Shown here: piece after piece, positions 1 through 64,000 of the stretch
Position numbering within the stretch: position 1 is the stretch's first letter
Layout of the letters: each line of letters opens with the position of its first letter
From: Alteromonas sp. MMG017
Lineage (GTDB): Bacteria > Pseudomonadota > Gammaproteobacteria > Enterobacterales > Alteromonadaceae
NCBI RefSeq assembly: GCF_018100795.1
Contig: NZ_JAGJDY010000003.1
Coordinates: 62,001 to 126,000 of the forward strand
Direction: 5' to 3'
Length of the DNA stretch: 64,000 bases
Notes under the pieces: model-generated
The model's input: the letters and a program-made list of their open reading frames with translations, nothing else
The model's database searches: none
What the model was told of the DNA's origin: nothing
Position numbers and translations under genes: made by a program

Positions 1-2
1 AG

Positions 3-890
3 GTAGTTAACTACTTTGCTCGACCAGGCGAGTTTGCTTCTCACGCGTCAGTCGCAGGCGTTAGGGACAATAAGCAATTTGCACGTTACTTGAGTCTAGC
101 CGATTTTGAAGCCCTGCCCCTTAAGGCTGGTGACACTGTTGAGTACGTGGCCGACAACGAAGCACAAATCTACCGAATTAACGTAGCTGGCGCCTTCTCA
201 GGTGCATCACAATTGATGGTAGACAAAGGCACACGTTTACTTGATGTGCTGGATCATATTGAAGCGGACACGACCTTATCTGATACGCAAAATATCTATC
301 TTCTGCGAGAAAGTGTTGCGATAAAACAAAAAGAGATTATTGAGCAAGGTTTGGAGCGCTTGGAGCGCAGTATGTACACTGCCCCCATCAGTTCTACAGG
401 TGAAGGCGCAATACGTGCACAGGAAGCTCAACTTGTGGCTGACTTTATTGCGAGAGCCCGTCAAGTTGAACCACAAGGTCGAGTGGTTGTGTCTGAAAAT
501 GGCGACACTGCGAACATCCTTTTAGAGCCGAATGACACTATTGTGATCCCAGAAATTACGGATCTTATACATATTGGTGGTGAAGTTTTACTTCCGCAGT
601 CAGTTGTATTTAACCCTGATGCAGATACCGAAGACTATATTGCATGGGCAGGTGGCTTCACCGAACGCGCTGAAGATGAGCGCATTTTGATAGTACGCAA
701 AAATGGCAACGTTGCTTTTGCCAATATCGATAACGGTATTTTAACTGCTAACGGCAGTGGTGCTCATCTATTACCTGGTGACCAGATTATTGTGCTGCCA
801 GCCATTGATACTAAAGTGCTTCAAGCAGTGAAAGATATTACTCAAATCGTGTATCAAATCGCCATTGCTGCGAACGTAGCCACAGACTAG
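3..890 (+). CDS. kpsD: Capsular polysaccharide export protein, KpsD/Wza-like (5' end outside window)
   Basis: Periplasmic/outer-membrane polysaccharide export protein that carries capsule polymer to the surface. The reading frame is open from the left edge, so only the C-terminal 295 residues are present; the first ATG/TTG-like codon inside the window is not the true start. Two SLBB-like modules can be seen: one around fragment residues 57-85 (YRINVAGAF...) and one around 187-221 (IHIGGEVLLPQSV...AWAGGF), joined by a charged helical stretch. The gene ends 2 bp before kpsM and is followed by kpsT and kpsE, the usual order of a group 2 capsule export set. The family call rests on the SLBB modules plus this context. 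Confidence 0.85.
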   Translation, partial: VVNYFARPGEFASHASVAGVRDNKQFARYLSLADFEALPLKAGDTVEYVADNEAQIYRINVAGAFSGASQLMVDKGTRLLDVLDHIEADTTLSDTQNIYLLRESVAIKQKEIIEQGLERLERSMYTAPISSTGEGAIRAQEAQLVADFIARARQVEPQGRVVVSENGDTANILLEPNDTIVIPEITDLIHIGGEVLLPQSVVFNPDADTEDYIAWAGGFTERAEDERILIVRKNGNVAFANIDNGILTANGSGAHLLPGDQIIVLPAIDTKVLQAVKDITQIVYQIAIAANVATD

Positions 891-892
891 TT

Positions 893-1672
893 ATGGTAAC
901 GTTCAAAGAACAAGTTTACGCTTGGAGAAGTGTGATTTTCGCACTTTTCCTGCGTGAGTTTCAAAGTAAGTTCAATGATAAATTTGGGCTTAGCTGGGCC
1001 TTTATAGAGCCTTTTATTTTCATTGCCGCACTTTCGTTTATAAGAGGCTTGATAAGCGGCGACGATGTTCACTCTATACCACTTTTCATTTTCATGATGA
1101 TTGGGTTGGTCGGCCTCCAAACACTGACTACTAACCTTCAATCGGTATCAACATCCATTCGACGGAATAAACCATTATATGCCTTCAGACAGGTTCAACC
1201 GCTTGCAGCTGTTGTAACTGCGGGCTTTGTTGAATTATCAATAAAAACCGTAGTTATCGCACTACTGGCTTTGGCACTCTATCTTTTGGGTGATGGCTTT
1301 GAGATTCATGATCCACTGATGTTGATCACTCTTTATATCCTACTTTGGTTGTTTTCTGTTTCACTTGGCTTGGTGTTTGGTATTGCGCTAGCTTTTGTTC
1401 CTGAAGTAGACAAAATTAAGTCAATGCTTACACGTCCCTTGATGTTTATCTCGTGTGTATTTTTCAGCCTCCAAGATATGCCTGAATATCTCTGGCCATA
1501 TTTCACTTGGAATCCTCTTGTGCATTTTAATGAGCTTGCCCGATATGCTTGTTTTGAGTCTTACGGACATAAAGGGGTATCTTTTAGCTTCGTGGTTGAA
1601 ATCACCATTGTATTTTTATTCTTAAGCCTTTCTCTTTATCACATTACGTGGAAAAAGGTGCTGTCACGATGA
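893..1672 (+). CDS. kpsM: Capsule ABC transporter permease KpsM
   Basis: Inner-membrane permease of the ABC-2 type that moves capsular polysaccharide across the cytoplasmic membrane with the ATPase KpsT. It is 259 aa, the normal KpsM size, with about six hydrophobic segments and an amphipathic N-terminal part (LFLREFQSKFNDKFG) typical of ABC-2 polysaccharide permeases. The start ATG lies 2 bp after the kpsD stop. Its TGA overlaps the kpsT ATG (ATGA), which indicates translational coupling. It sits between kpsD and kpsT in one operon. Confidence 0.9.
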   Translation: MVTFKEQVYAWRSVIFALFLREFQSKFNDKFGLSWAFIEPFIFIAALSFIRGLISGDDVHSIPLFIFMMIGLVGLQTLTTNLQSVSTSIRRNKPLYAFRQVQPLAAVVTAGFVELSIKTVVIALLALALYLLGDGFEIHDPLMLITLYILLWLFSVSLGLVFGIALAFVPEVDKIKSMLTRPLMFISCVFFSLQDMPEYLWPYFTWNPLVHFNELARYACFESYGHKGVSFSFVVEITIVFLFLSLSLYHITWKKVLSR

Positions 1673-2343
1673 TCAAACTAGAAAACGTGACAAAAAGCTA
1701 CCCAAGCAAAATGGGGCCCCAATATATTTTTAAGAATCTCAACTTTGATTTCCCGACTGAAAATAATGTGGCCATCTTGGGTAAAAACGGTGCGGGTAAA
1801 TCAACCTTGTTTCGTATGTTAGCGAAAAGCGAATACCCAGATAAAGGGCGCGTGCTTACTAATAAAGCGATGTCATGGCCGGTAGCGCTTCAGACTGGCG
1901 TGCACCCACAAATGACAGGACGTGAAAATACGCGCTTCATCGGACGAATAAATAATGTGAAGTCGTTGCCTGAATACGAAGAAAAAGTTCAAGCATTTGC
2001 TGAGTTAGATAAACGCTTTGACTTACCCGTGCGCACTTACTCTTCAGGTATGCGGGCTAAGTTTGTGTTTGCTTGTTGTATGAATATTGATTTCGACATC
2101 TATCTTATCGATGAAGCCACATCAGTAGGCGACCCATTGTTTAGAAAAAAAGCCAGAGCGTCACTTAAAGAAAAAAGTGAAACGGCGGGGGTTATCATGG
2201 TAAGTCATGAACTGGATCAAATTCGAGAGTTCTGTACATCCGCCGTCATTATAGATGATGGTAAATTATCTTATTACGCTGATCTCGAAGAAGGCATTGA
2301 CGTGTATACGCAAGATGCAGCCAATAAAAAATCGTTAAAATAG
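1669..2343 (+). CDS. kpsT: Capsule ABC transporter ATPase KpsT
   Basis: ATP-binding subunit that powers capsule polymer export with KpsM. I chose the ATG at 1669 (MIKLENVTKSY) because it overlaps the kpsM stop and gives the standard 224-aa KpsT length; an upstream in-frame start at 1648 would add seven non-homologous residues. Visible motifs: Walker A GKNGAGKST at 38-46, signature YSSGM at about 124-128, Walker B YLIDEA near 145-150 followed by the D-loop. The protein has the short KpsT form without the long C-terminal O-antigen-binding domain of Wzt. Next gene is kpsE after 11 bp. Confidence 0.9.
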   Translation: MIKLENVTKSYPSKMGPQYIFKNLNFDFPTENNVAILGKNGAGKSTLFRMLAKSEYPDKGRVLTNKAMSWPVALQTGVHPQMTGRENTRFIGRINNVKSLPEYEEKVQAFAELDKRFDLPVRTYSSGMRAKFVFACCMNIDFDIYLIDEATSVGDPLFRKKARASLKEKSETAGVIMVSHELDQIREFCTSAVIIDDGKLSYYADLEEGIDVYTQDAANKKSLK

Positions 2344-2354
2344 GTTTATCAAAC

Positions 2355-3479
2355 GTGGAAAAAACGCTTACAAAACTGAATGACCTGATGAAACAGCATA
2401 AAACGCTTTTGCTTGTGCTGCCTTGGTTTCTATATGCCTTCTATCTCATTATATGGGCAGCCCCACAATATGAGAGTCAAAGTCAGTTAATCGTAAAATC
2501 TAGTGATGGTGGTAGCAGTTTTGACCCTTCTTCACTACTTATGTCAGCAGGCATCAGCTCCGGAGGTATGGGAAATGAGAGTCAGTTGGTGGAAGCTTAT
2601 ATCAAATCTGCAGACATGATTAAGTATTTGGATGAGACCATTAGCTTAAGAGAACATTACATGTCTGATGAGGCCGACTTTTTTAGCGGCTTATCAAGTT
2701 CTCATAAGCAAGAAAGCTTTTATCAGTTTTACTTAGATCACGTTGAAGTGAGTGTAGATTCGGCGTCGTCCGTTATTTCACTTCGTACCCGCGCATTCAA
2801 CCCCGAATTCGCCCAAGTTATAAACCAAGCAATTGTGGTAAAAGCGGAAGAATTTATAAACAATATCAACAACAATCTGGCCAAATCAAAGTTGACGTTT
2901 GCGAAAGGCGAGCACGAAATTGTCGAGCAGAAACTTCAGCTAGCTAAAACCGAAATCCTAGGTTTTCAGTCTAAATATAATGTACTCGACCCTACCGCAG
3001 AAGGCGCGGCTTTTCAACAAATTGCATTTTCATTAGAAGCCACCTTGGCACAAAAGAAAGCAGAATTAAGCACCATTTCAACGATGATGTCTGACGCAGC
3101 GCCTGAGGTAATTAATATAAAGCGTGAAATCGGTGCGTTGCAACGTGAAATTAATAAACGCAAAGAACAGATTAGTACTTCTGATCCCGACAACTCTGAC
3201 ACAGACCTTTCTGTTGGTGAACTGATGGCTCAATACAGTAACCTACAGGTACAATTGCAGTTAGCCATTCAGGCATTTTCTTCTTCACTTATTACCCTTG
3301 AAAACGCGCGTGTAGAGACCTATCAAAAATTGCAGCATTTAGTGACTATTGAGTCACCTACCCTTCCTGATGACAATAAGTACCCTACGGTCATTTACAA
3401 CTTGGTGCTATTTGGCGTCATACTTTTATTGCTTTATGGCATCATTCGAATTGTACTAGCCACAATCAGAGAACTATAA
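2355..3479 (+). CDS. kpsE: Capsule export inner-membrane protein KpsE (polysaccharide co-polymerase)
   Basis: Inner-membrane anchored periplasmic protein that couples KpsMT to the outer-membrane channel. It has one transmembrane helix near residues 17-35, a long periplasmic part rich in predicted coiled coil (about 170-320, Lys/Glu/Gln-rich), and a second transmembrane helix near 345-367, the two-TM topology of the KpsE/Wzz class. The start is GTG at 2355. It is the last gene of the kps export operon in this window, because a strong inverted repeat follows 20 bp after the stop. KpsE-like RkpR/BexC proteins are the alternative family names. Confidence 0.85.
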   Translation: MEKTLTKLNDLMKQHKTLLLVLPWFLYAFYLIIWAAPQYESQSQLIVKSSDGGSSFDPSSLLMSAGISSGGMGNESQLVEAYIKSADMIKYLDETISLREHYMSDEADFFSGLSSSHKQESFYQFYLDHVEVSVDSASSVISLRTRAFNPEFAQVINQAIVVKAEEFINNINNNLAKSKLTFAKGEHEIVEQKLQLAKTEILGFQSKYNVLDPTAEGAAFQQIAFSLEATLAQKKAELSTISTMMSDAAPEVINIKREIGALQREINKRKEQISTSDPDNSDTDLSVGELMAQYSNLQVQLQLAIQAFSSSLITLENARVETYQKLQHLVTIESPTLPDDNKYPTVIYNLVLFGVILLLLYGIIRIVLATIREL

Positions 3480-3498
3480 CACTCAATATCTAAAGCTT

Positions 3499-3545
3499 AT
3501 TTGTATCGCACTTCGCCTTTATTATTAAAGTGCGATACAAATTTT
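3499..3545 (+). terminator. Rho-independent terminator of the kps operon
   Basis: Perfect 15-bp inverted repeat: arm ATTTGTATCGCACTT at 3499-3513 and its exact complement at 3528-3542, with a 14-nt loop and a short run of four T (3542-3545). It lies 20 bp after the kpsE stop, so it most likely ends capsule-export transcription. Confidence 0.75.
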
Positions 3546-3697
3546 CTAGTCAACACCATGATAAAACGCTATTCATTCCCTCGCTAATTAAGTTTCTTCA
3601 CCGCATTACTCTTACAGCGCTACCGGTGCAAGAACGTTTAAAATTCAAGCAAAACTCATTTTTGACAGTCTTAAAAGTGGAGTTTAACGTCCAAATC

Positions 3698-3726
3698 TTG
3701 TGTCTTTACTCGAGCTTTAGTATAAC
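3698..3726 (+). promoter_or_regulatory. Candidate sigma-70 promoter for the peptide transporter
   Basis: TTGTGT and TATAAC are separated by 17 bp, about 87 bp upstream of the transporter start. The -10 matches five of six consensus bases but the -35 only three, so this is tentative. Confidence 0.3.
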
Positions 3727-3812
3727 GGCTTATCCTATATTGGACCTATACCAAAAGAGCGTATTCATTAAGCGCTCTACGATAACAACCATAATTAATA
3801 TGGAACGATAAC

Positions 3813-5339
3813 GTGACTATAAAAAAATCTAACGACACCAGCTTTTTCGGCCATCCAGGGGGCCTTCGAACGCTGTTTTTCACAGAAATGTGGGAGCGCA
3901 TGAGTTATTACGGTATGCGTGCCCTCCTTGTTTTATTTATGACCGCCAGCCTTCAAACACAAGGGCTTGGTTTTACGGTAGCAACCGCTGGGGCAATCTA
4001 TGGCCTTTATACCGGTGCAGTTTACTTTTTAGGTTTACCTGGTGGTTGGTTATCTGACCGCCTCATTGGTGGTAAAAAGGCCGTGTGGTATGGCGGTATT
4101 ATTATCTTCTTAGGGCATGTAGTACTTGCTATCGACCTACAGAACTTATTTTTTGTAGGCTTAATTCTTGTGGCAACGGGAACTGGACTATTAAAACCCA
4201 ATATTTCAGCCATGGTTGGACAACAATATGGCGATGAAGATGCTCGAAGAGACAGTGGTTATGCCCTTTATTATATGGGTATCAACATTGGTTCCCTTAT
4301 TGCCTATTTGGTAACAGGTTACTTGCAAGAAAACTGGGGCTGGGACTATGCCTTTGGTGCTGCCGCTATTGGTATGGCTATCGGTCTTATTCAATACTAC
4401 TTTACCAACTCGTCGCTAGCTTCAGATTCAACTGCGCCTACCAATCCTTACACCGGCAGTGCTAGGAAAACCGCGTGGACAGCAGTTATTGCGACCGTCG
4501 CCTTGGCTGTGGTTGTTATCGTTCTTGCTCACATGGGAACAATTGTCATTGACCCTCTGTTACTTGCTCAGCAAGTGGCGGTATTTTTTACCGCGGTTTT
4601 TTTCTTATACTTTGGCTTCATCTACTTTAAAGGTGCGCTTAGCGATAATGAAAAACGACGTATGTGGGCACTATTTTTAGTTTGCTTAGCTTCTGCCTGT
4701 TTTTGGTCAGGCTTTGAGCAAGCTGGCTCTTCATTGAACTTATTTGCTCAGAACTACACTGATAGAGCTTTATCCGCGGGTTCAATCTTCACATCATGGT
4801 TTGGACTTTCTACTATCCCAACGGTATGGTTCCAGCTTTCAAACTCCCTATTTATTATTATTCTTTCACCTTTCTTCGCCGCCCTTTGGATTAACCTTGC
4901 CAAGCGTATGATTGACCCATCATACACGCTGAAATGTGCAATTGGTCTTGTGATCATGGCGACAGGCTTCTTGGTGATGTTTATGGCCTCTCAGTACGCT
5001 GCACAAGGTTTAAAAGTAGCCCCCATGTGGTTGGTCACTACCTACTTTTTACATACAGTTGGTGAACTATGTTTGAGCCCGGTTGCGTTAAGTGCGGTAA
5101 GTAAATTGTCACCCAAACGTTTTGCAGGTCAAATGATGGGGGTTTTCGTTTTAACCTACTCTATCGGTAACATCATTGCCGGATTATTGTCAGGTAATTT
5201 TGACCCTGAAAATGTGTCTGAAATGCCTAACCTTTACCTACAAATCGCGTTATTCAGTATCGCCATTGGTATTGTGATTGCGCTGCTTAGCCTCAAATCA
5301 CGTTTTTGGGAAAAAGCAGGCGTTGAATCGAAGGCCTAA
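3813..5339 (+). CDS. Proton-dependent di/tripeptide transporter, POT/PTR2 family
   Basis: Inner-membrane MFS symporter that imports small peptides with protons. It has 508 aa and about 14 hydrophobic segments, the bacterial POT layout. The family's proton-coupling motif ExxER is seen as EMWER at residues 25-29, followed by the PTR2 signature area (GGWLSDRLIGGKKAVWYGG near 75-93) and YYMGINIGS near 155. The start is GTG at 3813, which precedes the conserved N-terminal block and leaves no better ATG. It stands alone between the kps terminator and the galE pair. It could be called a DtpA-like transporter, but substrate preference cannot be read from sequence. Confidence 0.88.
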   Translation: MTIKKSNDTSFFGHPGGLRTLFFTEMWERMSYYGMRALLVLFMTASLQTQGLGFTVATAGAIYGLYTGAVYFLGLPGGWLSDRLIGGKKAVWYGGIIIFLGHVVLAIDLQNLFFVGLILVATGTGLLKPNISAMVGQQYGDEDARRDSGYALYYMGINIGSLIAYLVTGYLQENWGWDYAFGAAAIGMAIGLIQYYFTNSSLASDSTAPTNPYTGSARKTAWTAVIATVALAVVVIVLAHMGTIVIDPLLLAQQVAVFFTAVFFLYFGFIYFKGALSDNEKRRMWALFLVCLASACFWSGFEQAGSSLNLFAQNYTDRALSAGSIFTSWFGLSTIPTVWFQLSNSLFIIILSPFFAALWINLAKRMIDPSYTLKCAIGLVIMATGFLVMFMASQYAAQGLKVAPMWLVTTYFLHTVGELCLSPVALSAVSKLSPKRFAGQMMGVFVLTYSIGNIIAGLLSGNFDPENVSEMPNLYLQIALFSIAIGIVIALLSLKSRFWEKAGVESKA

Positions 5340-5483
5340 CTTTATTAATGAGAATATTAAAAAGGTGAGTAAATTCTGCTGAAAAGGACTCATTAGACCA
5401 ATTACGGTTTTAACCTTTCTTGCAATCACCTACAATAACCGCCGTTACACAATATGTGTCGGCGGTTTTTATTTGAGTACGCT

Positions 5484-5786
5484 ATGAAATTTTATTTTTC
5501 CACCCGAAATATTCCTCAACTGAAAGGTCTCCCTCTTACCGAACGCGTTAAGCGTTTAGACAGAGCAGCATCACGGATGACCGTTCCAGAAAAAACACTC
5601 ATGAACGTGCTCAAGCTACTGGTTTTCATACCCGCTTTTGTGCTTATATTACAAACCGCATCGAACTGGACATCACTGTTGTGGGCGGGACTTGTATTTC
5701 TTCTTTACCCGCTATTAGTTAAACCGATACAACATTCAATATGTGCTAAATATTTGGCACCTAATTCAGACAAGGAGCATGCATGA
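5484..5786 (+). CDS. Small two-helix membrane protein of unknown function
   Basis: I do not recognise a named function. The 100-aa product (ATG at 5484) has a polar N-terminal half with [17 protein letters not shown], then two hydrophobic segments near 46-60 and 66-82 and a short polar tail. An in-frame extension to 5454 exists but has no conserved look. Its TGA overlaps the galE ATG (ATGA), so it is co-translated with galE; this suggests a shared transcript rather than a shared pathway. Likely an inner-membrane protein of a lineage-specific family. Confidence 0.6.
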
Positions 5787-6805
5787 AAACCATCTTGGTT
5801 ACCGGTGGCGCAGGATACATTGGAAGTCATACTGTACTTCAACTACTCGAACAGGATTACAGCGTGGTTGTCCTCGACAACTTGGCGAATTCAAGTGCAG
5901 AGTCACTGAGACGTGTTGAGGCTATCTCGGGAAAATCGGTCACTTTCGTTCAAGGTGATATTCGCGACACTGCCGTGCTTGATGGTATTTTCAGTGAGCA
6001 CAGTATTTACGCCGTAATCCACTTCGCGGGCCTAAAAGCCGTAGGAGAATCGGTTCAGCAGCCCCTGTCTTACTACGAAAATAACGTTTATGGCACGCTT
6101 ACCCTATGTAAATCGATGCAAAAGCACAACGTTAAGAACATCGTATTTAGCTCTTCTGCCACAGTGTATGGCGACCCGGCAGCCCTTCCTTTACGGGAAG
6201 ATATGGCGACTGGACACCCAACTAACCCTTACGGTATGTCTAAGTTAATGGTAGAGCATGTGTTGGCTGATTTGTTTGTGTCAGACAGCGAATGGAACAT
6301 TGTGCTACTTCGTTACTTTAACCCAGTAGGCGCCCACGCATCTGGCAGCATTGGTGAAGATCCTAACGGTATTCCAAACAATCTCATGCCATATATTTCA
6401 CAAGTCGCTACTGGGAAATTAGCAAAGCTGAGTGTATTTGGTGACGATTACGACACCCATGATGGCACAGGCGTACGTGATTACATTCACGTAGAAGACT
6501 TGGCTAATGGACACTTAAAAGCGATTGATAGAATTGCTTTAAATATGGGTCTTGATAAATACAACTTGGGAACCGGCCAGGGTTACTCAGTGCTAGATAT
6601 GATTAAAGCATTTGAAAAGGCATCGGGTAAAACGATTCCTTATGCTATCGCACCGCGCCGTAGTGGCGATGTAGCTGCATGTTATGCAGACCCAACTAAA
6701 GCAGCTACCGAATTGAATTGGCATTCTGAGAAAGGTTTAGAAGCTATGTGTGCGGATACATGGAACTGGCAATCACAAAATCCTCAGGGTTACCCCAAAG
6801 GTTAG
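5783..6805 (+). CDS. galE: UDP-glucose 4-epimerase GalE
   Basis: Interconverts UDP-glucose and UDP-galactose with bound NAD, feeding surface polysaccharide synthesis. At 340 aa it is the usual size. The Rossmann motif GGAGYIG lies at residues 8-14, the catalytic SSSATVYG region around 122-130, and the short-chain dehydrogenase pair Y150xxxK154 in NPYGMSK. The C-terminal substrate part contains RxGD ([13 protein letters not shown]). It starts four bases inside the preceding small membrane gene with a good Shine-Dalgarno (AAGGAG, 5772-5777). A terminator follows within 60 bp. Placement near capsule genes fits a role in sugar nucleotide supply. Confidence 0.95.
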
Positions 6806-6861
6806 TTAGCCAATTCTGTATGTAGTGAGGCAACTTGCAAAGATACGCTAAGCAGAATCTA

Positions 6862-6900
6862 AAAAGCCCCTCAACGAATTACCGTTCAGGGGCTTTTGTT
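6862..6900. terminator. Bidirectional terminator between galE and mlaA
   Basis: Inverted repeat with arms AAAAGCCCCTCAACG (6862-6876) and CGTTCAGGGGCTTTT (6883-6897), one mismatch, flanked by A and T runs, between two convergent genes. It can serve both strands. Confidence 0.8.
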
Positions 6901-6932
6901 TTTAGCTTCTTAGGTGTTTAGCTTCTTAGGTA
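6901..6932. repeat. Two-copy 16-bp tandem repeat
   Basis: TTTAGCTTCTTAGGTG (6901-6916) is followed directly by TTTAGCTTCTTAGGTA (6917-6932). The next 50 bp are rich in TTAGCT/AGCTAA. The repeat lies between the terminator and the mlaA stop; no function is evident. Confidence 0.6.
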
Positions 6933-6980
6933 TTAGCTTAGTTAGCTGCAAGCTAGAGCTAAGCGCTAAATAGCTAAGAG

Positions 6981-7844
6981 TTAATGACCTTGAGGGCCGT
7001 CTTCTTCAGGAGCATCTGTTGAAGAGTCATCTTCAACATCCATTTCTTCATACTCAAGCATAGCTTCGAACTCGGCGAAGTCATCTAACTGTTCTTCTTC
7101 TATCGCCTTATCACCACTTTTACCATCAGTAACTTTGAACTCAAGGTTTTCGAAGTAAGCATTTTTCACAAATGCATAATCATCTACCGACTGCTCTAGC
7201 TGTTGCTCTTGGTCAATCAGTGCAGCACGCCCCTCTAATAAGGACACTAAATACCGTGCAATAGCGAACTGGCCATCAATAATTGCCATTGGATACACCA
7301 TACCGTCTACAACGTTACCGGAAAAGCTACGAGGATCATTTGGACCAAGCGCGGGTAACATTAAGAATGGGCCTGTTCCTACGCCCCATTTACCCATGGT
7401 TTCGCCAAACTCTTCTTCTTTTTTGGCTATACCTATATGGTTAGCAACATCAATAGTGCCGAATAGTCCCACGGTCGAATTAAGCACAAAGCGGGCTAGG
7501 CTATCCATACCGTCGTCCACTTTGCCCTGAAACATATTGTTCATAAAGTTGGCTGGCTCTTGCAAGTTTTCAGCAGCGTTGGACAGGCCAACACGTGCAA
7601 AATGAGGCATCACCGTGACATAACCTACCGTGATCGGCCGCAGTACGTATGCATCTAACACTTCCCAGTTGAAGTCCCACATTACGCGGTTTACTGGCTC
7701 TAGAGGATCCCTTGGGTCACCCGCATCTTGTACTTGATTATTATTTTGATCAACTTGTTGAGAAGCTTGCTGACTTGCACACCCGCCTAGCAAACTTGCT
7801 AACACAAGCGCACTTACCGAGGCCCACTTTGAAAATTTAATCAC
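6981..7844 (-). CDS. mlaA: Phospholipid-transport outer-membrane lipoprotein MlaA (VacJ)
   Basis: Outer-membrane lipoprotein of the Mla system, which removes mislocalised phospholipids from the outer leaflet. A lipoprotein signal ends in LLGGC (Cys22), followed by a Gln/Asn linker and the MlaA core: DPLEPVNRVMWDFN near 48-61, EPANFMNNMFQG around 96-107, and NSTVGLFGTIDVA about 122-134. The 287-aa protein carries an acidic tail (Glu/Asp-rich, after about 240) longer than E. coli MlaA (251 aa). Its ATG overlaps the ccmI stop, so it is translated as the last gene of the ccm operon, an unusual partner since the other mla genes are not here. Confidence 0.9.
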   Translation of the reverse strand: MIKFSKWASVSALVLASLLGGCASQQASQQVDQNNNQVQDAGDPRDPLEPVNRVMWDFNWEVLDAYVLRPITVGYVTVMPHFARVGLSNAAENLQEPANFMNNMFQGKVDDGMDSLARFVLNSTVGLFGTIDVANHIGIAKKEEEFGETMGKWGVGTGPFLMLPALGPNDPRSFSGNVVDGMVYPMAIIDGQFAIARYLVSLLEGRAALIDQEQQLEQSVDDYAFVKNAYFENLEFKVTDGKSGDKAIEEEQLDDFAEFEAMLEYEEMDVEDDSSTDAPEEDGPQGH

Positions 7845-9157
7845 AACAATTCCTTCTCTATCGTTACGTTGATATCTTTCATATTTTGAGGTGCCACTTC
7901 GATAACCTGACTACCTTCCCACTCACCGGGTGATACAGACACATCACCATCGGCAGATACACGCGCAGTAAGCGTAACCTTGCTCAGTGAGTCTAATGTG
8001 TATTGTGGCATCATTGCATTATCCGTATTTAGTGCAATAGTGATAGGAAAATCTTGTAACGGGATCTTAACCACGGCTGCCGGCATTCTGTTTTCTGAGT
8101 TCGCGTCTTGCGCAAATACGATAAGAAAGCCGGATTGAGGTAAGGCTGAACGGGCTTGGTCCGATACATCTACGGTTATATTAAAACCTGTTTTCGCACT
8201 AGCGGCGTTATTAGGGGCACTCTCAGGAGCTTTCACAGAGCTTTGCTCTTCAGACAAATCACTAATAGAGCTGCTATCTTGCACAACTACTTGGCCTTCT
8301 AATGCTTGCAGTTCTTGCTCACGCATGGCTAGTCTCTGACCAATATCGTTGCCTGCGGGCAATTTTTCTTTTACTTGCCCATAATAACGGGTTAGGTTTC
8401 CTAAATCGCCTAACTGCGCAGATACCACTGCCATCATTAGCGCTAAATTGTCATTTTCCGGTGTATTCTGTAATAACCTTGATAGCACACCTTGTGCGCG
8501 GTTGAGGTTATTCACATCCCCTGTGGTCATCAAGGCTTGCGCTAACGTAATTTGGTGGGAAGTATTCCCAGGCTTTAACGCAACCGCTTTATCTATCGCT
8601 TCGATTGCTTGCACTTCTTGACCTAGGCTTAACATAAGCCGGCCCAAATATAACCAGCCAGTATCATCTTCAGGCGCTTCTCGTAGTCGCTGGCGAATAG
8701 CCAATGCCAAGTTAGCTACATCTTCAGGCCCTAAATCACTTCCATTGCCACTGGCTAATTTTGCGCTTAATTCCGGTAACGCCACAATAGCATCAGATGC
8801 ACGCTGTACTTGGCTAAATTGATTTACCGAAGCGTATACCACCACACCGGCAACGACGGCGATTAGACCACCAACAACTAAAGGCATACCTGCTGAGCCA
8901 GTGCGCGTGGACTCAAAACTACTTTCATCAACCAGCGCGACTTTTAATTCATCTACCGCCACACGCATATCGTGCTCGGTGATTAAGCCTTCTTTCACTT
9001 CTCTTTCAAGCTCTTGCAGTCGCTGCTTTACAATTTGCGTGTTGCTTAAACTATCAGCTTTAGCGTGATTTTTTCTACGAAGCCAGGGGAATGCCAATAG
9101 CATGAGTACTAAGGTAATTAACCCTGAAACAACAATATAAAACTCGGTCCAACTCAT
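7841..9157 (-). CDS. ccmI: Cytochrome c maturation TPR protein CcmI
   Basis: Apocytochrome c chaperone of the Ccm system I, delivering substrate to the CcmF/H heme ligation complex. The 438-aa protein has an N-terminal TM near 5-24, a cytoplasmic helical loop, a second TM near 92-112, then a periplasmic TPR region around 145-290 (LYLGRLMLSLGQEVQAIEAI and the following repeats) and a C-terminal beta-type domain. CcmI is a separate gene here, as in Pseudomonas, rather than fused to CcmH as in E. coli. Overlaps of 4 bp with ccmH and mlaA point to tight coupling. Confidence 0.9.
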   Translation of the reverse strand: MSWTEFYIVVSGLITLVLMLLAFPWLRRKNHAKADSLSNTQIVKQRLQELEREVKEGLITEHDMRVAVDELKVALVDESSFESTRTGSAGMPLVVGGLIAVVAGVVVYASVNQFSQVQRASDAIVALPELSAKLASGNGSDLGPEDVANLALAIRQRLREAPEDDTGWLYLGRLMLSLGQEVQAIEAIDKAVALKPGNTSHQITLAQALMTTGDVNNLNRAQGVLSRLLQNTPENDNLALMMAVVSAQLGDLGNLTRYYGQVKEKLPAGNDIGQRLAMREQELQALEGQVVVQDSSSISDLSEEQSSVKAPESAPNNAASAKTGFNITVDVSDQARSALPQSGFLIVFAQDANSENRMPAAVVKIPLQDFPITIALNTDNAMMPQYTLDSLSKVTLTARVSADGDVSVSPGEWEGSQVIEVAPQNMKDINVTIEKELL

Positions 9158-9597
9158 TCTTTTTCCTGCTCAAGCAATGCATCTGCCTTAGCCAGTTTGG
9201 CTTTGATATCCTGCGGCGCTGCTGAAGATTTCCGACGCACTACAAATAAAAGTGCGAAAATCACAAACAATACAGGTGCAGCCCATAACCACATAGTGGC
9301 AATCGTTACCGGTGGCTGGTAGTGCACAAAGTCGCCGTAACGGGCTTTCATGAAATCAATGACTTCAGCCTCTGACTTACCTTCTTTTAATAATGCGTAA
9401 ACCTTACGGCGCATATCGTGGGCAATCATGGCGTCGCTGTCGGCAATGTTCTGATTCTGGCACATAGGGCAGCGTAATTCGGCGGTTAAACTTAAAAATT
9501 GAGCACGTTGCGCGGGCGTATCAAAAGCAAAATTATCTTCAGCGCTAAAAACCGAAAAAGTGATAAATAGGGTCAACAGGACGATTAAACGCTTCAT
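9154..9597 (-). CDS. ccmH: Cytochrome c maturation thiol protein CcmH
   Basis: Membrane-anchored periplasmic thiol-disulfide protein that reduces apocytochrome c heme-binding cysteines. A signal peptide covers about residues 1-19. The family motif LRCPMCQNQ places the redox cysteines at 43 and 46. A C-terminal TM helix lies near 104-122. At 147 aa it equals the N-terminal domain of E. coli CcmH. It overlaps ccmG and ccmI by four bases on each side. Confidence 0.94.
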   Translation of the reverse strand: MKRLIVLLTLFITFSVFSAEDNFAFDTPAQRAQFLSLTAELRCPMCQNQNIADSDAMIAHDMRRKVYALLKEGKSEAEVIDFMKARYGDFVHYQPPVTIATMWLWAAPVLFVIFALLFVVRRKSSAAPQDIKAKLAKADALLEQEKE

Positions 9598-10232
9598 TCT
9601 CCTACTCTCCCTGTATCTTTAATATCAGTATCAATATCAGTTCCAGTTTCACCGTTCGCCTCAGCCACTAACTGCTGATAAAGCGGGCCCACTTTGTTTT
9701 GCCAAACACGCTCATTAATGTCACCAATATGATGCATGCGAATAACACCGTTGGCATCGAGTACGAAGTGCTCTGGGGCACCGGTAACCCCTAAATCTAA
9801 AGACGTATCGCGATACACATCAAAAATATTAAATGCATAAGGATTTCCGTAACGCCTTAGCATACTGGTTACTTCTTGCTGCACCCGAGTGAGCGTTTTT
9901 GTACCGAAGTCAGGGTCAAGATCTTGATCAAAATATAAGCCCACAAACTTCACACCTAGCTCATCTTTAAGCTGGGTTAAATACGGCATTTCTACGGCAC
10001 AGGTTACGCACCATACTCCCCACACATTAACGATAGTCACCTCACCTTTCAGTGACGCTGGCGTGTAGGTTGTATCCGGCTGCATTAAGTCGGGTAAAGC
10101 AAATTCGGGGAGAGCCTTACCTTTAACTTGTGAATCTAGCTCTCTAGGATCTGAAAAGAGCCCTTGAAACAGAAAAATCACCAGCATCGAAAACAGAACC
10201 AATGGAATGACAACTAAGGGTGCCTTTTTCAT
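9594..10232 (-). CDS. ccmG: Thioredoxin-like protein CcmG/DsbE
   Basis: Periplasmic, membrane-tethered thioredoxin-fold reductant for the cytochrome c maturation pathway, reduced in turn by DsbD. An N-terminal anchor lies near 5-25. The active site is WCVTC with cysteines 75 and 78, preceded by NVWGVW. The cis-Pro region is seen in LGVTGAPEHFVLD. The 212-aa length exceeds E. coli DsbE (185) through a C-terminal acidic Asp/Thr tail (DTDIDTDIKDTG) encoded by a small repetitive stretch. It overlaps ccmF and ccmH by 4 bp. Confidence 0.94.
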   Translation of the reverse strand: MKKAPLVVIPLVLFSMLVIFLFQGLFSDPRELDSQVKGKALPEFALPDLMQPDTTYTPASLKGEVTIVNVWGVWCVTCAVEMPYLTQLKDELGVKFVGLYFDQDLDPDFGTKTLTRVQQEVTSMLRRYGNPYAFNIFDVYRDTSLDLGVTGAPEHFVLDANGVIRMHHIGDINERVWQNKVGPLYQQLVAEANGETGTDIDTDIKDTGRVGE

Positions 10233-12274
10233 TGTGTGACCTCCTGACTACCGGCATCACTCGCATTTTTCGTCTCTGCTTCTGAGTGACTATCTTTTCC
10301 AGTCATCCGATTGATAGCTTTCGAGACTTTTTTCACTTTGGCCATGCGGTAGCGTTTATCGCTAATCGAGAAAATACCGCCAATCGCCATAACCACAGCA
10401 CCTGCCCATAACCACACAACAAAAGGCTTAATGTAGATACGCACTGCCCAAGCTCCGTCATCAAGAGGCTCGCCCATGGCAATAAATAAATCCCGCGATA
10501 CCGTAGAGTGGATTGCCGCTTCTGTCATTGGCATTCGCTGAACAGTATACATACGCTTCTCTGGCTCTAAATGTACAACAAATTCATCCGTCTTTTTCAC
10601 ATCAAACACACCTACATCAGCGGTGTAGTTTGGCCCTTGAAATGGCTTAACATCGGTGAAAGTAAAAGCATAACCACCAAGCTCTACTGTTTCGCCCACT
10701 TCCATTCGCACATCCCGTTCTAACTCATAGTTAGACACTAAAGTGATACCAATAATACTGATGGCAAAGCCGATATGACCTAACACCATACCCCAGTGAC
10801 TTGGGGTGAGCTTGCCTAGTTTTGTGAAAGTACCAGCATTACTTGGGTTAGCATTAACCCGCTGAAGTACTTCTTGCAATGTAGTAACCAAAATCCAGAA
10901 CACGAGGATCATGCCTAGCATTCCCATGTATTGTGGCGTGTCGTAACTGAAGTTCACTAAAAGCGCCGCACTGATGGCAATACCAGCGGCAACCAACAAC
11001 TGATTTTTAAGTGCACCTGCGGTTTGATGTTTCCAGCGAGTTAACGGGCCTAGGCCTAGGAACAACACAAAGGGAACAATCAACAGGGTAAACATTTGGT
11101 TAAAGAATGGCGCCCCCACTGAAATACTACCTAAGCCTAATTCTTTGTGAACCAGTGGCAATAACGTACCTAGTAGCACCACTAACGTTGCGGCACATAA
11201 AAATACGTTATTTCCCATTAATAACACTTCTCGGGAAAAGGCTTGGTATCGACCGGGGCTCTTTAACGCAGACGCACGCATGGCGTAAAGTAATAAGCCA
11301 AAACCACTTAACACGATAAGAATACCGAGTATAAATAGCCCGCGAGTTGGATCGCTGGCAAAGGAGTGGACGGACACTATCACCCCTGAGCGAACTAAAA
11401 ACGTCCCCAACAAACTTAATGAAAATGCAGCAATGGCCAGCAATACTGTCCACGACTTAAAGGCTTTTCGTTTCTCCGTGACCGCCAAAGAGTGCATTAG
11501 TGCAGTGCCCACTAACCAAGGCATAAAGGATGCATTCTCTACGGGATCCCAGAACCACCAGCCTCCCCAGCCAAGTTCGTAATAAGCCCACCAGCTACCA
11601 AGGGCAATACCCACGGTAAGAAACGCCCACGCTGCTATAACCCAAGGACGAGACCAACGCGCCCATGTAGAATCGAGTTGGCCTGAAATTAATGCTGAAA
11701 TAGCAAAAGCGAAAGCCACTGAGAAGCCTACATATCCCATGTATAACATTGGAGGGTGAATGATCATGCCGAAATCTTGCAGCAGCGGGTTTAAATCGCG
11801 CCCATCGACAGGGAAAAACGGCAGCATGCTATTGAAAGGATTTGAGGTAAGCAGCATGAACAAATAAAAACCAATGCCTACCATGCCTAAAACTGACAAG
11901 ACTCTTGCGACCATGGTAAGCGGTATACCGCGGCTAAAGATGGCAACTGCAACCGTCCAAATTGACAGCATCAATACCCACAACAAAAAAGAGCCTTCAT
12001 GGCCGCCCCAAACTGCAGTAATTTTATAAATAAGCGGAAGTTGGCTATTGGAGTGCTGCGCCACATACTCAACACTGAAATCGTCGGTAACAAAGGCGTA
12101 GGTTAAGCACAGATAAGCAATTAGGGTGAACACAAACAAGCCGATAGCAAGGGGTTTTGCGGTAGCCATGAGTGTATCGTGCTGACGGTGGGCCCCCCAT
12201 AGCGGGTAGACTGCAAGCAAAATAGATAATACTAAGGCGAGAGTTAACGCGATATTTCCAATCTCAGGTACCAT
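10229..12274 (-). CDS. ccmF: Heme lyase subunit CcmF
   Basis: Large inner-membrane protein that attaches heme from CcmE to apocytochrome c. At 681 aa with about 14 hydrophobic segments it has normal length. The heme-handling WWD motif lies at about 228-254 (WWAYYELGWGGWWFWDPVEN), and a conserved HPPMLYMGY at 173-181 carries one of the heme-ligand histidines. The C-terminal periplasmic domain (about 500-610) precedes a last TM. The C-terminus is a polar tail. It follows ccmE by 2 bp and overlaps ccmG. Confidence 0.96.
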   Translation of the reverse strand: MVPEIGNIALTLALVLSILLAVYPLWGAHRQHDTLMATAKPLAIGLFVFTLIAYLCLTYAFVTDDFSVEYVAQHSNSQLPLIYKITAVWGGHEGSFLLWVLMLSIWTVAVAIFSRGIPLTMVARVLSVLGMVGIGFYLFMLLTSNPFNSMLPFFPVDGRDLNPLLQDFGMIIHPPMLYMGYVGFSVAFAFAISALISGQLDSTWARWSRPWVIAAWAFLTVGIALGSWWAYYELGWGGWWFWDPVENASFMPWLVGTALMHSLAVTEKRKAFKSWTVLLAIAAFSLSLLGTFLVRSGVIVSVHSFASDPTRGLFILGILIVLSGFGLLLYAMRASALKSPGRYQAFSREVLLMGNNVFLCAATLVVLLGTLLPLVHKELGLGSISVGAPFFNQMFTLLIVPFVLFLGLGPLTRWKHQTAGALKNQLLVAAGIAISAALLVNFSYDTPQYMGMLGMILVFWILVTTLQEVLQRVNANPSNAGTFTKLGKLTPSHWGMVLGHIGFAISIIGITLVSNYELERDVRMEVGETVELGGYAFTFTDVKPFQGPNYTADVGVFDVKKTDEFVVHLEPEKRMYTVQRMPMTEAAIHSTVSRDLFIAMGEPLDDGAWAVRIYIKPFVVWLWAGAVVMAIGGIFSISDKRYRMAKVKKVSKAINRMTGKDSHSEAETKNASDAGSQEVTQ

Positions 12275-12276
12275 AA

Positions 12277-12849
12277 CTACTGGGCTCCTGGTTTAAACTT
12301 TGACTCTGGCTCTAATTCTGGCTTGGATTTAGAATTTGCTTCAAATTTTGGTGTCGCGTCATATTGATAAGAAGATGAGGCATCGGTGACAGGCATATTA
12401 GCAGGCTTTTCATGCTTAATACCTTTCATTTTTTCTGCCAACTCAGGTGGCATGTATTCTTCATCATGCTTAGCCAGCACTTCTTGCGCGGTAATTTCTG
12501 TTGCCGAAGTAAGCACACCGGTAGCCACAATCCCTTGGCCTTCACGAAACAAGTCAGGCAGTATGCCAGTGTAGGTCACCGTGACGATGGGCCCCGTATC
12601 TATCAAATCAAAGGAAACCGCTAGACTTTTGCTGTCGCGGCTCACACTGCCGGGCACAACCATGCCGCCAATACGAAGACGTTGACCTACATGAGGCATT
12701 TGCCCTTGCTTACCTTCAATAATTTCACTTGGCGTATAAAATAAATCGATACTGTCGTTCAATGCATAAAGCATTAAGCCAATAGCGCTGGCAATTAACA
12801 GCCCAACAATACCCACTACCGCCAAACGCTGCTTTCTTCTAGGGTTCAT
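12277..12849 (-). CDS. ccmE: Heme chaperone CcmE
   Basis: Periplasmic membrane-anchored chaperone that binds heme covalently and passes it to CcmF. An N-terminal TM lies near 9-29, then the OB-fold core. The heme-binding motif is [12 protein letters not shown], giving His128 as the covalent ligand and a nearby Tyr132. The protein is 190 aa; the C-terminal 40 residues are a Lys/Pro/Glu-rich, probably disordered tail (repeats of [12 protein letters not shown] type). Start ATG at 12849, with a 35-bp gap to ccmD. Confidence 0.95.
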
Positions 12850-12884
12850 GCAACTATCTCACTTTAAAAACTACTGACTACAAC

Positions 12885-13100
12885 TTAACGTGCTGATGAA
12901 GCGTGTGATTTTTCTCTCGCTTCTTTAATTCGCACCTGACGCTGTTGTTCTTTTAAAACCGATTTCAGTAACCCTTTATGTTGGCGAAAACTGAATACCA
13001 CTAGCAGTATCATTACGCCAAAGGTTACACCAAAAGATAACCATACATAGAAGGCATAGCCTCCCATGTCTAAAAATGCTGAGAAAGAATCAAACTGCAT
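12885..13100 (-). CDS. ccmD: Heme exporter accessory protein CcmD
   Basis: Small inner-membrane protein that helps release holo-CcmE from CcmABC. It has 71 aa with one TM helix (about 13-37) and a basic cytoplasmic tail. The N-terminal FLDMGGYAFYVWLS block is characteristic of CcmD. Start and ccmC stop share one base (TAATG). Confidence 0.92.
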   Translation of the reverse strand: MQFDSFSAFLDMGGYAFYVWLSFGVTFGVMILLVVFSFRQHKGLLKSVLKEQQRQVRIKEAREKSHASSAR

Positions 13101-13849
13101 TAGCTATTCTCACTTGTTGCTTGCGCTAACTTTTGCACCCAAGGACGATGCATTTCACGGCGCACAATTTCGCTGCGTAGCCTTATGGTAGTGACTGCCC
13201 CAATAAAAAAGGCAAAACCTAACAAGCTAATTAATAATGGCCACAACATTTCAGGGGCAATAGAAGGCTGATCAAATTTGCTGATGGTGGCCCCTTGATG
13301 CAAGGTATTCCACCACTCTACGGAATAATGAATGATAGGAATATTCACCACACCGACTAACGCCATCACGCCTGCGGCTTTACCCGCTTGTTGTTTATCT
13401 TCAAAGGCGCCGTATAGCGCAATAACGCCGATATACAAAAATAACAAAATAAGTTCTGAAGTAAGGCGTGCATCCCACACCCACCAAGCACCCCACATAG
13501 GTTTCCCCCACGCTGCACCGGTAAATAACGCAATGAAGGTCATGACTGCACCCACTGGTGCCATGGCTATCATGCTCATGTAGGCCGTTCGCCACTGCCA
13601 CACCATTCCCACCAATGCTGCAATCGCCATCGCCACGTAAGTGCCCATAGACAACATGGCGCTTGGCACATGAATGTAGATAATGCGAAACGAATCACCT
13701 TGTTGATAATCTTGTGGTGCAAATGCTAGCCCCCACACCGTACCAACGGCCAGGCATAACAACGCACTAACCCACAACCAAGGCTGCAAGGTGACGCACA
13801 ATTGGTAAGCATTTTCTGTTTTAGCGTAAGGATGTAACCACTTCCACAT
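13100..13849 (-). CDS. ccmC: Heme transporter subunit CcmC
   Basis: Inner-membrane protein that loads heme on to CcmE. I place the start at the ATG at 13849 (MWKWLHPYAK), giving 249 aa, close to E. coli CcmC; an in-frame open stretch upstream to 14212 is only a shadow of ccmB. Axial heme ligand positions are His60 (YIHVPSAML) and His184 (NTLHQG), and the WWD motif WGKPMWGAWWVWDARLTSEL covers about 114-133. Start and ccmB stop overlap by one base (TGATG). Six TM segments are visible. Confidence 0.95.
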   Translation of the reverse strand: MWKWLHPYAKTENAYQLCVTLQPWLWVSALLCLAVGTVWGLAFAPQDYQQGDSFRIIYIHVPSAMLSMGTYVAMAIAALVGMVWQWRTAYMSMIAMAPVGAVMTFIALFTGAAWGKPMWGAWWVWDARLTSELILLFLYIGVIALYGAFEDKQQAGKAAGVMALVGVVNIPIIHYSVEWWNTLHQGATISKFDQPSIAPEMLWPLLISLLGFAFFIGAVTTIRLRSEIVRREMHRPWVQKLAQATSENS

Positions 13850-14517
13850 CAGTTTTGACTCACTTTCAAAGAATAAGCTATGGCAAACGGCGCAGCGGCA
13901 GCAGCCAATAACAGCATGGCGCCAATAATAGCAAGTTGAGGATGATAAGGTAATTGCAGTGCGGCAGAATCTACAGCAGATGTGGCAAAAATCAATAACG
14001 GAATAAATACAGGGATTAAAAGCAATGCTAAAAGCAGTCCGCCCCGTGCTAACCCTACTGTTAATCCCACTGCAATAGCACCAATTAGCGACAGCAAAGG
14101 TGTGCCAATTAACAAAGTAAGCATTAATGCTATAAACATATCCATGCTTAGGTTTAAAAACATCGCGAGCAACGGTGACAATATTAGCAAGGGCACGAAA
14201 CTCACCAACCAATGTGCCAGTACTTTTACCGTAGCAACGGCTGGCAATGACATACCACTTAACGTGTATTGCTCTAATGAACCATCAATAAAATCATCAC
14301 GAAAGAGGCGTTCCATCCCTAACAAGGATGACAAAATAGCCGCTATCCAGATAACGCCTGGGCCAATACGTTGCAGTGTTTCAGGAGAAGGGCTTACGCC
14401 TAGGGGAAATAGGGTCACCACCATCAATAAAAACATGAGGGGTTGAACCAGTTCAGCTTTTTGCTGAAACGCAATCTGCATGTCACGTTTGAATATACCT
14501 AGCAGCAAAGACTTCAA
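13849..14517 (-). CDS. ccmB: Heme exporter permease CcmB
   Basis: ABC transporter membrane subunit of the CcmABCD complex, which releases holo-CcmE. It has 222 aa and six hydrophobic segments. The N-terminal FKRDMQIAFQQKAELVQPL and the LFRDDFIDGSLEQYTLSG block (about 70-87) are diagnostic for CcmB. It overlaps ccmA by 4 bp and ccmC by 1 bp. A 154-codon open frame on the opposite strand inside it is a shadow. Confidence 0.94.
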   Translation of the reverse strand: MKSLLLGIFKRDMQIAFQQKAELVQPLMFLLMVVTLFPLGVSPSPETLQRIGPGVIWIAAILSSLLGMERLFRDDFIDGSLEQYTLSGMSLPAVATVKVLAHWLVSFVPLLILSPLLAMFLNLSMDMFIALMLTLLIGTPLLSLIGAIAVGLTVGLARGGLLLALLLIPVFIPLLIFATSAVDSAALQLPYHPQLAIIGAMLLLAAAAAPFAIAYSLKVSQN

Positions 14518-15167
14518 AACCGGTACTCCAAATCAACACAACGGTGCGTGCCCGCTTCAGCAGATAGTGCTTGGTGGGAAGTGGTAATAATCATGCCCCC
14601 TTCAGCCACATGTTGTTTCATTTTGCGCTCAAGTAATATTACGCCAGCGGTATCAAGGGCTGTGAATGGTTCATCTAATATCCACACCGCTGCCGGCTTA
14701 AGCCAAAGCCGACTCAGTGCAACGCGGCGTTGTTGTCCCGCAGATAAAAACCTGACGGGCACATCTTCAAGGCCAACTAAACCTAAGCGTTCAAGCACTT
14801 GATAAATAGTGCTATCGATATCAGATGCTTGGGTAAGATCTCTATTTTGAATACCATGTTGCGCTAGCCAAAAGCGTAAGTTATCAATGGCAGACAAAGC
14901 ACCATTTAATGCGCTTTTGTGGCCTAAATAAATTAGGTTTTGATAATACAATGAAGGGTTGCTACTGATATTCACGCCGTCGAAAGTCACGTCACCGTGT
15001 TCGGGCGAACTCAAGCCAGTAAGGATACGCAAAAGGCTGGTTTTGCCTGCACCGTTAGGCCCACGCAAATATACTAATTCCCCTGCATTAAGATTTAACG
15101 AAAAATCGTCAAACAAAACACGATCGCGTTTTATGCAAGTTAGTCCAGATGCACATAAACCGGACAC
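14514..15167 (-). CDS. ccmA: Heme exporter ATPase CcmA
   Basis: ATP-binding subunit of CcmABCD, energising release of heme-loaded CcmE. Walker A GPNGAGKT lies at 36-43, the signature is LSAGQQRR around 134-141, and Walker B WILDEP near 157-162. At 217 aa it is normal. It is the first gene of the ccm operon; the promoter must lie in the 184-bp gap shared with the divergent fliK-like gene. Confidence 0.94.
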   Translation of the reverse strand: MSGLCASGLTCIKRDRVLFDDFSLNLNAGELVYLRGPNGAGKTSLLRILTGLSSPEHGDVTFDGVNISSNPSLYYQNLIYLGHKSALNGALSAIDNLRFWLAQHGIQNRDLTQASDIDSTIYQVLERLGLVGLEDVPVRFLSAGQQRRVALSRLWLKPAAVWILDEPFTALDTAGVILLERKMKQHVAEGGMIITTSHQALSAEAGTHRCVDLEYRF

Positions 15168-15251
15168 GCAAGCTCCTTTACTATTGACTATTCAAAACCG
15201 GCGTAGTTTATCACAGTAAGATTCTTTCGCAGTCGCGAATTATGATTAAAT

Positions 15252-15265
15252 ATGATTTACTTCAA
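15252..15265 (-). promoter_or_regulatory. Possible Fnr/Anr-type site upstream of ccmA
   Basis: On the minus strand TTGAA-GTAA-ATCAT matches eight of ten fixed positions of the Fnr consensus TTGAT-N4-ATCAA, about 90 bp upstream of ccmA. Oxygen-responsive control of ccm genes is known in enterobacteria. I could not find a -10 at a standard class II distance, so this remains weak. Confidence 0.25.
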
Positions 15266-15317
15266 TCACAAACGCGGTGATATGCCTCACTTATTACCTA
15301 TACTTCATATAACCGAT

Positions 15318-15344
15318 TAAACTCGTCGTTCATCTTGCCGATAA
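15318..15344 (+). promoter_or_regulatory. Sigma-28 (FliA) promoter for the fliK-like gene
   Basis: TAAACTCG at 15318-15325, exactly 11 bp, then GCCGATAA at 15337-15344. The -10 is a perfect match to the enterobacterial FliA consensus (TAAAGTTT-N11-GCCGATAA) and the -35 has the TAAA core. The start codon at 15352 is only 8 bp past the -10, so the transcript would begin at or next to the ATG. Confidence 0.6.
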
Positions 15345-15351
15345 GCTCGTT

Positions 15352-17859
15352 ATGACATCACAGTTAAGCGCACTGCTTTCAAATATTACTCAGAATACTT
15401 CAGGGTCGAAATCGTCGGCAGCATCTGTGATGAATAATTTATCCCAAGCTGCAGCGCTTGATACCGCCGCGAAGGTAACCGTGGCGCGATTGCCTGAACA
15501 GATACTTGCTATTCAAACGCAAGGGCAACCAGCAACACAGGTTTCATTGTTGAAAAGCGCAGATTTATTGCCGCCACAGCGCCCTCAATTAACCTCTTTC
15601 AGTCAAGGTGGAGTAACTCAAGCTGTCCTTATTAGCACTGAAACAGGCATGAGTACCAGTCAAGTTACCGCGATGCAGCTTAAAACCCTTTCACTTTCGT
15701 TAGCGACAATGCTGGCATCTATGCCGACACCACAACAAAGCATGCGCATTAATGTGCAGGCAACGGTTACGCAATTAACGAATAATCAACTGAGTCTATC
15801 ACTAGCAGATGGTCAGCAGTTAAATGTAGCACTAAAGCCTAACGCCGCAGCGCAATTAAGTAGCGATATCAAAAACAATGGCAAGCTGGTTTCACTGTCA
15901 CTTAATCAAGTGCCTGGTGATACGGGTAAATTGGCAGTTGCAATAACGTCAACGAAACATACAAACTTGGCCACACAGGGTGCTCAATCAGCAGCTTCCA
16001 CTTTACAAGCCGCCCCCTTATCGATAACAGATAGCAAAGTTTCGGCTGTCATCACCAATACATTGCGCGCCCAAGGTATCGCTTTCGGACATGGCAACAT
16101 AGGCAACGCTAATGTGCCAGATACAATTGCTAAGCAACTTCCGAACATTCAAACACCAAATACTTTGCAGCAAGTATCTATGCTCAGCCTTAAGGGCAAT
16201 ACACTAACATCGTATTCCGCTGTAAGTCAGGCAGTATTGAAGTACCCTTCACCTGAAGGTGGTACTGTCATTCCAAGGGCTTCAGAGCAACTTGCCGCTA
16301 AACTTAGTGCTTCAGCTATTCCTGTGGGAGCCATAGTTGAAAGAGGGGTTGGAAAAGGGGTTGAAAAAACGGCTGGCAATAATTCCACTGTGACGGATGC
16401 CTCAGCGAAAACTTCTGCAAATGGTAATGACAATTTAGTTCAACGAGCAAAAGCAGATAATGCTAATCAAGCGTCGAGTTCTCCATCAATTAAGTCATCG
16501 CCGGATTTAACCACCGCGTTAGGTAGCAAAGGTGCTTCGATACAAGGGACTGATGTTCACAAAGCTATTATTACATTGTCTCGCGCATTACTTAGCCAGA
16601 CAGGCTCTACCCAACAAGCGCTTACACAGTTAACGGCAATACTTAACGGGACCGTCGAAGGCAGCGATAAAACCACTGCCGTATTAAGTCAAATAGCTAA
16701 GCAAATTACGGGAATAAATCGCAACGCATTACCCAGTGCTAGACCACTATTAACATCCCAACCATTTAATGCAACTACCACACCTGCCTCATCTAATTCG
16801 AGCCAAGAGAGTAACGCTTCCACAAATGACAATACTGCTAGCTTGAAAACGGCCGCCGGAGATATAAATACAGGTAGCACTGATACCAATTTGCGAAAAG
16901 GCATTTCTCAGCTAATCGCTTTGCTCGGTGGGTCGGGAAATGGCATTCGCGGAAATGCAACACAGGGCATAGCCCCCCCTCCAAATACAGCCCCTTCGAG
17001 TGATAAAGCAGCAACTCAAGCAACTAGTTTACAGGATGTAGAAAAAAGTGGTTTAGAGGCAAAATCCTCGACGCCAAATACCCAACCAAACACCCAAGCG
17101 ACTCAAAATAACACCGATGCATCATTGGCTTCGCGCATTCATGCTTTGGTTAACTCCCCCGCTATCGCGGTAACGCCGCTAACCTTAACGTCTCCAATTG
17201 CGGCGTCTAATTTTGTGCAAGGTTTAGTGGCATTATTACAGCTATCATTAGCGGGTAGAGCACTATCAAGACAACCATCTCTTAAAGCACAAATTGATTC
17301 ACCGGATAGCATTATTAGTAAAACGATAACCAATACGTCTGCAACTGCCCCTTCTAGCCGTGTTGCGCAAGATGTTGCCAACCTTGATAGTCGCACAAAT
17401 TTACTGGCTAATTTAAAAACTTTATTGGCAAACCATCAACACAGTAAAGTCGCTCAAGCCGAAACTCGGGTTCAAGGGCAAGATAGTTTTTTCTATGCAA
17501 TACCTTCTGTGTCTCAACATTACGCACCGGCTGAACTTTTAGTGCAAAGAGAGCCTGACCGACAACACGAAAAAGAGGGTAAAGACGGAGATCGGCGTTT
17601 ATGGAATGTCACCATGAAGCTAGATATTGGTGATGCGGGCCAACTACTCGCAAAATCTAAGATAGACACCGATACCATCACTATTGACCTTTATACTTCT
17701 AACGAAACCGTACTCACTCGGGTTGCTGATACCTTGCCTTTTCTAGAACGACGATTAGCTGATTTAGGGCTGAATGTTGAGAAAATGAGTTTTCAGCGGG
17801 GACATATACCTGAAACACTAAATAAGCGTCCACATCAAATTTTTGAGACCAGAGTATGA
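15352..17859 (+). CDS. FliK-like flagellar hook-length control protein
   Basis: The C-terminal domain (about 750-835, LWNVTMKLDIGDAGQLLAKS, then LPFLERRLADLGLNVEKMSF) matches the FliK/Flg_hook fold that switches the flagellar export specificity. The first 700 residues are Ser/Thr/Gln/Ala-rich, low complexity and probably extended, as expected of a molecular ruler. At 835 aa it is about twice E. coli FliK (375-405 aa). No classical SD precedes the ATG, but a sigma-28 promoter ends 8 bp upstream. The next gene overlaps by ATGA and encodes a FlhB C-terminal homologue, FliK's known partner. No other flagellar genes are nearby, so this may be a second, non-canonical FliK rather than the main one. 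Confidence 0.78.
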   Translation: MTSQLSALLSNITQNTSGSKSSAASVMNNLSQAAALDTAAKVTVARLPEQILAIQTQGQPATQVSLLKSADLLPPQRPQLTSFSQGGVTQAVLISTETGMSTSQVTAMQLKTLSLSLATMLASMPTPQQSMRINVQATVTQLTNNQLSLSLADGQQLNVALKPNAAAQLSSDIKNNGKLVSLSLNQVPGDTGKLAVAITSTKHTNLATQGAQSAASTLQAAPLSITDSKVSAVITNTLRAQGIAFGHGNIGNANVPDTIAKQLPNIQTPNTLQQVSMLSLKGNTLTSYSAVSQAVLKYPSPEGGTVIPRASEQLAAKLSASAIPVGAIVERGVGKGVEKTAGNNSTVTDASAKTSANGNDNLVQRAKADNANQASSSPSIKSSPDLTTALGSKGASIQGTDVHKAIITLSRALLSQTGSTQQALTQLTAILNGTVEGSDKTTAVLSQIAKQITGINRNALPSARPLLTSQPFNATTTPASSNSSQESNASTNDNTASLKTAAGDINTGSTDTNLRKGISQLIALLGGSGNGIRGNATQGIAPPPNTAPSSDKAATQATSLQDVEKSGLEAKSSTPNTQPNTQATQNNTDASLASRIHALVNSPAIAVTPLTLTSPIAASNFVQGLVALLQLSLAGRALSRQPSLKAQIDSPDSIISKTITNTSATAPSSRVAQDVANLDSRTNLLANLKTLLANHQHSKVAQAETRVQGQDSFFYAIPSVSQHYAPAELLVQREPDRQHEKEGKDGDRRLWNVTMKLDIGDAGQLLAKSKIDTDTITIDLYTSNETVLTRVADTLPFLERRLADLGLNVEKMSFQRGHIPETLNKRPHQIFETRV

Positions 17860-18167
17860 GTGAGAAAGCGAAGCGTGCCATTGGGCTCAAATATGATGGT
17901 GGGGATAAAAAAACAGCTCCAAAAGTTGTCGCAAAAGGCTACGGCGACCTTGCAGAAGCGATTATCGCCATGGCTGAAGAGTCAGGTATTCTTATCCATG
18001 AAGACCCCTATCTTAGCGAAGTACTTAGTACTTTAGATTTGGGGCAAGATATACCTGAATCGTTATATTTTGTTATTGCAGAGCTACTAGCATACTCCTA
18101 TGTTCTGCAAGGAAAAATACCGCCAGGGTGGGAAGGTGTGGTTAAGCATATAAATTATGAAGTATAA
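17856..18167 (+). CDS. Stand-alone FlhB C-terminal domain protein (FlhB2/YlqH-like)
   Basis: 103-aa soluble protein corresponding to the cytoplasmic C-terminal domain of the flagellar export protein FlhB (EscU/YscU family). Residues 9-27 (IGLKYDGGDKKTAPKVVAK) align with the FlhB segment that follows the autocleavage site, and LDLGQDIPESLYFVIAELLAYSY matches the last helices. The membrane domain is absent and so is the NPTH cleavage motif: AKRAIGLKYD stands where NPTHYSVALKYD would be. It overlaps the fliK-like gene by 4 bp. A comparable FliK-like/FlhB-C pair (ylqG-ylqH) is known in Bacillus. Its role in export is inferred. Confidence 0.85.
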   Translation: MSEKAKRAIGLKYDGGDKKTAPKVVAKGYGDLAEAIIAMAEESGILIHEDPYLSEVLSTLDLGQDIPESLYFVIAELLAYSYVLQGKIPPGWEGVVKHINYEV

Positions 18168-18197
18168 AAAAGCAGTGACTCACATCACTGCTTTTTT
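18166..18197. terminator. Bidirectional terminator between flhB-like and natB-like genes
   Basis: Perfect 13-bp inverted repeat AAAAAAGCAGTGA (18166-18178) / TCACTGCTTTTTT (18185-18197), loop of six, with A and T runs on both sides, between convergent genes. Confidence 0.88.
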
Positions 18198-18220
18198 AGT
18201 TTCACGACTTTACTTATGGT

Positions 18221-19417
18221 TTATCTAAATAGTACTTTCTCTTTGTTAAACCAGTACACACAAAACGCGATTAGTGCTGCAGCGATTGCTACTGTAGACG
18301 TGAATATACCGAACAAGGCAAAGTAATCCATAGTGCCTTTAAATAACTCCTTCATCGCTAATGCAACATTGGTAAGTGGCACCCAAATCCAACCACCTTC
18401 TAATTTAACACCTGGCATCATGGCAATTAGCACAGGAAAAACCACTACCATCACCAAGGCGCCCATGTAACTTTGAGCTTCCTTGAACGATCGTGCATAA
18501 ATAGACACTGATAATAATACTGCGGCAAATATGGCGACTACCGGTATTAGCATTAGGAAGATTAGTACAAAATCAATCATACCTATCATTGCCATTACTT
18601 CAGCCACAAACTCAATGGCCATTCCTTGCGATAAGACAATGCCCCATATGGCCATGGAGGAAACGGTGATAAGGGCAGTAATTAGCCCCGCTAAACCGAT
18701 GGTTAAGAATTTACCCAGCACAAGTTTGTAGCGATCCATTGGTGATATTAACAATGTCTCTAATGTACCACGCTCCTTTTCACCAGCGCCTAAGTCAGAT
18801 GCTGGTGCCATAGCCCCTTGCAGGCATAGAATGAAAATGAAATAAGGTAATAACCCACCCAGGCGCTCACCCCAAACTTCACGATCATCCGCTATGTTTT
18901 CTTTTTCAATGACAATTGGCGCCAATAATGCCTTTTGCTGATTCTCGTCTAAACCCAGTTTGGCAAAGGCTGACTTTTGAAATTCATCGGTGTGAATATC
19001 AACAATTTCAGAGACTCGCCCCATTACTTTATTTAAACCAGCATCATTTAAATACAATTGCAGCTTATGCTGTCCAGAAGCAAGCACATCACTGTTGAAG
19101 CTTTCAGGGATGACTAAAACAAAATCTACCGTTTCATTTTTAATGAGCTTGGCGTAGTCGGCTTCATCTTGAATATCCACCACCGTAAATTTGTCACTTG
19201 CGCTAGCAAACTGCCTCGACATCTCTGGTGCATATTGCTCGCCCACAATGGCATATTTCAATACTACGTTTTCAGCTTTTTCAGTGGCGGAATTCATGAA
19301 AAACATGGCTACACCAAAAATTAATGGGAAAAGCAGCAAGGGCAATACAATCATAAAGATAATGGTTTTGCGGTCGCGCAATAACTCTTTGAATTCCTTT
19401 TTAAAGATTAACCACAT
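18221..19417 (-). CDS. ABC-2 type exporter permease, NatB-like
   Basis: Inner-membrane permease of an ABC exporter related to the Na+-extruding NatAB pair. The N-terminal MWLIFKKEFKELLRDRKTI and a TM near 20-40 are followed by a large extracytoplasmic domain (about 45-180), then a cluster of five TM helices (about 185-395). This is the ABC2_membrane_3 arrangement. The ExxRGTLETLLISP motif (EKERGTLETLLISPMDR) near 232-248 is typical. Its start overlaps the end of the ATPase gene by 17 bp. Sodium as substrate is only a family guess. Confidence 0.82.
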   Translation of the reverse strand: MWLIFKKEFKELLRDRKTIIFMIVLPLLLFPLIFGVAMFFMNSATEKAENVVLKYAIVGEQYAPEMSRQFASASDKFTVVDIQDEADYAKLIKNETVDFVLVIPESFNSDVLASGQHKLQLYLNDAGLNKVMGRVSEIVDIHTDEFQKSAFAKLGLDENQQKALLAPIVIEKENIADDREVWGERLGGLLPYFIFILCLQGAMAPASDLGAGEKERGTLETLLISPMDRYKLVLGKFLTIGLAGLITALITVSSMAIWGIVLSQGMAIEFVAEVMAMIGMIDFVLIFLMLIPVVAIFAAVLLSVSIYARSFKEAQSYMGALVMVVVFPVLIAMMPGVKLEGGWIWVPLTNVALAMKELFKGTMDYFALFGIFTSTVAIAAALIAFCVYWFNKEKVLFR

Positions 19418-20207
19418 TGCCCACCTCCCCAGTATCCATTTTTAATGTTTGTAAGAAACTTTTATGCATTTGTCCGCCCGATAGCGCACTGAAAGCGGCA
19501 AGGGAATCGTTAAATACAGTCTCACCTTGATTAATCACCGTTACGCGGTCGCAAAGCATTTGAACTTCATCTAAATGATGGGTCGAAAAAATAACCGGCG
19601 TTCCTTTGTCTTTAAGTCGTTGTATAAAGTCCATGACTGTAGATGTAGCCATAATATCTAAACCAGTGGTGGGTTCATCAAGCACTACTAGGGAAGGTTC
19701 ATGAATGACAGCACGGGCGATAGCTGTTTTTTGTTTCATACCCGAGGAGAAATTTTCTGCACGTCTATCTAAAAAGCTTTGCATATCGAGTAAATCAGCC
19801 ATTTCTTCAATACGTGCAGAAATGGTTGATTTACCTAGCCCGTGCAATTCGCCAAAATAAGCAATATTTTCTCGCCCCGTCAGCCTTCCATACAAGCCGG
19901 TTGAACTAGACAGAAAGCCTATTTTCTTACGTGCAATAATTGGGTTGGCAAGTACATCTTCACCATCAATTACTACAGTACCGCCATCTGGTTTTAGTGC
20001 CGTTGAAAGCATGCGTAACGTGGTAGTTTTCCCTGCTCCGTTAGGCCCTAGCAGACCGAGCACTTCTCCTTGACCGCATGAAAACGATACATCCTTCACT
20101 GATTGAAAGTAGCGTCCTTTTAACCGTGGATCCTTTTTTTCTTGCTCACTTAGCTTTTTAGGGTTTTCCACCTCAAAGCGTTTTGCAAGGTTAGATATTT
20201 CAATCAT
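19401..20207 (-). CDS. ABC exporter ATPase, NatA-like
   Basis: ATP-binding partner of the downstream permease. Walker A GPNGAGKTT at 54-62, signature FSSGMKQK near 153-160 and Walker B LVVLDEPTTGLD near 172-183 are all intact. The 268-aa length includes a charged insertion at 15-35 between the first strand and the Walker A strand. A ribosome binding site (AAGGGAAGAG) precedes the ATG. The pair forms a two-gene operon downstream of recA's terminator. Confidence 0.85.
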   Translation of the reverse strand: MIEISNLAKRFEVENPKKLSEQEKKDPRLKGRYFQSVKDVSFSCGQGEVLGLLGPNGAGKTTTLRMLSTALKPDGGTVVIDGEDVLANPIIARKKIGFLSSSTGLYGRLTGRENIAYFGELHGLGKSTISARIEEMADLLDMQSFLDRRAENFSSGMKQKTAIARAVIHEPSLVVLDEPTTGLDIMATSTVMDFIQRLKDKGTPVIFSTHHLDEVQMLCDRVTVINQGETVFNDSLAAFSALSGGQMHKSFLQTLKMDTGEVGNVVNL

Positions 20208-20354
20208 TATCTCTTCCCTTTTTTTATTATTTATAAACGAATGCTTACCGTACTAGTCTTTGCCTTTCTATTTTTATTACAGCTTTACTGTTTTTTTATT
20301 TTAATTCAATGCAGAGTATGGAGTTAAAATGTTAAGAAGTATGTTTTTCGAGCA

Positions 20355-20379
20355 CAAAAAAACCCACCATTTGGTGGGC
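20355..20379 (-). terminator. Terminator of recA
   Basis: Stem CCCACCA (20363-20369) / TGGTGGG (20372-20378). Read on the minus strand it is followed by eight T (A run 20355-20362). It lies 50 bp past the recA stop. Confidence 0.85.
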
Positions 20380-20429
20380 TTTTAAATAACACGATTCGCG
20401 ACTATCTATTACAGATAGTACGTTGTGAG

Positions 20430-21470
20430 TTACTGCTGAGCATCATCTTCTGCAGCAGGTACTTCTTCTACTTTCACTGTTTTAGGTAAAAGTAGCTCAG
20501 CGCGAATTTGTTTTTCAATCTCATCGGCAATAGCTGGGTTTTCTTTCAAGAACTTCATTACGTTCGCTTTACCCTGACCAATACGGTCGCCTTTATAGCT
20601 GTACCAAGCACCGGCTTTATCAACCAACTTCTGCTTAACACCTAAGTCGATAAGTTCAGCTTCTTTACTGATGCCTTCGCCATAGCGAATCATGAATTCA
20701 GCTTGCTTAAACGGTGGTGCCACTTTGTTTTTCACAACTTTAACGCGAGTTTCGTTACCTACTACCTCGTCGCCTTCTTTAACTGCGCCAATACGACGGA
20801 TATCTAAACGAACAGAAGAGTAGAACTTAAGTGCGTTACCACCCGTTGTTGTTTCTGGGCTACCGAACATCACACCAATTTTCATACGAATTTGGTTAAT
20901 GAAGATACACAAAGTATTTGAACGCTTGATGTTACCAGTAAGTTTACGCAATGCTTGCGACATTAATCGCGCTTGTAAACCAACGTGTGAGTCACCCATG
21001 TCGCCTTCAATTTCCGCTTTTGGTGTAAGGGCTGCAACCGAATCAACAATAACTACATCTACACCGCCAGAACGAACCAGCATGTCACAAATTTCAAGCG
21101 CTTGTTCACCCGTATCAGGCTGAGAAACCAAAAGCTCATCGATGTTTACACCAAGTTTCGATGCATAAATTGGATCTAACGCGTGCTCAGCATCTACGAA
21201 GGCACAAGTTTTACCTTTCTTCTGAGCTTCTGCAATTACCTGCAAGGTAAGTGTCGTTTTACCCGATGCTTCAGGCCCGTAAATTTCTACCACACGACCG
21301 CATGGCAAGCCACCTATGCCTAAAGCGATATCAATGGTGAGTGAACCTGTAGAGATAGCCTCAATGTCCATCGCTTGGTTGTCGCCTAAACGCATAATAG
21401 CGCCTTTACCGAACTGCTTTTCAATTTGCCCAAGTGCGGCACTTAAAGCTTTAGATCTATTACTGTCCAC
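20430..21470 (-). CDS. recA: Recombinase RecA
   Basis: DNA strand-exchange protein and LexA co-protease. Walker [10 protein letters not shown] lies at 65-73; VDAEHALDP and the L2 loop region [17 protein letters not shown] (about 211-227) are conserved. The 346-aa length is close to E. coli (353), with an acidic C-terminal tail ([11 protein letters not shown]). The start is GTG at 21470, preceded by AGAGGA; the ATG two bases upstream is in another frame. The promoter has the E. coli arrangement with a LexA operator between -35 and -10. pncC lies upstream in the same direction, as is common in gammaproteobacteria. Confidence 0.98.
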
Positions 21471-21628
21471 ATCAATATCCTCTAGGATTAGCGGTTAAAT
21501 TCTTTAGTTGGTGATGTCTTTGTTGAAGCGGCCTTTGCTACCTTTACTAACAGCATCATTCATCAATACAGCTAGCATTTATTGCATCAACATTTGCTTA
21601 ACGACACCTTACCAAGTGTTGCATGCAT

Positions 21629-21656
21629 TCTATACTGTACAAGCATACAGTTTCAA
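21629..21656 (-). promoter_or_regulatory. recA promoter with embedded LexA operator (SOS box)
   Basis: On the minus strand TTGAAA (21656-21651) is the -35, the 16-bp CTGTATGCTTGTACAG (21650-21635) fits CTGT-N8-ACAG, and TATAGA (21634-21629) is the -10. This is almost base for base the E. coli recA layout, in which the SOS box forms the spacer. The predicted 5' untranslated region is about 150 nt, longer than in E. coli. Confidence 0.88.
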
Positions 21657-21720
21657 CCGGAGTTTTCATTTTATTTTGCTTATTAGGTTCTTATTCGCTG
21701 CTTCTTGAATAATCATCTAA

Positions 21721-22209
21721 TCAATCAGCTAACATTGCCAGTAGGTGAGTAATTGCAAATTCTATTGCAAGCAGGCGAACAGTCTCTCGGTCTCCAGCAA
21801 AAACCTGCTTAATGGCTTCAGTCTTTTCGCCGCAGATAAACCCAAACCAAACCGTACCCACCGGTTTTTCTTCGCTGCCACCACCTGGGCCTGCAATACC
21901 GCTTACGGTTACCACGACATTCGCTCCGCTTTTGTGCTTAACACCCGCCGCCATCGCTTCTACGGTCTGCATCGACACCGCACCATGCGCATTTAAGGTT
22001 TCAGGCTTTACGGCTAATTCACGCATTTTAGCGTCGTTTGAATACGTCACCCAACTTTGATTGAACCAGTCCGAACTGCCAGCAATACTGGTAAACGCGA
22101 ACGCAATTCCTCCCCCTGTGCAAGATTCTGCGCTTGAAACCGTCCAGCCTTTACGGCGAAGGGCATTACCTAACGCAGTCACCATCTCTGTTGTATTGTC
22201 AGATACCAT
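21721..22209 (-). CDS. pncC: Nicotinamide-nucleotide amidohydrolase PncC (CinA C-terminal family)
   Basis: Deamidates NMN to NaMN in pyridine nucleotide recycling. The 162-aa single-domain form carries the family motif SSAESCTGGGIAFAFT (about 25-40) and SGIAGPGGGSEEKPVGTVWFG (about 106-126). An AAGGA site lies 6 bp before the ATG at 22209. It lacks the N-terminal COG1058 domain of full-length CinA. Located upstream of recA and divergent from mutS, a conserved neighbourhood. Confidence 0.92.
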   Translation of the reverse strand: MVSDNTTEMVTALGNALRRKGWTVSSAESCTGGGIAFAFTSIAGSSDWFNQSWVTYSNDAKMRELAVKPETLNAHGAVSMQTVEAMAAGVKHKSGANVVVTVSGIAGPGGGSEEKPVGTVWFGFICGEKTEAIKQVFAGDRETVRLLAIEFAITHLLAMLAD

Positions 22210-22483
22210 GAATGTCCTTTTATCGCTATGGGCGCTGTTATCAGCTTTGGCCGAAAGGCGTTAAACTGTGCTGATGTGCTTACAGGTGTGAGCTATCAAT
22301 CTATTAATGAAATTAGGAAATGGTTGAAAATTCCGTACTCATATCAATAATACACAGCAAACGTGAAAAGCGATTATTTTAGCATCCCTGCTCTTTTAAT
22401 CACTCTTCTGTTAATAATTCTTCTGTTAATATAACAAATTGAGTTATCGCAAGTATCAGCAATAAAAAAGCACGAGGCATTTT

Positions 22484-25129
22484 TTGGAATCACACACTCC
22501 TATGATGCGCCAGTATTTAACGATAAAGGCGCAGCACCCTAACATTCTTATGTTTTACCGTATGGGCGACTTTTACGAGTTGTTTTTCGATGATGCCAAG
22601 AAAGCCGCAGAACTGCTTGATATATCGTTAACCGCACGGGGTAAATCCGGTGGCGATCCTATCCCCATGGCTGGCGTCCCTTACCACGCCGTCGAGAGCT
22701 ATTTAGCACGCTTGGTAAAAATGGGCGAATCAGTAGCCATTTGCGAACAAGTAGGCGACCCTGCTACCAGTAAAGGCCCAGTTGAACGTCAGGTTCAGCG
22801 CATCGTTACCCCAGGTACGGTTACCGATGAAGCCTTATTAGAGGAACGCCGCGATAATGTACTAGCCGCAGTATGCGGCCACAGTATGCATTATGGCGTG
22901 GCTACATTAGATGTGACCAGTGGCCGTTTTGTAGTGGTTGAGTGCGACACCGACGATGCTTTACTAGGTGAACTTCAACGAATTAACCCTGCTGAACTGC
23001 TTTATCCTGAAGGGTTTGAAAGCTTACCGCTGATAGAACAGCGCAAAGGCTTGCGCCGTCGTCCCGAGTGGGAATTCGATATCGATACCGCCACCGAACA
23101 ATTAACCGCTCAGTTTCAAACGAAAGAGCTGGCAGGGTTTGGAGTATCAGATTTAACCAAAGGCATTGGCGCCGCGGGTTGTGTACTTCAATATGTGAAA
23201 GATACCCAGCGTACCGCGCTGCCTCATATTCGCCGTATTCAAAAAGAACAACAAGACAGCCGTGTACAGCTAGATGCTGCAACCCGCAGAAACTTAGAAC
23301 TTACCCACAATTTAGCCGGCGGTATTGAAAACACTCTATTTAGCGTAATGGATACTACCACTACCGCTATGGGTAGCCGGTTGCTTCAGCGCTATATTCA
23401 TTCGCCTATCACCGACCAGCACGAATTACATAACCGACAAGATGCTATAGAAGCACTAATCGACAATGAGCCAGATGCTATTCGCTGCCATTTAAAAACC
23501 ATTGGTGATATTGAACGCATAATGGCACGGTTGGCATTACGTTCAGCAAGACCTAGGGATTTCGCTAGGCTCAAAAACGCGTTAAATACCCTGCCCGACC
23601 TTCAAGAAGCGCTTGGGGTGTATAACATTGCACAGCTTAATGAATTAAAGCTGGCCATCAGTACCTACCCAGAGCTACAAACCTTATTAAATAATGCAAT
23701 TATCGACAACCCGCCTGTGGTTATTCGCGATGGCGGTGTTATTGCTGAAGGCTTTAATAGCGAATTAGATGAACTTCGAAAACTGTCTCAAGGTGCTACC
23801 GATTACCTTGACGCCATGGAGCAACGGGAACGTGAACGTACGGGTATTTCAACCCTAAAAGTAGGCTACAACCGAGTTCATGGTTTCTTTATCGAGATTA
23901 GCCGCGCTAATAGCGACAAAGCACCCGCCGAATATATTCGCAGGCAAACCCTTAAGAATACTGAACGCTTTATCACTCCAGAGCTTAAAGAGCACGAAGA
24001 TAAAGTACTTACTAGCCAAGGCCGTGCTCTTGCCCTTGAAAAACAGCTTTATGAAGCACTTTTTGATGACGTTGCGCCACGCTTAAATACGCTAATTGAA
24101 ACCGCGGCGGCGCTGGCTAAACTCGATGTACTATGCTGTTTTGCTGAGCGCGCGTTAAGTCTTGATTGGCACCGCCCTACGTTAAGTATGGAAAGTGCGC
24201 TGACCTACGAAGAAGGCCGCCATCCTGTGGTGGAACAGGTTATGAAAGACCCTTTCATTGCCAATCCATTAACGCTTAACGATAGCCAGCGCATGCTTAT
24301 TATTACTGGCCCTAACATGGGCGGTAAATCAACATACATGCGCCAAACTGCGTTGATTGCGCTGTTAGCCTATATTGGCAGCTATGTACCTGCACAAAAC
24401 GCACATATTGGTAAAATTGATAGGATCTTTACTCGTATTGGCGCATCTGACGATTTAGCCTCTGGTCGCTCAACCTTCATGGTAGAGATGACAGAAACGG
24501 CCAACATTCTGCACAACGCCACCGAACATTCGTTAGTCTTAATGGATGAGATTGGTCGCGGCACCAGTACATATGATGGTTTGTCATTGGCGTGGGCGTG
24601 CGCCAGCTACCTTGCTCAAAAGCTGAATGCTTACACCCTATTTGCAACCCATTATTTTGAGCTTACCGAGTTACCTGATACTGAAAAGAGCGTGGTTAAT
24701 GTGCACTTAGATGCAGTTGAGCACGACGATACCATCCGGTTTATGCATAGTGTTCAAAATGGCGCGGCCAGTAAGAGCTTCGGTTTACAGGTTGCCCAGC
24801 TTGCGGGTGTGCCTAAACCTGTCATTAAAGCAGCGCAGCAAAAGCTCGCTATTTTGGAAAACGCGCATCTTATTTCTGAAACTGAATCCGGTGCTGATAA
24901 TACAACTGATACATCATCTGTCACTGCGGGCAAAACTGGTAAGCAACACACTAAAGCAACCAGTAAAAAGTCAGGTTCAAAGGCGTCTACACCTGCTCAG
25001 TCTCAGTTGTTATTCCCAGATAAACCGCATCCGGTTGTTGAAGCGTTAGAAAATTTATCACCAGATGAACTTTCACCACGCCAAGCGCTAGACCTCATTT
25101 ACACGCTAAAGCGTTTAAGTCAGTCCTAA
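22484..25129 (+). CDS. mutS: DNA mismatch repair protein MutS
   Basis: Mismatch-recognising ATPase. The start is TTG at 22484, supported by GAGG 6 bp upstream and by the family N-terminus ([11 protein letters not shown]). The mismatch-wedging Phe-x-Glu is in MGDFYELF near residues 30-37. Walker [10 protein letters not shown] lies near 609-617 and Walker [15 protein letters not shown] near 685-698. Between 795 and 845 is a Ser/Thr/Lys-rich linker ending in QSQLLF, which resembles a beta-clamp binding motif, then the C-terminal tetramerisation helices. 881 aa is slightly longer than E. coli (853) because of the linker. Confidence 0.97.
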
Positions 25130-25195
25130 AAAGAAGCGCTTGCGTCAAAAGCAGTGCTCAAATAGGTAAAAGAAGCGATTGTGTGGGCAAACAGA

Positions 25196-25224
25196 TTGTC
25201 TGCTCACACTAACTTGCGTATACT
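25196..25224 (+). promoter_or_regulatory. Candidate promoter of pyrG
   Basis: TTGTCT (25196-25201), 17-bp spacer, TATACT (25219-25224), about 80 bp upstream of the pyrG ATG. The -10 matches five of six and the -35 four of six consensus bases. Confidence 0.5.
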
Positions 25225-25229
25225 ATTAA

Positions 25230-26939
<1,710 letters not shown>

Positions 26940-26989
26940 TTTCTAATAAGGGAACACTTTCTCCCGTTGTGTTCCCAAACAATTGTTAA

Positions 26990-28291
<1,302 letters not shown>

Positions 28292-28363
28292 CCTATTCAC
28301 AGTGCACTTGAGACAAGAGTGCACTTGATATAAAAGCGTACTGGTTACTTACCTAATTAAAAG

Positions 28364-28409
28364 CTGCGTAAAGACCCATAATTTTGGGTAACCTTTACGC
28401 AGTTTTTTT
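28364..28409 (+). terminator. Terminator of pyrG-eno
   Basis: Stem CTGCGTAAAG (28364-28373) / CTTTACGCAG (28393-28402) with an inner CCCA...TGGG extension and seven T (28403-28409), 70 bp after eno. Confidence 0.88.
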
Positions 28410-28534
28410 GTGTCTGTTTGAAGCCCTTTCCTCACGCTCCTTAAATAGCGCCCTTTCAATAGCATCCTTTTAATAACACCCCATTCAAAAAAGATGACAA
28501 TGATTAAGGACTAGCGAACTTAATTTAAGACAAA

Positions 28535-28564
28535 AAAATACCCCAGCTCATGCTGGGGTATTTT
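28535..28564. terminator. Terminator of the TonB-dependent receptor gene
   Basis: Inverted repeat AAAATACCCCAGC (28535-28547) / GCTGGGGTATTTT (28552-28564), loop of four, with A and T tracts on both sides, about 30 bp past the receptor stop on the minus strand. The 305-bp gap between eno and the receptor holds this and the eno terminator and nothing else I can identify. Confidence 0.85.
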
Positions 28565-28596
28565 ATTTTAGTGTTGTTAGTGAAGCTACACGCTAA

Positions 28597-31554
28597 TTAG
28601 AAGCGGTAGTTAGCACCTAAAGTCACTCGGCGGTCGGTAAGACCTTGGAAGCACAACAACGCACCTTCATTGATACAAGACTGTTCAACTTCTGATTCAG
28701 TAATGTTTACCGCCTCAATACCTATATTGAAGTCTTCATTCACGTCGTAGTTGATGCTTGCATTAAGCTGGCCACGATCTTCTTGAACCACTGGGAAGCC
28801 CCATGGGAAGCTTGATGTGCTACCGAAGTCATCCGAACGATACGCTTCACGCCATGTGTAACGCATACGCGCTGATAAACCAAACTTCTCATAGTACAAA
28901 GTGAAGTTGTACGCGTTTTCAGATAAGTTCAGTAGGCCTTGAACTGCTGACACTTCAATATCATCGATACCTGTAGAGGCTGCAAAGACATTTGCCGCAC
29001 GACTTGTTGCTGTATTTTCAGAATCACCACCATCGAACTCTTGAATAGTGTAGTTAGCAAGTACACCGAAACCTGAAGCCCAACCTAGCTCTTTCTCAAA
29101 GCTTGAAAGGTCATATTGAACCGCAATTTCGATACCTTTCTGCGTGGTTTCGCCAGCGTCGTTAATCTTAGTTTCTGTGCCTACACAAATACCTGTGCCT
29201 AGTTCAGGTCCAAAAACGTTGATATCAGCAATGGGGTTAAACACACCGCCACCTTCACAAGGCGCAGTAAGGTCACGATAGCCAGTTACTGGATCTTCAA
29301 ATGGGCTCACAATTTGGTCAACGTGCAGTGCTTTACGTGTTTTGTGGAATATACCAACACTCACCACACTTGCTTCAGCAAAATACCATTCAGCCGCTAA
29401 GTCAAAAGATGTTACTTCTTCAGGCTCTAAACCAGGATTACCAATGGCTACATTTGGGTTAGGGCTGGTACTGAATGTTACTGACGTAGATAAGTCGTCA
29501 AAGTTAGGGCGACGAATATCTTTACCTGCACCAAAGCGAAGGACAACATCGTCAGCCACATCAGCAACAATATTTAAGCGAGGTAGAATGAAATCGTAAT
29601 CACCGGTATTAGTTACTTGCGATACCAATTCGTTTCCATCACCGTCTACAGTAATTGAGTTACCCACAGAGGTTACGTCTGTTTGCAAATAACGTAGGCC
29701 GAAATTACCGCGGAACATTTCATATTCAAAGTTCGCTTGCGCATAAAGAGCATGTGTTTCTTCTTCAATATCGAAGAAACCAGACGAGCTAGATGTTGGG
29801 GCATTCAGGGTGGCTGTAGAACCATGCGCTTCCATGGCTTGTTGTAATGAAGCTAATACGCCATCTGGATCTGAAGCCACTAATTCAGGGTTAATGATTA
29901 AGAAATCTCGAACGTAAAGTTCGCGACCATCTGCATCGTTAAAGTTGTTCGGACCGGCTACCAGTAATTCAGAGAATAAATCACCTCGAGGGCTGTCTTC
30001 CATACTTCTTAAGCCAACACTGGTGTTAACATCGTCACGTGTACTGGTTGATTTATTGTAGCGGTAACCAAAGTCAACTGACGTAATCATCGAATCTACG
30101 TAGTATGAAAAGTCAAAACGAATCGCATCTTCTGAGTTTTCAGTGGTATCTCTACCAATATTCACATCACGTAAAACAACGTTTGAAGGGTCTAAAAGCT
30201 GTTCTACTGTTGGCGCATATTCTGCCCCAGATGCAATACCGAACGCTAATGAGCCGCCAGATAAATCATATTCAAACGGAACACTGTTATCGTTACCGCC
30301 ACCAGCATCTAATGGTGCATTAGGGTTGATAAAGTTAAGCGTAGTATTAAAGCTAGGTGTAGTGGTATCAGAAGATGAAGATGCAACTTCAGCACTTACA
30401 AACCATTTCTCGCCTTGCCATTCGCCACCTAACCTAAAGATTTGGCTTTCTGTAATACGAGAGTTTGTATCGGTCGACAAACGAAGGTTAGGATCGTCGT
30501 CATCGTTATCAAGATTCACTGGAATAACACCGCGAAGCGCAGCCTGCATTGAACCTAAATCAGTACCACCTAATGAACCGAAGTTAATCGTTTCAAATGC
30601 ATCAGGTACTGAAATATCGTTAAGTGCACTTACGCCTGAAGCCTGAACACGTGAGCTTTCTTGCAAACGTTCTTGGTCGTTAATAATAGCGTCGAAGAAA
30701 AACTTAGTGTTGTCGTTTGGCTGCCATTCAAAGGTACCTACGAAGTTTTTCGTTTCATATTCATAGTTGTCGTAATCTTGTACGAAAAACTGAATGGGAA
30801 GGAAGTCGAATGACTGGGCACTTGCTACGCCGCTGTCAGAGGCAATTATGTTATCTCGGTCAGCACGTGGTCTAAATGCAGATACATCTTGTTCTGAATA
30901 ACTACCACTCACTACAATACCAAATTTACCGTGGTCGTTTTCCCAGTTATCACCATACGTCGCTGAAAGCCGAGGCTGGAAACCGCTGTCTGTAGACAAG
31001 CTACTGTTTTCACCTTGAACACGAATCGACGTTAATCGTTCAGTCAATTGAAGAGGACGAATTGTCTTAAGGTTGATGGTACCACCAACAGAACCTTCAA
31101 TTGTTTTCGCATCTGGTGACTTGGTAACTTCTAAGCCAGCGATGATTGCTGCTGACACATCTTCAAAATCGATACCGCTTCGGCCTGCGCCTGAGCCTAC
31201 TGTTGAAACGCCGTTTATCTCTGTACGGTTGGCGTCTGTACCACGGATTTGAACACCCGTACCAACACCTGCTTCACGAGTAATTTGTATACCCGTGATG
31301 TTTTCTAACACTTCCGCTAAGTTTTGGTCAGGCAATTTACCAATGTCTTCAGCTTCAATGACTTCTACTAAATTGTTTGTAAAACGTTTTTCATTTAGAG
31401 CACTGGCTAACGAGGCGCGAATACCAGAAACCTGAATAACTTCTACGTCTTTTTCGGCTTCTTGTTGAGCTTCTTGAGCAAGGGTAGAAGTGGCAAAACT
31501 CAACGATGTTGCAGACAACATCGCTAATGTGATTTTAGATAATTTGTGTCCCAT
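28597..31554 (-). CDS. TonB-dependent outer-membrane receptor (Xanthomonas/Caulobacter-type)
   Basis: Large outer-membrane beta-barrel that imports a ligand using TonB energy. A signal peptide (about 1-26, ending TLAQE) is followed by VEVIQVSGIRASLASALNEK, the N-terminal block typical of this TBDR class, then the plug domain (about 45-165, NITGIQITR, IRGTDANRTEINGV, EGSVGGTINLKT) and a 22-strand-sized barrel ending in VTLGANYRF with the C-terminal Phe. It has 985 aa. No transporter, hydrolase or regulator adjoins it, so the substrate is unknown; this class often takes up saccharides or other organic compounds. RBS AGAGGAA lies 6 bp before the ATG. Confidence 0.92.
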   Translation of the reverse strand: MGHKLSKITLAMLSATSLSFATSTLAQEAQQEAEKDVEVIQVSGIRASLASALNEKRFTNNLVEVIEAEDIGKLPDQNLAEVLENITGIQITREAGVGTGVQIRGTDANRTEINGVSTVGSGAGRSGIDFEDVSAAIIAGLEVTKSPDAKTIEGSVGGTINLKTIRPLQLTERLTSIRVQGENSSLSTDSGFQPRLSATYGDNWENDHGKFGIVVSGSYSEQDVSAFRPRADRDNIIASDSGVASAQSFDFLPIQFFVQDYDNYEYETKNFVGTFEWQPNDNTKFFFDAIINDQERLQESSRVQASGVSALNDISVPDAFETINFGSLGGTDLGSMQAALRGVIPVNLDNDDDDPNLRLSTDTNSRITESQIFRLGGEWQGEKWFVSAEVASSSSDTTTPSFNTTLNFINPNAPLDAGGGNDNSVPFEYDLSGGSLAFGIASGAEYAPTVEQLLDPSNVVLRDVNIGRDTTENSEDAIRFDFSYYVDSMITSVDFGYRYNKSTSTRDDVNTSVGLRSMEDSPRGDLFSELLVAGPNNFNDADGRELYVRDFLIINPELVASDPDGVLASLQQAMEAHGSTATLNAPTSSSSGFFDIEEETHALYAQANFEYEMFRGNFGLRYLQTDVTSVGNSITVDGDGNELVSQVTNTGDYDFILPRLNIVADVADDVVLRFGAGKDIRRPNFDDLSTSVTFSTSPNPNVAIGNPGLEPEEVTSFDLAAEWYFAEASVVSVGIFHKTRKALHVDQIVSPFEDPVTGYRDLTAPCEGGGVFNPIADINVFGPELGTGICVGTETKINDAGETTQKGIEIAVQYDLSSFEKELGWASGFGVLANYTIQEFDGGDSENTATSRAANVFAASTGIDDIEVSAVQGLLNLSENAYNFTLYYEKFGLSARMRYTWREAYRSDDFGSTSSFPWGFPVVQEDRGQLNASINYDVNEDFNIGIEAVNITESEVEQSCINEGALLCFQGLTDRRVTLGANYRF

Positions 31555-31573
31555 GTGTGTTTCCTCTTGCAGC

Positions 31574-31604
31574 GTTTTGAACCGAGCCTTCAGGCTTTCA
31601 AAAC
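31574..31604 (-). promoter_or_regulatory. Hairpin in the leader of the TonB receptor mRNA
   Basis: Outer stem GTTTTGAA (31574-31581) / TTCAAAAC (31597-31604) enclosing a second stem AGCCT (31585-31589) / AGGCT (31592-31596), 20 bp upstream of the start codon and just before the ribosome binding site. There is no T run, so it is not a terminator. It may affect mRNA stability or translation. Confidence 0.4.
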
Positions 31605-32155
31605 AGCGTTGCTAAGTTATGTGTGGTTACATCCTGCACTATTAAAGATACACTTCATTTACAAGATGATTACAAAGCTAGACGAAAAACATACAATGGT
31701 CAACCTTTGATCACTTAAAAACTCAGAATTATTAACACCAATTGTAATGCCAATTAACAACACCATAACTAACCAATAAAAACACCCACTCCGAAAACCA
31801 TACACTACTGCTTAATTATCAGTAATTTAGCCATTATTGACTGCGTTTTTTAGTTATTTTTTTAAGAGGAAAATGTGAGATATATTAAATAATTATTCTT
31901 TAGTATTGTTTCGCCAAATGAAGGCTTATTCAAAAGTGGTAATACTAATTGCTTATATAAATATATTCATTGCCACTAGATTGGTAATGTAAAATGTTAA
32001 TGGCCATTACTCAGTCAGCTAGCTAAATACATTTTTGAGTTAGCTTACATTCATCACATTAAGGCCACTTAACACGTTCAAGACTGTGAACTGCGTTATG
32101 CTCTTTATGCTCTTGTACCGCCAACGTAGATGCTTCTATTTATTGGTAGGTCGCA
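31605..32155. other. AT-rich intergenic region upstream of the TonB receptor
   Basis: About 550 bp with no convincing ORF. It must contain the receptor promoter. A 12-bp perfect palindrome TAATGGCCATTA lies at 31998-32009, and repeated AATTGTAAT/CCAATTA-like words occur around 31738-31760. I could not single out a promoter. Confidence 0.5.
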
Positions 32156-32230
32156 TTGGGTTTCTGGATACCTAGCATAAATCCTGCTAACGTAGGTTTA
32201 TTGCGTCTTTTTTATTGTCTTACCAGTATT

Positions 32231-32980
32231 ATGGCATCCGACGGACATACGTCTTCCACACAATCAGGCTTTTTTAGCAATTCAGGCGAACTTGGTGGAG
32301 CACAACCGCAGTTCACTGAAATTTGTACTGCGTTATATGAAAGAGAGCTTTTGCTTATAGCGCATAAAGGCCCCTCAAATGTGTCGATATTGCGCCGAAG
32401 ATTAGCTGGCCTGCCCCACCACATTCGAAGTGTGGCACGATACCTCATTGACAATACCTCACCGCTAGATATTGATCCCCACAATGGAAGTTGGTTTATC
32501 AAGCAACCTGGAAAGTGCCCAGGGCACAGCCAACCTATTGATAAAAAGCATCAGTGGTATGGTCAATATGCAGATTACGGTTTGGTTATACCTATTTGCA
32601 TAACTACGCTAGAAGGTATGCATATAGAGCTCGACTCAATAGATAGCGTGAATCACGCCACACACACGCTTCATACGAATAAACACGGATGGTTTTCTTT
32701 TGATGGCGAGATGGCACATAGTGAAGCTGAAACACGTCAGCATAAAGCAGGGCTCGGCATGACAGGGCTCGGCACGACAGGGCTCGGGACGTCCAGCGTC
32801 ACCGATGCAATTACGGTATTAAAGCGACAGCTTTTGAAACCTACCACGGCAATTATGGCCTCTGCGTGCAGTGGGCATATGTGGCGTCATAAATCGAAGG
32901 GGGCTCCGAGAGCACTTTCATTGCGAGAAATGCGTCTGTCCACTCACATAAACTGGAAGAATTTCACCCTGAAAGGTTAA
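32231..32980 (+). CDS. Hypothetical protein with in-frame tandem repeat
   Basis: I do not recognise this protein. The frame is open from 32156 (TTG) but the first ATG is at 32231 (MASDGHTSST), which I prefer; neither has a clear Shine-Dalgarno. The product is about 249 aa, soluble, His/Ser/Thr-rich, with no signal peptide or TM. Near residues 173-187 a 15-bp DNA unit is repeated three times, giving AGLGM-TGLGT-TGLGT. The block LLIAHKGPSNVSILRRRLAGLPHHIRSVARYLID could be a small helical domain. It is flanked by long non-coding AT-rich DNA upstream and by a 19-bp tandem repeat downstream. It could be a lineage-specific or decaying gene. Confidence 0.45.
   Translation: MASDGHTSSTQSGFFSNSGELGGAQPQFTEICTALYERELLLIAHKGPSNVSILRRRLAGLPHHIRSVARYLIDNTSPLDIDPHNGSWFIKQPGKCPGHSQPIDKKHQWYGQYADYGLVIPICITTLEGMHIELDSIDSVNHATHTLHTNKHGWFSFDGEMAHSEAETRQHKAGLGMTGLGTTGLGTSSVTDAITVLKRQLLKPTTAIMASACSGHMWRHKSKGAPRALSLREMRLSTHINWKNFTLKG
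32747..32791 (+). repeat. Three-copy 15-bp tandem repeat inside a coding frame
   Basis: GCAGGGCTCGGCATG (32747-32761), ACAGGGCTCGGCACG (32762-32776) and ACAGGGCTCGGGACG (32777-32791). The unit is a multiple of three, so copy-number change would keep the frame of the surrounding ORF. Confidence 0.8.
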
Positions 32981-33035
32981 GGCTAGTGCCTATTTTAGGC
33001 ATTCCTAAGGCAGGCTTGAAGTACAACGCGACCGC

Positions 33036-33116
33036 GATGAGTTAACTCATCACTCCACAGTTAACTCATCCCGCCACAGTTAGTTCATCCCGCCACAGTT
33101 AGTTATCCCACGACAG
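33036..33116. repeat. 16-bp palindrome followed by a 19-bp tandem repeat
   Basis: GATGAGTTAACTCATC (33036-33051) is a perfect palindrome. From 33045 a 19-bp unit of the form ACTCATCCCGCCACAGTTA is repeated: 33045-33063, 33064-33082, 33083-33101 and a degenerate partial copy at 33102-33116. It lies between the stop of the orphan ORF and the stop of the convergent hydrolase gene. Confidence 0.8.
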
Positions 33117-33125
33117 CGTCGGTAT

Positions 33126-34118
33126 TTAATCCAACGCTTCTTCGTAGCGTTTTATAAAGCGAGAGAAAGCTTCAATGTGTGGTAAGTGTCCCAAACCGTC
33201 AAGCTCTTTCACTGTTATGGCATTGTTGCGAGCTTTAACTTTAGCGCCAAGTCTATCGTAACGGCCAAGCTCCCGCGTAACACCTTCTTTTTTCCAACCT
33301 CTTCCGGGTCCGGTTCTATCTCGTGTACCTAAAATTAAGGTAACCGGTACTTGGAAGTTATCAAATTCTTCGATAACAGGTTGAGTAAATATCATGTCGT
33401 AAGTTAACGCACTCACTTTGGCTAGTTGGGGCCAATCATCACCTTCAATCCATCCCATTAAATGGCTGGCATGGTAGGCATATGTGTCATTCCAATCGCC
33501 ATCATAATAATTTGTTTTCTGGTATGTGACGATATTTTCAGGCTTCTTCTTCAACTCATTTTGAAGAAAAAACGCGACATCTTTATATTCCACATATTGA
33601 AGGTAGTTTTCTAAACCAATAGGATTGATAAGCACAAGCTTGCGCACACTTTCTGGATAATTCAGTGCAAATCGCGACGCCACCATGCCGCCCATCGAAT
33701 GACCTGTCACAATCACATCGTCAAGGTTCAACGATGTCAGCAACTGTTTGGTGTTGTTCGCTAATGCCGCAAAGCTATATTGATAATTAACCGGCTTATC
33801 TGATTTACCAAAGCCAATTTGGTCAGGAATAACCACTCCATACCCTTGTTCATGCAACCAATTGGCTGTGGTTTCCCAATAACTACTGGCAAAGTTCTTA
33901 CCATGCAACAACAATACTGTGGGTTGCCCTTCCTTTGCCGGTAAATGCATGTATGCCATGCTTAACCCTTGCCCTTGAGATTCAAATGCCATGGTGTGAA
34001 CATCAAAAGGATACTCGAAGCCAGTTAGATTTTTCGAAAAGGGTTTTGCAAAAACAATGGTTGAAAACGTGAAGATAAGAAACGAATAACTTAAAGAAAA
34101 AATAGCGCGTTTCATCAT
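33126..34118 (-). CDS. Secreted alpha/beta-fold hydrolase
   Basis: Likely periplasmic or secreted serine hydrolase. A hydrophobic signal sequence covers about 1-24 (cleavage near VFA-KP). The alpha/beta hydrolase fold is shown by LLLHGKNFASSYW (oxyanion region, 69-81), the nucleophile elbow GHSMGG with Ser141, Asp267 in LGTRDRTGPG and His311 in GLGHLPHIE, a complete triad. The length is 330 aa. The cap region (about 170-235) is aromatic-rich. It is a single gene with no functional neighbours, so the substrate cannot be inferred. Confidence 0.85.
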   Translation of the reverse strand: MMKRAIFSLSYSFLIFTFSTIVFAKPFSKNLTGFEYPFDVHTMAFESQGQGLSMAYMHLPAKEGQPTVLLLHGKNFASSYWETTANWLHEQGYGVVIPDQIGFGKSDKPVNYQYSFAALANNTKQLLTSLNLDDVIVTGHSMGGMVASRFALNYPESVRKLVLINPIGLENYLQYVEYKDVAFFLQNELKKKPENIVTYQKTNYYDGDWNDTYAYHASHLMGWIEGDDWPQLAKVSALTYDMIFTQPVIEEFDNFQVPVTLILGTRDRTGPGRGWKKEGVTRELGRYDRLGAKVKARNNAITVKELDGLGHLPHIEAFSRFIKRYEEALD

Positions 34119-34414
34119 TTTGCTCTAAAGAAGATACTAGGTGATTTACCCTATCAAAATCGCGGAAACAATACGCCTTTGTTAAGCAGCGAAATTCGCT
34201 ATTCCATCGTAATTTGGCAACTAAATAGACAACACAAGCGTTTTAGCAATTTCACGAAATTAGTATATACATCCTAACGACCAGCTCTTCACTGGATAAA
34301 TTTGAGCAACATGAAATAAACGTATCAAATAACCCCAAAAAATAGGATAAACACCCTATTTTTAAAAAACCATTATTTATAACCAAATTTTATACCCATT
34401 ATTCGAATCAAAGG

Positions 34415-34443
34415 TTGACCTTAAAGGCGTGGATGGGTACATT
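34415..34443 (+). promoter_or_regulatory. leu operon promoter
   Basis: TTGACC (34415-34420), a 17-bp spacer and TACATT (34438-34443). A start about 7 bp later would place the leader peptide ATG some 30 nt into the transcript. The rest of the gap from 34119 is AT-rich with no gene visible. Confidence 0.6.
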
Positions 34444-34478
34444 GTCGCTATCAACTGGTCGGCAAAGAAAATACGCAA

Positions 34479-34538
34479 ATGATGCGCAATCGCTTTCTTC
34501 TAACTCTACTCCTTATGGCAGCAAGACTGCACGGGTAG
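34479..34538 (+). CDS. leuL: leu operon leader peptide (LeuL)
   Basis: A 19-codon ORF, MMRNRFLLTLLLMAARLHG, with six leucine codons (CTT CTA CTA CTC CTT CTG), five of them within six codons at 34497-34514. It lies directly before an intrinsic terminator and leuA. The peptide senses leucyl-tRNA supply: a ribosome stalled at the Leu run leaves 34529-34536 free, while one that reaches the stop codon covers it. The Shine-Dalgarno is weak (GGCAAAG). The longer open frames here in other phases are shadows. Confidence 0.85.
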   Translation: MMRNRFLLTLLLMAARLHG

Positions 34539-34593
34539 ATTGCGACCAGCGATTAATTACACAGAAACCCGTGCTTAGCACGGGTTTTTTTTT
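34529..34593 (+). terminator. Leucine attenuator: competing antiterminator and terminator hairpins
   Basis: Terminator: ACCCGTGC (34567-34574), loop TTA, GCACGGGT (34578-34585), then a T tract to 34593. Antiterminator: an identical GCACGGGT at 34529-34536, overlapping the last codons and stop of the leader peptide, can pair instead with 34567-34574. The two structures exclude each other. leuA starts 25 bp after the T run. Confidence 0.85.
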
Positions 34594-34617
34594 AACTTTT
34601 ATAAACGAGAGAGCGTT

Positions 34618-36177
34618 ATGACAAATCAAGTGAAAATCTTTGATACCACATTGCGAGACGGTGAGCAGGCCTTACCTGCAAGCTTAAGTGCCAAAGAAAA
34701 GCTGCAGATTGCGCTAGCGCTCGAACGTTTAGGTGTTGATATCATTGAAGCAGGCTTCCCCGTCTCTTCACCAGGCGACTTTCGCTCGGTACAAATGATT
34801 GCAAAAGAAGTTAAAAATTCGGTTATATGCGGCTTATCACGTGCCTTAGAAAAAGACATTGATGCGTGCGGTCAGGCCCTTGGCGTAGCCGAGCAGTTTC
34901 GTATTCACACCTTTATCGCCACTTCAGAAATTCACGTAGGTGCTAAATTACGTAAATCTCACGATGAAGTAGTCGATATGGCAGTTGCGGCAGTTAAACA
35001 TGCCCGTAAATACACAGATGACGTAGAGTTTTCATGTGAAGACGCAGGTCGTACCCACATTGATTACTTATGCCGCATGGTAGAAGCCGCTATTAATGCA
35101 GGCGCTACCACAGTAAATATTCCTGATACGGTTGGTTACACTACGCCAACGGAATTCGGCGGTATTATTCAACAATTGTTTAATCGTGTTCCAAATATCG
35201 ACAAAGCGATTATCTCTGTACATTGCCACAATGATTTAGGGTTAGCGGTAGCAAATTCTTTAGCTGCGGTAGAACAAGGTGCACGCCAAGTTGAATGTAC
35301 CATTAACGGTATTGGTGAACGGGCGGGTAACGCTTCACTTGAAGAAATTGCAATGATTTTGCAAACTCGTCAGGCCATGTTGGGCATCAACACAAACATC
35401 AATTCTCAGGAAATTTCGCGCACCTCTAAATTGGTTAGCCAATTATGTAATATGCCGGTTCAGGCAAATAAAGCGATTGTGGGAGCTAACGCATTTAGTC
35501 ACTCATCGGGTATTCACCAAGATGGCGTATTAAAAGCGCAAAATACTTATGAGATCATGACACCGGAAAGTGTAGGTATTAATAAAAACAACCTAAACTT
35601 AACGTCTCGCTCTGGTCGTCACGTAATTAAGCATCGCTTAACCGAGTTAGGCTACAAAGTAGAAGACTACGATTTAGAAGCAGTGTACGACGCATTCTTG
35701 AAATTGGCTGACAAAAAAGGCCAAGTTTACGATTACGACTTAGAAGCCTTGTTGTTCTTCGATAAGCAAAAGCACGATCATGCGCATTATCAATTGATGA
35801 ACCTTCAAGCGACTTCTGGAAGAGAAATTATTCCAAGCGCTACCGTAAAGCTAAGAGTAGGCGAAGAAGAAATTATCCAATCTAGTATTGGTAATGGTCC
35901 GGTTGATGCCGCATATAATGCGATTAGAGCTATCTTGGGCCATGAAGATGTTGAAGTTGTAGACTTCAAATTAGATTCAAAAGGCGAAGGGGCCGATGCC
36001 CTAGCACAAGTGAGTGTGATCGCCACTTATAAAGGGCGTCGTTTCCACGGCATTGGTCTTGCCACCGATATTGTTGAAGCTGGTGTTAAAGCCCTTATTT
36101 TTGTACTAAACAACACTTATTTAGCTGATCAAATTGACCAGCAGAAAAATCAACAAGAACGCGTTGCAGGAGTTTAA
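34618..36177 (+). CDS. leuA: 2-isopropylmalate synthase LeuA
   Basis: Condenses acetyl-CoA with 2-ketoisovalerate, the committed step of leucine synthesis. The 519-aa protein shows the HMGL signature [19 protein letters not shown] (about 10-28), [13 protein letters not shown] (metal ligands, about 202-214) and the C-terminal LeuA allosteric dimer domain (about 385-500) that binds leucine for feedback inhibition. A GAGAG-type SD (34607-34613) precedes the ATG. It is the first structural gene of leuABCD, under control of the attenuator. Confidence 0.97.
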
Positions 36178-37275
<1,098 letters not shown>

Positions 37276-37283
37276 TTAACACC

Positions 37284-38684
37284 ATGGCCAAGACCTTATA
37301 CGACAAAGTGTGGCAAGCACATATTATCGATCAATTAGGCGAAGACAGCTTAATTTACATCGATCGCCACCTTATACACGAAGTAACTTCGCCTCAGGCT
37401 TTTGCTGGCTTAAATGAGAAAGGCCGCAAAGTACGTTGTCCTGAGCGCACTGTAGGTACAATGGATCACAGTATCTCTACTCGCTCATTAGCGATAGATG
37501 CATGTGGACCGCAAAATGCGCTTCAACTTCATACCCTTGCTAACAACTGTGAACAACACGGCATTCAGTTATTCCCTGTTGGTCACCAAAAGCAAGGTAT
37601 CGTGCATGTTATGGGCCCTGAGCTAGGCCTTATTCAACCGGGCATGACAGTAGTATGTGGTGATTCCCACACTGCCACCCATGGTGCATTCGGTGCCCTA
37701 GCATTTGGTATTGGTACATCTCAAGTAGAACACGTATTAGCAACCCAAACCCTTAAGCAAAGCCGTGCGAAAAGCATGCTTATTAAGGTTAATGGTACGC
37801 TTCCTGTGGGCATTACTGCGAAAGACATCATTCTAGCTATTATTGGCAGAATTGGTCACGCAGGAGCCACAGGGCATGTAATTGAGTACGCTGGTGAAGC
37901 TATTTCTGGTTTAACCATGGAAGAGCGCATGACCGTGTGCAACATGAGTATTGAAGCTGGCGCTAAAGCAGGGCTAATTGCCCCAGATGACACCACGTTT
38001 GAATACCTTAAAGGCCGTGAATACGCACCAAAAGGCCAAGACTGGGAAGATGCAGTAGCCTATTGGAAGACCCTTTACACTGAAGAAGGCGCAAGCTTCG
38101 ACACAGTAGTAGAACTTGAGGCTGCCGACATTGCACCGCAAGTAACATGGGGCACAAACCCAGGCCAAGTTATTGGTGTTGATACACCAGTGCCAGGCCC
38201 AGATGATTTTTCTGACCCTATCGAAAAAGAAAGCGCCAAAAAAGCCTTGGGCTATATGGGATTATCAGCAGGCGATAAGCTTGCCGATGTTGCCGTAAAC
38301 CACGTGTTTATTGGTTCTTGTACCAATGGTCGTATTGAAGATTTACGTGCGGCTGCCCATATTGCCAAAAACGGCAAAGTCGTCGATTCAGTTACCGCCA
38401 TTGTGGTTCCAGGCTCAGGTCATGTGAAAAAACAAGCTGAAGCAGAAGGGTTAGACAAAATCTTTACCGATGCAGGCTTTGAATGGCGTCTACCAGGCTG
38501 CTCTATGTGCTTGGGTATGAACGATGACAAACTTGTAGCTGGCGATCGCTGTGCATCAACCAGTAACCGAAACTTTGAAGGCCGTCAGGGTCGTGGCGCA
38601 CGTACCCATTTGGTTAGCCCAGCGATGGCCGCTGCCGCTGCGATTACTGGCCGTTTCGCCGATGTTAGAGATTTTCAGGAGTAA
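37284..38684 (+). CDS. leuC: 3-isopropylmalate dehydratase large subunit LeuC
   Basis: Catalytic [4Fe-4S] subunit that isomerises 2- to 3-isopropylmalate with LeuD. The 466-aa length is standard. Cluster cysteines are visible in [16 protein letters not shown] (about 344-359) and in [10 protein letters not shown] (about 406-415). Starts 8 bp after leuB; leuD follows after 3 bp. Confidence 0.97.
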
Positions 38685-38687
38685 CCC

Positions 38688-39299
38688 ATGTCTGATTCAA
38701 CACAAGGTTTTACCGCACATACTGGTTCAGCGGTACCGCTAGACCAAGCGAACGTAGATACCGACCAAATTATTCCTAAGCAGTTTCTAACGGGTGTTAC
38801 ACGCGCTGGTTACGGAAAGCATTTGTTCCACGATTGGCGTTATTTGGATTTAGAAGAAAAAGTACCTAACCCAGAGTTCTCATTGAACAAACCTGAGTTT
38901 GCCGGTGCAAGCATTCTACTTACCCGAGAAAACTTCGGTTGTGGTTCTAGCCGTGAACACGCGCCATGGTCGCTGAACGATTTTGGTTTTAGAACCATTA
39001 TTGCCACCAGCTATGCTGATATTTTTTATGGCAACTGCATTAACAACCAATTATTACCCGTTGCGCTTGCCAGCAGTGAAATGGACGCGTTATTTGCAGC
39101 AGTTGAAGCTAATCCAGCATTAGAAATTACGGTTAACTTACCAGAGCAGACTGTATCGTTTAGTGAGACTAGCTTCAGCTTCGACATTGCCGATCATCAT
39201 AAAACCAACTTGCTAAAAGGGTTAGATGCTATCGGTCAAACCTTAGAGCTTACCGACAAAATTTCAGCTTATGAAGCTAAGCAACCTGCTTGGGCTTAA
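38688..39299 (+). CDS. leuD: 3-isopropylmalate dehydratase small subunit LeuD
   Basis: Swivel-domain subunit of isopropylmalate isomerase. It has 203 aa with [14 protein letters not shown] near 21-34 and [15 protein letters not shown] near 83-97, the family hallmarks. The ATG at 38688 is 3 bp after the leuC stop. Last gene of leuABCD. Confidence 0.97.
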
Positions 39300-39379
39300 A
39301 AACTGGGTATTGAATACTAAGCTTCAAACGCTAGGTTTAAACTTTAGTGTGATTCAGCACAATTTTGCCCTGTAGTGAT

Positions 39380-39401
39380 GGCGAAGTACTCCTACTTCGC
39401 C
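39380..39401. terminator. Stem-loop after leuD
   Basis: Perfect 9-bp stem GGCGAAGTA (39380-39388) / TACTTCGCC (39393-39401) with a 4-nt loop. The T tract is poor, so it may be a weak terminator of leuABCD or a leader structure of the next gene, whose ATG is 50 bp downstream. Confidence 0.4.
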
Positions 39402-39450
39402 TAACTTTAATAAGTAGTTAACACCGCTCAAAAAGTCGAATGGAGTCTTT

Positions 39451-40674
39451 ATGCTGAAAGCAGTACCTATTGATGATCTCAAACCCGGGATGTACATCAA
39501 CCAAGTACTTAAACAAACTGGCAGCTTACAGATGCGTTCAAAGGGTCTTGTAAAACACCAAACAGTTATCAACACCTTAAAATCCCGTGGGATACAGACT
39601 GTTCAAGTAGACTTCGAGAAGTCTCTTAATCACGAACCATCGACCGATTCAGCCCCGCTTTCTACACCAGAATCAAACACTCAAGCGCCTGCTAAAGTAG
39701 AAAAAGACCAACAGGTCGCACAAAACAGCCTTACACGTAACGCAATGAAAGAAGCCAACGGGCTTTACTTTGATGCGGTAAATATACAAAACGGCTTTTT
39801 ATCCGCGCTTAACCGCGGTGCAGTAAACGACTTGAAGTTAGTGAAAGACCTAGCACAAAGCCTTATCGATAGTATATTTGATAACAAAGATGCCCTGTCT
39901 TGCTTAACCCTGATAAAAAACAACAACGCTTACCTGTTAGAACACTCCATCAACTGTAGTATTTTAATGGGCATGTTTACCCAATTTTTAGGCTATGACA
40001 GAGAAACCATAGACCAAGCGAGTTTAGGGGCTTTGTTAATGGACGTTGGAATGTCGTCCTTACCTATGGATGTTCACAACAACGTTGAGGATTTGTCAGC
40101 GGCAGATTGGGAGGTGATGAAAACCCATGTTGATATTGGTGTTGAGCTTGTGGAGCAGTGCGGTGAGATTTCGGATTTGGTGCTATCGATTATCGCGCAA
40201 CATCACGAACGCATAGACGGCAGCGGTTACCCTAAAGCACTCAAAGAAATAGAAATTTCCGAATTCGCGCGCATTGCAGGTATTATTGATACCTACGATG
40301 CTATGGTGTCTAACCGCCCCCACAAAAAAAGCATTAGCCCTACCCAAGCACTCAAACGACTAACGGAAGACGGCAGACTCGACCAAACCTTAGTTAGCCA
40401 GTTTGTTACATGCATGGGAGTGCACCCGGTAGGCTCAATTGTTAGGCTAAAAAGTGGAAAACTTGCCATTGTCAGCCAACAAAACCCACTTAGCACGATG
40501 AGCCCCATTGTGATGACATTTTATAGCGTCCCTTCGCAGCAATATGACGATATTACTCGACTAGATTTAAGTGCGAATGATGACGAAATTGTGTCGGGCG
40601 TACGACCCGATGATTTCAACGTGAACTTGTCGACTTTCTTTCAAGACGTATTGGTAAATCAAGCGCCAGACTAA
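39451..40674 (+). CDS. DUF3391/HD-GYP domain protein with degenerate HD motif
   Basis: Member of the cyclic-di-GMP phosphodiesterase-like HD-GYP family. An N-terminal DUF3391 domain covers about 1-60 (IDDLKPGMYINQVLKQTG). A linker is followed by the HD-GYP domain (about 150-340). Conserved parts are LEHSINC, THVDIG and HHERIDGSGYP, but the metal-binding HD pair reads MD (ALLMDVGMSSLP), with the usual His and the following GK Lys replaced by Met. Phosphodiesterase activity is therefore doubtful; a c-di-GMP sensing role is possible. SD TGGAG lies upstream. It is convergent with gspB, whose N-terminus resembles its own. Confidence 0.85.
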   Translation: MLKAVPIDDLKPGMYINQVLKQTGSLQMRSKGLVKHQTVINTLKSRGIQTVQVDFEKSLNHEPSTDSAPLSTPESNTQAPAKVEKDQQVAQNSLTRNAMKEANGLYFDAVNIQNGFLSALNRGAVNDLKLVKDLAQSLIDSIFDNKDALSCLTLIKNNNAYLLEHSINCSILMGMFTQFLGYDRETIDQASLGALLMDVGMSSLPMDVHNNVEDLSAADWEVMKTHVDIGVELVEQCGEISDLVLSIIAQHHERIDGSGYPKALKEIEISEFARIAGIIDTYDAMVSNRPHKKSISPTQALKRLTEDGRLDQTLVSQFVTCMGVHPVGSIVRLKSGKLAIVSQQNPLSTMSPIVMTFYSVPSQQYDDITRLDLSANDDEIVSGVRPDDFNVNLSTFFQDVLVNQAPD

Positions 40675-40714
40675 TTAGCATCCTGACTAATAAGCACCCT
40701 GACTAATAAGTAAA

Positions 40715-40740
40715 GGGTATTAACATTCACTTCAATACCC
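40715..40740. terminator. Candidate terminator between HD-GYP and gspB genes
   Basis: Stem GGGTATT (40715-40721) / AATACCC (40734-40740), preceded by AAA and followed by a loose T-rich stretch. Just upstream, CCTGACTAATAAGCA-like words occur twice in tandem (40682-40709). Confidence 0.45.
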
Positions 40741-40758
40741 GTTGCTTTTCCTTTGCCA

Positions 40759-42021
40759 TTACCAGTCAGTAAGCGCCGCCATGGTGAAAAGCTCTTCTTC
40801 AAAACCTAATACCACCTGCTGCGCTTCAATATTGACAATCTGCACCTTATCGTCAATCCAATCGCCTTCAGTCATTTGTATGCCATTCACTCGCACCCAA
40901 CGATCATCAGGTCGTGATGCGTACATATGCGCACTGAAATTCATAGAGGGCAACCGCGTTAATAGCCGCACAGGCAACTGATCGACACGCTGAATGTTAT
41001 CTCGTACCGTCACTTTCGTTTTTGGTTCAAAATCATCATTCTCGGCTTGGGTATCTAGTGCTGCCACCGCTTGATTGAATCGGGCTAACAGTTCTGGTGA
41101 AACTTCAATCTTGTTTTCATCTTGAACGTTCTGAGAGTTCAGCACCCGCCCTTCTTGTTCAGCCGCCGCTAAATCGAAGGTATCATCAGCGTCATTTTGA
41201 TTCCCCGAAGAAGCTTGGCTTCCCGTCCGTACGTTGCTTTGCGCCGCCTGAGAGTTTGGGTTGGTATTAGAAGCTTGCGCGATACTATCTGAACCAACTT
41301 CTTGCGAAGCAATTTCTTTAGAAGGTGGGTTGCCGCTAGTCGTTGATACTTGATCAGATGCATTAGGCATTATTGGCGGCATATTCACTGGCGCTGTTGT
41401 TTGCCCAGCTCCTTGTACATTTTCTTGCACACTTCCTTGCCCATTTGCTTGCGCAGCTGTCTGTAAAGGAGCCTGTGCTGACTGTTGTTTAGGCTGTTGT
41501 TTAGACAACTGGGTGCCCTGCTCCAAGGTAACAGTCGTGTTTGAGGCTTCAGGTTGAATAGATTCCACAACCGACGCCGTAACCGCAGGCCACCATTCAC
41601 CTCGCGTAGCAACCAGAAACCCTAAGTATAAACCACCTGCGACAATAGCAGAGTAAGTCGCAAGCTCTTTGCCGTATACCTTCCACATGGAAGGCAGCCC
41701 TTGCACAGTAGGCAAAAACAAACTGCGATTAAATTGGTCAGATAGCGTTTTGTCAAACTTTGCGCTGGTATCGTGCTGGCCACGTAATAACGCTTGGGTT
41801 TGCGTGCGATGCCCAGTTCCGGCTGTAGTTGCAGGCGCAATTTCTACCGTTTGGTCAGGATCTATTTCTATTTCCTGAACACCCATTTCTGCTAAGCCTT
41901 CCACCATAGCATCGCTAGATACCAAGCCTGATTTTCGTATTTTAACCGGTCCGTTCTGTTGCGTTATTCTAACAATCACCATGCCGGGCTTTAGGTCACT
42001 AATACTAAGTATATTAGACAT
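40759..42021 (-). CDS. gspB: Type II secretion assembly protein GspB with N-terminal DUF3391-like domain
   Basis: Partner of the GspA ATPase in inserting the secretin GspD through the cell wall. Residues 1-60 (ISDLKPGMVIVRITQQNG...KSGLV) resemble DUF3391 of the neighbouring HD-GYP protein. A TM helix lies near 121-139. The long Gln/Asn/Ser-rich periplasmic linker (about 165-330) is low complexity. The C-terminal T2SS_GspB domain (about 350-420) includes FSAHMYASRPDDRWVRVNG and MTEGDWI. The last eight bases of gspA overlap its start. The role is inferred from the GspAB family; the fused N-terminal domain is not in the textbook E. coli form. Confidence 0.85.
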   Translation of the reverse strand: MSNILSISDLKPGMVIVRITQQNGPVKIRKSGLVSSDAMVEGLAEMGVQEIEIDPDQTVEIAPATTAGTGHRTQTQALLRGQHDTSAKFDKTLSDQFNRSLFLPTVQGLPSMWKVYGKELATYSAIVAGGLYLGFLVATRGEWWPAVTASVVESIQPEASNTTVTLEQGTQLSKQQPKQQSAQAPLQTAAQANGQGSVQENVQGAGQTTAPVNMPPIMPNASDQVSTTSGNPPSKEIASQEVGSDSIAQASNTNPNSQAAQSNVRTGSQASSGNQNDADDTFDLAAAEQEGRVLNSQNVQDENKIEVSPELLARFNQAVAALDTQAENDDFEPKTKVTVRDNIQRVDQLPVRLLTRLPSMNFSAHMYASRPDDRWVRVNGIQMTEGDWIDDKVQIVNIEAQQVVLGFEEELFTMAALTDW

Positions 42022-42925
42022 ATAAACTCCCTAGGCCATAGCCACAGAACACAGCCACCACAAATGCGCTGAAAAGCCACCATTTGCGATTACCTTGCAT
42101 ACGCTGGCTTACCACATCTTCACCAAGAATTTGTTGTGCTGCGGCGAGGAAAATAGGCTTTTGCACTACGGCATGTTGTTTGGTGAAAGAAAGGGTTAAT
42201 GCTCTATCACAAAGCAAGTTTATAACTCTTGGAATACCACCGGTTATTTGATGCACTGCCCGTAGGGTAGATTTGCTAAAAATACTCACATCACCATGCG
42301 CAACACTAAGCCTATGCGCTATGTAAGCACTAACTTCCGGGGCAGTGAGTGGCAATAAATGATACCGCGCAGTAATACGCTGGGCGAGCTGTCTGAGCTC
42401 GTTTCGCTTCAACAGTTGCTGTAATTCTGGCTGGCCGATTAAAACTACTTTTAATAGCTTTTCACGGTTAGTTTCTAGGTTCGTGAGTAACCGTAATTGT
42501 TCCAACACTTCTGGCAATAAATGCTGCGCTTCATCAACCATCAACACCGTGTTCATGCCCTGTTGGTGATTTTCTGCCAACTTAGATAAAATTAAGTCAG
42601 TGAAATATTTTAAGCTGGCTTTCTCTTCTTGGTACTGTAAACCAAGTTCATCACACACGGTGGCGAGTAACTCCAGCGCAGAAAGCGTTGGGTTTAAAAT
42701 CATTGCGACTTGGGTATTATCGGGCAATTGCTGCAATAACTTACGAGAAACCGTGGTTTTCCCTGTACCTACCTCGCCGGTAAGCATAACAAAACCGCCA
42801 CTTTCACTTAGCCCAAAAGTAAGGTGAGCTAACGCCTCTTTGTGCCGCGGGCTCATATAGAGGTAATCGGGGTTTGGCGCGATTGAAAACGGATTATCGC
42901 TTAACCCAAAGTAATTCAAATACAT
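42014..42925 (-). CDS. gspA: Type II secretion AAA ATPase GspA/ExeA
   Basis: ATPase of the ExeAB/GspAB complex. The N-terminal YLNYFGLSDNPFSIAPNPDYLY block is the ExeA family signature. Walker A GEVGTGKTT at 50-58, Walker B VLMVDEAQHL near 126-135 and the sensor/arginine region (QRITARYHLLPL) follow. A TM helix sits at the C-terminus (about 284-302). The 303-aa form lacks the periplasmic peptidoglycan-binding domain of Aeromonas ExeA (547 aa). Forms an operon with gspB. Confidence 0.9.
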   Translation of the reverse strand: MYLNYFGLSDNPFSIAPNPDYLYMSPRHKEALAHLTFGLSESGGFVMLTGEVGTGKTTVSRKLLQQLPDNTQVAMILNPTLSALELLATVCDELGLQYQEEKASLKYFTDLILSKLAENHQQGMNTVLMVDEAQHLLPEVLEQLRLLTNLETNREKLLKVVLIGQPELQQLLKRNELRQLAQRITARYHLLPLTAPEVSAYIAHRLSVAHGDVSIFSKSTLRAVHQITGGIPRVINLLCDRALTLSFTKQHAVVQKPIFLAAAQQILGEDVVSQRMQGNRKWWLFSAFVVAVFCGYGLGSLYV

Positions 42926-43055
42926 GGTATTCGCTGTTGAAGTTGAAAACGCGATTTAAACTACCAGAGCGTGAACAGAAGTCAAAGTGTGCTTATGTAA
43001 ACTGCTTCTGTAATAATACCCATTGGCTTAAGAAAATTTACAATACAGAGGTTAC

Positions 43056-44225
43056 ATGCAGGTTTATTTAGTTGGCGGCGCGGTGCGCGACACCCTATTA
43101 GGGAGAACGGTTACCGAACGCGATTATGTGGTGGTAGGAGCAACACCTGCACAAATGCTAGCTAAAGGCTTCACCCAAGTGGGTAAAGACTTCCCTGTAT
43201 TCTTACACCCTAAAACCTCGGAAGAATACGCACTTGCCCGCACCGAGCGTAAAATGGGCAGCGGCTATACTGGCTTTGAGTGCGACGCTTCTACCTCGGT
43301 TACTTTGGAAGAAGACCTAAAACGCCGCGACCTAACTGTAAATGCCATTGCCCGAGATCAAGACGGCGAACTTATCGACCCCTATCATGGCCAACAAGAT
43401 TTACAAAATAAAGTGCTTCGTCATGTTTCAGACGCGTTCAGTGAAGACCCTTTGCGGGTATTTCGCGTAGCTCGTTTTGCCACCCGCTATGCCTATTTAG
43501 GCTTTACCATTGCTGAAGAAACCTTAAGCCTGATGACCGCCATGGCCAAGTCTGGTGAGTTAACCAGCCTAAGTGCAGAAAGAGTATGGCAAGAAACTAA
43601 GCGAAGTTTGCTTGAAGCCACCCCCGAAGTATTTTTCAAAACTTTAAAGTCTTGCCACGGCTTGAACGACTGGTTTGCAGAACTCAGTGGGTCTGAAAGC
43701 GCGTTTGATACTGGTATTCAGGCACTTCAACAAATTCAAACACGCACTCAAAGCCAGGGTTCCAATTATACAGCCCCGATAGAAGTGCGTTTTGCCGCGC
43801 TTTGTTCGGGCTTAACGTATAAACAGGTTCAGCAACTGTGTAAACGACTAAAAGTACAAAACACGGTGAGCGACATTGCCGAATTGGTGAGTGAGCACAA
43901 AGCTTCACTTATCAGCAGCGACAAACTAGAAGCCGATACCCTATTAACGGTGTTTAATAAAACCGATGCATGGCGACGACCTGAGCGCTTTAGTCTTTTT
44001 CTCAATGCCCTGCAGCCTATTGCAATGCAACTCTCTGATTCGAAACAAACCAGCACTATGAATTCATCACATTGGTCAGAGCGCCAAGCTTTGATAACGC
44101 AGACATTAGTGGCCGCCAATGGCGTGGATGTTCAGCACATTATTGCACAAGGATTTAAAGGCCCAGAAATTCGCGAAGCACTGAACAACGCTAAATTAGA
44201 GAAAATAAGCGCATTACTTTGCTAA
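43056..44225 (+). CDS. cca: CCA tRNA nucleotidyltransferase without an intact HD site
   Basis: Adds or repairs the 3' CCA of tRNAs. Class II nucleotidyltransferase motifs: LVGGAVRD (5-12), the catalytic carboxylates in TERDYVVVG (Glu21, Asp23; Asp-x-Asp in E. coli), RRDLTVNA and DPLRVFRVARFATRYA. In E. coli CCA the C-terminal half carries a metal-dependent HD phosphohydrolase; here the matching stretch reads RFAALCSGLTYKQVQQLCKRL instead of RFATLCHDLGKG, with the HD pair and about 15-20 flanking residues gone. The 389-aa length (E. coli 412) fits that loss. The CCA-adding function should be intact. Confidence 0.94.
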   Translation: MQVYLVGGAVRDTLLGRTVTERDYVVVGATPAQMLAKGFTQVGKDFPVFLHPKTSEEYALARTERKMGSGYTGFECDASTSVTLEEDLKRRDLTVNAIARDQDGELIDPYHGQQDLQNKVLRHVSDAFSEDPLRVFRVARFATRYAYLGFTIAEETLSLMTAMAKSGELTSLSAERVWQETKRSLLEATPEVFFKTLKSCHGLNDWFAELSGSESAFDTGIQALQQIQTRTQSQGSNYTAPIEVRFAALCSGLTYKQVQQLCKRLKVQNTVSDIAELVSEHKASLISSDKLEADTLLTVFNKTDAWRRPERFSLFLNALQPIAMQLSDSKQTSTMNSSHWSERQALITQTLVAANGVDVQHIIAQGFKGPEIREALNNAKLEKISALLC

Positions 44226-44485
44226 GGCGATCACGTTTTTCCCTTATTAGTCGCAAGGGCAAATCTTACGAGAAAATCTCCCAGGTAAATCGCTCTCACA
44301 AGGCTCACTGAACACGCGCTGTAATAAATTAGTTTCTCATAGCGCGTTAAAAAGCGGCTTTCAACATGGATTTATGAGGTGTTCACACAAAACACTTCAG
44401 TAAATTATCTATTACGTGTTTTTTTTCTACGTTTTGTACCATAAATGCTACAATACGCCCCATTCAATATAAGCGTTTTTATACT
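44226..44485. other. Intergenic region between cca and srmB
   Basis: A 260-bp AT-rich gap. It holds an imperfect inverted repeat ACGCGCT (44314-44320) / AGCGCGT (44341-44347) and a TACAAT -10-like box at 44448-44453 that may belong to srmB. No ORF is credible. Confidence 0.4.
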
Positions 44486-45736
44486 ATGACTTTCGAAGAT
44501 CTCGAATTAGACGAAGAACTCTGCCACGCGGTGGCGGATATGGGCTACGAGAGCCCCACCAGCGTACAATCTTTGGTTATCCCCCATGCAATGGACGGGC
44601 GCGACATTTTAGCGTCTGCCCCTACTGGCACGGGTAAAACTGCCGCGTTCTTATTACCGGTTTGTCAGTTTTTACTCGACTACCCGCGTAAACAACCCGG
44701 TTCAACCCGCATTCTTATTCTTACGCCTACCCGCGAGCTCGCGCTTCAGGTGTATGAACAGGCTGTTGAGTTAACCAAACACACTGACATTGTTAGCGGT
44801 GTGATCACCGGTGGCATTAACTATGGTACCGACAGGGAAACCCTTAGCCAAAGCATTGATATTTTGGTGGCGACTCCAGGACGTCTGTTCGAGCACATTC
44901 AAAATGAAATGGCCGATTGTCGTGACATCGAGTGCCTTATACTTGATGAAGCCGACCGCATGCTAGACATGGGTTTTCGCACTATTGTGAACCAGATTGC
45001 GAGTGAAGCACGCTGGCGCAAACAGAACATGCTATTTTCTGCCACGTTAGAAGGTGGCGGTGTAAGTCAGTTTGCTAAAGATATTCTGCAAAATCCTGAA
45101 GTGATTGAAGCCTTTCCGTCACGCAAAGAAAAGAACAAAATTCATCAGTGGTACCACCTAGCTGATGACTTAAACCATAAAAAGGCATTGCTCGTTCATA
45201 TATTAAAAGAACAAGCGACGACCACGGTTGTTTTTGTTAAAACCCGTGAACGCCTGCAAATGCTAAAAGATTACTTAGCATCGCAAGATATTATGGTGTG
45301 TTGGTTACAGGGTGAAATGCCACAAGATAAACGTATGGCAGCCTTAACGCGCTTTAAAAGTGGCGAAGTGCCAGTACTACTTGCCACCGATGTAGCCGCT
45401 CGAGGCATTGATGTGCCTGAAGTTAGCCATGTAATTAACTTCGATATGCCACGTAAGGCCGACGTATATGTTCACCGCATTGGCCGTACCGGCCGTGCTG
45501 GCGCCAAAGGCACCGCAATTTCATTGGTAGAAGCCCACGACTTCGAATTTATTACCAAAGCAGCACGCTACACCGAAGAGCCAATTAAAGCCCGTGTTAT
45601 TGCCGAACTTCGTCCGCAAAACAAAGCACCCAAAATTGGCCCGAGAAAGAAAAAGCTAACCGCGAAAGACAAAGCAAAAGCCAAGTCTAAAGCGAAGCCA
45701 AAGAATAAAACCAAAGTACGCACCAAAAAGCGTTAA
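44486..45736 (+). CDS. srmB: ATP-dependent RNA helicase SrmB (DEAD-box)
   Basis: RNA helicase that assists early large-subunit ribosome assembly. All DEAD-box motifs are present: Q motif region (GYESPTSVQ, 24-32), I APTGTGKT, Ia TPTRELA, Ib TPGR, II DEAD (LILDEADRMLDMGF), III SAT, V ATDVAARGID and VI HRIGRTGRAG. The 416-aa protein ends in a Lys-rich tail (KAKSKAKPKNKTKVRTKKR). The N-terminal TFEDLELDEELCHAV resembles SrmB (SFSELELDESLLEAL in E. coli) more than RhlE or DbpA; the paralogue assignment is an inference. Confidence 0.88.
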   Translation: MTFEDLELDEELCHAVADMGYESPTSVQSLVIPHAMDGRDILASAPTGTGKTAAFLLPVCQFLLDYPRKQPGSTRILILTPTRELALQVYEQAVELTKHTDIVSGVITGGINYGTDRETLSQSIDILVATPGRLFEHIQNEMADCRDIECLILDEADRMLDMGFRTIVNQIASEARWRKQNMLFSATLEGGGVSQFAKDILQNPEVIEAFPSRKEKNKIHQWYHLADDLNHKKALLVHILKEQATTTVVFVKTRERLQMLKDYLASQDIMVCWLQGEMPQDKRMAALTRFKSGEVPVLLATDVAARGIDVPEVSHVINFDMPRKADVYVHRIGRTGRAGAKGTAISLVEAHDFEFITKAARYTEEPIKARVIAELRPQNKAPKIGPRKKKLTAKDKAKAKSKAKPKNKTKVRTKKR

Positions 45737-45826
45737 CGCGATGAACTGATGCGTGGATAAGTGATCCTACCGTCTGCGTGCTAGACGATGACGAAATTGG
45801 CGAAGGCAAGGTTGGCGCGGGCAATC

Positions 45827-45926
45827 AGGTGTATTGGCTGCTCCGCAAACACGCGGTAAATACATCCCTGTACGCTCCGCCGCCGAATCCCTGCGGCGGA
45901 GGGTTTGCTACGCAGCCAACACACCT
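45827..45926. repeat. Large nested palindromic intergenic element
   Basis: Outer arms AGGTGTATTGGCTGCTCCGC... (45827-45850) and its 24-nt near-complement (45903-45926) match with four mismatches. An inner perfect stem CTCCGCCGC (45875-45883) / GCGGCGGAG (45893-45901) lies within. The element fills the 283-bp gap between srmB and rdgB. It is GC-richer than its surroundings and has the look of a dispersed REP/MITE-like unit. An ORF of 70 codons across it is only a by-product of the repeat. Confidence 0.7.
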
Positions 45927-46019
45927 ACTTGACCGCACTAGCTATCGTCCGGCAACACTGAATTCTAGGTTTACTACATCAGCAAACTAGCCAAAAATTA
46001 AATTTGTTAAGGTATTTTT

Positions 46020-46622
46020 ATGACTTTTCCTCAAAAGATAGTGCTCGCGTCTGGTAATCAGGGCAAGGTGCGTGAGTTCACCAGCTTGTTTGCTGAATAC
46101 GGTGTAGACGTTATTGCGCAGAAAGAATTGGGCGTGAAAGACGTGCCTGAAACCGGCACTACCTTTGTTGAGAATGCCATTATTAAAGCTCGTCATGCTG
46201 CCAAGGTAACAGGTTTACCCGCTATTGCAGACGATTCAGGTTTAGTGGTTGATGCTCTTGGCGGCGCGCCAGGCATTTATTCTGCCCGCTTTGCTGGCGA
46301 AGACGCTACCGACAGCGACAATATCGATAAGTTACTATCTGAGCTATCTGGTTCTGATAACCGCAAAGCTCACTTCTTTTGCACATTGGTGTTTATGCGC
46401 CACGCTGACGATCCGGTGCCACTAGTTAGCCAAGGTAAATGGGAAGGAGAAATTCTTAATGCCCGTGAAGGCGATGGTGGTTTTGGTTACGATCCTGTGT
46501 TTAACGTGCCGTCTCACAACTGCACTGCTGCTCAGTTAGATAAAACTGAAAAGAACCGTATTAGTCATCGCGGAAATGCCCTAGCTATATTATTAGAAAC
46601 CATGAGAAACACCTTTGCGTAA
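46020..46622 (+). CDS. rdgB: Non-canonical purine NTP pyrophosphatase RdgB
   Basis: Hydrolyses dITP, XTP and ITP to keep them out of DNA and RNA. The 200-aa protein has the Ham1 hallmarks [12 protein letters not shown] (9-20), [21 protein letters not shown] near 66-86, and [11 protein letters not shown] near 150-160 with SHRGNAL near the C-terminus. The stop overlaps the start of hemW by 8 bp, a conserved pair in gammaproteobacteria. Confidence 0.95.
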
Positions 46623-47754
46623 TCCTCCACTAAGTTTGTACGTGCATATTCCTTGGTGCGTACAAAAATGCCCTTACTGCGATTTTAATTCACACGGTTT
46701 AAAGTCTGCACTGCCTGAAAAAGAATACGTGGCTCACCTCCTTGATGACTTAGCCATAGATGCTAAGCGCATTGGCGATAGGCCAATTGAAACGATTTTC
46801 ATTGGCGGTGGCACGCCTAGCTTATTTTCAGCCGAGGCGATGAGCGACTTAATTAAAGGGATTCGCACGCGGGTCAATTTGGCAGATGACGCTGAGATTA
46901 CCATGGAAGCCAACCCTGGCACGGTGGAAAGTGGTCGTTTTGCGGGCTTTTATCAAGCCGGAATAAACCGTATATCAGTAGGTATACAAAGCTTTCAGCC
47001 TGCCCACTTAAAGGTGCTTGGCCGCATTCATGACGATACCCAAGCTATCGAGGCCATAAATCAAGCCCATAGTGCTGGCCTACCCACGTTTAACCTAGAT
47101 TTAATGCACGGTTTGCCCGAGCAAAGTGTGGAAAATGCCATGTCTGATGTAGACAAAGCCTTGGCGTTATCACCCTATCATTTGTCGTGGTATCAGCTAA
47201 CCATTGAGCCTAATACGCCCTTTTATTCACGTCCGCCTGAATTACCTGATGACGATATATTGTGGGATATTCAAGAACAAGGGCACGCACGATTAAAAGC
47301 GGCAGGTTACGAGCAATATGAGATTTCTGCTTACGCAAAAACGGGGCATCAGTGTCAGCATAATCTTAACTACTGGCGCTTTGGAGATTACTTAGGAATA
47401 GGCTGCGGTGCCCACGGCAAGATTACAGACATATCCACTGGCACGATTACGCGTACGGTTAAAATTAAGCATCCTCGTGGCTACATGGAAATAAGCCGCC
47501 CTTATTTAGATACTGAGACACTTGTACCTGCTGAAGACTTACCGTTTGAATTCTTTATGAACCGCTTTAGGTTGGTAGAGCCCTGCCCTATTGAGGATTA
47601 CACCGCACTAACCGGTGTTGAACTGACAAAAGAATATCAAGACGCTTTGAAGGATGCCCAGACACAAGGGCTACTCGATATTACCGACACCCACTGGCAG
47701 GTAACCGCCAAAGGCAGACGCTACCTGAATACGTTACTGTCTTGTTTTGTATAA
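46615..47754 (+). CDS. hemW: Radical SAM heme chaperone HemW
   Basis: Heme chaperone related to coproporphyrinogen III dehydrogenase HemN. The radical SAM cluster motif CxxxCxxCxF appears as [10 protein letters not shown] (15-24); IFIGGGTPS and GIQSF follow. The length is 379 aa. The start is TTG at 46615, inside the end of rdgB; no in-frame ATG lies before the conserved SLYVHIPWC block. HemW lacks the extra N-terminal cysteine block of HemN, so HemW is favoured. Confidence 0.93.
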
Positions 47755-47804
47755 GTACGATTTGGGTTGGCTTGAATGATCAGAGCTTAGTGCGAGGCTA
47801 GCTG

Positions 47805-48614
47805 CTATTCCGTTTCTTCTGGGGAGTGGGAAGTAATAAGGTTATACGGTTGCAGTGCCGGAATGGAAGCGCGAAGCTTTTCTTCAGCAACATCTAATCG
47901 TTTTAGCTTGTTACAAATCCACTCTGCTTTATTTCGCAGGCTAGTTGCTTTGCTATTCATATCTCTTTCAAGCTGTTCGCCTACCGTGCCTAATTGACGG
48001 GTAATTTCAGCAACCTTCTCACTGTTCACTTCATCGCTGTTGGTATTGATCCCGCTAATAGCCGACAAGATACCACCTACCGAGGTAGAAATTGCCTCTT
48101 CCAGCTGAGCTTCAATTTCACTATCAACAAAATCGTCCACGCTTTCAAGCGATCCTGGGCCAATGAAATAGTGATTACTTGCATGGCGGAACTTGTCTTT
48201 AACTCTTACTTTTACTCGCTTCATGGCGCTATTTAAGCGCTCGTAGCTGTCGTGATCGCTTCCCACTAATCCTAAATAAACACTTTCAATAGTATCTACT
48301 GCTAAGTCGACACCCTCGGTAGCCAAAACAATCATTTTAGGTACTACGTAATGCAGACCGTGGGCGTACTCTCCTAACCACTCGCTTTGTTCCGCGGTAA
48401 GGGTTTGCCAACGCCCATTAATAAAAAGTTGAGTTTGATCGTTAATTTGCACCCGCGTGCGGGACTTTTCCATAACGCGAAGTTGAGTGTCGTTTACAGC
48501 TAAGCCATAAGCAAAGTCAATGTTGCACGCAATTTCTGCCGAGGCTGGTTTAACCCACCCAACAAGTAGCACGGTGCTTACAATACCTAGTAAAAGGCGT
48601 TCAAAATATTTCAT
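47805..48614 (-). CDS. Exported DUF2884 (YggN-like) protein
   Basis: Periplasmic protein of unknown function related to E. coli YggN. I place the start at ATG 48614 (MKYFERLLLGIVSTVLLVGW) because it begins a standard signal peptide ending near ASA-EI; an alternative GTG at 48638 adds eight residues. The mature N-terminus (CNIDFAYGLAVNDTQLRV...LFINGRWQTL) is the DUF2884 hallmark. The C-terminal half is helical and charged. It converges on hemW with only 50 bp between. Confidence 0.78.
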   Translation of the reverse strand: MKYFERLLLGIVSTVLLVGWVKPASAEIACNIDFAYGLAVNDTQLRVMEKSRTRVQINDQTQLFINGRWQTLTAEQSEWLGEYAHGLHYVVPKMIVLATEGVDLAVDTIESVYLGLVGSDHDSYERLNSAMKRVKVRVKDKFRHASNHYFIGPGSLESVDDFVDSEIEAQLEEAISTSVGGILSAISGINTNSDEVNSEKVAEITRQLGTVGEQLERDMNSKATSLRNKAEWICNKLKRLDVAEEKLRASIPALQPYNLITSHSPEETE

Positions 48615-48723
48615 GAGACTATTGTGGCTAGCTTGCACGCAAATAGGAAGGTGACATGAGTCTAAACTGCGAAAAATCAGGGTGAAGTATCAAGGTAAAC
48701 ATGGATGCCTGCTAGCAATAAGA

Positions 48724-48750
48724 AAAGCGCGCATTATAAGTGCGCGCTTT
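48724..48750. terminator. Terminator of the DUF1566 gene pair
   Basis: Perfect stem AAAGCGCGCA (48724-48733) / TGCGCGCTTT (48741-48750), with four T after it on the minus strand; 66 bp past the stop of the small DUF1566 gene. Confidence 0.65.
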
Positions 48751-48815
48751 CGCATTTCCTACCTTACAACCTTAGCATTAGTCTAAAGTATAATTTGAAG
48801 GTTTGTGCACATTCG

Positions 48816-49343
48816 CTAATCGTTTGTGTACGTTCGCACCAATCTTACGTAAATAAAGCGATCTTTCTCTTTAATTGAATGGCTCGCATTGAAGAAAGCC
48901 ACTACCCAAGCCCTGTCAGGATCGTCAACTGAAGGAGTAGAAGTCCAGAAGTCATCGGGTGGTGTTTCGGGGAACATAGTGCTGTTCACCGCGGGGCGTA
49001 CACAGTCACGCTCAACAATGGTGGCTAGTTCTTTAACATTGGGAAGTCGCCATCCTAATAGGTCTTCGTCACTGGCCGCTTGCGCTAACTTTAATGCTTG
49101 CTGCCACGTGTACTTCACGGCTTCGCCATCACAAGTAGATCCGTCCCACGTTTGGCCTTCCGCACAGCGCTCCCACACCAAGTCCGTTGGCTCATGTAAC
49201 ACCGTACTACTGGTGATGGTGGTAAAGTCATCATCCGGTGTGGTTTCAAGCCCATCTGACAAACAGGTTTGAGCAGACAAACTAGTAGAAACTAACATCA
49301 ACGATGCTGCTAATGGTGCTAATACAGGTGCTAAGATTTTCAT
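48816..49343 (-). CDS. Exported DUF1566 (Lcl C-terminal-like) protein
   Basis: Secreted protein, 175 aa, with a signal peptide (about 1-24, ending SLSAQ). The mature part is a single DUF1566 domain: DLVWERCAEGQTW, LLGWRLPNVKELATIVE and DDFWTSTPS, ending YVRLVRTY. The domain is related to C-type-lectin-like surface modules and Legionella Lcl, which binds sulfated polysaccharides; binding here is not shown. Four or more cysteines could form disulfides. Translated 2 bp after the large DUF1566 lipoprotein, so the two form a unit. Confidence 0.82.
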   Translation of the reverse strand: MKILAPVLAPLAASLMLVSTSLSAQTCLSDGLETTPDDDFTTITSSTVLHEPTDLVWERCAEGQTWDGSTCDGEAVKYTWQQALKLAQAASDEDLLGWRLPNVKELATIVERDCVRPAVNSTMFPETPPDDFWTSTPSVDDPDRAWVVAFFNASHSIKEKDRFIYVRLVRTYTND

Positions 49344-49345
49344 GA

Positions 49346-51172
49346 TTATCTCCCCGCTCTTACTAAGCGCACTTTTGCCGCCGAGGATTTATTTAAAAAG
49401 TTATCTACCCCAGAATCGAAATCCAGCGCCCATGCATTTTGCGCATCATCGCTATTTACGCCGTCGGCGCTAGGTACAGACGTCCAATACCACACTGGGT
49501 TTGCTGAAAGCACGCCCGTATACGGAAAGTAGTCTTCGTCAATTGTCATGCTATCTGAAATACCTAAATGCATAAGCGAGAAAAGCTCTTGGTGGGTTGG
49601 CATACGCCAGTCGTAAAACCCACATAGCCCTTGTGCATTAAGTGCCGTGACATAGGCTTGGGTATTACAACTGGTCAGCGAGCACACCGTATCGCTACCG
49701 CTTAAGTCACCTTCATAGCCACCATTAACATCGTCGCTATACCATGAATAAGTGTAGTCTTTATCTTGCAGTGTGCCGTCGTCGGTTTTCACTTCCCACA
49801 CTAAGCCCGTTACGTTGTCGCGTACGCACGACCACGTATCTGCACTGGCATCCTGTTCATCACCATTGGCATTCAAACGAGTATAATCGAAGCCCGCTTT
49901 GCCCCTTCCTGCTTTCTCAATTAATCCATTTTGCTCAACAACATCTGCGCCACGTTGCCCATCTTGACCTGGCCACTCATTTTGTTGAGCTTCAGTCAGC
50001 GCATTATTAGTTGCTTGCTGCAACACGCCAGTATCATTAATTAACGGGGTGGGCATGGGGCGTACGCCCACATTAATGGTGTCTTCTACTTGATTACCGT
50101 TGGCATCGGTCACGGTTAATGTGTAAGCCACTACGGTATATTCAGTTACCGCAGGCGCGATAGCAAAAGTAGATAAATCATCTTCATCGTCTATCGCTTG
50201 AATATCTACGTTTTGGTTTAAGGTTGCTGCATCTGCTGCATTAACAGGTAGCGTTGTTGAAGATACGTTATTGCTGCGCTCCCAATCATAAGTAAGCGGT
50301 AACGAACTTGGAATACTGGTACTGGCATCGCCATCTAGTACAATAGTTTCACCACTAAATACGCCTTGCGAAGAACCTGCGTCAACCACGGGTAGCGTAT
50401 CTGATTCTGACTGCACAAAAATAGTCACAGACTCCGTGTCGGTGGTACCCTCGCTGTCGGTGACTGTTAGTTCAAAACTTAGGGTCTGCGCATCATTGGC
50501 AATAGGCGTGACTATGGTAAGGGTTGATAAATTCGTTTCTTCACCGGTAATAACATTAGTGCCGTCGGTTTGCGTCCAGCTGTAATCAGAAATAGATGCA
50601 CTGTCGTCGGCAGCGTCATCATCTGTACTGCTACTACCATCAAAAATAACTTCTACGCCACCAGGGAAATTATTTGCGTCTAGTCCATCCCACTCAGGTA
50701 CTTCAATAATCGCCTCTGGGGCTATATTAATCGGCACTACAGTAATAACCGTTAAATCACTGGCTTCGTTGCCCCCAGTGTCGTTCACCGTTACCGTAAT
50801 CGTATATTCGGTGGCACTAGATACGCTTGGCGCTTCAAAGCTAGCAGCAGAATCGCTCGTGTCTTCGTGCGTGATAGTCAATGAAGGCGATGCCGACCAA
50901 CGATAGGTATACTCTTCATTCCCGCCGCTCACTACCGCACTCAATGAATAGCTTGCCCCCTCGGTAACCGTTGCATCGTCACCGGCGTTAATCACTAAGT
51001 CACTATTGCCACCGCCACTGCCGCTATCTGAATCACCGCCTCCGCCGCCACATGCTGCTAACATAAAAACCGTAGCGGCTAGAATGAAATGCTTTGTCGA
51101 AGCAATAGCTTTTGCTTTCGCCTCTAAAGGCCATAAAAAGGGTGAGAGTAGAAACTGGAAAAACGTTCGCAT
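49346..51172 (-). CDS. Surface lipoprotein with Ig/PKD-like repeats and C-terminal DUF1566 domain
   Basis: Probable outer-membrane or surface lipoprotein, 608 aa from ATG 51172 (an upstream in-frame start at 51247 is less likely). The signal ends in LAAC with Cys41, followed by a Gly/Ser linker. Three PKD/Ig-like beta-sandwich repeats follow (about 55-145, 150-262 and 265-375; e.g. DAGSSQGVFSGETIVLDG, YTLTVTDANGNQVED). The C-terminal 190 residues are a DUF1566 domain (GLVWEVKTDDG, FYDWRMPTHQELFSL, VWYWTSVPS, KVRLVRAGR). The composition suggests extracellular binding or adhesion. Cotranscribed with the smaller DUF1566 gene. Confidence 0.82.
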   Translation of the reverse strand: MRTFFQFLLSPFLWPLEAKAKAIASTKHFILAATVFMLAACGGGGGDSDSGSGGGNSDLVINAGDDATVTEGASYSLSAVVSGGNEEYTYRWSASPSLTITHEDTSDSAASFEAPSVSSATEYTITVTVNDTGGNEASDLTVITVVPINIAPEAIIEVPEWDGLDANNFPGGVEVIFDGSSSTDDDAADDSASISDYSWTQTDGTNVITGEETNLSTLTIVTPIANDAQTLSFELTVTDSEGTTDTESVTIFVQSESDTLPVVDAGSSQGVFSGETIVLDGDASTSIPSSLPLTYDWERSNNVSSTTLPVNAADAATLNQNVDIQAIDDEDDLSTFAIAPAVTEYTVVAYTLTVTDANGNQVEDTINVGVRPMPTPLINDTGVLQQATNNALTEAQQNEWPGQDGQRGADVVEQNGLIEKAGRGKAGFDYTRLNANGDEQDASADTWSCVRDNVTGLVWEVKTDDGTLQDKDYTYSWYSDDVNGGYEGDLSGSDTVCSLTSCNTQAYVTALNAQGLCGFYDWRMPTHQELFSLMHLGISDSMTIDEDYFPYTGVLSANPVWYWTSVPSADGVNSDDAQNAWALDFDSGVDNFLNKSSAAKVRLVRAGR

Positions 51173-51273
51173 AATGACTCCGGCAACACGCAGAACTACG
51201 GCCACGTGTTGATTAACTCGAATAAAAAATGGAGGGGTGGTTCGCATGTTACTTGTAGCGATTAAAGTGGATA

Positions 51274-51765
51274 TTAGCGGGCGAGCTGATTTCGCTCTTG
51301 TGCTTCCGTCATATGCACTTGTATGGCCTCAAGCTGCTTTTTACCAACCGCAACATCTGTCATGTCGTAAATCATCATACTGATGTACTCAACATTTCCT
51401 GTAGCCGATATTAATGGCGACAGTGTGATGTTTTGATACATAAATGATTCACTACCTGTAATCGGCCGGTAGTTAGGAAACTTAAATAAATAAGGGCGCT
51501 GTTCCCAGGTCATAAAGGCTCTGGTTTTTAGCTCAAATACCGGTTTAGACTTTTGCTTAAACCAGTTTTCTTTAATGGTAGGAAATAAATCAAAAAGCGA
51601 CTTATCACGAACGTCACTGGGCAACATACCACTATGACTTTCCATGAAGCCGTTCCAGACTTGAATTTTAAACTGTCGGTTTAGCACAACGATGCCAACA
51701 TCAACCGTTTGCAGCATATCCATCATCCAATGGAATTCGAGTAAATCATCCAAATGCTGGCTCAT
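51274..51765 (-). CDS. Stand-alone PAS domain protein
   Basis: Cytoplasmic 163-aa sensor module. A PAS core runs from about 14 to 135 (DVGIVVLNRQFKIQVWNGFMES, then YMIYDMTDVAVGKKQLEAI-type PAC end). It stops in a helical linker where an output domain (GGDEF or kinase) would normally begin. Its start overlaps the stop of the response-regulator/CheC gene by one base (TAATG), so the two are likely to act together, perhaps with the PAS protein feeding a kinase elsewhere. No ligand can be assigned. Confidence 0.75.
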   Translation of the reverse strand: MSQHLDDLLEFHWMMDMLQTVDVGIVVLNRQFKIQVWNGFMESHSGMLPSDVRDKSLFDLFPTIKENWFKQKSKPVFELKTRAFMTWEQRPYLFKFPNYRPITGSESFMYQNITLSPLISATGNVEYISMMIYDMTDVAVGKKQLEAIQVHMTEAQERNQLAR

Positions 51766-52760
51766 TAGAAGTCCTCCAACAAGTGGGCAAGTTTCGAATT
51801 CATCATTTTCATCGACTCTTCTGTAAATAACAAAATCAAATCACATTGAACATTGTAACCTTCTAAGCCATAGCTTAGCTCAATGGCGAGGGTTCGTTTC
51901 CATCGAATCTGATTCATACTGATAATTTCAGTAATGGCTCTGTGCTGCCCTAAAACAATAGGATGTCCTTGGCTGAAGTTAACATCCATTTGTGTTGCTA
52001 GGCCAGTAAGGCAAGTGCCAATAAGAATACTGGCCGCATCCATTAAAAGTTCTAGCTGAAGCTGATCATCCACTTCGCCTTCCACATTTAAAATTTTTGC
52101 CACATCTTCAAAGCTAGAGTCACTCAAAATACAAATGGCTTCGCCACTGATTCCCGGCCCTAAAAAGCCCTGACACACGGCGGTAACTTGTTCATGACTT
52201 TCAATATCTGAAAGCATCATGTGCAATTCAGATACTTCAATAAGGTTTACGTTGGGGATAGGGAGTCGAACGAACACGTTCATGATACGCGCCAAGTGGT
52301 CACCGGCTTGACCCATGGCGATATTCGTTATTTCTTGGTAGCAGTCACGAATGTCGGGATCTAAAGGTGCGGCTTCAACAACAGGTTCTGGCTCACTGTG
52401 CAGTATGTCAAATTTATCGAGCACTTCAGCAAGGGTTTGAGGCGATACGGGCTTACGAATAAAGTCCAATGCCCCCAAGGCCGTTACTCTATCGTACGCT
52501 TCAGGTTGAATATCACCTGAAATTACAATGACCTTCGTGGACAAACCTTCGGCTTTAATTGCTTCTAGCGTGCCATAGCCATCAAGTATAGGCATGTTCA
52601 AATCAAGCAGCAGTAAGTCACCTTTTCCTTCTTTAAGCGCGACGAGAGCTTCCTGGCCATTCTTTGCAAAATGCACAGCAACTTCCCAGTCCTGAGGCAA
52701 ACATTTTGCAACTTGTTTTCGAGCGACTAATGAGTCGTCACAGACGAGTACAGAAAACAT
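51765..52760 (-). CDS. Response regulator with CheC/CheX-like phosphatase domain
   Basis: Two-domain signalling protein, 331 aa. REC domain 1-118: acidic pair Asp8/Asp9, phosphoacceptor Asp53 (LLLDLNMP), Lys103 (IRKP). The C-terminal domain (about 135-325) resembles CheC/CheX CheY-P phosphatases: residues 139-146 fit the DxxxExxN signature (Asp139, Glu143, Asn146), while the second copy near 238-248 (LLMDAASILIG) has lost it. It probably dephosphorylates a CheY-like partner under control of its own REC domain. A sigma-28-like promoter lies about 65-90 bp upstream. Downstream the PAS gene is coupled. Confidence 0.82.
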   Translation of the reverse strand: MFSVLVCDDSLVARKQVAKCLPQDWEVAVHFAKNGQEALVALKEGKGDLLLLDLNMPILDGYGTLEAIKAEGLSTKVIVISGDIQPEAYDRVTALGALDFIRKPVSPQTLAEVLDKFDILHSEPEPVVEAAPLDPDIRDCYQEITNIAMGQAGDHLARIMNVFVRLPIPNVNLIEVSELHMMLSDIESHEQVTAVCQGFLGPGISGEAICILSDSSFEDVAKILNVEGEVDDQLQLELLMDAASILIGTCLTGLATQMDVNFSQGHPIVLGQHRAITEIISMNQIRWKRTLAIELSYGLEGYNVQCDLILLFTEESMKMMNSKLAHLLEDF

Positions 52761-52824
52761 TGAATAATCTTACCACCTAGCTTTTTGATAACAGTGAAAA
52801 TTACAATGTGTTGTAATCAATACT

Positions 52825-52851
52825 GTATCGGCGTTAATACTTCGAACTGAA
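52825..52851 (-). promoter_or_regulatory. Candidate sigma-28 promoter for the REC-CheC gene
   Basis: On the minus strand TTCAGTTC (52851-52844), exactly 11 bp, then GCCGATAC (52832-52825). It matches seven of eight bases of the FliA -10 and five of eight of the -35, and points to the REC-CheC gene with a leader of about 60 nt. Confidence 0.4.
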
Positions 52852-52944
52852 GCGATAAATTTTGACGGTTCATATATTGACCTGACACGTCGTAACTAAC
52901 AATAGCACTTTCGAATGAAATGCTTTTATCCATTGTAGTCAATA

Positions 52945-53670
52945 TTAAAGCGATGGTGAGAGAAAACTAAATAATAATGGCAAAATAATAGCGGTAAATA
53001 TGCCGTTCACACATAAACCGAGTGTTGCCATGGCAGCCACTTCATCGCCCATGTGTAGAGATTTCGCGGTTCCTACCGCATGGGCAACAGTCCCAAGTGC
53101 AACACCTTGAGATTGAGTATCGGATACCTTAAAAATACGAAAAACACTTGTTGCCGCAATGGCACCCACCACACCGGTAGTAATCACAAACACAGCAGCA
53201 AGGGCAGGAATCCCCCCTATTTGAGCCGATGCTTCCATGGCCAGAGGTGTGGTAATAGACTTGGCTAACATGGTGAGTTGAATACTGATTGGCGAGTTGA
53301 ATACCCACAGCGCTGCCCATGCCAAAATAGGCGCTACAATTCCACCAGCCATAATGCTTAGCAGCAAAGGTAAACCATAGTGACGCAAACGCTGCCATTG
53401 CCGGTAAATCGGCAATGCCAACGCGACGGTGACAGGGCCTAACAACCAATGTAGCAAGCCAGCAGACTGCTGGTAATGCGCCATAGCAGTATTTGATAAA
53501 TACACAACCGAACCTACACTTAGCGCCGTAAAAATAAGTGGGTGAGAAATAGGGTAACGGTAATATTTTCGGTTTATGGCTAGCCCAATCCAATATAAAA
53601 GTAGCGTGATTGCAAGCCAAGCAACACCCGAAAGCGTAGCGGCATTTCTGATAGCCTCAATCATTTTCAC
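52945..53670 (-). CDS. lrgB: LrgB family inner-membrane protein
   Basis: Member of the LrgB/CidB family, paired with LrgA in control of murein hydrolase export or small-molecule transport. The 241-aa protein has seven to eight hydrophobic helices; LLHWLLGPVTVALALPIYRQW near 73-93 and KSITTPLAMEASAQIGGIPAL near 138-158 are family-typical. The lrgA gene overlaps by 14 bp. An alternative start two codons later exists (Met3). Function is from family knowledge only. Confidence 0.88.
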   Translation of the reverse strand: MKMIEAIRNAATLSGVAWLAITLLLYWIGLAINRKYYRYPISHPLIFTALSVGSVVYLSNTAMAHYQQSAGLLHWLLGPVTVALALPIYRQWQRLRHYGLPLLLSIMAGGIVAPILAWAALWVFNSPISIQLTMLAKSITTPLAMEASAQIGGIPALAAVFVITTGVVGAIAATSVFRIFKVSDTQSQGVALGTVAHAVGTAKSLHMGDEVAAMATLGLCVNGIFTAIILPLLFSFLSPSL

Positions 53671-54103
53671 TGCCCTTTTTTACGTCCTGTTGCTCGGTGT
53701 TTTGTTCGGCTATTTCTTGGTTGGCAGGTACTTGCGAAAAGTGCCCATGACGTGAGGCAAGTAGCTTTTCTGCTATTTTAGCGCTAATCCCCAAGCTAAT
53801 GCAGGTAGTGAAAACGATGGCGATCCCAATAGCCCACCCGTTTTGTGCTATCTCTTTCCAATATGCGCTAACACCAAGAACCGCAGGTACAAACAACACC
53901 GACATATGACTGAGTAAGGGGGAAGCGGCACGCGCTACAAGAGGCTCTGCTTTAGGGACGATAAAAAGCACGGCCAGAAGAATGAGCAAGCCAGTAAGCG
54001 CGCCAGGCAATGGCAGCCCTGTTGAGGAAGACAGCCATGTCCCGAGGTAATAACACCCAAGTACTAATATCGCGCCGGTTATCCATTTTTGTAGTCCAAC
54101 CAT
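53657..54103 (-). CDS. lrgA: LrgA/CidA family holin-like membrane protein
   Basis: Holin-like membrane protein, 148 aa from ATG 54103 (MVGLQKWITGAIL); an upstream in-frame extension to 54151 is unlikely. Four TM helices are visible, with LPLPGALTGLLILLAVLFI near 31-49 and MSVLFVPAVLGVSAYW near 67-82, the LrgA signatures. The C-terminal 30 residues are polar and Gln/Glu-rich. First gene of lrgAB. Confidence 0.85.
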   Translation of the reverse strand: MVGLQKWITGAILVLGCYYLGTWLSSSTGLPLPGALTGLLILLAVLFIVPKAEPLVARAASPLLSHMSVLFVPAVLGVSAYWKEIAQNGWAIGIAIVFTTCISLGISAKIAEKLLASRHGHFSQVPANQEIAEQNTEQQDVKKGSEND

Positions 54104-54371
54104 CACACTTCTTGTTCTCCTGAAAACACGGTAAATCTGTAGAAGAAGCACTTACCTCTCATCGAAAACAGTCTATCGGCTGAATGAATAGGACGCTAGT
54201 AAGACATTGGTCTTTATCGAGGTTTTTCTTTCTAAGCTGAATTAGGCAGAAATAGCCGGGCTATGCTCATTAAGGTTGTGCGCATTAGATTTATACCTAG
54301 AGGATTTGTGCGTAGAGGGCATGTGCGAAAAGGTATTACTCTTTTATTAATGGATTACGAAACCATTAAAT

Positions 54372-54401
54372 AAAAAAAGAGCTACTGAAAAACAGTAGCT
54401 C
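54372..54401 (-). terminator. Terminator of the DUF3718 gene
   Basis: Stem GAGCTACTG (54379-54387) / CAGTAGCTC (54393-54401), loop of five; read on the minus strand it is followed by seven T (54378-54372). Confidence 0.85.
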
Positions 54402-54449
54402 CAAATCCAGGGATTTAAAATTCAATCATAACGTCTGATTTTCTTGCTA

Positions 54450-54782
54450 TTAACGTTTCGCCGTTAAGACTGATTTATTAGCGTTCAGTCTACGTGCAAG
54501 ATAATCGCCTGTTGACGTCGCGTTATGCGACTGGGCGAAAGAAAGCATATCTTCGCCGTTACACACTAATCCTTTGTGCAAATTTTTATAACTAATACGA
54601 CTGCGTTTTACTGCTTTGTGCAACGCTAAACGATTATCTTCTTTTATCGCTTCACAAACTGCTACAAGGTCTTTTTCAGTACTTTCAGGATACCCATTTG
54701 CATTGGCTAGGCTTGCAGATAACGCAAGTGTGATCCCAAGACCAAACAAAGCAGGTAATCTAACGTGGCGTGACATATCCAT
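54450..54782 (-). CDS. Exported DUF3718 protein
   Basis: Small periplasmic protein of 110 aa with a signal peptide (about 1-29, ending ANA-NG). The mature part has two cysteines (AVCEAIKEDNRLALHKAVK and GLVCNGEDMLSFAQ) in the spacing of the DUF3718 family of marine gammaproteobacteria; they may form a disulfide. Function is unknown. It is a single gene with its own terminator. Confidence 0.72.
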   Translation of the reverse strand: MDMSRHVRLPALFGLGITLALSASLANANGYPESTEKDLVAVCEAIKEDNRLALHKAVKRSRISYKNLHKGLVCNGEDMLSFAQSHNATSTGDYLARRLNANKSVLTAKR

Positions 54783-55021
54783 ATCAAGTTCCTCAAATGA
54801 GATTAGTTAAATGATGCGTCGACAACTACTTTTGTCTTCGCGAGCATAAACTAGTGAAAAAATATGACATTCGCGCTATAAAAAGGTTAAAACTCTGTTA
54901 CGTGAGACCAAGCGATAAACGGACGATAAAAGCCGATAATTAACCATACTAAAACGCTTACTGGTCGCGGGTTGCACACACTTTGATACAAGTCACTCAG
55001 TCATTAGACAAGGAGGTAATC

Positions 55022-55681
55022 ATGTTAGAACAGCAAAAATACCATCATATTAGAGAACAAATGCGCCCAGGCGATATTATCGCTTTTGGCGGAAATAGCC
55101 TTTTTTCTCGCTGGACAAAGTTAACTACGCGCTCAGCCGTTACGCACATTGCCATTGTTATGCAAACCAAAATGCGTGATGAAGCGTCTGGTCGATACTT
55201 TAATCAAGTTATGGAAGCTACCGTCTATGAAGGAAAAAAAGGCGTGATGACTAATCGATTAAGTGAGCGGGTGCATACTTACGACGGCGACATGTGGTGG
55301 TTGCCGTTAGGTGAATCCGCTCGCAATATGTTCGAGCAAAACAAGCGTGAATTCTTTAATTTCATGTTTGCTCAAGAAGGGAAAGCTTATGATGTACTAC
55401 AACTTTTCGGCTCCGCTGTAGACGCATTAGATAGCCACCCTATATTAGGAAGCATTAGCTACAACCAAGAAGACTTCAGTAGTTGGTTTTGTTCCGAATT
55501 AATTGCCGAGGGGCTAGAAACCGCAGGGATTATCAATAGCGTTAACGCATCAGAAGTCACGCCGGTAGATATTTGTAGGTTTTCAATATTTGAACAGCGC
55601 TATGTGCAACTTAAGGGAGAAGCACGGCCAATAGCGGGGTTTAATACGCAGTTGGCAGATAACTGGGGGCAGGTTTGCTGA
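55022..55681 (+). CDS. Permuted papain-fold (YiiX/NlpC-P60-like) protein
   Basis: Likely cysteine amidase, lipid-modifying enzyme or peptidase of the permuted NlpC/P60 superfamily. The start is ATG 55022, set by a perfect AGGAGG (55011-55016) five bases upstream; an in-frame extension to 54983 is rejected. Of the permuted order His-then-Cys, His42 is in AVTHIAIV after GDIIAFGG, and Cys157 in WFCSELIAEGL. The 219-aa product has no signal peptide, so it is cytoplasmic. It stands alone. The substrate is unknown. Confidence 0.78.
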   Translation: MLEQQKYHHIREQMRPGDIIAFGGNSLFSRWTKLTTRSAVTHIAIVMQTKMRDEASGRYFNQVMEATVYEGKKGVMTNRLSERVHTYDGDMWWLPLGESARNMFEQNKREFFNFMFAQEGKAYDVLQLFGSAVDALDSHPILGSISYNQEDFSSWFCSELIAEGLETAGIINSVNASEVTPVDICRFSIFEQRYVQLKGEARPIAGFNTQLADNWGQVC

Positions 55682-55702
55682 CCCCACTATAATTTCTAAT
55701 GA

Positions 55703-56032
55703 CTAGAAAATGCTATCTTGATGGATTTTGATGAACATGCTGGTACCGATTTTTGTGTAATCGATTTTGTATTCTTTCCCATTAAGGGTTTGAATAAAGA
55801 CTAAGGTTTTTTCATCACCAAATACATCTCCTGTTGTAATGTCAACAAGCTCCATGTCCATCATTTTGGCATCACGCTTGTTGTCAGGGATTTTCCCTTC
55901 GTATTGCTTGATACCTTTGTAAGTAACAATAATGGGCGGATTTTCGTCGCCATTGGTTACTAACAAGTCTAATTTTCGAATTTTATGGATAATGGTATTT
56001 CTACCGCTTATCAGGTAGGCCTTCTCTGTCAT
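55703..56032 (-). CDS. Hypothetical protein
   Basis: 109-aa soluble protein that I do not recognise. It has no signal peptide, no TM and no cysteine. It is rich in Lys, Ile and Asp with alternating beta-like segments (LDLLVTNGDENPPIIVTYKG, ELVDITTGDVFGDEKTLVF). The composition suggests a small beta-rich domain. Start ATG at 56032, preceded by an AGAA-type weak RBS. It converges with the papain-fold gene with 21 bp between them. Confidence 0.6.
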   Translation of the reverse strand: MTEKAYLISGRNTIIHKIRKLDLLVTNGDENPPIIVTYKGIKQYEGKIPDNKRDAKMMDMELVDITTGDVFGDEKTLVFIQTLNGKEYKIDYTKIGTSMFIKIHQDSIF

Positions 56033-56317
56033 TCTTTTCTCCGCGCCAGTTCGCCCTGTTCAGGAAAATTTCAATTTTATTAAGATAGCAAATTTTGAGA
56101 CTATGTGCACAGCATAACCTATTGGCGATAGGTTATTATCTCTACTTAAAGTATAAGCATAAAACGACGTTCACGCGTATAAAAGCATCTATCATCAATT
56201 AAAAAATGTTATTTCACGTAGCTAATACTCAGGTTAGCCATTCGCTAGCATTATTATGACCTGCGAAGACCTGCCTCTCTAGTATCCGAAAGTCTACATT
56301 GAACGCTTACTATGTGT
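56033..56317. other. AT-rich gap
   Basis: The 285 bp contain only scattered short open frames. A short self-complementary stretch ATAACCTATTGGCGATAGGTTAT (arms 56115-56123 and 56129-56137) lies about 90 bp upstream of the 109-aa gene and may be an operator or a hairpin. Confidence 0.4.
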
Positions 56318-57115
56318 TTAATCCCACTTTATCCATGGTCTATTCAGTAAGTTACGCAATAATTGCTTGCATGGTGGTGCTTCGGGGCTTCCAAATTCGC
56401 AGCTATCGGCTTCTAAAAGGTCCACCTGAGCGAGTATATTCGAAACCGAAATCTCAAGTTCCAGCTCGCTGTCGAGCTGAGTCATCGGTAAAATAAATTC
56501 TACCCTGTTTGTAAAAGCACAAGATGCTTCAGGCGCCGTATCGACGGATTCAGACACACAATTAGCACTGCCTAAATGATACTGCCATTGTTTTTTATTT
56601 GCCCCCGCATGAGATAAATCTAAGCGTAAGAAACGATGCCCCGACTGTTTGTTTAAAAACATGGTGGTATCACTCAACGGTGATGCTTGAGCTAATGGGT
56701 CGGTATGATTTACATCAAAGGGAAGCCCCATTGTAAACCGAAGGTTAGTCGCCAGCTTTAAAAGCCCTTCCGACACATCTAGCACAATTTTGTTATTTGC
56801 ATTTTCAGGCGCGCTACATAACGTATGAAACTTCAATAAGGCAGTAGATTGGGTTTGCCATTGCGTTTGCTTAAATGATACTCGCTGCCATTTACCGTCG
56901 ATACGCACTTCAGGCTTGGTTAAGAAGAAGCCAAAGTAATCTAATTGCCATTTCGTAGGCCCGACTTTTACCATTAATGGGCACGCGCCATTCTCTATGC
57001 CCGTAAGCGTAAAGGGTATCTCGCCCACTTCACGTTCGTTAAAGTTTAGTTTATCGCAACCAGACAGCCCTAAAATAACGGCCAATATGACACCAAAACG
57101 CGAATGCATTTTCAT
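56318..57115 (-). CDS. MbnP-like lipoprotein (metallo-mystery pair family) without MbnH partner
   Basis: Periplasmic lipoprotein, 265 aa from ATG 57115 (MKMHSRFGVIL), with lipobox GLSGC. The body matches MbnP-type proteins: FTLTGIENGACPL, YFGFFLTKPEVR, LRFTMGLPFDVNHTDPLAQ, MFLNKQSGHRFLRLDL and LGSANC, plus a late CEFGSPEAPPC cysteine pair. In typical MbnP the block before GYKFLR contains Trp (MxWxWQ); here it is MFLNKQSGHRF, so the tryptophans are missing. MbnH, the diheme peroxidase-like partner, is not adjacent. Binding of copper or another metal is possible but not shown. An upstream in-frame ATG at 57145 is less likely. Confidence 0.7.
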   Translation of the reverse strand: MKMHSRFGVILAVILGLSGCDKLNFNEREVGEIPFTLTGIENGACPLMVKVGPTKWQLDYFGFFLTKPEVRIDGKWQRVSFKQTQWQTQSTALLKFHTLCSAPENANNKIVLDVSEGLLKLATNLRFTMGLPFDVNHTDPLAQASPLSDTTMFLNKQSGHRFLRLDLSHAGANKKQWQYHLGSANCVSESVDTAPEASCAFTNRVEFILPMTQLDSELELEISVSNILAQVDLLEADSCEFGSPEAPPCKQLLRNLLNRPWIKWD

Positions 57116-57366
57116 TTCTATTTGTACTTCCTGTTTGAATTTCATGTGCGAGGGCCATCGCCAAGTGGGATTTCCCGCTTCGCTCAGCGGGGTAAATTAA
57201 CAACTGGCCCATTGCTAAGCCTCATAGTGCTGCCAATGTGGCTGGCTCGTCAAGGATTGAGGTTACCGAGTAAGGTAAAGAAGGTGATAAGAATGCAAAT
57301 TCATCACAAATGCGCGTAAAGCTGAACAAAAATAAAGCAAACTGTTCACAAAGCCTAACCCTAGGC

Positions 57367-57395
57367 GTGACAAGGCAAATAAAACTGCTTATACT
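57367..57395 (+). promoter_or_regulatory. Promoter of tRNA-Ile2
   Basis: GTGACA (57367-57372), a 17-bp spacer and TATACT (57390-57395), followed by the GC-rich discriminator TGCGCTCGC that is typical of stringently controlled stable RNA promoters. It is 55 bp before the tRNA. Confidence 0.75.
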
Positions 57396-57450
57396 TGCGC
57401 TCGCTTTTCATTGATACGTTTCACGTTTTCAAGCAAGCGATTTCAAATAC

Positions 57451-57527
57451 GGCCCCATAGCTCAGTTGGTTAGAGCATCCGACTCATAATCGGCAGGTCC
57501 CCTGTTCAAGTCAGGGTGGGGCCACCA
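57451..57527 (+). tRNA. ileX: tRNA-Ile2 (anticodon CAU, lysidine-modified)
   Basis: 77 nt including the encoded CCA. Acceptor GGCCCCA pairs with TGGGGCC; D arm GCTC...GAGC; anticodon loop CTCATAA with CAT; T arm CCCTG-TTCAAGT-CAGGG. The CAU anticodon could suggest methionine, but the GGCCCC acceptor, the CCGA/TCGG anticodon stem and the TTCAAGTC T-loop match the E. coli tRNA-Ile2 pattern, in which TilS converts C34 to lysidine so that AUA is read. Confidence 0.92.
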
Positions 57528-57710
57528 TTTCTTTTGTAACTTCAATTTGTACTCTTTTACATAATCTCTATTTGCACAACTACGAAATAAAAAGTCTTCG
57601 CATGTGAATCGCATTAACGTCGTTTAACAACGACTCGTCAACTAAGCGACTTTAAACGATGTGAAGTGTACCTATTCGGTAGTAATAAAAAATAATCAAA
57701 ACGAAATCAG

Positions 57711-57833
57711 ATGAACATCAACTGGAATCTCACTCCAGAATCCACATTGCAGAATGAGTCAGCCTCACCGTCAAAAAAAGTTGGCAAGCTATTTGAAAGT
57801 TCAAGGGCAAGTATTGAACAAAAGAATGCGTAA
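57711..57833 (+). CDS. Possible small protein, 40 aa
   Basis: ATG 57711 to TAA 57833, beginning MNINWNLTPESTLQNESA and ending SSRASIEQKNA. It has plausible codon usage and ends 29 bp before the 64-aa ORF, so the two could be one transcript. There is no clear Shine-Dalgarno or homology. The 184 bp between the tRNA end and this ORF show nothing else. Confidence 0.3.
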   Translation: MNINWNLTPESTLQNESASPSKKVGKLFESSRASIEQKNA

Positions 57834-57862
57834 TACGCACTAAACAACGAGATTTTGACACC

Positions 57863-58057
57863 ATGCGCTTACCTACAAAACAGCTTATCAATAAAATCGA
57901 AACGTTATCTAAGGACTTGCCTCACGACCAGCTTTCCAATTTTCTAGATATCATTAACGCGATGACAGCACTAGTTGAAGACGCTAGCGAATTAGGTAAC
58001 CCCGATAGCGCAGCAAAAATTAAAGAAGCACCTGTTATTGGGTCAGTTATGCATTAG
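57863..58057 (+). CDS. Small hypothetical protein, 64 aa
   Basis: Not recognised. The sequence is mostly helical with a Leu-zipper-like N-terminal half (MRLPTKQLINKIETLSKDL) and an acidic middle; no signal peptide and no TM. Weak ribosome binding site. It follows the 40-aa ORF and is convergent to the C39-peptidase gene with an 87-bp gap. Confidence 0.45.
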   Translation: MRLPTKQLINKIETLSKDLPHDQLSNFLDIINAMTALVEDASELGNPDSAAKIKEAPVIGSVMH

Positions 58058-58144
58058 AGCTTGATTCTGAAGCCCGAACCTAAAAAGTGTAGGCGCTTTG
58101 CAATTAATCATCAGTTAAAGGTAACAATTGCCTACTGGCAGTAA

Positions 58145-59083
58145 TCATTCAGCTGCTTTTATGGTTGACGCGGTTTTCTTTACATTTTCATCGTCAGGAA
58201 ACCGTAACAAGGCTTCATTAATGATTGTTTGCGCATTCGTTATATTGCCACTATTGGCAAGGGCATAAGCATAATTGTTCATATAAGCTGCTTGATTTTG
58301 GCCTACCTGGTATCCCTGCTCAAACCAATGTACCGCTTTGTCTGGCTGCTCATCTAAATAGTAATTACCCAGTAAGAAATAGGCCAGCCATTGATTAGGC
58401 CACTGCTTGGTAGCGGTTTGTAAAAATGCCACTGCTTGCTCGCCTTTGCCCACTTCTAACATATCGTACGCAGCACTGACATAAGTAAACGGGTTCATGC
58501 CATCGCTGATTTTATTCGAAGGAACAGGCGCAAGCAACCAATAATTTCCTCTGCCCCATGTTTTTTCAAATAACTCGAAGGACATCGTGTGGTTGGGAGT
58601 AACGCCTGTATGCAATGTTAAAGTGCGAGAGGTTAAATCGAATCCGGTCACCACTGCATAGTGCCATTGAGGCAACATTTGAATAGATAAATTTTGAAAA
58701 ACAATAACGGGTATATCACTACTTATTAGTTGCATTAATTTAGTTAGCGTTCCCCGCTCTGTATAGGGCAGAAAATTATACTGGCGCGTCGCCGTAATCA
58801 TTTCTAGCTGTAAACTTCCTTCTTTATCAGGAATAAATATTTGGGGCGCTAAGTCGCTCGCGCTAACACCGTGGCCGTAATACTCGAACACTTCAGATAA
58901 TGTAGTGGGCCCACAGTAAAACTGCTCTTGGGCATAAAACGGGACATTGTTTATGGTATGGTTTAATGGCACCCCAGAAGGTTTTTGTAGAGCGATACGG
59001 TCTGCCTGTGGCGTTCCTTGGCAGCCGCTTAACAGTAAAAAGCCTGCAAAAAAGCAGGCTTTGAAACATACATTAACCTTCAT
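58145..59083 (-). CDS. PA2778-type C39-like cysteine peptidase lipoprotein with TPR repeats
   Basis: Periplasmic lipoprotein, 312 aa. Signal with lipobox LLSGC (Cys21). The peptidase C39-like domain (about 45-190) has the catalytic Cys57 in QFYCGPTTL, His141 in QWHYAVVTGFD and an Asp/Asn nearby. The C-terminal TPR-like helices (about 205-305) start at YVSAAYDMLEVGKGEQAVAF. Starts 6 bp after the small PA2779-type gene, with which it is always likely to be expressed. Homologous pairs exist in Pseudomonas (PA2778-PA2779); their substrate is not known to me. Confidence 0.85.
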   Translation of the reverse strand: MKVNVCFKACFFAGFLLLSGCQGTPQADRIALQKPSGVPLNHTINNVPFYAQEQFYCGPTTLSEVFEYYGHGVSASDLAPQIFIPDKEGSLQLEMITATRQYNFLPYTERGTLTKLMQLISSDIPVIVFQNLSIQMLPQWHYAVVTGFDLTSRTLTLHTGVTPNHTMSFELFEKTWGRGNYWLLAPVPSNKISDGMNPFTYVSAAYDMLEVGKGEQAVAFLQTATKQWPNQWLAYFLLGNYYLDEQPDKAVHWFEQGYQVGQNQAAYMNNYAYALANSGNITNAQTIINEALLRFPDDENVKKTASTIKAAE

Positions 59084-59089
59084 GTTCGC

Positions 59090-59470
59090 TTAGCTATTAA
59101 TTGGACGAATAAAAGGATATACGTCGGTTACACCTACTAAATCCAAAATAGCAATAATCGCTAGCACCGTCATTACTGCGCCCACTACACCGCCCGCAGG
59201 TGCATCATTTAGTTGGTTGTTAAGCTGTGCTATTTCACTGTTAGTCATGCCGTTTATGCGAGAAACAGCATCACCTTGTGATACACCTAAGCTTACCAAT
59301 TTTTCTTGCACATCAGCACGGTTAACCATTTCAAGAAGCTGCTGTTTGTTGTAAGCATGTGCTTGTGCCTGCATAACATTATGAGAAGATACTGCTTCAG
59401 CTTGCACTGTCCCCGTAGTAACAAGGATAGCGGTCGTTGCGCCAACCAGTAATTTAGACATACAATTCAT
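59090..59470 (-). CDS. PA2779-type small exported protein
   Basis: 126 aa with a signal peptide (about 1-24, ending VQAEA). The middle is a helical block (QLLEMVNRADVQEKLVSLGVSQGDAVSRINGMT), and a hydrophobic segment near 93-112 (GAVMTVLAIIAILDLVGVTD) precedes the C-terminus. The spacing and order with the C39-like lipoprotein gene match the known PA2778/PA2779 pair, so it may be the peptidase's substrate or partner. That relationship is inference. Confidence 0.82.
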   Translation of the reverse strand: MNCMSKLLVGATTAILVTTGTVQAEAVSSHNVMQAQAHAYNKQQLLEMVNRADVQEKLVSLGVSQGDAVSRINGMTNSEIAQLNNQLNDAPAGGVVGAVMTVLAIIAILDLVGVTDVYPFIRPINS

Positions 59471-59689
59471 AAAAATTCCTTTTGCCTTTTTACAATCTAC
59501 AACATTACATTTAGTACATATAACCGGTAGTTTCGGTTCATATATCCCAAAATAACGGCATGGCCTTATTTAAGGCGATGGAGAGTTAGGCGTATATAAA
59601 CCTCATATGTTTACTATCAAGTATTTTAAAAATAGTGAAATAGGTTTACTCTTCTAGGCATAATAATTAAGAGTAAAAAATTTCTCACT

Positions 59690-60565
59690 ATGCGCTTTTT
59701 CGCCCTTTCGGTCGTTTTCTTTCTTAGCTTAGTTATTTCAGGATTGGTAAGTGGAAACGATATCAACACATCATCGATAACGCTTCATACTGACGATCAC
59801 AATTTAACGAGCAGAATTAATCAACCACATGCCCCTTTTTCGGCAAGTGTTGATACCGCGCAACTATTGGTTGATGCCTTAGGCTACGATAAGCCTATAT
59901 TAGAGGTCTCACTTAAACGTTCTTTCCAACAGATAGAAAATGGCGAATCGGTTTGTGTTATCAACAAGATAAAATCAGCCGAGCGAGAAAAGAAGTATAC
60001 TTTTTCTTTGCCGCTAAACTTCTTTCAAACGCAACAACTGTATCAGCTCGCCTCACTTGTGCCTTTAGCTTCATCATTATTGAATGACAACGACGAAGTA
60101 GTCAGTATTCATAAGGCACTTGATACTTATGAAACTTCAGCTATTGTCTTGCCAGAAACCTATTCTTATGGCGAGCGGGTGGATAAGGATTTACGTAACA
60201 TTGATGAGAAACAGATAATAACGTTAAGCAACCCTACATTTTTTGCTCGCTTCATGACAATTATTTCTGCAGGTAAAGCGGACTTTGCCCTTATCTTCCC
60301 AGCCTCGTTGTATCAAGCATTTGGCGACAGCATGCCTGTTAAAATGAGAAGTTATAATATTGCAGACAACCCAACGTTTGTTTCTGGTCATGTCATATGT
60401 GGCAAAACACCAGAAGCGCTTGCCTTCATTGATAGGGTAAACGTGGCCATCAAAAGTATTTACGTAAACCCAGTGTTTATCGAAACACATACAAAATATC
60501 TTCCCGCAAAATCAAAACCCTTCATCGAGCAAGTAATACAACAAGAGGTTGCTAGCCTTTTGTAG
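59690..60565 (+). CDS. Solute-binding-like exported protein
   Basis: 291 aa with a signal peptide (about 1-21, ending VSGN). The body resembles the two-lobed type 3 solute-binding (SBP_bac_3) fold: CVINKIKSAEREKKYTFSLPL, YSYGERVDKDLRN, SAGKADFALIFPAS and the C-terminal helix IYVNPVFIETHTKYL. It has no transporter genes beside it, so it may be a sensor-like or orphan binding protein, as often seen in Alteromonas. Ligand unknown. Confidence 0.7.
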   Translation: MRFFALSVVFFLSLVISGLVSGNDINTSSITLHTDDHNLTSRINQPHAPFSASVDTAQLLVDALGYDKPILEVSLKRSFQQIENGESVCVINKIKSAEREKKYTFSLPLNFFQTQQLYQLASLVPLASSLLNDNDEVVSIHKALDTYETSAIVLPETYSYGERVDKDLRNIDEKQIITLSNPTFFARFMTIISAGKADFALIFPASLYQAFGDSMPVKMRSYNIADNPTFVSGHVICGKTPEALAFIDRVNVAIKSIYVNPVFIETHTKYLPAKSKPFIEQVIQQEVASLL

Positions 60566-60667
60566 GTTTTTTCCTATTAGAACGATTCATTCTTTCAATT
60601 TTCGCCGCATAGATACGTCCGTTAAACTTGGTTAAATCAACTAACAAGATTTACACAGGTAACCGTA

Positions 60668-61747
60668 ATGAATTCCTCTGCTGCGCCCACGTCCTTTCCT
60701 CTTTATGCCACCAAGTGCAATAAAGTTGCACTTATCGCTGAAGGTGGTGGGCAGCGAGGGATTTTTACTGCAGGCGTATTGGATGCATGGCTTGAAGCGG
60801 ATTACGACCCTTTTGACATGTTCATAGGTACATCGGCGGGATCACAGAACTTAACCAGTTTTTTGGCGCGGCAAAAAGGCTACGCAAAACGATTAATTCG
60901 TGGCTTATCCAGGCACAAACGTTTCTTTCAGTTAGGTCGCGGGCTCGTGGGTAAGCATATTGTTGATTTAGATTGGTATTTCGACAAAACGAAAGAAGCC
61001 AATCGTATGTTAGATTTCAATGCTGCAAAAGAAAATTTAGGTGATCGAGAGCTACTCATTACCGCCACAAATTCTCGTGATCGTAAGCCTTATTTTTTAA
61101 CCCCTAAAGGTAGCGGCAATCAGTGGCGTGAACTATTGAAAGCTTCTAGTGCACTCCCCTTCCTATACAAGCAGGGAGTAAAACTCACCACCGAACACAA
61201 TGCGGTTTCGGTAAGTGAAAACATAGCAGCAGCGCTTACTCAAGTACAATCTGAATCAGACTACTACTTAGATGGTGGTTTAGGCGCGCCTTTACCTGTG
61301 CGTGAAGCTTATGCCCGAGGAGCCAGAAAAATTGTAGTTATTCGCACTGCTGATGTGAATTTTCAAGCGCAATCGGCATGGTTACATAAATTAAAATCGC
61401 TAGTATGCGCAACAGGTCACTGCCCCAAAACCATCAACTACTTGGTTCAACATGAACACGCTTATCAGCAAGAACTAGCCTTTATTGCTAACCCACCTGC
61501 CGATGTAGAAATTATTCAAATATTTGCTGGTACTAAACTACACAGCAAATTGTTAGGTAGTGCCGATAGCGATCTACGTCACGACTATAAAGTAGGCGTT
61601 GATGCAGGAAGAAACTATCTAGTTCAACATGTAGATACCAACCCTATTGTTGAAAAGCGTTCAAAAGACGAAGTGCCTGATTTTGTAAAAATGGCAGGCG
61701 CACAATTGGCAGGAAGTCAAGTGGAAGGACAGCGTTTGTCCGCCTAA
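60668..61747 (+). CDS. Patatin-like phospholipase (YjjU/RssA type)
   Basis: Cytoplasmic Ser/Asp-dyad lipid hydrolase. The oxyanion motif GGGQRG lies at 26-31, the nucleophile motif GTSAG at 54-58 (Ser56), and the catalytic DGG at 202-204 (Asp202). 359 aa; the C-terminal third (about 245-355) has a helix-rich accessory domain as in YjjU. Located between the solute-binding-like gene and the ABC-F gene. No signal peptide. Confidence 0.87.
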   Translation: MNSSAAPTSFPLYATKCNKVALIAEGGGQRGIFTAGVLDAWLEADYDPFDMFIGTSAGSQNLTSFLARQKGYAKRLIRGLSRHKRFFQLGRGLVGKHIVDLDWYFDKTKEANRMLDFNAAKENLGDRELLITATNSRDRKPYFLTPKGSGNQWRELLKASSALPFLYKQGVKLTTEHNAVSVSENIAAALTQVQSESDYYLDGGLGAPLPVREAYARGARKIVVIRTADVNFQAQSAWLHKLKSLVCATGHCPKTINYLVQHEHAYQQELAFIANPPADVEIIQIFAGTKLHSKLLGSADSDLRHDYKVGVDAGRNYLVQHVDTNPIVEKRSKDEVPDFVKMAGAQLAGSQVEGQRLSA

Positions 61748-61784
61748 CCGGATTTCTAACTTAGGCAGTTTTTGAGTATTCAAT

Positions 61785-61804
61785 AAGGGGCTATAACGCC
61801 CCTT
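61785..61804 (+). terminator. Weak terminator after the patatin gene
   Basis: Stem AAGGGGC (61785-61791) / GCCCCTT (61798-61804), loop of six, followed by GTTAAGTATTTTG rather than a clean T run. Confidence 0.5.
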
Positions 61805-62008
61805 GTTAAGTATTTTGATAGATTCACTGCAAATGCAGCCTCGATTACGACATTTATGTGAAGATAAGCCTAATAGCTCAAAATTTCCTCGACACAGCAG
61901 CCTTAATTCCTTATAGTGCGCGCCCAAAGCTTACTCGTGTAAAACCTCTATTTTATGTTTTTCGACAAGCTATCTTTTTTCTTCTGATTTACCCGCTGGA
62001 TACCTGTT

Positions 62009-63601
62009 TTGATTACCACCGCCAATATCACCATGCAGTTTGGTTCTGCACCCTTGTTTGAAAATATCTCTGCCAAATTTGGTAACGGCAACCGCTATGG
62101 CCTTATCGGCGCAAACGGTTGCGGAAAGTCTACCTTCATGAAAATTTTGAGCGGTAAGTTAACCCCAAGTGCGGGTAACGTTTCTATGGCGCCAGGTACT
62201 AAATTAGGTATCTTAAGCCAAGATCAATTCGCGTTTGAAGAGTTCAGCGTAGTTGACGCCGTGATCATGGGTGACCGTGAATTGTGGGAAGTGAAAAAAG
62301 AGCGTGACGAAATATACAGCAAGCTAGATATGAGTGAAGAAGACGGCATGCGCGTTGCCGATTTAGAAACTCAATTTGCGGAAATGGATGGTTACACCGC
62401 TGAAGCGCGTGCGGGTGACATATTGAATGCCGCTGGCATTGAAGAACATTATCACTTTGGTTTGATGAAAGAAGTGGCGCCGGGTAAAAAAGTACGTGTA
62501 TTACTAGCTCAAGCTTTGTTTGCTGACCCTGATATTTTGCTACTCGACGAACCGACCAACAACTTGGATATTTACACCATTACCTGGTTGGCCGATGAGC
62601 TAAACAAACGTAAATCGACCATGTTGATCATTTCGCACGATCGTCATTTCCTAAATTCAGTATGTACCCACATGGCTGATATCGATTACGGCGAATTGCG
62701 TGTTTACCCTGGTAACTATGATGCATTCATTGAAGCGTCAATGATGGTTCAAGAGCAGTTGCTTAATGAAAACGCAAAGAAATCTGCTGAAATTGAAGAA
62801 CTTCAAGGCTTCGTAGCGCGTTTCTCTGCAAACGCCTCTAAAGCGAAGCAGGCTACGTCTCGTGCTAAGCGTTTAGAAAAAATCGAGCTTGCTGAAGTGA
62901 AAGCTTCAAGCCGTCGTAAGCCTTATATTGTGTTTGAACAACATAAGAAACTTCACCGCTTAGCGATTACGCTAGAAGATGTAGGCCATGGTTATCCTGA
63001 GCTTCCATTATTTAACAACGCAAACTTATTGTTAGAAGCGGGCTCTCGCCTTGCCATTATTGGTGAGAACGGTGCAGGTAAAACCACGCTATTGAAGTGT
63101 TTGGTTGATGAATTATCGCCTGAGCACGGTACTATAAAGTGGGCTGAAAATGCCGCGATTGGTTATATTCCGCAAGATAGCACTAAAGATTTTGAGTCAG
63201 ATTTAAGCTTGTTTGATTGGATGAGCCAATGGCGCTTACCTAAGCATGACGACCTACAAGTTCGTGGTATGTTAGGCCGCTTATTGTTTAGCTCAGACGA
63301 CTTTAACAAGAAAGTAGCGGTATGTTCTGGTGGTGAAAAGAACCGTTTATTGTTTGGTAAACTTATGCTGCAAGACATCAACGTATTGGTTATGGATGAG
63401 CCTACCAACCACTTAGACATGGAATCTATTGAAGCGCTTAACAATGGGCTTTATAAGTTCGACGGCACGGTTATTTTTGTAAGCCATGACCGCGAGTTTG
63501 TTTCATCATTGGCCACGCAAATTATCGAAATAAAAGATAATAAGCTTAACCACTTTGAAGGTAACTACGAAGAGTTCTTGGCGCACAGCGATGGCAAGTA
63601 A
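62009..63601 (+). CDS. ybiT: ABC-F family ATPase, YbiT-like
   Basis: Ribosome-associated ABC-F protein with two ATPase domains. Walker A sites are GANGCGKST (34-42) and GENGAGKTT (about 352-360); signatures [10 protein letters not shown] and [11 protein letters not shown]; Walker B boxes [11 protein letters not shown] and [11 protein letters not shown]. The linker between them is Lys/Arg-rich ([15 protein letters not shown]). The start is TTG at 62009, required because the conserved N-terminal strand ([11 protein letters not shown]) begins there. 530 aa, the size of YbiT. A strong terminator follows. Confidence 0.9.
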
Positions 63602-63627
63602 CCCTTTATAGAGTTAATCTTATTGTT

Positions 63628-63665
63628 AAAGCCCAGCAAGGTAAATTTACCTTGCTGGGCTTTTT
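63628..63665. terminator. Bidirectional terminator after ybiT
   Basis: An 18-bp perfect palindromic stem AAAGCCCAGCAAGGTAAA (63628-63645) / TTTACCTTGCTGGGCTTT (63646-63663), then T; A run on the other side. It separates ybiT from the convergent partial gene. Confidence 0.9.
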
Positions 63666-63715
63666 AGTTTATTGCCTCAAACACCTTTGAACTAGCTGTC
63701 AAAATGGCTTTTACG

Positions 63716-64000
63716 CTATAACACCAACACTTTTTTCACCGTTTTTCTAACAATGAAATTCCATGCAAAAAAACGAGCAATACTTGCGATACCGGCGTCT
63801 TTTGCGAATGCAAAAAAGCGCGCTTTAACGCGTTTATACGCCAGCTCTCTGTTTTCGTATTTCACATCAGCCATAGATGCATGATTTAAATGCGATGAAT
63901 CTAAAAACTGCTGAATACTATAATGATCACGCTTCTCAATGTTCAGTGGTAATTGCTTTTGAACAACCGCTTCGTCTTTCTGTTTATCTAAAATACCGTT
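63716..64000 (-). CDS. C-terminal end of an unidentified gene
   Basis: The frame is open on the minus strand from the right edge to TAG at 63718-63716, giving 94 residues. The sequence is Lys/Arg-rich and helical in its last third (FAFAKDAGIASIARFFAWN, then VRKTVKKVLVL) with a charged, polar front part. I do not recognise the family; the full N-terminus lies outside the window. Confidence 0.6.
   Translation of the reverse strand, partial: NGILDKQKDEAVVQKQLPLNIEKRDHYSIQQFLDSSHLNHASMADVKYENRELAYKRVKARFFAFAKDAGIASIARFFAWNFIVRKTVKKVLVL

Follow-up and report, generated by a model that had tools for sequence, protein, structure and literature searches.

The scaffold protein GspB of type II secretion systems (T2SS) is represented among solved structures by OutB/GspB of Dickeya (4wfw), which shares with the protein described here a periplasmic T2SSB/homology region domain and one membrane segment. 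Unlike that protein, OutB has a short cytoplasmic region and no GspA partner, according to the available text of PMC9239104, and no DUF3391 domain is described for it. A closer counterpart is the Alteromonas-type GspB of Zhang et al. 2022 (PMC9239104), which carries DUF3391, a small domain known otherwise mainly from c-di-GMP enzymes, is accompanied by a short GspA and adjoins a DUF3391-encoding gene that those authors raised as a possible origin of the domain. The domain is termed supplementary there and the neighbour is not named as an HD-GYP protein; the term HD-GYP is absent from the main text. The DUF3391-T2SSB architecture, in identical domain order, is also mentioned from InterPro in a 2026 Leptospira paper (PMC12943098), whose available text gives it one clause, without locus, clade or neighbour analysis. 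The same text calls the role of DUF3391 unclear and states that some HD-GYP proteins stayed active after its deletion. On the HD-GYP side, the best structural match of the gspB neighbour is Bd1817 of Bdellovibrio (3tm8), which belongs to the HD-GYP proteins but has no phosphodiesterase activity. According to the available text of PMC12943098, Bd1817 has the same DUF3391 plus HD-GYP make-up; according to that of PMC4159591 it lacks the Tyr of GYP, whereas the neighbour has an intact GYP and has lost the HD-motif His and Lys. Among open-licence papers, we found none combining HD-GYP with GspB, or HD-GYP with Paraglaciecola.

We examined a 64,000-nucleotide stretch of the Alteromonas sp. MMG017 genome (contig NZ_JAGJDY010000003.1, positions 62,001 to 126,000), referred to below as the window. 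Its open reading frames place the leu genes ahead of an HD-GYP gene on the forward strand, followed by gspB and gspA on the opposite strand. The HD-GYP gene and gspB are convergent, with 84 bp separating their stop codons, and the gspA stop and gspB start overlap by 8 bp (ATGTCTAA). The features, in window coordinates, are:

39451–40674, + strand: HD-GYP protein, 407 aa, with N-terminal DUF3391, behind leuD and convergent with gspB (Pfam HD_5 86.6 bits, DUF3391 61 bits; AlphaFold2 mean pLDDT 90.2)
39454–39837, + strand: DUF3391 of the HD-GYP protein, residues 2–129, globular part about 2–58 (Pfam hmmscan; AlphaFold2 model)
40039–40053, + strand: altered HD motif of the HD-GYP protein, MDVGM, residues 197–201 (HDxGK in intact relatives; sequence comparison)
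40201–40233, + strand: intact HHERIDGSGYP motif of the HD-GYP protein, residues 251–261 (sequence comparison)
40423–40656, + strand: C-terminal, mainly beta part of the HD-GYP protein, residues 325–402 (AlphaFold2 model; retained beside DUF3391 in the HD-less form of genus g37)
40759–42021, − strand: gspB, 420 aa, type II secretion scaffold (Pfam T2SSB 74 bits; 33.8 bits to OutB structure 4wfw)
40777–40953, − strand: periplasmic T2SSB/homology region of GspB, residues 357–415 (Pfam)
41608–41664, − strand: predicted transmembrane segment of GspB, residues 120–138 (hydropathy maximum)
41683–41742, − strand: conserved cytoplasmic juxtamembrane motif of GspB, SDQFNRSLFLPTVQGLPSMW, residues 94–113 (core pattern in 94 of 98 fused GspBs and 0 of 87 others)
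41824–42006, − strand: DUF3391 globular domain of GspB, residues 6–66 (Pfam, BLASTP, AlphaFold2, hhalign)
42014–42925, − strand: gspA, short form, 303 aa, ATPase plus C-terminal membrane segment without the periplasmic part (ORF, Pfam/NCBIfam, hydropathy)

GspB belongs to the T2SSB family (PF16537), as its C-terminal domain follows the membrane segment and its gene adjoins gspA; it scores 54.4 bits against the NCBIfam equivalog NF037978, below the cut-off of 100. The HD-GYP protein displays both the HD domain fold and the HHExxDGxGYP motif by Pfam, sequence, AlphaFold2 and structure comparison, and the solved structures nearest to its model are Bd1817, PmGH, PA4781 and DvhD. The part predicted with high confidence at residues 325–402 (window 40423–40656) is an addition following the HD domain. 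Our analysis confirms DUF3391 on GspB, the main points of which are already published. Compared with Zhang et al. 2022, it adds the replacement of the GspB tip, a single origin over 19 genera as indicated by sequence trees, an apparently older neighbour with an altered active site, a form of that neighbour whose HD domain is gone in part of g37, and several genomes in which the GspB domain occurs independently.

The first-pass annotation of this DNA had claimed that GspB and the adjacent HD-GYP protein have matching DUF3391-like N-termini. Both open reading frames are as it stated, the motifs it quoted occur in the translations, and Pfam, BLASTP and hhalign agree. GspB residues 6–66 match DUF3391 (PF11871) in Pfam hmmscan at 29.3 bits (E 1.4e-6), 1.5 bits above the cut-off of 27.8, and GspB scores 32.2 bits in the genome search. 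Residues 2–129 of the HD-GYP protein score 61 bits, and BLASTP aligns the two N-termini over 59 residues with 34% identity (E 2e-10). Because the Pfam margin is thin, we carried out a profile–profile comparison, setting 35 GspB against 18 HD-GYP N-termini, the latter drawn solely from genera whose GspB has no DUF3391. Hhalign returns a probability of 99.3% and an E of 4e-20 over 64 columns, while a modest control, five sequences of the GspB region surrounding the membrane segment, is not matched (E 0.84). Chance or convergent likeness of short motifs, for which the narrow Pfam margin might speak, is next to impossible given BLASTP, both AlphaFold2 models, and hhalign with its control. The similarity of the two N-termini is homology.

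The GspB match covers positions 5–66 of the 136 in the DUF3391 model, which is the globular half and not the full length. The AlphaFold2 models of GspB (mean pLDDT 82.6) and the HD-GYP protein (90.2) show a matching order of elements over residues 1–54. After its N-terminal globular part, the HD-GYP model drops to a pLDDT below 50 at residues 65–86, so GspB carries the whole globular unit; the remaining half of the Pfam model is, in this predicted structure, the linker and helix of the HD-GYP protein. With the isolated GspB domain, Foldseek gives no match at E 0.001 or better, and the best VIA-align hit is gephyrin at Z 4.2, too weak for naming a fold. Bd1817 is not among the matches listed for the isolated domain, an absence that excludes nothing.

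A survey of GspB N-termini, also suggested in the annotation, finds the DUF3391-GspB fusion in 19 of 52 sampled genera and not in the other 33 of the family, with no genus mixed; unfused GspBs mostly carry the canonical short tip. The loci read are a selection chosen for reading, a subset of the genomes searched, and comprise 98 fused gspB loci, 38 unfused ones with a separate gspA, 22 GspAB fusions within this family, and 27 loci outside it but in the same order. L118 and L119, second T2SSB copies in two genomes, are omitted from the counts. An order-wide profile search matches 75 of 295 genomes at E 1e-5 and displays a clear gap: 14 matches reach at least 94 bits, all from fused genera, and all others lie at or below 69 bits. 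The latter are mostly open frames of about 370–450 aa, as in HD-GYP proteins, with G401, G459 and G554 as exceptions. At E 1e-12, a class-wide search matched 1 of 274 genomes, the window's own. Among 80 of 100 relatives in a named sequence collection, titles give Alteromonas, Salinimonas, Paraglaciecola, Aliiglaciecola, Aestuariibacter, Bowmanella, Lacimicrobium, Glaciecola, Neptunicella or Alteromonadaceae, the lone exception being a “Gammaproteobacteria bacterium”.

A tree built from GspA plus T2SSB has a branch with an SH-aLRT of 100 that separates 35 fused rows (of 98) from 56 others (of 87). The stem to the fused rows is long (0.49), and the deep part and root of this tree lack resolution. 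In domain trees, 24 GspB DUF3391 domains likewise form one side of a branch (support 96 and 98). All trees represent each genus by at most a few rows. Judged from these trees, the fusion arose once, in the common ancestor of Alteromonas and its allies.

The fused proteins also differ ahead of the membrane segment. Within the family, 37 of 38 unfused GspBs with a gene of their own have the canonical GspB tip (MS-ILxALKK type, for example MSYILDALKK), as do 18 of 27 from the rest of the order. Its pattern occurs in 2 of 98 fused GspBs, both chance matches within the start of the domain. Conversely, an FNRSLFLP-like motif precedes the membrane segment in 94 of 98 fused GspBs and in 0 of 87 others; the four misses have close variants, and elsewhere in the window's genome the motif has no match, GspB being the only one. 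Loss of the canonical tip together with the new motif indicates that the cytoplasmic end of GspB was exchanged and not merely extended. The short GspA is not specific to the fusion, as it also occurs in 23 of 38 unfused family loci. In one fused locus (L131 of G026, ORF 4989–7019, − strand), gspA and gspB share one 677-aa frame with DUF3391 between them; an internal gspB start is likely there because the topology of a single chain would be odd. GspA and GspB are encoded as one fused protein in the 22 GspAB loci of the family (for example L253, L229, L275, L256 and L239), many of which adjoin a convergent DUF3391 HD-GYP gene.

Of the 33 unfused genera, 17 have an HD-GYP gene with DUF3391 close to gspB and convergent with it. 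Long-GspA genera (g2, g57) and ones with GspAB fusions (g38, g39, g52, g55, g60 and others) are among them, whereas none of the 27 loci from other families has such a gene. On the simplest reading of this spread within unfused genera, the neighbour is older than the fusion. In the fused group, an HD-GYP gene is present in the gspB stretch at 87 of 98 loci and sits behind leuD in 75 of these 87.

The active site of this neighbour is altered throughout the fused clade. The HD-motif His and the following Lys are both replaced in 92 of 92 HD-GYP proteins of this type from fused genera (87 in the gspB stretch and 5 relocated, in G111, G142, G101, G180 and G199). Both residues are Met in 89, and one of the two is Ile or Leu in the other 3. 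All 35 unfused neighbours keep the His. This rule was derived from 90 neighbours (all 70 fused ones changed, all 20 unfused ones with the His). Forty loci picked and read afterwards agree with it: all 17 fused and all 15 unfused neighbours conform, and the other 8 loci have no HD-GYP gene in the stretch. The window protein has Met at both residues 197 and 201, equivalent to PmGH H221 and K225, which PmGH needs for its activity. Alanine at either position in PmGH essentially abolished hydrolysis, according to the available text of PMC4159591, and two HD-GYP proteins of V. cholerae whose HD motif is not intact had no activity, according to that of PMC4212101. We would not expect the neighbour in the fused clade to act as an ordinary phosphodiesterase any more; its residues suggest that hydrolysis was lost.

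The altered proteins form one group of 22 rows (support 99) in a full-length HD-GYP tree, which omits one truncated neighbour without DUF3391 (G028). Their HD domain has a median dN/dS of 0.043 (35 pairs), and purifying selection of this strength implies that they are not decaying. Most other metal-site residues are kept, while 6 of 87 have also lost H277. The position of the PmGH metal ligand E185 is mostly Tyr; for the subgroup with this Tyr, the PmGH authors expected a binuclear centre (available text of PMC4159591). The fusion and the HD-motif change both fall on one stem and thus count as a single co-occurrence, one event. The motif of the HD-GYP paralogue is intact in 20 of 21 proteins, a tally that counts those of G014 and G056 twice. 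Among the unfused neighbours, 8 of 35 lack other catalytic residues: H250 and H277 in g48, g72 and 2 of 6 g75 genomes, and the Lys in g64. The H250/H277 loss (PmGH numbering) is a second, distinct one beside gspB, with the HD His kept, and is seen in L260 and L347 (g48), L244, L330 and L331 (g72), and L273 and L346 (g75). L283 (G118) contains tandem DUF3391 HD-GYP genes (2873–4138 and 4170–5387, − strand), one with Lys to Glu after the HD motif.

In 3 of 7 g37 genomes (G102, G150 and G301), we find a protein of about 165 aa without an HD domain:

L448 (G102), 1459–1977, + strand: HD-less form
L447 (G301), 1462–1980, + strand: HD-less form
L463 (G150), 1198–1704, − strand: HD-less form

These proteins align to the window HD-GYP protein only at DUF3391 (residues 3–59) and the C-terminal part (325–402), and their genes lie directly behind leuD, as does the HD-GYP gene in the window and at 75 of 87 fused loci. 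Pfam scores their DUF3391 at 44.6, 45.4 and 25.4 bits, the last below the cut-off; a single-sequence search detects the DUF3391 of the G102 and G301 proteins weakly (at most 3.5 bits), for which the Pfam profile makes up. Two are 92% identical and the third is 31% identical to those two, a divergence implying that the HD-less form is old and kept.

The GspB domain is also found apart from such a neighbour. G014, G048, G056 and G233 have a fused GspB, and their only HD-GYP copy is the one with the intact motif. A search at E 0.001 finds no DUF3391 other than the GspB domain in G119, G184, G211, G234 and G286 (completeness 82% for G286 and at least 97% for the other four). These five genomes indicate that the domain can stand alone and that the HD-GYP neighbour is not always needed for its retention.

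By dN/dS, the GspB domain is under purifying selection hardly tighter than that on the DUF3391 of the HD-GYP protein: the medians are 0.12 (273 pairs, dS 0.2–1.5) and 0.148 (178 pairs, codon alignment), with 0.035 for T2SSB (76 pairs). Mean pairwise identity within the genus is 73% for the GspB domain (58 genomes) and 58% for the HD-GYP DUF3391 (54 genomes); within GspB, the linker averages 28% and T2SSB 81%. Thirteen columns of the domain are invariant over 35 GspBs of 19 genera.

What the domain does, and where it came from, can be weighed against these data. To us it is an even call that the GspB DUF3391 serves as a docking or regulatory module on the cytoplasmic side of the GspA–GspB complex, a true domain gained once, with the old neighbour altered in the same clade. 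The globular domain was gained in the common ancestor of Alteromonas and its allies, where it displaced the short cytoplasmic tip that GspB usually has. It sits in the cytoplasm, ahead of the new juxtamembrane motif and the membrane segment, as the GspB topology given in the available text of PMC9239104 has a cytoplasmic N-terminus. From there it would link the cytoplasmic face of the complex with the assembly of the secretin, probably by contacting the GspA ATPase or another inner-membrane T2SS part, and the HD-GYP protein would be an old neighbour, not an ordinary phosphodiesterase, in the fused clade. We infer this docking role from placement and conservation. Weighing against it, the isolated domain has no confident structural relative, unfused loci share the short GspA, and the dN/dS of the domain is hardly lower than that of the HD-GYP DUF3391. 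A passenger domain, fused by chance and without a function of its own, could be entertained since DUF3391 has no known function and HD-GYP activity is reportedly intact after its deletion (available text of PMC12943098), but a dN/dS of 0.12, the 13 invariant columns over 35 GspBs of 19 genera, and 73% identity against 28% for the linker in the same protein leave it very doubtful. If, instead, the HD-GYP protein were a non-hydrolysing c-di-GMP receptor that touches GspB through a DUF3391–DUF3391 contact, the level of c-di-GMP would control T2SS assembly. The replacement of His and Lys in 92 of 92 with most other metal-site residues kept, the HD-domain dN/dS of 0.043 over 35 pairs, the 17 of 17 fused neighbours read after the rule, and the presence of an HD-GYP gene at 87 of 98 fused loci would all suit such a pair. 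One shared ancestor, however, makes one co-occurrence; H277 is also lost in 6 of 87, the HD domain is entirely missing in three g37 genomes, G014, G048, G056, G233 and G119 retain a fused GspB without an HD-GYP protein of this type, five genomes have no second DUF3391, and unfused neighbours in g48, g72 and 2 of 6 g75 genomes lost catalytic residues too, though different ones. We consider this receptor pair distinctly unlikely. The annotation had suggested domain sharing between c-di-GMP signalling and secretion: sharing between the HD-GYP family and a T2SS scaffold is supported, and was published (PMC9239104), but a functional tie to c-di-GMP does not follow where the neighbour lacks the HD-motif His and Lys and, in part of g37, the HD domain. 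A non-enzymatic neighbour is favoured by the HD-less form, which has retained exactly DUF3391 and the C-terminal part at the leuD site where the HD-GYP gene lies in 75 of 87 fused loci, and which argues against c-di-GMP being all that the neighbour is there for. A neighbour acting through these two parts, and not the HD domain, to contact the GspB domain in most lineages is nonetheless an unlikely explanation, as it is completely absent from several genomes and strong purifying selection acts on its HD domain where this is kept. Genomes that lack any neighbour also argue against strict dependence of the GspB domain on it. More speculatively, the scaffold may have taken the HD-GYP accessory domain in one ancestor while the neighbour gave up catalysis (His to Met, Lys to Met) and became a non-enzymatic partner governing T2SS assembly via paired DUF3391 domains, part of one genus then cutting the HD domain and the GspB domain standing alone elsewhere; we hold this sequence of events possible, yet improbable.

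Compatible with the other functional readings, since it concerns origin only, is the suggestion of Zhang et al. 2022 that gspB received a copy of the adjacent HD-GYP gene's N-terminus by local duplication, to which we give slightly less than an even chance. A donor would have been at hand, given the convergent DUF3391 HD-GYP gene near gspB in 17 of 33 unfused genera, and in one tree the GspB domains fall together with HD-GYP domains from their own clade (58-row group, SH-aLRT 80), but that group also includes a second, distant HD-GYP paralogue. In topology tests over 66 columns, trees with the neighbour, the paralogue or unfused HD-GYP proteins as sister are all accepted, and three constrained trees scored better than a free quick search, so the test has no power; it omits eight long-branch or distant rows and all 13 “other” HD-GYP proteins, which the tree with the 58-row group includes. 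Simple read-through, moreover, cannot fuse convergent genes, and an inverted copy or recombination would be required. The exchange between neighbours that the annotation had raised is a possibility, given a convergent neighbour that seems to predate the fusion, but 66 alignment columns are too few to distinguish the neighbour from a paralogue as donor.

The GspB copy offers a simple setting for finding the binding partner of DUF3391, because it comes without an HD domain. A clade-wide active-site change beside a re-tipped T2SS scaffold, together with the HD-less form, makes it possible to test whether this HD-GYP protein is non-catalytic and what DUF3391 does.
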